Source: a virus. From it: a stretch of DNA of 28,079 bases. The translations under genes were made by a program, and so were the position numbers. Each line of letters opens with the position of its first letter. Within the stretch, counting starts at the first letter, position 1. The DNA lies in the IMG/VR virus record IMGVR_UViG_3300028025_001476, positions 1-28,079 of that record. The stretch is one strand, 5' to 3'. Shown piece by piece: positions 1 to 28,079 of the stretch. Below the pieces are notes generated by a model that was not told the DNA's origin, searched no databases, and was given only the letters and a program-made list of their open reading frames with translations.

Positions 1-2
1 GC

Positions 3-857
3 GACGATGGACTTTATCCGAAATGGGATGGACCCTCTTTATTTAAGAGACGCTCTGAAGTTGCGCCATCTGTCTGGGCTATGGTCTACCAGCAAGAAGA
101 CGTCGTTGAGAACTCAATCTTCTCACCAACCTGTGTCGCAGGTTCCGTCAACGGAATGCGAAAACGAGGACCGCTAAAGCCAGGAGTCCCAGGACATCCT
201 AAGCACGCAGAGTCCACCTATACGGTAATCGGACTTGACCCTGCTATGGCTGGTGCCACAGGCGCGGTAGTAGCAACTTACAATCGCGCTGATGGCAAAA
301 TCTATGTTTTAGATTGCGTCAATATGACTGACCCAACTCCAGCCAAGATTACAAACTTGATTGAAGAGTGGGTACCTAAGTACAAGCCACAAGAACTACG
401 TATTGAAATTAACGCCCATCAGAAGGCTTACGCCCTAGATGATGATTTAAGAAACTACCTGGCATCCTACGGATGTCAACTCAACTCACACTTTACTGGT
501 AAGAACAAGTGGGACGTAGGATTTGGTGTAGCGTCAATGGCTTCGCTATTTGGCAATACCCGCGATGGTAGATTCCAAGATAACAACATTATTGAACTCC
601 CAAGCAATGAAGGTTCTGAAGGTCTTAAAACTTTAGTACAGGAACTCATTACTTGGAAACCAGATACTAAAAACCCTACAGACTGCGTTATGGCTTTATG
701 GTTTGCGATTATTCGTATTCGTGAACTTATGCAAACATCTTCACGAGTAGGGCAATACCAACAAAACCGCTGGGCTACTAGAGCACAGAAGGCAAGCAGA
801 GGTTCATTAAACTTAGATGAAGCCTTTGCTGAACAATGGTCAGAAACTTACGGATAG
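3..857 (+). CDS. terL: Terminase large subunit, C-terminal part (5' end outside the window)
   Basis: This is the nuclease end of the DNA-packaging motor. The reading frame is open from base 3, so the gene begins upstream and the ATG at 81 is internal. The opening residues (LYPKWDGPSLFKRR, then VWAMVYQQED) look like the linker between terminase ATPase and nuclease. The RNase H-like nuclease follows: YTVIGLDPAMAG holds the first catalytic Asp (codon 237-239), LRIEINAHQKA a candidate catalytic Glu, and PTDCVMALWFA near the end the last candidate Asp. This is the pattern expected for a two-metal terminase nuclease. It cuts concatemeric DNA at the portal. The portal gene starts 7 bases after the stop, which is a standard packaging-module order. 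The family call is firm. The missing ATPase half and any small terminase subunit lie outside the window. Confidence 0.9.
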   Translation, partial: DDGLYPKWDGPSLFKRRSEVAPSVWAMVYQQEDVVENSIFSPTCVAGSVNGMRKRGPLKPGVPGHPKHAESTYTVIGLDPAMAGATGAVVATYNRADGKIYVLDCVNMTDPTPAKITNLIEEWVPKYKPQELRIEINAHQKAYALDDDLRNYLASYGCQLNSHFTGKNKWDVGFGVASMASLFGNTRDGRFQDNNIIELPSNEGSEGLKTLVQELITWKPDTKNPTDCVMALWFAIIRIRELMQTSSRVGQYQQNRWATRAQKASRGSLNLDEAFAEQWSETYG

Positions 858-864
858 GAACCCA

Positions 865-2646
865 ATGGCATTAACAATGGACCAGATTGCAGCACGAGTT
901 CAATCTCTGCGCTATCGCAACAGCGAACGTGATGCTCGCAACCTTGACGTCCTTGCAGTACGCAAGGGAAAGATTGCTGAAGTCTACCCAAACTTTTTCC
1001 CAGATGGCGTTGATGCCAACGTAGTAGCAAACTTTATTGACATTGTTGCCCGTGACTTATCTGAGGTAATGGCTCCACTGCCAGCAGTAAACTGCTCTGC
1101 AGCCAATGCTGTCAATGACCGTGCACGCTCTTTCGCTGATAAGCGCACACGTATTGCCTCAAACTACTTCCAGCACTCAGACCTTGCAGTACAGATGTAC
1201 TCAGGTGCAGACTGGTACATAACATATGGTTTCGTCCCTTTCATTATTGAATTAGACGAAGAAACAAAAATGCCGCGTATTCGCATAGAAAATCCGATTG
1301 GGGCTTACCCAGAGTTTGACCGCTATGGACGCTGTGTGGCATTTGCTAAAAGATATATGATGACCCTTGGTGAATTGGTTTCACAATTTCCTGAGTATGA
1401 GCGAGAACTGTTTGGTGCCCAAGGCTTCAAGCAGGACTTGAACGCTCAGATTGAATTGATTCGCTATTACGACAAAGACCAGTCAATCATTTATTTACCA
1501 ACAAAAGACAACCTAATCCTATCTATCGCTAAGAATCCTCTTGGCAAGATGATGGTAGTTGTCGCACGTAAGCCATCTGTTGATGGTGAACTACGTGGAC
1601 AGTTTGACGATGTACTAGGAATCCAACTTCTTCGCAACCGCTTCGCGTTGCTAGCAATGGAAGCAGCAGAAAAATCTGTACAGGCTCCTATTGTTCTTCC
1701 ACAAGATGTTCAGGAACTCCAACTTGGTGGAGATGCGGTTATCCGTACAGCCAACCCAGCAGGTGTTCGCCGTGTAGAACTTTCTCTACCACAAGGTGCA
1801 TTCCAGGAACAGTCACAACTTAATCAAGAACTTCGTGTAGGCACACGTTATCCTGAAGGACGTACAGGAAACATTGATGCCTCTATCGTCACTGGACAAG
1901 GCGTACAGGCTCTTATGGGTGCCTTTGATACACAGGTTAAATCTGCACAAGCAATCTTTGCTGCAGCACTTCGTGATGTTATTAGCATCTGTTTTGAAGT
2001 TGACGAAGCAATTTATCCAGAAGAAAAAACAATTCGTGGAGTAGATTCAGGTTCACCTTATGAAATTACATACAAGCCGACTAAAGACATCAAGGGCGAC
2101 TATTCTGCTGATGTTCGTTACGGTATGTTGGCTGGTCTTAACCCAGCCCAAGGTCTTATCTTTATGCTACAAGCACTTGGCGGAGGATTAATCTCCAAGG
2201 ATATGGCAATGCGTGAACTACCATTCACAGTAAATGTCACACAAGAACTTGAAAAAATTGAAATTGAAAATATGCGCCAAGCATTACTTGGTGGCATTAC
2301 AGCAATGGCTCAGGCTATTCCTGCGATGGCGACACAGGGACAAGACCCATCAGATATGGTTAACAAGATTGCTGCGGTAATCAAGGCTCGTCAAAAGGGT
2401 GTCTCATTAGAAGATGCTATTGAAACGACTTTTGCGCCACAGCAGCAAGTTCCTCCTGCTGGGGCAGCACCTATGGTTGAGCAACCGTCCCCTGCTCCCA
2501 CCGCTTCTCCAGCAGGAGGCGCTCCTTCTCCAGAGGGCGTAGAGATTCCACCACAAGAACAATCACCAGACATTATGAGCATTCTTTCAAGCCTCACCGC
2601 ATCAGGTGAAGCAGGTGGAAGCGTAAGAACAATCGCACGTAGATAA
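865..2646 (+). CDS. Portal protein
   Basis: This is the likely dodecameric portal at the capsid vertex, through which DNA enters and leaves. The 593-residue length, the position straight after the terminase, and the composition fit portal proteins. It has an acidic-basic N-terminal region (MDQIAARVQSLRYRNSERD), a central mixed alpha/beta body (GADWYITYGFVPFIIELDEE; IENPIGAYPEFDRYGRC), a helical region around residues 260-390, and a Pro/Ala/Gln-rich disordered tail from about residue 525. I chose ATG 865 over the in-frame ATG 817. The upstream start would overlap the terminase by 41 bases and has no good ribosome site, whereas 865 is preceded by GGATAGGAA. I identify it from context and overall pattern, since portals diverge strongly in sequence. 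Confidence 0.8.
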   Translation: MALTMDQIAARVQSLRYRNSERDARNLDVLAVRKGKIAEVYPNFFPDGVDANVVANFIDIVARDLSEVMAPLPAVNCSAANAVNDRARSFADKRTRIASNYFQHSDLAVQMYSGADWYITYGFVPFIIELDEETKMPRIRIENPIGAYPEFDRYGRCVAFAKRYMMTLGELVSQFPEYERELFGAQGFKQDLNAQIELIRYYDKDQSIIYLPTKDNLILSIAKNPLGKMMVVVARKPSVDGELRGQFDDVLGIQLLRNRFALLAMEAAEKSVQAPIVLPQDVQELQLGGDAVIRTANPAGVRRVELSLPQGAFQEQSQLNQELRVGTRYPEGRTGNIDASIVTGQGVQALMGAFDTQVKSAQAIFAAALRDVISICFEVDEAIYPEEKTIRGVDSGSPYEITYKPTKDIKGDYSADVRYGMLAGLNPAQGLIFMLQALGGGLISKDMAMRELPFTVNVTQELEKIEIENMRQALLGGITAMAQAIPAMATQGQDPSDMVNKIAAVIKARQKGVSLEDAIETTFAPQQQVPPAGAAPMVEQPSPAPTASPAGGAPSPEGVEIPPQEQSPDIMSILSSLTASGEAGGSVRTIARR

Positions 2647-2660
2647 CAAAGTAGGGGACA

Positions 2661-3203
2661 ATGACAACAATTATAGGGCTTGAATATAAAGACAGCGCAG
2701 TAATTGTTGCTGATAGTCAGACTACTGATGAGAGTGGAAGAATTTATTCTCATCCAGATATTAAAAAAATCGCCGAACGCGGTTCATTCCTAATTGCTGG
2801 CTCAGGTGAAGTTTTACCTTGCGATATAGCCCAACACATATGGGAGCCACCAGCAGTAACTAAGGCTGATTACAAAGACTTGTATCACTTTATGATTGCT
2901 AAGGCTATGCCATCTCTACGCAAATGCTTATCAGAGAATGGTTACAACTTTGATGAAGACAATAAAGAAATGCGTTTTCAGTTTATCATTGCAGTCGGTG
3001 GAGAAATATTTGATGTAGACCAAGAGTGTTCAGTATCTAAAACTGACACAGGAGTCTACGCTGCAGGTTCAGGTGCAGCATATGCACTTGGTGCACTACA
3101 CGCTGGAGCAGATGCTTACGAAGCAATGGAAATTGCAAGTAAACTTACAGCCTTTACAGCAAAACCTTATTATTCAAAAACACAACCTAAACATATTAAG
3201 TAG
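2661..3203 (+). CDS. Proteasome/HslV-like Ntn-hydrolase, candidate capsid maturation protease
   Basis: This 180-residue protein begins MTTIIGLEYKDSAVIVADSQ. After removal of Met1 it has an N-terminal Thr, an Asp at mature position 17 in ADSQ, and Lys-Lys at mature positions 34-35. These match the catalytic Thr1, Asp17 and Lys33 of proteasome beta subunits and HslV. The glycine-rich LIAGSGEV corresponds to the segment near the oxyanion hole, and GSGAAYALGALHAGADAYEAMEIA resembles the C-terminal helix pair of that fold. Such enzymes are N-terminal-threonine proteases that assemble in rings. No HslU or ATPase partner is seen. The gene sits between portal and head-protein genes, where phages usually encode the prohead protease, so capsid or scaffold processing is the likely job (inference). 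Ribosome site GTAGGGGACA lies just before the ATG. The fold call is strong and the role is not proven. Confidence 0.8.
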   Translation: MTTIIGLEYKDSAVIVADSQTTDESGRIYSHPDIKKIAERGSFLIAGSGEVLPCDIAQHIWEPPAVTKADYKDLYHFMIAKAMPSLRKCLSENGYNFDEDNKEMRFQFIIAVGGEIFDVDQECSVSKTDTGVYAAGSGAAYALGALHAGADAYEAMEIASKLTAFTAKPYYSKTQPKHIK

Positions 3204-3211
3204 GAGGAACA

Positions 3212-3691
3212 ATGGCGGGAAATGAGAACAGTGGCGGATTTCGCCCAAGTGCTCCACAAAACAATCCAGCAAATGTTAACCCTCTTGGCGGTAACGGACA
3301 GTCAGGACAGGCAAATCCAAATTACACAGGATTCGCTTATGGCGAAAATATGGCACTAGAAAATCAAGCAGGTTCAGCAACAATGGCTAAGGCTTCAACT
3401 CCAGCACCAAGTCAACCTGCACCAGCACAATCTATGAGTTCAGTAATGGGTGGATTAATGCCACTTGATGCGGAGTCACAAGATTCTCTTCCTATTTCAG
3501 ATGGTGTAGATATTGGTCGTGGACGCGGAAGCGAAGCCCTTCCTCCTGCTTTAAATTCAGATACACGTATAACTGAAAACATTGATTTAATGAAACGATA
3601 CCTACCTGACCTTATTGATGCAGCCCGACTACCTGGAGCACCTGACTCATATAAGCGTCTTGTTAACTATGTCAAGTCAAGGCTTATTTAA
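3212..3691 (+). CDS. Hypothetical head-module protein, disordered N-terminus
   Basis: I do not recognise this 159-residue protein. Residues 1-75 are low complexity, rich in Asn, Gly, Gln, Pro and Ser (for example QPAPAQSMSSVMGGLMPL), and probably disordered. The C-terminal 40 residues (ENIDLMKRYLPDLIDAARLP, then SYKRLVNYVKSRLI) look like two amphipathic helices that could bind a partner. A strong AGGAGG ribosome site overlaps the stop codon of the protease gene, and its own stop overlaps the start of the next gene. The coupling implies co-translation with the head module. A virion component, or a protease substrate or scaffold accessory, is plausible but not shown. Confidence 0.6.
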   Translation: MAGNENSGGFRPSAPQNNPANVNPLGGNGQSGQANPNYTGFAYGENMALENQAGSATMAKASTPAPSQPAPAQSMSSVMGGLMPLDAESQDSLPISDGVDIGRGRGSEALPPALNSDTRITENIDLMKRYLPDLIDAARLPGAPDSYKRLVNYVKSRLI

Positions 3692-3897
3692 TGAAATGGG
3701 TAGAAAATAACTTTTTTGACCATTTAGATAAGTTTGGCAACTCACTAGGTTATGAAAACTTTGGTGTTGCTGTATGCCTATCAATGGTTCCCTGGGAATC
3801 ACCACAAGACAGAGATGTATTTATTATGTCTTTAACTGGAGAGGATGTTAAAGGTGGAGAACCGTCAACATTTAATCCAGAAGGCGCGGTGATGTAG
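3691..3897 (+). CDS. Small hypothetical protein, 68 residues
   Basis: This small acidic, aromatic-rich protein begins MKWVENNFFDHLDKFGNSLG and has no family I recognise. It contains a moderately hydrophobic centre (FGVAVCLSMVPW) and an acidic C-terminus (GEDVKGGEPSTFNPEGAVM). The start codon shares one base with the preceding stop (TAATG), and its TAG stop overlaps the GTG start of the giant gene that follows. This double coupling is the main reason to accept it as real. It may be a chaperone or partner of the giant protein, but that is only inferred from position. Confidence 0.6.
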   Translation: MKWVENNFFDHLDKFGNSLGYENFGVAVCLSMVPWESPQDRDVFIMSLTGEDVKGGEPSTFNPEGAVM

Positions 3898-6800
3898 TGT
3901 CATTATGGAGCGATTTTCTTGATAATATTCAAGGTGCTGCAAAAACTGCAGGAAGCGCAGTAAGTGGCGTAGCAGGTGGAATTGCAAGTGGTGTTACAGG
4001 TACTGTAGGTGGACTCGTAGGTGGAGTCACAGGTACTGTAGCAAAATCTGGTGCATCTTTAGGTGCATCACAAATGTTTAAGGGACGACCTGACCTAGCC
4101 GCTGCTGCTGCTATTGGTGCAGAAGAGAGAACATCTCGTGCACTTGAAAAGGCTGGCATTACTCCTGTAGAAAAAACTGTGGCAAAGGTTGCAGACCCAG
4201 TTTTATATGTTGGTGAAAAAGCAGAAAAGTATGTTTTTAGCCCAGTAATTGCTCGTCCAATTTCTACTGCATTTTTATTAACTGACCCAAACAGTGTTCT
4301 ATACAATTCAGATAAACTTGGTCAAGGATTCCAGTTATCTGACGTAGTTGATGCATACAACAGAAGCGAAAAGGTTTCTCTTGGCGTATCAATGACTAAA
4401 TCAATGATAAATCCTCTTGCTGGAATTACTACACCAATTCTTGAGTCTGGTGGAATTGACCTATCTAATGTTGACCTATGGAATGACGAAGATGTAAAAA
4501 AGAATTTTCAAGACAACGTAGTTGGTAGATGGGTTACAGGAACATCTGACTTCATTATTAAGAATGTTGCTATTGCACGTGTTGGAACTACAGCATCTGC
4601 TTTAGCCAAAGCCGCTGCTACACGTTCTGGGTTAAACACATCACTTAAAGTTGGCGACATTAATGCTATGCCGCAGTGGGAAAAGTTAGCAACTGACCAT
4701 ATTGATTTTATTAAATCAAATGGTGCAACTGGTACTCGTTCTAATCTTGGAGAAGACATTCAGAGAATTGCTGAATCTGATGATTTAATCCTTATTAAAA
4801 ATACTATAGAGAAGTACAGTAATAATCCTAGACTTCTTCCATTGTTCAAAGAGACCAAAGACCCAGAGTTTGTAAGAGATGGATTTCTTGCTGATATTGG
4901 TTATGGTCCAGCAATAGAGCGTCTTGCATCAGCCCGACGTAGAGACGACTTGTGGTACTTGGCAGACGGAAACGCTGAGACACAAGGTGCATTCATAACC
5001 ACTGGTAAGGTCCCAGACTTTACTCCAGACCAGCGTGCTCGTTGGATGGGTGCATTTGATGATGCAATTGCTAAAGACCCTAAGAATCAAGAAATCTTTG
5101 ATGCATTCTTAAAGCAAGTTGAAAATCCAGAGACTGGCGTAATGTCTATTGAGCCAACATTCTTTGGCAAAGGATATAAGCCAGCAGAACCAATTATTGG
5201 TAAGGCTGCATTTACTGCAACACGTAACCGAGCAGCACAACTAAAGGCTGCAGCAATTCAAAGAGATTTCTCTAAGGTGGGTGGAGTTACACAGACAGTT
5301 CTAAGTTCTCGTGTTGGTGGACCTGTAACTGTTCTTATGCGTAATGTTGGAACCTATATGCCAAAGGGCATTGTTTCTTTTTCTGGTCTACGCCCATCTC
5401 AAGGCATAGATGAGTTAATATCAGTATTTGATGACGTTCCTTTGTTTACAAGGGGCGAAAAACTTATTACAATTTCAGAACGTACACCTCAGATTACTGT
5501 ATCTCAATACCGAACTCAAGTTATTGATAGATTTGTTTCTGCAGCAAACGATGGCGATAGAGCCAATGTAATTAAAGATTTAAACAAAGAACTTGCTAGA
5601 GTTGTTGCATACAACAGGGGCGTTTTTGACAACAATCTTATTGATGAATTTGTTGATGGACTAATGCAGAATGTTAACTCTGTTCACGGTCAATTACGCA
5701 GTACTGGTTTTGCATATGACCCATCTGGTGCTCGTATTGCAGTCAATGCAATTACTCAGCGCCAATTAGCCAACACTGAAGTAATGCTTCCATTTGGTCA
5801 ATTAGATAGAATGCTTCGTCGTGCTGAAAGACAAGAGCGTTCAAGGTTGACAAGTCTTCCAGCAGATACACTATCTATTACTTCTGCTGGAGCAAGACAA
5901 ATATTTGAGGCTGGTAACAAAGCCTTCTCTCTTGCTCAACTGTATCGTTTTGCATACATACCTAAGAACTCAATAATGGAACCAATTTTGTCTGCAACTA
6001 TGGCATCTGGTATGGATTTTGTCCGACCTTTGACAACACAGGCTAGCCGAGGCATACTTGATAGGTCAACTAATTTTATTATGCGTAATGTTGAGAAGAG
6101 CAAGACTGTTCTTCCTAGCCGTAAAAGAGAAATTCAACGAGAGATTAAAGCACTTCGTGACCAATATGATAGGGCTATTAATAATCGTGATGAAGCATTT
6201 CTTGAATACCAAGAGTTCTTCTCTGATACACCTACCGTATCTCCTTCTGCACGTCGTGATTGGTCTGATACCGTTAAGGCTGACCTTCGTGATGCAGAAC
6301 GCATTGTAGATGATATTGAGTCAAGACTGAATCAATATACTGTTGATTTTGGTAACAATAAAAAAATTGACGTACCAACTATATATGGACTACAACGCAG
6401 ACTTGAGGCACTAAAGAAAGCAAAAGACCCACGCTTTGGTGCAGACATTGCCAACGCACAAGCGGTTATTGCTAAGGCAACAGGTAACATAAATACTTTG
6501 ACACCTGAACTTAATGCTTTAAATAATGAAGTTGCTAGTGCATATACACGCTTGACCAGCATTATGGATGAGTTAGCACCTAAATTGCGTGAAGAAGCAG
6601 ACCTGCTTTCTATCGCAGAAAATCGTTATGCTAAAAAACCTATAATGCCACAGACCACAAAGGTAAGACTTAAGAATGGTCAGACATTTGATATGCCATC
6701 ATTTTCAAACCAACAATATCTTGGTGATGGCTATACAAGCGAAATTGCAAATATGTCAACTCGGACACTTGAGTTTCTTGGTAACAAGGCAATTGCTGGT

Positions 6801-9062
6801 AAGGTAAACAGAATTAGTCGCAAGACACCTGGAACACCTACAAAGCCAACTGATGTAGGTTATTTTGATGAACTTGCTTTTATTGTTAACAACCATATGC
6901 GTGGGGATATTCTTGTAGACCAAATCCTTTCAGGTTCTGGTCGTGAGTTACTTCTTAAGTGGGGTACTACAAAGCAGGGCGCCTCTTATGCTAAAAATAT
7001 GGGTCGTATGCCAGAGGATATTGTAGAGATTATTGACAACTCAATTTCATATGTTAATAGTTACCTACCAACAGCCCAGGCTCGCAGTATTGCTGCTGCT
7101 GGAAATGTTAAGGTTACAGACCTACAACGTGAACTTGCAGACAAACTAGATTCTATGGTTCCAATTCAACCATTAGATATTGAGTATGCAAACCCAACAA
7201 CTTTAGGTGGAACATTTAATCAAGCAATTGATTACTACTCATCAAAAGCGTGGCAACAACTGGCACGTCCAGAAAACATCTCTCGTGAAATATGGGGAAA
7301 TGTTGAGCACGTAAAGCGTACTACTCAGAAACTAGATTCTCTTGTAGCAAGTGGAGTAGAAGTAGACCTAGCAACTGCACTATCTGTGCGCCAGGCTGCT
7401 GCTGCTGAGGTTGTCAAGGAAGTCTCCAATGTCTTCTATACAATTCCACGTCAGCATCGTGCGTTGTATCTTGCTCGTACAGTGTCCCAGTTCCCTAATG
7501 CTTCTGCTAGTGGAATTTACCGATATGGTCGCTTCGCAGCAAAACAACCTACACGTGTTGCAGGATTCTTAAATAGTTACTATGGTCTATACAATTCATT
7601 TGGCGTAGATAAGTACGGTAACCCAGTTGAAGACCCAATGAAGGCTGAGTATCTATTAGTTCCAGGTTCCAAAGAACTAGGATTTAATAAAGGCAAGGGT
7701 ATTATTCTAAGCGCCCGTGCAACAAACTTTATTGCCAACTTGCCAGGTCCAGCCTGGATTGTCCCAATCGCAGTAGGTAAGTTATTAGATTCAAAGCCTA
7801 ACTCTCGTGATGTCATTAAAGATATTATTGATAATTCTATAGGTAAGGTTCCTAATTACTCATATGATGAATTGTTCCCATTTGGTGTAGAAACTAATAC
7901 TGCAAAGCAACTAAAGACAACATTTACACCTGCCTGGGCAAGAAATGTTCAGAGTGCATTTAGCAAAAAAGACACAGATTTAATGTGGATGCAGTCATAC
8001 CAGTCAGAGTCTAATCGTCAATGGATTCTTTATGATATGGAATTAGGTCCTAAGCCAACAGAAAAGTCAGTAATTGACGCAACTGAGAGTATATTCTTAC
8101 GCAAGGCTCGTACTCAATTCTTCTCACTATTTGGAAGCCCACAGTTTGTGGATACACTTCCAGATAGCATATATAAGGATTACTATTACACTCGTTTGAA
8201 TAAGTACAAGGCTCAGATTGACCCTGAGACCAACAAGCCATTTACTCAGAAAAAAGCCCTTGCTTTAGCAGAGGCTGATTTCCAAACTAATATGCGTCTT
8301 GCTGGTGGAAAAGACTTTCCAATGGACCGTCTATTCCTTTCTGTTAAGAGCAAGGTTGCAAACATACCTGCCAATGAAAAGGCTTACGATAGAATCTGGA
8401 ACGACTTCTCTGGTCTTGCAAAACAACTAGAAAGTTTAGACCCATCAACGGTTGCACTATTGACGGCTGATATTCCTGTTGAATATAATGGTCAAGTCAA
8501 AAAGTTTCTTGAAGACCCTAATACAACATTGCCTGGTGGCACGACTCTTAATGAAAAGTTAAGAACACCAAAGCAAATTGAAGAGGAACTAGAAAGAACA
8601 CGTGTGTGGAGAGCATACTCTGACTACAAGGAAGAACTTAACGCTGCAGCAAAAAAGGCTAACTATGCTAGTTACCGAAGTGTTCCTGAATTAAAAGAAT
8701 TAATGCAGCAACACGTAAATAACCTATCTGAGTACAGCACTCTATGGCGTAACGAGTACAACAAGAATGTTACTAGCGGAGATTCTGCCTGGGTTCAATC
8801 ACAGGGTCTTTATGAGATTGTTAAAAACGATAAGTTTATGAAACAGTTTGGTGATACACAATTTTGGCGTCAAGCCAAGGGCTTTTTGTCCTATCGTGAT
8901 TCTGTTGCCAAGGCTTACAAAGATGCTCCTACTGGTTCAAAAGGCAAAGTCCAGGAACAATGGGCAGACTACCTTGAGGGAACACTTGATATGTGGGACC
9001 CAGTAATGCAGAAGTTAATCTCACGATACTTTATTAATGATAATCTGAAGGAGAATAAGTAA
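3897..9062 (+). CDS. Giant 1721-residue protein, probable internal virion/ejection protein
   Basis: This is the largest gene in the window. It starts with GTG, overlapping the previous stop by one base. Residues 12-60 are Gly/Ala/Val/Thr-rich with repeated GVTGTVGG-type units, resembling a membrane-inserting amphipathic segment. The middle (about 730-915) is strongly helical and coiled-coil-like (SRKREIQREIKALRDQYDRA; ALNNEVASAYTRLTSIMDEL). The C-terminal third is a mix of helices and aromatic loops (SYYGLYNSFGVDKYGNPVED; NFIANLPGPAWIVPIAVGKL). I see no clear lysozyme, nuclease or polymerase motif. Very large proteins encoded next to head genes in short-tailed phages are often packaged in the capsid and ejected to build a channel or deliver an activity, as with T7 gp16 or N4 gp50. 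That role here is inferred. It is read together with the two proteins that follow. A tape-measure role is less likely because no tail-tube genes are present. Confidence 0.7.
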   Translation: MSLWSDFLDNIQGAAKTAGSAVSGVAGGIASGVTGTVGGLVGGVTGTVAKSGASLGASQMFKGRPDLAAAAAIGAEERTSRALEKAGITPVEKTVAKVADPVLYVGEKAEKYVFSPVIARPISTAFLLTDPNSVLYNSDKLGQGFQLSDVVDAYNRSEKVSLGVSMTKSMINPLAGITTPILESGGIDLSNVDLWNDEDVKKNFQDNVVGRWVTGTSDFIIKNVAIARVGTTASALAKAAATRSGLNTSLKVGDINAMPQWEKLATDHIDFIKSNGATGTRSNLGEDIQRIAESDDLILIKNTIEKYSNNPRLLPLFKETKDPEFVRDGFLADIGYGPAIERLASARRRDDLWYLADGNAETQGAFITTGKVPDFTPDQRARWMGAFDDAIAKDPKNQEIFDAFLKQVENPETGVMSIEPTFFGKGYKPAEPIIGKAAFTATRNRAAQLKAAAIQRDFSKVGGVTQTVLSSRVGGPVTVLMRNVGTYMPKGIVSFSGLRPSQGIDELISVFDDVPLFTRGEKLITISERTPQITVSQYRTQVIDRFVSAANDGDRANVIKDLNKELARVVAYNRGVFDNNLIDEFVDGLMQNVNSVHGQLRSTGFAYDPSGARIAVNAITQRQLANTEVMLPFGQLDRMLRRAERQERSRLTSLPADTLSITSAGARQIFEAGNKAFSLAQLYRFAYIPKNSIMEPILSATMASGMDFVRPLTTQASRGILDRSTNFIMRNVEKSKTVLPSRKREIQREIKALRDQYDRAINNRDEAFLEYQEFFSDTPTVSPSARRDWSDTVKADLRDAERIVDDIESRLNQYTVDFGNNKKIDVPTIYGLQRRLEALKKAKDPRFGADIANAQAVIAKATGNINTLTPELNALNNEVASAYTRLTSIMDELAPKLREEADLLSIAENRYAKKPIMPQTTKVRLKNGQTFDMPSFSNQQYLGDGYTSEIANMSTRTLEFLGNKAIAGKVNRISRKTPGTPTKPTDVGYFDELAFIVNNHMRGDILVDQILSGSGRELLLKWGTTKQGASYAKNMGRMPEDIVEIIDNSISYVNSYLPTAQARSIAAAGNVKVTDLQRELADKLDSMVPIQPLDIEYANPTTLGGTFNQAIDYYSSKAWQQLARPENISREIWGNVEHVKRTTQKLDSLVASGVEVDLATALSVRQAAAAEVVKEVSNVFYTIPRQHRALYLARTVSQFPNASASGIYRYGRFAAKQPTRVAGFLNSYYGLYNSFGVDKYGNPVEDPMKAEYLLVPGSKELGFNKGKGIILSARATNFIANLPGPAWIVPIAVGKLLDSKPNSRDVIKDIIDNSIGKVPNYSYDELFPFGVETNTAKQLKTTFTPAWARNVQSAFSKKDTDLMWMQSYQSESNRQWILYDMELGPKPTEKSVIDATESIFLRKARTQFFSLFGSPQFVDTLPDSIYKDYYYTRLNKYKAQIDPETNKPFTQKKALALAEADFQTNMRLAGGKDFPMDRLFLSVKSKVANIPANEKAYDRIWNDFSGLAKQLESLDPSTVALLTADIPVEYNGQVKKFLEDPNTTLPGGTTLNEKLRTPKQIEEELERTRVWRAYSDYKEELNAAAKKANYASYRSVPELKELMQQHVNNLSEYSTLWRNEYNKNVTSGDSAWVQSQGLYEIVKNDKFMKQFGDTQFWRQAKGFLSYRDSVAKAYKDAPTGSKGKVQEQWADYLEGTLDMWDPVMQKLISRYFINDNLKENK

Positions 9063-10180
9063 TGGCTGGCGGCAAAACCGACGAAAAAACAGATATACCA
9101 CAAGGACCAGTCATAACTGTTACTCCTAAAGATAATGCTAAAAAGATTTCATACATCTGGATGCCAGATAAAAATGGCAATCTTGTAAAAGCAGATGCTT
9201 CTAAAGTAAAGAAGTCATTTGCTACATTACCTCAAGATGCGGTTCTTGCTCTTCAAGAGTTTTTGATTACAGTAGAAAACAAGACTAACCCAACCCGTGC
9301 CCAGCGTAATACCCTGTGGAACGATATTATTGATGGCGCTGCTGCGGCATTCAAGGATGGACAGAAAGTAAGTCCTTGGGAAGTTTTAGAGACTCTTACA
9401 CAGAATGCTCCAGATGTCAGCGGTATATCTGTTTCCTATACAGAGTACGACAAACTTACTGCAGATGCACTTCTTAATAAAGTATCTAAGAAAATAGGCT
9501 TTGATGTAAATAACTTAAGTGATGCTGATAAGGCTGAGTACTTTGCTAAGTTACAACAAGAAGCCAAGGCTGGTGGTAAAACAGTAACCCGTAAGGCTGC
9601 TGCAGGTGGAGTAGAGCAAGTAACAACTCCTTCAACCTTTGATGCTTTATCTTTTACTGAATCCTTTATTTGGGCTAAAGTAAACTTTGCTGATACAACT
9701 AAGTTGCCATCATCTGCAATCACGAGTATCTCTGGTGTAAAGTCACTACTTCGTCAATACAACATTACCAATCTTAGCCAGATGGAGATTGACCAACTTG
9801 GAATTGACTTAGCATCAGGTTCTAAATCACTAGATACTATTAAGTTAGACTTCCAACAGAAGGCTATTAAGGATTATCCTGCTTTGGCTTCACGCTTTGA
9901 ATCAAATCCTAACTTAACTGTACGTGCTGCGTTAGAGCCAATCCTAAATACTGTAGCAAAGTTATGGGAAGTTGACCCTGAGTCACTTGACCTTAATGAC
10001 CCAAACATTGAAAAGTTAGTACGTCCTGATGGAGTAGTTGGAAAACTGCCACCAGCATCAGTTGCTGAAGCATATAACTTTGCAATCAACCACCCAAATT
10101 TTGAGAAAACTTTAAAGGCTCAAGATATGGCACGTGATTCCGCTACTAGCGTCGCAAGAGCGATGGGATTTGGAATATAA
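9062..10180 (+). CDS. Hypothetical structural protein, possible internal virion protein (372 residues)
   Basis: I do not recognise a named family. The N-terminus is charged and lysine-rich (MAGGKTDEKTDIPQGPVITV). From about residue 60 the protein is mostly helical, with a short Lys/Gly/Ala-rich linker near residues 165-185 (KAGGKTVTRKAAAGGVEQ). It ends in a Met/Gly-rich tail (SVARAMGFGI). The ATG overlaps the giant gene's stop (TAATG) after an AAGGAG ribosome site, and its stop overlaps the next start. The three-gene chain suggests a stoichiometric set, perhaps internal or ejection proteins. No signal peptide or membrane helix is visible. Confidence 0.6.
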   Translation: MAGGKTDEKTDIPQGPVITVTPKDNAKKISYIWMPDKNGNLVKADASKVKKSFATLPQDAVLALQEFLITVENKTNPTRAQRNTLWNDIIDGAAAAFKDGQKVSPWEVLETLTQNAPDVSGISVSYTEYDKLTADALLNKVSKKIGFDVNNLSDADKAEYFAKLQQEAKAGGKTVTRKAAAGGVEQVTTPSTFDALSFTESFIWAKVNFADTTKLPSSAITSISGVKSLLRQYNITNLSQMEIDQLGIDLASGSKSLDTIKLDFQQKAIKDYPALASRFESNPNLTVRAALEPILNTVAKLWEVDPESLDLNDPNIEKLVRPDGVVGKLPPASVAEAYNFAINHPNFEKTLKAQDMARDSATSVARAMGFGI

Positions 10181-11445
10181 TGGCTGGCAAAATAACTAAC
10201 CAGGCTGCTATTGACGCCGCCATAAGACAGAATGCTGTTAACGCTGCAAAAACAAAGGCAGCCGCTACTGTTGTCCAGCAACTACAACCACGTCAAGAAA
10301 CAGCCAAGCAAATCTCAGAGAGGGCTTCAAGTCTTCTTGATTTAGCAACTAAAATTGGTAAGAAAAAAGATGATGTTTCAAAGACGCAACCTATTGTAGA
10401 TAAAGCAAGCGGTATAATAAGCACTCAAAGAAGCACAGTTATTGACCCATACGAAAAAGCATTAAGAGATATAGAAACTTTTAGTAATCAGATAGCAGTG
10501 CCTAGTGCGATATTTGCTACAGAAGAAGAAGCCCCAGTTAGAACATTGGCTATTGATGTTTTTAAGCAAACTCTTGGTATGTTCTTTGGTCAAACAGAAA
10601 TGCAAAAGCCTTGGGTAAATGAACTATATTCATCTGTATCTAAGTTCTATAAATCAGGTTCTACCGCAGATGAGTCTTTCAACCTAGCGGTTCTAGATGT
10701 TCAAAAGAACCCTAATATGACTGAGTTCACAAAGCGTTTCAAGGGTATCTATGCCCTACAGGAAATGAAGCAAAAGGGTCAGGCTGTAACAGTGCCGACA
10801 GTTGCTGAATACTTTGCAACAGAGGCAAAGATGGGCGATATTCTTAAGCAATCATCTCTTGGAGAACTTGCTAACGAAGACTTCCTTGGAGATGTACTTG
10901 CTAAGGGTGTATCTGCAACAGAGTTTGCCAATAGAATTACAGCAATTTTTGATAGAATTGATAATGCTCCAAAAGAAACTAAAGACACAATTAGTAGATT
11001 CTTCCCATCTGTAGACAGAGTAAGTCTTGCTAAGGCTATTGCTCTAGGCGATAAGGGAGCAAAGGAATTGCAGAGTAAAGTAGCAGGGTATGAAGTTCTA
11101 TCTGCTGCAGAAAAGCAGGGACTTGGAGCATCAGCAACCAATCCATTTGGTGTCACGGAAGCAAGTGCTTATCAGTATGCCCTTAGCGGTGAAACGTTTG
11201 ATACAGCATTAACTAAATTTGGAACAATTGCTGCAGCATTGCCAACAGTTAATAAATTAACTCAGATTTATGGTCAAGAAACAATTGGACAGGCTGGTCT
11301 TGAATCAGCAATCTTTGGTAAGTCTGCTGCAGATATAAAGCGACTTGAAGATATAGCAAGAAAAGAAGAAGCATCATTCTCTGGAAGAAGCGGTGTTTCA
11401 CAAGTAAGTCTAGCATCTCAACGTAGAGCCGCTGGCTTAATCTAA
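10180..11445 (+). CDS. Hypothetical structural protein, possible internal virion protein (421 residues)
   Basis: This helix-rich, Ala/Lys/Gln-rich protein has no family I can name. Residues 1-60 form a probable long amphipathic helix (AIDAAIRQNAVNAAKTKAAA). The body includes the segment TLGMFFGQTEMQKPWVNELY and ends with a Ser/Arg-rich tail (SGRSGVSQVSLASQRRAAGL) after a charged helix (AADIKRLEDIARKEEASF). It starts MAGK, like its neighbour's MAGG, and is joined to it by a TAATG overlap. It is the last gene before the structured leader and scaffold-capsid pair. An internal virion role is likely from context only. Confidence 0.6.
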   Translation: MAGKITNQAAIDAAIRQNAVNAAKTKAAATVVQQLQPRQETAKQISERASSLLDLATKIGKKKDDVSKTQPIVDKASGIISTQRSTVIDPYEKALRDIETFSNQIAVPSAIFATEEEAPVRTLAIDVFKQTLGMFFGQTEMQKPWVNELYSSVSKFYKSGSTADESFNLAVLDVQKNPNMTEFTKRFKGIYALQEMKQKGQAVTVPTVAEYFATEAKMGDILKQSSLGELANEDFLGDVLAKGVSATEFANRITAIFDRIDNAPKETKDTISRFFPSVDRVSLAKAIALGDKGAKELQSKVAGYEVLSAAEKQGLGASATNPFGVTEASAYQYALSGETFDTALTKFGTIAAALPTVNKLTQIYGQETIGQAGLESAIFGKSAADIKRLEDIARKEEASFSGRSGVSQVSLASQRRAAGLI

Positions 11446-11573
11446 ACAAATAGAATCCTGAACGGACCGACCAGCCCCGTCAGCGTAACAGACTGGTAGC
11501 AAGAGCCAGACCGATTCCCCGATTGGAACCTGAGGCTTGCGAACTAACTAATAGAGAAGGGTGGATGGTTGCT
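11446..11573 (+). promoter_or_regulatory. GC-rich structured non-coding leader before scaffold and capsid genes
   Basis: This is 128 bases with no convincing gene between two tightly packed gene blocks. Bases 11460-11540 are visibly more GC-rich than the flanks. Possible pairings: 11470-11474 with 11493-11497 (ACCAG/CTGGT); alternatively 11493-11497 with 11505-11509 (CTGGT/GCCAG, 7-base loop); 11499-11503 plus 11506-11507 with 11534-11540 (GCAAG..CC/GGCTTGC); and TTCC 11515-11518 with GGAA 11525-11528. CCGATT is directly repeated at 11511 and 11519. A weak -10-like TAGAAT lies at 11451, with no good -35. It could be a leader raising capsid expression, an RNA processing site or a protein-binding RNA. 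None of these is proven. Confidence 0.45.
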
Positions 11574-12053
11574 ATGAGCAACAACTACTGGGACGAAGAC
11601 GAAGACGACCTAGATACTGATGTATCTGAAACACAGATGGATGGCAGTGACCTCTTAAAGAAGTTACGAAAAGCCAAACGTAATGATGAGAAACGTATCA
11701 AAGAACTCACTGAGCAACTTGAGGGTTTAACCAAGTCGCAGCGTGAGCGTACAGTCAAGGAAGTCCTAGACAAGAAAGGTGTAAATCCTAAGGCACAACG
11801 CTTAATCTTGAAAGACTTAGACGAAGTTACTGAAGAGTCAGTGAATAACTGGCTTGAAGATAATGGAGACTTATTCGGATTAACTGTGAATAAGGACGCA
11901 CCTGCAGTAAGTGATATAGACCGTGCAGCATTGCGCCAGCAAGACTCTATCACGCAAGGTGCAATAACACCTGACCGAGCAGAGAACCTAGAACAGAGAC
12001 TCAACAGTGCAGATTCTGCAGAAGAGATTCTTTCTATCCTTCGCTCACAATAA
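11574..12053 (+). CDS. Capsid scaffolding protein
   Basis: This 159-residue protein has the features of a tailed-phage scaffold and lies immediately upstream of the major capsid gene. The N-terminus is very acidic (NNYWDEDEDDLDTDVSE). A basic, strongly helical coiled-coil segment follows at residues 28-60 (LLKKLRKAKRNDEKRIKELT), and the C-terminal helix (RLNSADSAEEILSILRSQ) may contact the capsid protein. It would guide shell assembly and be removed or cleaved before packaging. I chose ATG 11574 (MSNNYW). In-frame alternatives are ATG 11565, close behind AAGGG at 11557-11561, and TTG 11523, which would run into the structured leader. The exact start is uncertain by a few residues. Confidence 0.75.
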   Translation: MSNNYWDEDEDDLDTDVSETQMDGSDLLKKLRKAKRNDEKRIKELTEQLEGLTKSQRERTVKEVLDKKGVNPKAQRLILKDLDEVTEESVNNWLEDNGDLFGLTVNKDAPAVSDIDRAALRQQDSITQGAITPDRAENLEQRLNSADSAEEILSILRSQ

Positions 12054-12092
12054 TCAATCATAGTTTCTAACTACTAAAAAGGAAATAACCTA

Positions 12093-13040
12093 ATGGCATA
12101 TGTATCAACAGCATCCGATTCACTCGGAGGTACCGCTGGTGGTGCTGGTCTAGTACAAAAGGCTTATGACCGTCTCTTGGAGTTCGCACTCCGCTCAGAG
12201 CCACTCATTCGTTCAGTTGCTGACAAGCGCCCTACAAACCAATCAATCCCAGGTTCAACAGTTGTTCTACAACGCTACGTTGACTTGGCTGCTGCAACAA
12301 CAGCACTAACAGAAACAACAGACCCAGATGCAGTAGCAATGTCTACACCAACATCTGTGACAATCACTCTTGCAGAGTACGGTAACTCAGTTCTCGTAAC
12401 TCGCGCACTTGAGTTGTTCTCACTTGCAGATGTAGACCCAGCAATTGCAAACATTATCGCATTCAACCTTGCAGATTCAATTGACGCCGTAGCAATGACA
12501 ACATTGCGTGGCGGTTCAAACGTAATCTACTCAGGTTCAACAGCAACATCTACAGCAACAGTTACTGCTGCTGCAACAATTTCATCTGCAAACATCCGTC
12601 GCGCAGTTGCAAAACTTCGTGCGAACAAGGCATCAGCACGCAAGGGTTCACTATACTGGGCTGGAATCCACCCAGAAGTTTCACACGACCTACGCGCTGA
12701 GACAGGTTCAGCAGGATGGCTACTTCCAAACCAGTACGGTTCAGCACAGGACCGCATCTGGGCAGGAGAAATCGGAACATACGAAGGTGCATACTTCGTA
12801 GAGTCTCCACGTCTATACAATGCAACAGATGGTTCATCATCTGCTCGCGTTTACCGCACAATCGTTGCTGGACAGCAAGCGTTGGCTGAGGCAGTTGCCG
12901 AAGAGCCACACGTAGTTATCGGACCAGTAGTTGACAAGTTAATGCGTCACCGCCCAATGGGTTGGTACGGCGTACTAGGCTTTGCTCGCTACCGCGAAGA
13001 GGCACTATTCCGCATTGAATCAGGTTCATCAATCGCTTAA
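12093..13040 (+). CDS. Major capsid protein, N4-gp56 family
   Basis: This 315-residue protein would be the shell subunit with an HK97-like fold. Hallmarks of the N4-gp56 family are visible: an N-terminal helix (AYDRLLEFALRSEPLIRSVA), the segment GSTVVLQRYVDLAAATTALT, the repeated-strand region VTITLAEYGNSVLVTRALEL, and the C-terminal KLMRHRPMGWYGVLGFARYR followed by EEALFRIESGSSIA. A clear AAAAAGGAAATAACCTA site precedes the ATG. Codon choice differs from the neighbours, with many C-ending codons (AAC, TAC, ATC, CGC), as expected for a very highly expressed gene. The scaffold gene lies 39 bases upstream and a stable hairpin follows the stop. No prohead-delta domain is evident at the N-terminus. 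Confidence 0.88.
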   Translation: MAYVSTASDSLGGTAGGAGLVQKAYDRLLEFALRSEPLIRSVADKRPTNQSIPGSTVVLQRYVDLAAATTALTETTDPDAVAMSTPTSVTITLAEYGNSVLVTRALELFSLADVDPAIANIIAFNLADSIDAVAMTTLRGGSNVIYSGSTATSTATVTAAATISSANIRRAVAKLRANKASARKGSLYWAGIHPEVSHDLRAETGSAGWLLPNQYGSAQDRIWAGEIGTYEGAYFVESPRLYNATDGSSSARVYRTIVAGQQALAEAVAEEPHVVIGPVVDKLMRHRPMGWYGVLGFARYREEALFRIESGSSIA

Positions 13041-13050
13041 TTGATTGACG

Positions 13051-13082
13051 CTGGTACAGGGGTAGAAATATCCCTGTACTGG
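13051..13082 (+). other. GNRA-tetraloop hairpin after the capsid gene
   Basis: The bases form a continuous 14-bp stem, 13051-13064 with 13069-13082, capped by a GAAA tetraloop. Three of the pairs are G-T. It lies 11 bases after the capsid stop. No T-run follows, so it is not a classic intrinsic terminator. Protection of the capsid mRNA 3' end, RNA processing or partial termination are the likely roles (inference). Confidence 0.7.
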
Positions 13083-13104
13083 AGTAAGTTCATTAAGGAG
13101 AACT

Positions 13105-13374
13105 ATGGCAAACTATACATTCACTACACCCTATGTACTTGAAGGTCCATCTGGGGCACACAGGTTATTTTACTTTGCCAAGTTACGCAAAGGAATAACT
13201 ATTGTAAAATCTGGAGGCGTGTACTCACAGATTCGTTATCCAGTAGAAGAAGACTTATCTGAATATGATGAGGTTTATCGCGGTGGTTACCAACACACTG
13301 TAGATGATGCAACAAAAGCAGCACTTATTGCTGGTGGAGTTGAAGTAACGGAAGCAAATTTCGTAGCACAATAA
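13105..13374 (+). CDS. Small hypothetical head protein, 89 residues
   Basis: The sequence (MANYTFTTPYVLEGPSGAHR; RLFYFAKLRKGITIVKSGGV) reads as a small beta-rich protein with a C-terminal helix (DDATKAALIAGGVEVTEANF). I have no named family. It starts after a strong AAGGAG site (13096-13101). It follows the capsid gene, where decoration, head-completion or connector proteins are often found, so a minor structural role is plausible but not demonstrated. Confidence 0.65.
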   Translation: MANYTFTTPYVLEGPSGAHRLFYFAKLRKGITIVKSGGVYSQIRYPVEEDLSEYDEVYRGGYQHTVDDATKAALIAGGVEVTEANFVAQ

Positions 13375-13382
13375 AGGGACAT

Positions 13383-13697
13383 ATGAATCTACACAAGATA
13401 CAAAAGCATCCTGAGTATGTAGAAGGTTGCTTTGGTTGCAAGATAGGAACACTTGAACTCGGAACTGGTGATGCTTCAAGAGACATCCCAGATAAGAAGT
13501 GGACCTCTGAGTTAAATGAATACAAGAAGGCTAGAGCCGAAGGTATTCAACCAGCAGGTACAACTAGAAGGCACGTAGAAGAAGCAAGAAAAGCGTCGGA
13601 GACATTAGGGAAAGCATATGATGCTGATGTAATGCCTAAGACGAAAGATATAACCAAAGAATCCGTAGCAGTAATGAAGCAGATTGGACAAATATAA
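13383..13697 (+). CDS. Hypothetical protein with a CxxC motif, 104 residues
   Basis: The N-terminus MNLHKIQKHPEYVEGCFGCK contains His residues and a Cys-x-x-Cys pair, which could bind zinc or form a small redox/metal knuckle. Only one CxxC is present. The remainder is charged and helical (KARAEGIQPAGTTRRHVEEA) and lysine-rich towards the end. An RBS-like AAAGGGAC lies just before the ATG, and its stop overlaps the next start (TAATG). It opens the run of small basic genes. I do not recognise a characterised family. Confidence 0.6.
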   Translation: MNLHKIQKHPEYVEGCFGCKIGTLELGTGDASRDIPDKKWTSELNEYKKARAEGIQPAGTTRRHVEEARKASETLGKAYDADVMPKTKDITKESVAVMKQIGQI

Positions 13698-13837
13698 TGC
13701 CAAAAGTAGGAATGAAAGAATTCGCATACACAGCAAAAGGTATGGCAATGGCTAAGGCTGAAGCAAAGAAGACAGGCAAGCCAATGAAGAAGGCTGCTAA
13801 GAAGGCTGTAGCAAAGAAAATGGGCAAGAAGAAGTAA
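13697..13837 (+). CDS. Tiny lysine-rich protein, 46 residues (histone H1-tail-like)
   Basis: This very basic peptide begins MPKVGMKEFAYTAKGMAMAK and ends in a lysine-alanine tract (KKAAKKAVAKKMGKKK). Roughly a third of residues are Lys, giving a strong positive charge that suits DNA or RNA binding. A short folded N-terminal motif (GMKEFAYTAKGM) precedes the tail. It starts on the TAATG overlap with the upstream gene and is followed without any gap by the next ATG (TAAATG). Possible roles are condensing packaged DNA, or acting as a small internal head protein. Both are inferred from composition and position. Confidence 0.6.
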   Translation: MPKVGMKEFAYTAKGMAMAKAEAKKTGKPMKKAAKKAVAKKMGKKK

Positions 13838-14062
13838 ATGCCTAACTACCTAGAAAATTTAATGAAAGAAGCCAAGCAAACTGCAAAGGCTATGCAGAAA
13901 TCTTACAATGCTAGCGCAGATATTAAGCCTGGTGCTAATGCTCGTGCTCGTGCAGCAGACAAGGCTAGTGATAGCCAAGTAGGACAATTCATTGGTGCTC
14001 TTGTACAGGGTCGTCGTTATGATGACAATACAGGTAAGCAAGTAAAAGGAAAGAAGAAGTAA
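13838..14062 (+). CDS. Small basic hypothetical protein, 74 residues
   Basis: This gene starts immediately after the preceding stop. The N-terminus (MPNYLENLMKEAKQTAKAMQ) is an amphipathic helix. The centre is Ala/Arg-rich (GANARARAADKASDSQVGQF) and the C-terminus is a lysine tail (GKQVKGKKK). I see no known domain. It shares with its neighbours the high positive charge and basic C-terminal tail, so it belongs to the same basic mini-protein set. Confidence 0.55.
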   Translation: MPNYLENLMKEAKQTAKAMQKSYNASADIKPGANARARAADKASDSQVGQFIGALVQGRRYDDNTGKQVKGKKK

Positions 14063-14239
14063 ATGAAAGCAAAACATCCAGGATTTAAAAAAGTAGCATC
14101 AGGTATTGCTAAGAAGCAGGGAATCTCAATGGAGCGTGCTTCTGCAATCGTTGCAGCAGGTGCTCGCAAGGCAAGCAAGGCTGCAGTCAAGGCTAATCCA
14201 CGTTTGAAAAAAGTTTCAGGCGTAAAAAAGGGTAAGTAA
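14063..14239 (+). CDS. Tiny lysine-rich protein, 58 residues
   Basis: The start follows the previous stop directly, and the stop overlaps the next ATG (TAATG). The sequence MKAKHPGFKKVASGIAKKQG leads into a helix (MERASAIVAAGARKASKAAV) and ends KKVSGVKKGK. It is strongly basic and helical with an H1-like Ala/Lys composition. The motif HPGFKKVASGIAKKQGISM looks like a small folded unit rather than pure low complexity. DNA binding inside the capsid or during infection is possible. No family was recognised. Confidence 0.6.
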   Translation: MKAKHPGFKKVASGIAKKQGISMERASAIVAAGARKASKAAVKANPRLKKVSGVKKGK

Positions 14240-14496
14240 TGCAAGACCCAAGACTAAAGCGAGCAGGAGTATCTGGCTTTAATAAGCCAAAGCGCACACC
14301 TAATCACCCAACTAAATCACACGTTGTTGTGGCTAAAGCAGGAGATACGGTCAAGACTATTCGCTTTGGTCAACAGGGTGTTACTGGCGACAAGAAGCCA
14401 ACAGCACGCCAGGCTTCATTCAAGGCACGTCACGCAAAGAATATTGCTAAAGGCAAACTAAGTGCAGCATATTGGGCAGACAAGGTGAAATGGTAA
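14239..14496 (+). CDS. Small basic protein, 85 residues
   Basis: The sequence MQDPRLKRAGVSGFNKPKRT, then HVVVAKAGDTVKTIRFGQQG and FKARHAKNIAKGKLSAAYWA, is Lys/Arg-rich with aromatic residues at the C-terminus (YWADKVKW). Proteins of this style recur in environmental phages as conserved proteins of unknown function. The RFGQQGVTG and KARHAKNI segments look like conserved cores. It overlaps both neighbours by one base. A nucleic-acid-binding function is suggested by charge only. Confidence 0.65.
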   Translation: MQDPRLKRAGVSGFNKPKRTPNHPTKSHVVVAKAGDTVKTIRFGQQGVTGDKKPTARQASFKARHAKNIAKGKLSAAYWADKVKW

Positions 14497-14651
14497 TGGC
14501 TAAGAAAGTAGCATTCTGGGATAAGAAGAATCCTAATAAGAAGTCAACACCACTTACACCTGCTCAAAAGACTAAGGCTAAAGCAATGGCTAAGAAGGCA
14601 GGACGCCCTTATCCAAATCTAGTAGACAACGCTAGGGCAAAGAAGAAATAA
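14496..14651 (+). CDS. Tiny lysine-rich protein, 51 residues
   Basis: This is the last member of the basic cluster. It begins MAKKVAFWDKKNPNKKSTPL, continues with a lysine-alanine helix (KTKAKAMAKKAGRPYPNLVD) and ends NARAKKK. The KKAGRPYPNLVDNARA segment is reminiscent of an AT-hook-like GRP core, though a single GRP is weak evidence. The ATG shares a base with the preceding stop. A 14-base gap with an AGCAGGGGAC ribosome site separates it from the glycosyltransferase gene. Confidence 0.6.
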   Translation: MAKKVAFWDKKNPNKKSTPLTPAQKTKAKAMAKKAGRPYPNLVDNARAKKK

Positions 14652-14665
14652 GAAAGCAGGGGACA

Positions 14666-15346
14666 ATGCAAGAGACAGTATCGGTTGCTTGGTGCGATAA
14701 CGGTATGGTAGATGGAAAGTTTATGCAAGGCGTAACCGATGTGTTACTCAAGTCTGGCATTAAATTTGAATCTACCCTACGCAGTCAAGGTAATCAAATC
14801 GCTAGACAGAGGGAAACTGTAATTACCTACTGGTATGAGCAGAACAAAGCAGACTGGCTACTATGGGTTGACTCAGATGTAGTTATCAGTCCAGAGGGTT
14901 TCTTAAAACTTTGGAATCAAAAGGATAAAGACGAACGACCAATTATGACTGGCGTTTACTTTACTACTGATAATCCAGAAGAGCCTCTGATGATTCCAAT
15001 GCCTACAGTGTTTAACTTTACAGAGAACAAAGATGGTGGCTTTGGACTATCTAGGGTTCACCCACTACCTGATAACAAGTTAATCAAGGTAGATGCTGCA
15101 GGTATGGGATATGTCCTTATGCACCGCAGCGTGGTTGAACGAATCAAGAAGGAAATACCTGATGCTCAGTTCTTTATGGAAATGGGCAGAGGAACTAAAT
15201 TTATAGGTGAGGATATTTACTTTTTTGCTCTATGCGAAAAGGCTGGTATCCCACTCTATTGCGACACAAGCGTCTTGGCGCCGCATATGAAACGCTTCTC
15301 ATTTGATGAGCATTATTACAGAGCAATGACTAAAGGGAGAAAATAA
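14666..15346 (+). CDS. GT-A-fold glycosyltransferase-like protein
   Basis: This 226-residue protein would transfer a sugar from a nucleotide donor. It has a DxD motif for metal and nucleotide-sugar binding at residues 69-71 within WLLWVDSDVVIS, a central acceptor-side segment VDAAGMGYVLMHRSV (142-156), an acidic GED at 181-183 (FIGEDIYFFALCEKAGIP) and a late His at 207 (LAPHMKR) typical of GT-A metal binding. QIARQRE near residue 44 fits the donor-binding helix. It lies between the basic mini-proteins and the connector genes and is translationally coupled to the next gene. It could glycosylate a virion protein or modify the host envelope. Target and donor cannot be read from sequence. Confidence 0.72.
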   Translation: MQETVSVAWCDNGMVDGKFMQGVTDVLLKSGIKFESTLRSQGNQIARQRETVITYWYEQNKADWLLWVDSDVVISPEGFLKLWNQKDKDERPIMTGVYFTTDNPEEPLMIPMPTVFNFTENKDGGFGLSRVHPLPDNKLIKVDAAGMGYVLMHRSVVERIKKEIPDAQFFMEMGRGTKFIGEDIYFFALCEKAGIPLYCDTSVLAPHMKRFSFDEHYYRAMTKGRK

Positions 15347-15615
15347 TGGCTGGTACTGCAGGTAGTACTTTCTGTTCAGAACTTAATCGTCTGGCAAATG
15401 GTGGAACCTACCCGCTTCTTACTGCATATCTTGATGAACAAGGTGCAGCAAACAAGTGGGCTGGAACTACGGGACTTGCAGTACAGGGTGCATTAAATGC
15501 CAAACTGGGCATTACTGATAAGAAACTATTTAAAGGTATTAGAGCAGCGTGTAACGCACTGGCTGGTACAACTGACAAATCACCAACAGATGCCTTGAGA
15601 GGGATGAACTCCTAA
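15346..15615 (+). CDS. Small hypothetical protein, 89 residues
   Basis: This small Ala/Gly/Leu-rich helical protein (MAGTAGSTFCSELNRLANGG; NKWAGTTGLAVQGALNAKLG; IRAACNALAGTTDKSPTDAL) has one-base overlaps with both neighbouring genes. The repeated WAGTTGLA and LAGTTDK segments suggest two similar helical units. I have no function to assign. Its fixed place directly before the connector suggests a minor structural or assembly role. Confidence 0.6.
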   Translation: MAGTAGSTFCSELNRLANGGTYPLLTAYLDEQGAANKWAGTTGLAVQGALNAKLGITDKKLFKGIRAACNALAGTTDKSPTDALRGMNS

Positions 15616-16535
15616 TGACAACTCTTACAAATATGATTGATGAAGTTGCTGTCAATCTCTCTGGATACACATTCCAGCAGGATAGAGCAACATATTTGAC
15701 TCACGCAGTGACTACTACTACATCATCTTCTGCCAGTCCTTTGGTTCTACAACTAGGTTCAACTGACTCTGTAGGTAAAGGTGTCATTGAAATTGATGAA
15801 GAGTTAATGTGGGTAGACTCATTTGACCGTGTTGCTAACACTGCAACTGTAGCCCCATTTGGTCGTGGCTACCTAGGTACTACTGCTGCTACACACACTC
15901 TTGATACGAAGGTAACTATCAGTCCTACCTTCCCAAGATTTAATATAAAGAGAGCAATCAACGATACTATCCGCGCCCTTGGCGCCAACATATTTGCTGT
16001 AAAGACTACAACTTTTACATTCAACTCTGCGGTTTCTACATACGCTTTTAACAACCTTAACATTAAGAACATACTTTCAGTAACCTGGCAGGACATTGGA
16101 CCTTCTAAAGAGTGGGTTCCACTACGTCGCTGGGACTTTGATTCATTAGCCTCTACTGCAGCCTTTGGCGCAGGTGCTCAGACAATCACTTTGGGTGAGG
16201 CTCCAGTATCTGGTCGTACAGTAAAGGTTGTTTATGCAACTGACCCTGAACCATTTACATCTAACTCAGATGTGTATGCAACAGTAACTGGTCTTCCAGA
16301 GTCAACACGGGACGTAGTAATTTTGGGCGCAGCCTACCGCTTGCTCTCATTCCTAGACCCTGCTCGTGCTTCACAGGTAAGCCCACAGGCTGATGAGACA
16401 GATGCTAAGCGTCCATACGGTGCTTCTCAGACAGCAACCAGACAACTTTATGCTCTTTACACACAACGCTTGGATGAAGAGACAAAATCACAGCAACAGA
16501 ATTATCCCGTCAAAGTTCACTACTCCCGCCGATAA
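15615..16535 (+). CDS. Head-tail connector/adaptor protein
   Basis: This 306-residue protein probably forms the ring that joins portal to tail. The N-terminus MTTLTNMIDEVAVNLSGYTF with QDRATYL resembles adaptor proteins. Residues 45-105 form a beta domain (GKGVIEIDEELMWVDSFDR; APFGRGYLGTTAATHT) and 110-135 form a helix (FNIKRAINDTIRALGANIFA) like those in tail-tubular A-type adaptors. The C-terminus (RLDEETKSQQQNYPVKVHYS) ends with a charged helix and a YPVKVHYSR tail. It lies upstream of the fibre, in the expected connector slot. It might equally be called tail tubular protein A. I infer the function from architecture and order. Confidence 0.65.
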   Translation: MTTLTNMIDEVAVNLSGYTFQQDRATYLTHAVTTTTSSSASPLVLQLGSTDSVGKGVIEIDEELMWVDSFDRVANTATVAPFGRGYLGTTAATHTLDTKVTISPTFPRFNIKRAINDTIRALGANIFAVKTTTFTFNSAVSTYAFNNLNIKNILSVTWQDIGPSKEWVPLRRWDFDSLASTAAFGAGAQTITLGEAPVSGRTVKVVYATDPEPFTSNSDVYATVTGLPESTRDVVILGAAYRLLSFLDPARASQVSPQADETDAKRPYGASQTATRQLYALYTQRLDEETKSQQQNYPVKVHYSRR

Positions 16536-16544
16536 GGAACATCA

Positions 16545-18734
16545 ATGCCAACAGTTAGAAAATATTCCTCACGCTCACAGCAGACAACGCTGTCAAGCGC
16601 AGTTACATCTAGTGGTACATCAATCACAGTTGTCTCTGCAGCATCCCTTCTTGGTGGAGTTACTGTAGCCGCTAATGAAGTGTTCACGATTGTCATTGAC
16701 CCTGATACGGCTCTTGAAGAAATTGTAGATGTAGTCTCCGCAGCGGGTAACCCTGTCTCTGGAAACACAATTACTATTGTTCGTGGACGTGATGGTTCCT
16801 CTGGCACGGCGCACTCTGCTGGTGCCGTTGTTCGTCATATGGCTATCGGTAGAGATTACCGTGAAGCAAATGAGCACATCAATGAGACTGCATCAGCGCA
16901 CGGTTTAACTCTTACTGATGTTGTCACAACTACAAATACAAAGACTTTAACTAATAAAACAATCAGTGCTGCAGATAACACCCTTACTGGTGTAGCAACT
17001 CTTACTGGAACACAGACATTAACCAACAAGACTTTGACTAGCCCAACCATTACTGGAACTGGTGCTATTGCTGGTACTTTTACAGGAAACCTTACAGGTA
17101 ACGTAACTGGTAACGTATCAGGTAGCGCAGGAAGTGCAACAGGTAATGCAGCAACTGCAACCGCTTTGGCTACTGGTCGTACATTCCAATTAGTTGGAGA
17201 TGTAGAAGCAAGTGGAGTTACTTTTGATGGCACAGGAAACGTAAGCCTAACAACTGTAATTGGTACTGGTGCTATCGTAAACGCAGATGTTAATGCTTCT
17301 GCTGCTATCGCAGCAAGTAAGATTGCTGGTACTGCTGTAACTCAGGCTGATACAGGCACTGTTACTTCTACAATGATTGCCAATGGCACTATCGTAGATG
17401 CTGACGTTAATGCATCCGCTGCTATTGCTAAGACTAAGTTAAACCTTGGTGGAACTATTACTTCCGCTGACTTGGTTGATGGAACTATCGTAGCCTCAGA
17501 TATTGCTGACGGTACTATCACTGCAGCCAAGATGGTTACAGACCCATATGCTCGTGCTAACCATACTGGTAGCCAGCCAGCATCAACTATCTCAGATTTC
17601 AACACAGCAGTACGCACATCTCGTTTAGACCAAATGGCTGCACCTACTGGCTCAGTTGCCTTAAACGCACAGAAACTTACTGGAGTAGCAGACCCAACAT
17701 CAGCACAGGATGCTTCAACTAAAGCATACGTTGATGCTCAGGTTAACGCTCTTGTAGATGGTGCTCCTGGAACTCTTAACACTCTTAATGAAATTGCTAC
17801 AGCAATCTCTAGTGGTGGTTCATTTGAATCTACAGTAGTACTCAAGTCAGGTTCTACTATGACTGGTGCTCTTACCTTGTCAGGTGCTCCTACAGTAGAC
17901 CTACACGCTGCTACAAAGGCGTATGTAGATACAGTTGCTGGTTCTGCTACTGCTGCTGCAGCAAGTGCAACGGCTGCTGCTGCATCATATGATTCTTTTG
18001 ATGACCGCTACTTAGGTGCTAAAGCAAGTGCACCTTCTGTAGACAATGACGGTAATGCACTTATTGAAGGTGCTCTTTACTGGAACTCAACATCTAATGC
18101 AATGCTTGCCTGGGATGGCGCTGCTTGGGCATCTATCTCATCAACTGCAGACATCTTCCGCTATCGCTACACAGCATCTGGTGGAGAGACTTCAGAGTCA
18201 GGTCCAGATGATAATGGTTTAACACTTTCATATATTGTTGGCAAAGAGCAAGTATACCTAAACGGTGTACTTCTAGTTCGCTCAACAGATTATGTAGCAA
18301 CTAATGGAACAAGCATTGCCTCTCTTGCAGCCTTGGCTTCTGGAGATATTCTTGAAATCATTACCTTCACAGCATTTGACCTAGCAAATGTAATTAGCCC
18401 AACAGTTATTGATGCTAAGGGTGACTTAATTGCAGGTACATCTGCAGACACTATAGGTAAACTAACCGTTGGAACTAACGGACAGTACCTACAGGCTGAC
18501 TCAAGTACAGCCACTGGATTAACCTGGTCAACAGTATCTGGCTACTCAGCCCCAACTTTAGGCTCAACAAGTATTGCATCAGGTGCAACGGTAACAACAA
18601 TTGCTGGTCTAACTCTGACAGCACCAACTTTAACTGGAACAGTAACTGCATCAGGAGATATTAACCTATCTGCTGCAGGTGGCCCAGGAAGCATAGTAGA
18701 CGAACTAACACTCATTCTTATGGGTGCCCTCTAA
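16545..18734 (+). CDS. Tail fibre protein with repeat-built shaft (729 residues)
   Basis: Residues 1-125 form an attachment domain (VFTIVIDPDTALEEIVDVVS; IVRGRDGSSGTAHSAGAVVR). The shaft follows, with TKTLTNKT/TQTLTNKTLTSPTITG repeats (125-172), TGNLTGNVTGNVSGSAGSAT, two NADVNASAAI/DADVNASAAI units (about 245 and 282) and two KAYVD units (about 392 and 456). A second beta domain at 530-610 (YTASGGETSESGPDDNG; KEQVYLNGVLLVRSTDYV) and a DAKGDLIAGTSADTIGKL unit near 620 are common in phage fibres. It ends DELTLILMGAL without a bulky receptor-binding head, so the adhesins encoded next probably provide the tip. The TAAGGA ribosome site overlaps the preceding stop. Trimerisation is expected from the family style. 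Confidence 0.85.
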   Translation: MPTVRKYSSRSQQTTLSSAVTSSGTSITVVSAASLLGGVTVAANEVFTIVIDPDTALEEIVDVVSAAGNPVSGNTITIVRGRDGSSGTAHSAGAVVRHMAIGRDYREANEHINETASAHGLTLTDVVTTTNTKTLTNKTISAADNTLTGVATLTGTQTLTNKTLTSPTITGTGAIAGTFTGNLTGNVTGNVSGSAGSATGNAATATALATGRTFQLVGDVEASGVTFDGTGNVSLTTVIGTGAIVNADVNASAAIAASKIAGTAVTQADTGTVTSTMIANGTIVDADVNASAAIAKTKLNLGGTITSADLVDGTIVASDIADGTITAAKMVTDPYARANHTGSQPASTISDFNTAVRTSRLDQMAAPTGSVALNAQKLTGVADPTSAQDASTKAYVDAQVNALVDGAPGTLNTLNEIATAISSGGSFESTVVLKSGSTMTGALTLSGAPTVDLHAATKAYVDTVAGSATAAAASATAAAASYDSFDDRYLGAKASAPSVDNDGNALIEGALYWNSTSNAMLAWDGAAWASISSTADIFRYRYTASGGETSESGPDDNGLTLSYIVGKEQVYLNGVLLVRSTDYVATNGTSIASLAALASGDILEIITFTAFDLANVISPTVIDAKGDLIAGTSADTIGKLTVGTNGQYLQADSSTATGLTWSTVSGYSAPTLGSTSIASGATVTTIAGLTLTAPTLTGTVTASGDINLSAAGGPGSIVDELTLILMGAL

Positions 18735-18751
18735 ACGAAAGGTAGTAAATA

Positions 18752-19069
18752 ATGGCTACATTAACCAAGGCTCTGTTTCGCGGAGCAGCAACAACTACAA
18801 CAACAACAGTACTCTATACAGTACCTGCTTCTACTAATACAGTAGTGAGCAATATTGCAGTAACTAATACTGGTTCATCTGCTTACACATTTACTCTTGG
18901 TATGGGAACTGCTGGTGCAAATACAGCACTTCATACAACCGCTGCTATTGCAGCAAATACAACTGTATATATTGACCTAAAACAAGTGCTTGCTACAACT
19001 AACACTATTACTGGTGGAGCATCTAACGTAGCAGTTAACTTTCATATCAGCGGAGTGGAGATTTCCTAA
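18752..19069 (+). CDS. Adhesin-cassette protein A1, small beta-sandwich-like (105 residues)
   Basis: This Thr/Ala-rich protein has alternating strand pattern (TTVLYTVPASTNTVVSNIAV; NTGSSAYTFTLGMGTAG; NVAVNFHISGVEIS). It is a paralogue of the gene at 20422-20751: both carry LYTV, then VVS.IAV, a central strand region, and the same GxEIS ending just before an overlap with a glycine-rich gene. It is the first gene of duplicated cassette 1. The gene pairs with the following adhesin by a TAATG overlap, which suggests a 1:1 partner such as an adaptor between fibre and adhesin. Confidence 0.65.
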   Translation: MATLTKALFRGAATTTTTTVLYTVPASTNTVVSNIAVTNTGSSAYTFTLGMGTAGANTALHTTAAIAANTTVYIDLKQVLATTNTITGGASNVAVNFHISGVEIS

Positions 19070-20046
19070 TGGCATTATCAGTATTTCCTGCAGCAGCAGG
19101 TGGTGGGTTTGACCCTAGTAAAGTAACACTTCGCCACACAGTAACAAGTAGTGGTTCTGTAACTATACCAGCCGATGTAACTTGGGTTTATGCAGTTGTA
19201 ATTTCAGGTGGTGGTAGCGGTGGTACGGGTAACGGAAGCGGTGGTAATTGTCACGGCGGTGGCGGTGGTGGTGGCATAGTTTGGGGATGGACACCTAAAG
19301 CATCTACAGTTACGGTTGGTGCTGGCGGTGCCAGCGTCTCTAGCAGTAATATTAGTGGCAATAATGGTGGCAACAGTTCTTATGGAATAATACGTTCTGG
19401 CGGTGGCGGTGGTGGTGGTGGACAAAACGGTGGTAACCCACAAGATTATCCAAAATCCTCTACTGGTCCTGGCGGAGGCGGTGGAGGCGCTGTTGCAACA
19501 ACATCAAGCACTGCTGCAGATGTTAAACAAGGTGGCTGGGGTGCTGGTAGTCCTCACGGTCCAGCAGGAGTACCTTCTTCTAATGCTTCCGCTGCTCTTA
19601 TAGCAAGTAATTTAATGGGCGGAATGGTTGGCGCTGGTGGTGCTGGCGGTAACGGTGCTTATCAAAGTAGTCAGCAACAAGATGGCAAACCTGGTGGCAA
19701 TGGATTATCTGGTGGTGGAGGCGGAGGCGGTGGAGTCGTTTCAACTTACGCAGGAATTGGCGGCAAGGGTGGAGATGGCATTATTGGTGGTGGTGGCGGT
19801 TCATCTTCATCTGCTGGTGGTACTTCTTATCCAGGCGGTAATGGTGGTAACGGCTCATTTTTTAATGGCGGAACTAGCAGTAGTGTATACGGCGGTTCTG
19901 GTGGTGCTGGGTACTTAGCAGATGGAACTAGTGCATCAGGAAATGCTGGCGGTAACGGTGGCAACGGTGGTGGTGGTGGCGGTGGTGCTTCATCCAATAG
20001 TGCAAGCGGCGCAGGTGGTAACGGCGTTGTCTACATATATTACTAG
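19069..20046 (+). CDS. Glycine-rich adhesin B1, candidate receptor-binding tip (325 residues)
   Basis: The N-terminal 50 residues form a conserved platform (TLRHTVTSSGSVTIPADVTW, then VYAVVISGGG). After this, some 270 residues consist largely of Gly runs separated by Ser/Asn/Ala, ending GNGVVYIYY. Glycine-rich repeats with variable loops are typical of phage adhesins built from polyglycine-II helices, such as the gp38 type of some T-even phages. This is a family analogy and not proof of homology. It is paralogous to 20751-21695. The TAG stop is embedded in the TAGGAG ribosome site of the next gene. Host-range determination is the likely role. Confidence 0.7.
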   Translation: MALSVFPAAAGGGFDPSKVTLRHTVTSSGSVTIPADVTWVYAVVISGGGSGGTGNGSGGNCHGGGGGGGIVWGWTPKASTVTVGAGGASVSSSNISGNNGGNSSYGIIRSGGGGGGGGQNGGNPQDYPKSSTGPGGGGGGAVATTSSTAADVKQGGWGAGSPHGPAGVPSSNASAALIASNLMGGMVGAGGAGGNGAYQSSQQQDGKPGGNGLSGGGGGGGGVVSTYAGIGGKGGDGIIGGGGGSSSSAGGTSYPGGNGGNGSFFNGGTSSSVYGGSGGAGYLADGTSASGNAGGNGGNGGGGGGGASSNSASGAGGNGVVYIYY

Positions 20047-20058
20047 GAGAAAAAACAA

Positions 20059-20250
20059 ATGAAAACTTATGCAGTAATACAAAATAATAAAGTAGTAAAT
20101 GTAATAGTTGCTGACTCTAAAGAAATAGCAGAAGAAGTAACCAATCTTACTTGCATTGAATATACACCAGATAGTGGTGTGGGAATTGACTGGATATATG
20201 ATGGTACAAATCTTGTACGTCCAGTAATAGAGGAGACTCCAGATGAGTAA
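20059..20250 (+). CDS. Adhesin-cassette protein C1, small fibre-associated protein (63 residues)
   Basis: The protein begins MKTYAVIQNNKVVNVIVADS and continues EIAEEVTNLTCIEYTPDSGV and GIDWIYDGTNLVRPV. This K.YAVI.N..VVN.IVA pattern is common in small proteins beside phage tail fibres, some of which are fibre-assembly factors. It is paralogous to 21705-21890 (MKQFAFVNNDNIVTTIVASE). It may act as a chaperone or cap for the glycine-rich adhesin; this is inferred from pairing and position. Its 3' end overlaps the next gene by 8 bases in another frame. Confidence 0.65.
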   Translation: MKTYAVIQNNKVVNVIVADSKEIAEEVTNLTCIEYTPDSGVGIDWIYDGTNLVRPVIEETPDE

Positions 20251-20419
20251 AGCAAGAGACCTAGCAAACGCAGGTACAGCCTTAACTACAGTATCAGCAA
20301 CAGAATTAGGCTACCTAGATGGTGTTACCTCTGCTATTCAAACACAAATCAATACTGTAACTACAGCGGTTAACAATGTAGATGCAACACCAACAGCACT
20401 AATGACAATGGGAGCATAA
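20243..20419 (+). CDS. Short fibre-like protein or fibre remnant (58 residues)
   Basis: ATG 20243 follows an AGGAG site and overlaps the C1 stop. The product MSKARDLANAGTALTTVSAT, then ELGYLDGVTSAIQTQINTVT, is a classic tail-fibre repeat unit, followed by NNVDATPTALMTMGA. Its ending (LMTMGA) matches the style of the 729-residue fibre's end (LILMGAL), and like that fibre it sits directly before an A-type gene. It could be a reduced second fibre left from duplication of a fibre-A-B-C block, or a small functional spacer protein. The reading frame is intact. Confidence 0.6.
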   Translation: MSKARDLANAGTALTTVSATELGYLDGVTSAIQTQINTVTTAVNNVDATPTALMTMGA

Positions 20420-20421
20420 CT

Positions 20422-20751
20422 ATGCCAACAGCATATAAAGTACTAGGGCAAGTAAATCCTAGCGCAACAACAGCAACAACTCTTTACACTGTAGGGGCTG
20501 GTAAGTCAGCAGTAGTATCTACTATTGCGGTATGTAATCAGGCAGCAACTTCGGCTACCTTCCGTATTGCTGTCCGTGTTGCTGGCTCTGCTCTTTCTGC
20601 TGAAGAATATATTGCTTATGATTCAACAGTAGCAGCCAATGATACAACAATGCTTACTATTGGAATTACGCTTGCAGCCACAGATGTTATTACTGTGTAT
20701 GCATCATCTGCAAATGTATCGTTTAACGCATTCGGAAGCGAGATTTCATAA
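20422..20751 (+). CDS. Adhesin-cassette protein A2, small beta-sandwich-like (109 residues)
   Basis: This is a paralogue of A1: it shares LYTVGAGKSAVVSTIAVCNQ with A1's LYTV..ST..VVS.IAV, and ends FNAFGSEIS where A1 ends FHISGVEIS. It has an alternating strand pattern throughout, including a segment ATFRIAVRVAGSALSAEEYI not conserved in A1. It overlaps the following glycine-rich gene by one base (TAATG), and the surrounding junction bases (GAGATTTC before the stop) match the A1-B1 junction. The likely role is adaptor or decoration for adhesin B2. Confidence 0.65.
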   Translation: MPTAYKVLGQVNPSATTATTLYTVGAGKSAVVSTIAVCNQAATSATFRIAVRVAGSALSAEEYIAYDSTVAANDTTMLTIGITLAATDVITVYASSANVSFNAFGSEIS

Positions 20752-21695
20752 TGGCTGTATCTAAACTTAACCCTGTAGCAGGTGGACTTGACATAACTAA
20801 ATTAACCCTTCGTCAAACAATTACATCAACTGGCAGCGTTTCTTATCCTGCTGGAGTAATGCAAGTTTTTGCTGTTGTAATTGGAGGCGGAGGTTGCGGC
20901 GGACTTACTGGTAGCGGAACACCTGGTGGTGGAGGCGCTGGTGGCGTTGCCTTTGGTTGGACATTTCCTTCACCCTATGCAGTTATTGGCGCAGGTGGTG
21001 GAAATAACCAAAGTGGTTCTGCAAGTATGTATGGTGCAATTATTGCTGGTGGTGGTGCTAAAGGTGCTCCATCTGGACAATCCACAGCAAATGGTTCTCC
21101 AGGAACTGTTATGAATTCTTCACCTTATTTTCTTGGTGAACCTGATAATACTAATGGTCATATTTACGCTTATAATGGTTCAGTTGGTGGTGCTGGTTCT
21201 GGTGCTCAAAACGCAAATGTTGTTGGTGGATACCACAACTACATTATGACAGCAAACAGTCAAAACATTAGAATATTATATGAAGCAGGTTTAGGTGGAA
21301 TTTATGCACCAGTTGGTGCAGGACAACGTGGTTCGCTTAACGGCGGAGTTAATGGAAACACAAATGGACTTTCAGGTTCAGGCGGTACTGGCTCTGCTAA
21401 CCAAACTGCAAACAGCACTGCTGGAAACGGTGGTCCTGGTTATTTTGCAGGTGGCGGTGGTTCTTGTAATGGAACTGGTGGTGCTACTTTCTTTTTCGCA
21501 GGTGGAACAACAGACACAAGGGCTGATACGCGAGGCGGTGGCGGCGGTGCTGGCGCACTAGGCGCTGGTGGTTCAACTACAAACGTCAATGGTGGTAATG
21601 GTGGTTCAGGTGGCGGTGGTGGTGGTGCCGCTGGTGGCAATGGTTCTGGTACTGCAGGAACTGGTGGTAACGGCGCAGTATTACTTTATTGGTAG
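20751..21695 (+). CDS. Glycine-rich adhesin B2, candidate receptor-binding tip (314 residues)
   Basis: This is a paralogue of B1. It shares the conserved platform (KLTLRQTITSTGSVSYPAGV, then VFAVVIGGGGCGG) and the ending GNGAVLLYW. The middle diverges: residues 115-200 contain more Asn, Tyr and aliphatic residues (SPYFLGEPDNTNGHIYAYNG; YIMTANSQNIRILYEAGLGG) before returning to dense Gly repeats. Divergent centres with conserved ends are expected of receptor-binding proteins under selection. The TAG stop is embedded in a TAGGAGAAAAAA ribosome site, as in cassette 1. Confidence 0.7.
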   Translation: MAVSKLNPVAGGLDITKLTLRQTITSTGSVSYPAGVMQVFAVVIGGGGCGGLTGSGTPGGGGAGGVAFGWTFPSPYAVIGAGGGNNQSGSASMYGAIIAGGGAKGAPSGQSTANGSPGTVMNSSPYFLGEPDNTNGHIYAYNGSVGGAGSGAQNANVVGGYHNYIMTANSQNIRILYEAGLGGIYAPVGAGQRGSLNGGVNGNTNGLSGSGGTGSANQTANSTAGNGGPGYFAGGGGSCNGTGGATFFFAGGTTDTRADTRGGGGGAGALGAGGSTTNVNGGNGGSGGGGGGAAGGNGSGTAGTGGNGAVLLYW

Positions 21696-21704
21696 GAGAA
21701 AAAA

Positions 21705-21890
21705 ATGAAACAATTTGCATTTGTTAATAATGACAACATAGTTACTACAATCGTTGCATCTGAATCTATAGAAAAACTATCTGAGATTCCAGGTGGCAGT
21801 GAAGGTATTGAGTTGCCAGAAGTTCACGGTATTGGTGCTGGGCATATCTATAACCCAACTAACAATACATTTACTGAACCAACAGAATAA
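21705..21890 (+). CDS. Adhesin-cassette protein C2, small fibre-associated protein (61 residues)
   Basis: This paralogue of C1 begins MKQFAFVNNDNIVTTIVASE and carries an acidic middle (IPGGSEGIELPEVHGIGAGH) and a short YNPTNNTFTEP ending. Length and start context match C1. It closes cassette 2. The following 60 bases are non-coding and contain the AAGGAG site for the next gene. I see no convincing promoter there. An adhesin assembly or capping role is inferred. Confidence 0.62.
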   Translation: MKQFAFVNNDNIVTTIVASESIEKLSEIPGGSEGIELPEVHGIGAGHIYNPTNNTFTEPTE

Positions 21891-21950
21891 TAACTATCCC
21901 TGAGTATTGGATTAAAACTGCTCAACTAATTTTTCTACCTAAGGAGTACT

Positions 21951-24236
21951 GTGGCATTTCGTGATATTACCGAAGGTGACGATAATGTATGGGCACTTGC
22001 TGGCGATGGGTTACCTATTGCTCGTGGTGTCGCAGACATTGGCGTTGCAACAACTGCTGGTCTCTGGCAAAACACTGATGTTGCCTACGATGTAGCCCTT
22101 GGTGGACTTCCATTTATTTATGCAATCAGTGATGCACGTCCTTACACACGTCAGACTGCACCCTTTCGTAAAGACCAGTTTGACAATGGAGCAGAACCAG
22201 GTGAGCAATCACTTACTGGTTGGTGGTTAAGAAGTCAGTCATCTTTTCACGGTGGAGAGGGCATTAGATTCTACGACCCATCTGCTGGTGAAACAGTTGC
22301 ACATAGATTTACAGATAGCAAGAATGTAGATGTCTGGACTAAAGGACAAGTAACTCTACTTAAAAGCGTAGAGAATACTCACGTTACTACTGGACCAGTA
22401 ACTGGAACAGACCATCAACATCCGAACCAACACGTTCGTTCTATCCAGTGGGGTGGAGTAAATGGTGTGTTGCTACACGATGAGTTTGATGTAGATAAAA
22501 TCTATCCATCAATTACTGTGTCTATTACTAACAAGGCTTTAACTTCCAATGTAGCAACACTTACCACCTCTGCAGCGCACGGGCTTACAGTTGGTATGAC
22601 TATTACAATTACAGGTGTAGATGCAACATTTAATGGTGAGTATCGCATTACAACCGTGCCTACAACAACTACTTTTACCTATGCTAAGACAGCATCTAAT
22701 GTAACCTCTACCGCTGTATCACCAGTTGGCACTGGTGTGACTAATCCAGTAATCCACTTCATTGACTATATTTCTGGCACAGACCGTAAGGTAAACGCTA
22801 TCTGCGACGATGGAGTCAATGCTTACTGGGTAACTAATAAGACTGCAGGTGGAGCGCAACGCCTTACTATGTTTAAGAAGCCATTATCTGGTGATTCAAT
22901 TACTGGTTCATCTAATCCTAGCGCAACAGGTGATGTTACCCAAATGTTCCAAAGCGGAGACGAAGAAATCATTCACGCTGAAATGGAATTTATTAAAGAC
23001 CGCATTATTTTATGCGTGAACAATAAAGTTTATGAATTTCCAACTAGTACAGATGCAATCGGTGATGGAAACTTAGTCTACACAAATCCAAATACTAACT
23101 ATCATTACACTTCTATTGCTGCATCTGGACCAGCCATCTATACTGCTGGACACTCAGGAATCTATTCAACAATTCAAAAGTACACGCTTTCAACAGCAGG
23201 TGTAATGCCCACTCTTACATCAGCAGTTGTAGCAGCAGAACTACCTTCTGGGGAAATAGTTGAAAAACTTTCTTACTACCTAGGTTATATGATGATAGGT
23301 ACAAACAAAGGAATCCGTGCAGCGGTTGTTTCTGACCAAGATGGTTCTATTAACTATGGTCCACTTATTGTAGAAACAACTCAGCCTTGCTATGACTTTG
23401 CAGCAAGAGATAGATTTATTTGGTGTGCTTCAGGTATCGGTACACTAGATGCTGGCTTGTATCGTATTGACTTAGGCAATGAAATAGAACCTTTACGCTT
23501 TGCTTACGCTAAAGACTTGCAGGTAACACAGAGTGCCGAGCACTATACAACAGGTGTTGCATTTCTTGGAGTAACAAACAGACTCGCATTTTGTACTGCA
23601 TATGAAGCAACAGATGGAGCAATTTATCTAGAGTCAGAATCAACCTTGGCTGAATCAGGTTACCTAACTACAGGTTACATCCGATATGGAACACTAGAGC
23701 CTAAGAACTTTAAGCGCCTTCTTGGACGAGGTAACTTTACTTATGGCTCTCTTAGTCTTCAAACTATAGATAAGTTTGGAAACCCACCTTATGACCACAT
23801 TACATATGATTCAGGTACAGCACCTATTGAAGTGGCAACTAACAGTCCTGAAACAGCGCAAGAGTATGTAGCCTACAAGTTTGTTCTTACTCGTGATACA
23901 ACTGATACAACAAAGGGTCCATTGTTTCAAGGCTACCAAATTAAAGCAACCATTGCTACTCCACGCCAGCGTGTAATTCAATTCCCAGTTTATTGTTTTG
24001 ATGTAGAAACTGACCGTTACAATGTGGTAACTGGTTACGAAGGACGTGCTGCAGAGCGCATTCTTGCACTAGAAAATATAGAAGAAGGTGGAGACGTAGT
24101 TAACTGGCAGGATTTATCTACCCAGGAAATTCGTCAATCCGTAATTGAACAAATCACATTCACTCGTATGACTCCTCCTGACAAAAGATTTGATGGCTTC
24201 GGAGGCATACTTACCATAACCGTCAGGACCGTGTAA
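21951..24236 (+). CDS. Large tail protein, probable short-tail nozzle/hub (761 residues)
   Basis: The gene starts with GTG after AAGGAG (21941-21946). The product begins MAFRDITEGDDNVWALAGDG and is dominated by beta segments of propeller style (KVNAICDDGVNAYWVTNKTA; HYTSIAASGPAIYTAGHSGI; YMMIGTNKGIRAAVVSDQDG; RDRFIWCASGIGTLDAGLYR). Propeller-like bodies occur in podovirus nozzle proteins such as T7 gp12. Residues about 185-261 are a separate beta module (NVATLTTSAAHGLTVGMTIT; TITGVDATFNGEYRI) that is widespread in phage tail proteins and looks inserted. The C-terminal 150 residues (PRQRVIQFPVYCFDVETDRY) form another domain. The function is assigned from size, fold pattern and order. A baseplate-like hub is the alternative. 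Confidence 0.6.
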   Translation: MAFRDITEGDDNVWALAGDGLPIARGVADIGVATTAGLWQNTDVAYDVALGGLPFIYAISDARPYTRQTAPFRKDQFDNGAEPGEQSLTGWWLRSQSSFHGGEGIRFYDPSAGETVAHRFTDSKNVDVWTKGQVTLLKSVENTHVTTGPVTGTDHQHPNQHVRSIQWGGVNGVLLHDEFDVDKIYPSITVSITNKALTSNVATLTTSAAHGLTVGMTITITGVDATFNGEYRITTVPTTTTFTYAKTASNVTSTAVSPVGTGVTNPVIHFIDYISGTDRKVNAICDDGVNAYWVTNKTAGGAQRLTMFKKPLSGDSITGSSNPSATGDVTQMFQSGDEEIIHAEMEFIKDRIILCVNNKVYEFPTSTDAIGDGNLVYTNPNTNYHYTSIAASGPAIYTAGHSGIYSTIQKYTLSTAGVMPTLTSAVVAAELPSGEIVEKLSYYLGYMMIGTNKGIRAAVVSDQDGSINYGPLIVETTQPCYDFAARDRFIWCASGIGTLDAGLYRIDLGNEIEPLRFAYAKDLQVTQSAEHYTTGVAFLGVTNRLAFCTAYEATDGAIYLESESTLAESGYLTTGYIRYGTLEPKNFKRLLGRGNFTYGSLSLQTIDKFGNPPYDHITYDSGTAPIEVATNSPETAQEYVAYKFVLTRDTTDTTKGPLFQGYQIKATIATPRQRVIQFPVYCFDVETDRYNVVTGYEGRAAERILALENIEEGGDVVNWQDLSTQEIRQSVIEQITFTRMTPPDKRFDGFGGILTITVRTV

Positions 24237-24457
24237 TGACAGCAGCAGAATGGGCTGGGCTTATTGTCTCAGTCGCGACAATAGTAATTAGTTTCGGTGC
24301 AGCAACACGTTGGTTAGTTAAACACTACCTTGATGAGTTGAAGCCGAATGGGGGCAACAGTTTGAGGGACTCCGTGAACACTAACACCGAGAGGCTTAAC
24401 CGAGTTGAACAAAGAGTTGACCAAATCTACGTCCTATTATGCGAGAGTAAGAAATAG
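24236..24457 (+). CDS. Membrane protein with one TM segment and coiled coil, holin-like (DUF2746 style)
   Basis: Residues 5-27 form a transmembrane helix ([20 protein letters not shown]). The remaining residues form a charged coiled coil ([20 protein letters not shown]). This N-out, single-helix plus coiled-coil plan resembles DUF2746-type proteins in actinophage lysis cassettes, which are often annotated as holins. It starts on the TAATG overlap with the tail protein and opens the lysis block. Function could be holin, antiholin or another membrane-remodelling factor. Confidence 0.6.
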
Positions 24458-25709
24458 TTTAGCAGTTTGTTTTATAGCATTTAATTTTTTATTCTTAGTT
24501 CCACCAGCATATGGTGAGGAATCACTACCAGAAGTAACAACTATAGTTACCAATGGTGGAGATGATGTCTCTTATCAGATACCGCTGACAGTATCAGTTG
24601 TCTACGACGGTGTTACTTATGAGAACGTCTATGCAACAACCAACTCAGTCATCACCTTTGGTAGACCAGACGGTACATATTGGACTTATCCAACAACACC
24701 TTCTGTCTCTATTGAGTCTAAAGACTGGTGGGTATTGCCTCAGCAAATGCCAGACACTCACTTTATTATTAATGTAAGTGAAGGTGGGTTCCAAGTAGAT
24801 GGTAACTATCGTCCATATGGAACATTTACTGGTGAAACAACAAGCATTATTATTACTGCACAGATTCAAACAGATGGAACTGTTGCATATAGTTATGCAG
24901 TAGATGGTCCATTAACAGGTAATGAAAGAACTGGTGCAGTACTTACTGATGGAACTATTGTTCCTTTAGAAGAAGTAAATATTATTCAAGTTGAAGAGGC
25001 TCCTGTATTGGAACCTGAACCTGTGGAGCCTACTCCTGAACCTGTTCCCGTTGAACCAGAACCTGAACCTGTTGTTCCTGAACCAGAACCAACTCCAGAA
25101 CCAGAGCCAGTTATTCCTGAGCCTGTAGTTCCTGAACCTGTCGTTCCAGTAGAGCCAACTCCCGTTGTAACTCCTGAACCATTGCCTGAACCTGTGACAC
25201 CCCCAGTGTATATCCCAGAACCAGAGATAGTAGAGACGCCAGTAGAAGAACCAGAAATTCAACCATTACCTACTCCAGAACTTGAGCCAGAGCCAGAACT
25301 TGAGCCTGTCCCAGTTGAGCCTGAGCCTACGCCAGAACCTATTGAACCAGAACCTATTCAACCTGAACCTCCTGTAGAAGAAACCGAAGAAACAATAGTA
25401 CAGGTAGATGATGTTGATTTGGAAACATTAGCACCTGACACGCCAGTTGAATTATCCAATGGTGTAGTAATCACAGCAGAACAAGCAATAGCAGTTCAGT
25501 TACTACAAGACCCAGCAGCATTACTTCAAGAATTATTTACAGACCCTGGCGCAGCATTGGCTGCCCTTGGTTCAGTAGGGGCGGATATGACAGAAGAAGA
25601 GCGAGAAGAATCTGAGAAGGTAATTATCGCAGCAGTCATTGCAGGAAACATAGCCACTACAGCAGCCACCTCAGCAGCAGGTGCTGCAGCAATCAGGAGA
25701 AAACCATAA
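24405..25709 (+). CDS. Exported membrane-anchored protein with Pro-Glu stalk, lysis cassette (434 residues)
   Basis: The N-terminus is a secretion signal: a basic segment (YYARVRN), a hydrophobic core ([20 protein letters not shown]) and a likely cut after AYG37. Residues 40-195 form a beta domain ([40 protein letters not shown]). Residues 201-329 are a Pro/Glu/Val stalk of [12 protein letters not shown]-type repeats. After an acidic region ([20 protein letters not shown]), residues 404-429 are an Ala/Thr-rich hydrophobic helix followed by RRKP, a stop-transfer pattern. It should sit outside the membrane, anchored at its C-terminus, with the stalk crossing the wall. The start is uncertain: only TTG codons (24405, 24417) are available before the signal, overlapping the upstream gene by up to 53 bases. 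Function unknown. Confidence 0.65.
25009..25392 (+). repeat. Degenerate Pro-Glu codon repeat (protein stalk)
   Basis: An irregular tandem array of CCTGAACCT/CCAGAACCA-like units encodes the stalk of the exported protein. Synonymous codon changes keep the protein repeat while breaking exact DNA repetition. Length variation by recombination would be expected. Confidence 0.8.
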
Positions 25710-25879
25710 TGAAAAACTTCTTTTCAGATATAGCAAACCAACTATGGACACTACTAGGTATGTTCATTGCTTGGGTTGTCCTTGAAGGTTCAGCCAAAAC
25801 AGTAGTCGGCTACGCCATCTTTGGTTCAACAATTATCTGGGTATTCACATACAACCTACGCAACCCTAAGGACGAATAA
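25709..25879 (+). CDS. Small two-TM membrane protein, holin candidate (56 residues)
   Basis: The product [20 protein letters not shown], then AWVVLEGSAKTVVGYAIFGS, has two hydrophobic stretches (about 11-27 and 31-48) and a charged tail (LRNPKDE). Both ends share single bases with the neighbouring genes (TAATG at each side), giving strong translational coupling. A small hairpin membrane protein just upstream of holin and endolysin genes suits a class II holin or antiholin. No family was recognised with certainty. Confidence 0.62.
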   Translation: MKNFFSDIANQLWTLLGMFIAWVVLEGSAKTVVGYAIFGSTIIWVFTYNLRNPKDE

Positions 25880-26226
25880 TGAAATCACTAAACAATGTAC
25901 TGATGCGTATTGTTGCAGTATTTGCAGCAAGCGGTCTATCAGTAATCGGTGCTGGCGCCATTGCTGGCGTTGACACAATCACAGCAGTAACCGTTGCTGG
26001 TCTTACAGCAGTAGCAGCCGTAGTTGAGAAGTTGGCTCGTGCATTTATGGACGATGGCAAACTATCACTAGATGAAATCAATGCTGCATTCTCAGCAGTT
26101 GATAAGGGTGCAAAGACTGTGGCTGATGTTGAAGTTGAGGCACGCTATGCAGCGACTGCAGCAGCAACTGTAGCGGCAGCAGCCGTAGCAGTAGAAGTAA
26201 TTCCTGACGACGAAGAATACAACTAA
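25879..26226 (+). CDS. Holin-like membrane protein with EF-hand-like segment (115 residues)
   Basis: Two hydrophobic segments (about 7-29, MRIVAVFAASGLSVIGAGAI, and 33-52, ITAVTVAGLTAVAAVVEKLA) precede a conserved-looking motif AFMDDGKLSLDEINAAFSAV (55-74). Its D-DGKLSLDE core resembles a calcium-binding EF-hand loop, though it is shortened. The C-terminal 35 residues are Ala/Val-rich and end in acidic DDEEYN. This plan is common in holins of actinobacterial phages, and the endolysin gene follows 9 bases later. It is the strongest holin candidate. Confidence 0.68.
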   Translation: MKSLNNVLMRIVAVFAASGLSVIGAGAIAGVDTITAVTVAGLTAVAAVVEKLARAFMDDGKLSLDEINAAFSAVDKGAKTVADVEVEARYAATAAATVAAAAVAVEVIPDDEEYN

Positions 26227-26235
26227 GGAGTAGCA

Positions 26236-26979
26236 ATGGCAGACAAGGGAACGGCACAAGCAATCATTGAGGTTGCTCTTGGTGAAGTTGGAACCATTGA
26301 AGGTCCTAAGGATAATGAAACAAAGTACGGCAAGTTTATGAAGGCTAACTACCTAGCGTGGTGTGGCTCATTTGTAAACTGGTGTGCTAATCAAGCAGGA
26401 GTAAAAATTCCTAACTGTGTTTCAACAGTTGCAGGAGCAGGAGCATTTAAGAAAATGAAGACTTGGTTTGAGGCAGATTGCGGACAATCTCCACAGCCAG
26501 GCGATATTGTTTTCTTTGACTTTCCAGGAGATGGCGTAGACCGCATCTCTCACGTTGGAATCTGTACTCACATTGAAGCCGATGGGGTTATCTTGACTAT
26601 TGAAGGAAACACATCTTCAAAGAAATCAGGAAGCCAAAGAAATGGCGGAGAAGTGTGCAAGCAAGTTCGTGCATACAAGAAAAACAAAAAAGGTATTACT
26701 GTTAGCATTGTTGGTTGGGGTCGTCCTAACTACGATGGTAATGAGGTAATAGCACAGGTCCCAGTACCTGAGAAGCCAGCATTTCCAGGGCGTATTACGC
26801 CAGGAGATAAGGGCGAGGGAGTTAAGATAGTTCAGCGAGCACTTGGCTTAAAGGCTGATGGCATCTATGGTCCAATAACCAGACAGAACGTCATTAAGTT
26901 TCAAGACAACCACGATATTGTTGACAGCAATGGTATCGTTGGTCCTAAGACTTGGGCAGAACTTATCAAATTCCTTTAA
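26236..26979 (+). CDS. Endolysin: CHAP amidase/peptidase with C-terminal peptidoglycan-binding domain
   Basis: This 247-residue wall hydrolase releases progeny. Residues 5-165 form a CHAP (NlpC/P60-like) domain with catalytic Cys43 in LAWCGSFVNWCANQAG, His106 in RISHVGICTHIE, and the polar third position in TIEGNTSS (Glu123/Asn125). Residues about 188-246 form a PG_binding_1 domain (GDKGEGVKIVQRALGLKADG; GIYGPITRQNVIKFQ; GIVGPKTWAELIKFL). No signal peptide is present, so a holin is needed for release. AAGGAG lies 8 bases before the ATG. CHAP enzymes cut amide or peptide bonds of peptidoglycan. The exact bond cannot be predicted here. Confidence 0.9.
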   Translation: MADKGTAQAIIEVALGEVGTIEGPKDNETKYGKFMKANYLAWCGSFVNWCANQAGVKIPNCVSTVAGAGAFKKMKTWFEADCGQSPQPGDIVFFDFPGDGVDRISHVGICTHIEADGVILTIEGNTSSKKSGSQRNGGEVCKQVRAYKKNKKGITVSIVGWGRPNYDGNEVIAQVPVPEKPAFPGRITPGDKGEGVKIVQRALGLKADGIYGPITRQNVIKFQDNHDIVDSNGIVGPKTWAELIKFL

Positions 26980-26998
26980 TCAAACTAAGGAGAAAACA

Positions 26999-27187
26999 AT
27001 GAAGGCAAAACTAATCGCAATCGCTAGCACTTACTTTCGTGCAGCATTCGCAGCAGTGACAGCACTATACCTTGCAGGTGAGACAGACCCAAAGGCTCTG
27101 GCTTATGCATTTATAGCAGCGTTCGCTGGTCCTATTCTCAAGGCTTTGGATACCAATAGCCCTGAGTTTGGTCGTGGAAGCAAGTAA
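26999..27187 (+). CDS. Small membrane protein, holin-like (62 residues)
   Basis: The product MKAKLIAIASTYFRAAFAAV, then TALYLAGETDPKALAYAFIA and AFAGPILKALDTNSPEFGRG, has two short hydrophobic helices separated by ETDPKA, with a basic N-terminus. This is a common plan for small phage holin-like proteins near endolysins. I chose ATG 26999 because it follows AAGGAGAAAACA. The longer in-frame TTG at 26918 would run inside the endolysin gene. It is the last gene of the late operon. Confidence 0.65.
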   Translation: MKAKLIAIASTYFRAAFAAVTALYLAGETDPKALAYAFIAAFAGPILKALDTNSPEFGRGSK

Positions 27188-27204
27188 CTGGAGTACCGAT
27201 TAAA

Positions 27205-27223
27205 CGCCTTCTGAGGCGCTTTT
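27205..27223 (+). terminator. Weak hairpin with short T-run after the last late gene
   Basis: CGCCT (27205-27209) pairs with AGGCG (27214-27218) around a TCTG loop and is followed by CTTTT. The 5-bp stem is short, so alone it would be a leaky terminator. It lies just upstream of a much stronger one. Confidence 0.4.
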
Positions 27224-27232
27224 AAGACACTT

Positions 27233-27276
27233 AGACCCCTGGGTCATAGAGAAATCTATGGCTTGGGGGTCTTTTT
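27233..27276 (+). terminator. Strong intrinsic terminator of the late operon
   Basis: Bases 27233-27250 pair continuously with 27255-27272 (18 pairs, four of them G-T) around a GAAA tetraloop. A run of five T follows at 27272-27276. This is a textbook factor-independent terminator for rightward transcription. It ends one base before the stop codon of the opposing methyltransferase gene. The reverse strand lacks a T-run, so it is mainly one-directional. Confidence 0.9.
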
Positions 27277-27277
27277 G

Positions 27278-27853
27278 TCATTTCTTCTGGAGCCAGACTT
27301 GGTAATCCTTGGATAGTAATTCGTACTCGCCAGTATATTTGGCAAGGAAATCATCTATCGCTGGCTTAGGTGTTGTGTGTGGGGGTAGGTCTTCTCCCCA
27401 TCTGTAATCATCAAAGGCTAGGATTCCATTAGGCTTAAGGATTGACCAACAACTTTCAGCATCTTCTGCCACAGCCTTTGCTGTATGGTCTCCGTCTATG
27501 TAGATGAAGTCGTAGGAATCCCTGAGGTTAGGTAAAGCGTACTCAGACTTAGAGCAGATAGATAACAAATTGTTATACTTCTCTGTGCGCTGGTTGTAAT
27601 AAGCCTGAACACCTGAGAACGAAATGAGTTTATGTTCACGCTCATCTGAGCCTTCCCAAGTATCTATATCTGTAAGGGTAGATGATGGGTCGGTTAGAAT
27701 ATTATCAAGTAACCAGACGGAAGCATCACCTGTGTATGCACCAATCTGTAAGAACTTAAGGTTAGATTGACCAGCCAGTTGGGTTAGATGATTTTCAAAG
27801 TTGTATTGTTGACCTGCGAACCAGTTGGGAAATGTCGGTGTGTCGTTTTGCAT
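27278..27853 (-). CDS. Class I SAM-dependent methyltransferase (Methyltransf_24-like)
   Basis: This is the only convincing minus-strand gene. The 191-residue product has the Rossmann-fold SAM motif KFLQIGAYTGDASVWLL (33-49), the ribose-binding region with acidic residues at LTDIDTWEGSD (60-70), and a metal/acidic motif YDFIYIDGDHTAKAV (114-128) with the following ILKPNGILAFDDYRW (138-152). These match methyltransferase family 24, which often acts on sugars or small metabolites. The substrate is unknown. It converges on the late operon. Its ribosome site AGACAGGA (27867-27860) is 6 bases from the ATG. The gene may have been acquired separately, given its orientation. Confidence 0.8.
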   Translation of the reverse strand: MQNDTPTFPNWFAGQQYNFENHLTQLAGQSNLKFLQIGAYTGDASVWLLDNILTDPSSTLTDIDTWEGSDEREHKLISFSGVQAYYNQRTEKYNNLLSICSKSEYALPNLRDSYDFIYIDGDHTAKAVAEDAESCWSILKPNGILAFDDYRWGEDLPPHTTPKPAIDDFLAKYTGEYELLSKDYQVWLQKK

Positions 27854-27870
27854 TAAGTGTCCTGTCTGTG

Positions 27871-27958
27871 TATAATTAATTATATAATAACATAATTAAT
27901 ATATATAGGCGCTAAGGCGCCATATAATATATATAATAATTATATATTATATTATATA
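27871..27958. promoter_or_regulatory. Very AT-rich divergent intergenic segment with GC palindrome; promoter region or candidate origin
   Basis: Nearly every base is A or T except a 14-base insert at 27908-27921, GGCGC-TAAG-GCGCC, a perfect 5-bp inverted repeat. TATAAT-like -10 hexamers occur on both strands (27871-27876 and 27923-27928 on +, 27884-27879 on -), too many to choose one, and no consensus -35 stands out. The segment separates divergent transcription units, so it must hold promoters for both. Its melting-prone nature also suits a replication origin. That last point is inference. Confidence 0.5.
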
Positions 27959-27972
27959 CATTCAACTGAATA

Positions 27973-28044
27973 TTAGATAGTTCTCTTGTGTTGAGTACTC
28001 TCCTGTCCTCCACAGGAGGACTATCTAACATTATTAGACAGGAG
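27973..28044 (+). promoter_or_regulatory. Structured mRNA leader with alternative anti-Shine-Dalgarno pairing
   Basis: TTAGATAGT (27973-27981) pairs with ACTATCTAA (28020-28028), enclosing a hairpin CTCCTGT (28000-28006) with ACAGGAG (28012-28018). The same ACAGGAG recurs at 28038-28044 as the ribosome site of the gene at 28050, so CTCCTGT could mask it instead. TTAGA at 28034-28038 can likewise replace the outer stem's partner for TCTAA 28024-28028. Two exclusive folds are therefore possible. Confidence 0.5.
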
Positions 28045-28049
28045 TAAAT

Positions 28050-28079
28050 ATGTTCAACAAAGAAATCAATGAATTAATT
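28050..28079 (+). CDS. Start of a rightward gene, truncated by the window end
   Basis: Only ten codons are visible (MFNKEINELI). The start is supported by AGACAGGA at 28036-28043, six bases before the ATG, the same spacing as for the divergent methyltransferase. Its position beyond the late terminator suggests an early or replication operon. No function can be given. Confidence 0.55.
   Translation, partial: MFNKEINELI

Follow-up and report, generated by a model that had tools for sequence, protein, structure and literature searches.

Homologues of the proteasome are already known from tailed phages. Fuchs et al. 2021 (PMC8665760) named three phage-associated groups, PPH, AAH, and CPH, and found no Actinobacteria-specific phage that carries AAH. 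Among the better-described relatives are the beta-proteobacterial proteasome homologue BPH (5ovs, 5ovt, and 5ovu), which has no known unfoldase (PMC8665760), and HslV (ClpQ) of the HslUV system. In individual phages, pSal-SNUABM-04 has two HslV genes and no HslU, a BPH gene is mentioned for RXM and a phage proteasome homologue for vB_EliS-L02, and ORF47 of the podovirus VpV262 (NC_003907) is annotated as "peptidase HslV family." Our literature search found no functional study of phage proteasome homologues. What is new in the locus described here is the evidence that such a gene, placed inside a structural operon, is dispensable and that its alleles are exchanged.

The window, that is, the whole 28,079-nucleotide stretch of IMG/VR record IMGVR_UViG_3300028025_001476 analyzed here, contains a plus-strand gene at positions 2661 to 3203 that starts with ATG and encodes a 180-amino-acid protein of the proteasome-like (BPH/HslV group) N-terminal-nucleophile hydrolases, referred to below as Ntn. 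The first, sequence-only reading of the window had proposed this ORF, its setting among head genes, and the lack of another visible protease in the head module, and all three were confirmed. The gene starts 14 nt past the stop codon of the portal gene and ends 8 nt ahead of the next gene, and the ribosome-binding site region (positions 2649 to 2660, plus strand) carries AGGGG a few bases 5' of the ATG. This spacing and the AGGGG motif fit coexpression of Ntn with the structural operon. Among the window proteins that were scanned with Pfam, the only further protease domains were those of cell wall lysins.

All of the neighboring genes described here are on the plus strand. The ORF at positions 81 to 857 (phrog_38) covers only the 3' part of the gene for the terminase large subunit, which is truncated by the contig edge; the full protein has 621 to 622 amino acids in L083 and L002, and a split terminase was rejected. 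The portal protein gene (817 to 2646; phrog_104, E value of 9.7e-32) lies directly 5' of Ntn, here and in the other Ntn-bearing loci tested. Downstream of Ntn is the gene for gp159, a conserved low-complexity protein (3212 to 3691; phrog_8200), which in relatives lacking Ntn follows a small slot gene. A family of small acidic genes (about 70 to 86 amino acids) was also observed between Ntn, or the portal gene if Ntn is absent, and gp159, as in L178 (4886 to 5146) and at many loci that carry a different Ntn allele. A 68-amino-acid ORF call (3691 to 3897) is followed by the gene for a giant 1,721-amino-acid late protein (gp1721; 3897 to 9062), which is probably an internal or ejection protein. 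Giant-protein alleles on otherwise similar genomes are highly divergent, from undetectable similarity to 56% identity, in agreement with the 8-kb island reported between phages E7 and F5. An association of Ntn loss with a split giant protein was considered and rejected, as the giant proteins of Ntn-lacking loci have 1,532 to 1,758 amino acids where their ends are in reach. Next come genes for late proteins of 372 (9062 to 10180; phrog_6654) and 421 (10180 to 11445; phrog_8424) amino acids and for a probable scaffolding protein (11523 to 12053; phrog_7813, with a weak match to the scaffold family phrog_648). The scaffold-like gene has a TTG start and an in-frame ATG at position 11571, lies directly ahead of the major capsid protein (MCP) gene, and has the same position as the annotated scaffold gene of phage Dennebes. 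The 315-amino-acid MCP (12093 to 13040) belongs to the N4-gp56 family (TIGR04387, 132 bits versus a cutoff of 60; phrog_1357, 6.5e-82). Longer MCPs of 388 to 406 amino acids (L083, 17567 to 18763, and the contigs of L256, L301, and L302) have an insertion near residue 258 of the window MCP; this insertion is missing from the window protein and is found both with and without Ntn.

Several comparisons identified Ntn as a genuine proteasome relative that is nearest to BPH and HslV. The protein passed the gathering cutoff of Pfam PF00227 (Proteasome, NTN clan; 25.0 versus 22.4 bits) and matched PHROG 1040, named "peptidase HslV family," over residues 1 to 170 (E value of 2.9e-28). It failed the NCBIfam HslV equivalogs (20.2 and 19.3 bits versus cutoffs of 137 and 157.75) and was also far under the cutoffs of the NCBIfam proteasome equivalogs, indicating that Ntn is a divergent member of the family. 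When a profile of 55 Ntn representatives was compared to PDB sequences, BPH scored 2.4e-10 and 4.3e-10 and HslV 2.6e-8. The sequence-only reading had proposed a comparison of a predicted structure to HslV and 20S beta subunits, and the AlphaFold2 model (pLDDT, 92.7; pTM, 0.89) indeed has the proteasome beta-type Ntn fold. The best Foldseek match in the PDB was BPH 5ovs (E value of 5.5e-11; TM score of 0.70). HslV and 20S beta subunits came next, and the three groups had a probability of 1.00 and TM scores of about 0.6 to 0.7. In the viral library, many further phage proteins matched, some of them annotated as HslV or as a proteasome subunit, and Q8LT63 of VpV262 was among the matches.

BPH, the best match by both profile and fold, shares with Ntn the Thr1/Asp17/Lys33-type active site and the lack of a propeptide; Ntn differs in being a viral protein of 180 amino acids that is about 20% identical to BPH (23% in the fold match) and is modeled as a single chain. 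With HslV, Ntn shares the fold, the catalytic set, and the GSG motif. Like PPH, AAH, and CPH, Ntn is a Group I proteasome-like protein encoded by a tailed phage. However, PPH has about 140 amino acids and no helix H2, whereas both helices H1 and H2 (residues 51 to 60 and 74 to 92) are present in the Ntn model. On account of its greater length and helix H2, Ntn is not a PPH as defined by Fuchs et al.

Thr1, Asp17, Lys34-Lys35, and an AGSG segment at residues 45 to 48, numbered after removal of the initiator methionine, are present as originally described. Thr1, Asp17, Lys35, and Gly48 are invariant in all 264 Ntn relatives, the representatives of which are down to about 28% identical. Both lysines had been placed in the catalytic set, but only Lys35 is the Lys33 equivalent; Lys34 varies (121 of 264). 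Gly48 is, by alignment, the likely equivalent of the oxyanion Gly47, and a second motif, GSGxxYALGA (residues 135 to 144), lines up with the region that holds GSG in BPH, HslV, and proteasome beta subunits. Thr1 directly follows the start codon in every relative, and thus there is no propeptide. The dN/dS ratio of Ntn (0.105) is close to those of the portal protein (0.107) and the MCP (0.101). Invariant catalytic residues and a low dN/dS ratio characterize a working enzyme rather than a relic, and Ntn is an intact, selected, and probably active threonine hydrolase. The initial assignment to the proteasome/HslV-like threonine hydrolases was upheld by the profiles, the model, and the invariant residues.

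The window phage is a member of a large freshwater family. Its isolated members include LanE43-AprE7 (E7; OX376640) and LanE43-AprF5 (F5; OX376641), phages of the cultured "Ca. Planktophila" LanE-43 (PMC10202952). Both have Ntn in the same slot and a portal protein that is 84 to 86% identical to that of the window, and they differ in carrying another Ntn allele (37 to 38% identical). A WhiB-like reading frame in L002, the Ntn of which is 99% identical to that of the window, indicates an actinobacterial host, and Pfam also finds WhiB in E7. Two scans of genome contigs, one with the Ntn protein and one with the portal protein, yielded no cellular homologues or host MAGs. Ntn lies at most 400 nt from the portal end in 260 of 260 testable Ntn-bearing loci, a number that is not an unbiased prevalence, since many of the loci were picked by Ntn similarity. 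The Ntn homologues of VpV262, AAS21, D'Alembert, and DSL-LC01 are outside the head genes; ORF47 of VpV262 is the last gene of the early/middle block on the plus strand.

The sequence-only reading had placed Ntn in the slot of the prohead protease and suggested a role in head maturation, which was not borne out by the N4-gp56 head type, the natural absence of Ntn from relatives with the same head, or the exchange of its alleles. Ntn is absent from 28 loci, 11 of the freshwater clade and 17 of the Streptomyces type. The isolated Streptomyces podoviruses (Beephvirinae) have portal proteins and MCPs that are 42 to 44% and 52 to 56% identical, respectively, and the same gene order; their slot contains only small genes without assigned function. 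The annotation of the complete genome of one of them, Manuel, includes no prohead protease, and the FlowerPower equivalent of the Manuel "peptidase" matches the cell wall NlpC/P60 families. In the 11 freshwater loci, the portal gene (71 to 86% identity) is followed by an ORF of 74 to 86 amino acids and then by a gp159-like gene, and no replacement protease was recognized in the slots read. The MCP of one of these, L178, is 94% identical to the window MCP. No Ntn copy was found elsewhere in a 40.0-kb contig, a 37.5-kb contig (the complete E7 genome, as a size reference, is 39.1 kb), or the complete Manuel genome in a search that had no internal positive; a local Ntn profile, used on the portal-adjacent slots, recovered 260 loci. 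Apart from the Streptomyces isolates, the Ntn-lacking genomes are metagenomic contigs, and a far-diverged copy elsewhere is conceivable. When the 40.0-kb contig was scanned with Pfam, no prohead protease family was among the matches listed (25 of 39 families). MCP lengths are similar with Ntn (315 amino acids in the window) and without it (about 320 amino acids), which leaves no additional N-terminal domain for a protease to cut off. In the mature N4 capsid structure, the N-terminal arm of the MCP (residues 1 to 46) is present in the model (PMC11768535). The head can thus probably be built and matured without Ntn, which is not supported as a prohead protease; its position beside the portal gene alone does not make it one.

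The presence and the alleles of Ntn also vary within the family. The portal tree contains at least seven changes between presence and absence of Ntn, and there are well-supported pairs of sisters with and without it (L281/L045, 0.995; L301/L154, 0.99; L274/L268, 0.989). Ntn alleles of five classes occur in mixed order among closely related portal proteins, some of them as close as 93% identical. Between L152 and L018, Ntn is 39% identical, while the portal proteins and MCPs are 86% and 94% identical, respectively. Across 15 loci, Ntn distance showed no significant correlation with those of TerL, portal, scaffold, and MCP, whereas these four correlated with each other. Across 156 loci, the correlation between Ntn and portal was significant but weaker than that between TerL and portal (0.43 versus 0.63). 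Ntn alleles have thus been swapped largely independently of the head genes, and the tie to head-gene history is weak.

A gene that is optional, under strong purifying selection, exchanged, and in other phages located outside the head modules is best explained as encoding an accessory enzyme. We therefore favor, with a probability of about 0.6, the view that Ntn is a dispensable and exchangeable accessory threonine protease that is encoded in the structural operon and acts on host or infection-stage proteins rather than on the head. Action on host proteins was the other role named in the sequence-only reading, and it is left standing. From the spacing and the ribosome-binding site, Ntn would be cotranscribed with the structural genes. 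A methionine aminopeptidase would expose Thr1, making propeptide processing unneeded, and the enzyme would most likely work as a small BPH/HslV-like oligomer. Its proteolytic activity could serve to remove defense or regulatory factors, for example, or contribute to late proteostasis. No AAA+ unfoldase of the HslU type was recognized in the complete E7 genome, another difference from HslV; only one plausible ATPase there has a classical P-loop motif, a 260-amino-acid protein taken as the DnaB-like ATPase of E7. By analogy with BPH, an uncapped Ntn ring might act on unfolded or short substrates, or a host ATPase might serve as its partner. The strict active site, the fixed slot, null genomes with near-identical heads, five allele classes, and two isolates on a cultured host together make it possible to test directly, with E7 and F5, what purpose a proteasome relative serves in phages.

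The strictly kept place behind the portal gene in the structural operon could also point to a role in the virion or in assembly. Ntn might be virion associated, being copackaged or ejected and either attacking host proteins at entry or trimming the ejection proteins, in which case it would be beneficial but not essential. Late operon placement between the portal gene and the genes for large internal proteins keeps this a live rival, although we consider it unlikely. Loci with and without Ntn encode an intact giant protein of similar length, which hence is not evidently a substrate of Ntn. Nor do the giant-protein alleles track those of Ntn: in L002, gp1721 similarity is undetectable at 99% Ntn identity, and in L091 gp1721 is 56% identical at only 37% Ntn identity. 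The boldest form of the idea, in which a proteasome-type threonine protease is packaged in a podovirus virion, ejected with the genome, and destroys host proteins at entry, with exchangeable alleles tuned to different host targets, is a long shot; if true, it would to our knowledge be the first case of a virus particle delivering an enzyme of the proteasome family. We also regard it as rather improbable that Ntn is a catalytic but nondegradative enzyme, such as a connectase-like ligase/transpeptidase or an acylase, that modifies one specific target. Connectase is a monomeric ligase within the proteasome-like superfamily (PMC8665760), and the lack of a recognized unfoldase partner gene in E7 would fit such a role, but H1 and H2, missing in connectase (PMC8665760), are retained in the Ntn model, and the best matches, BPH and HslV, are ring proteins. 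Cleavage of scaffold, MCP, or portal by Ntn during head assembly, for which the fixed place beside the portal gene and the lack of another recognized head protease in the window would speak, is very improbable, given the same head type in the Beephvirinae isolates and 11 freshwater relatives without Ntn or a recognized substitute in the slot, an N4-type MCP that has no additional N-terminal domain and is accompanied by a separate scaffold-like gene, and an Ntn history only weakly tied to the head genes.

Two further features of the window were observed. A Methyltransf_24 gene (27278 to 27853, minus strand; E value of 1.5e-18) lies near the CHAP/PG-binding endolysin gene (26236 to 26979), and a 729-amino-acid tail-type protein (16545 to 18734) with no Pfam match contains many repeated T/N/G motifs.
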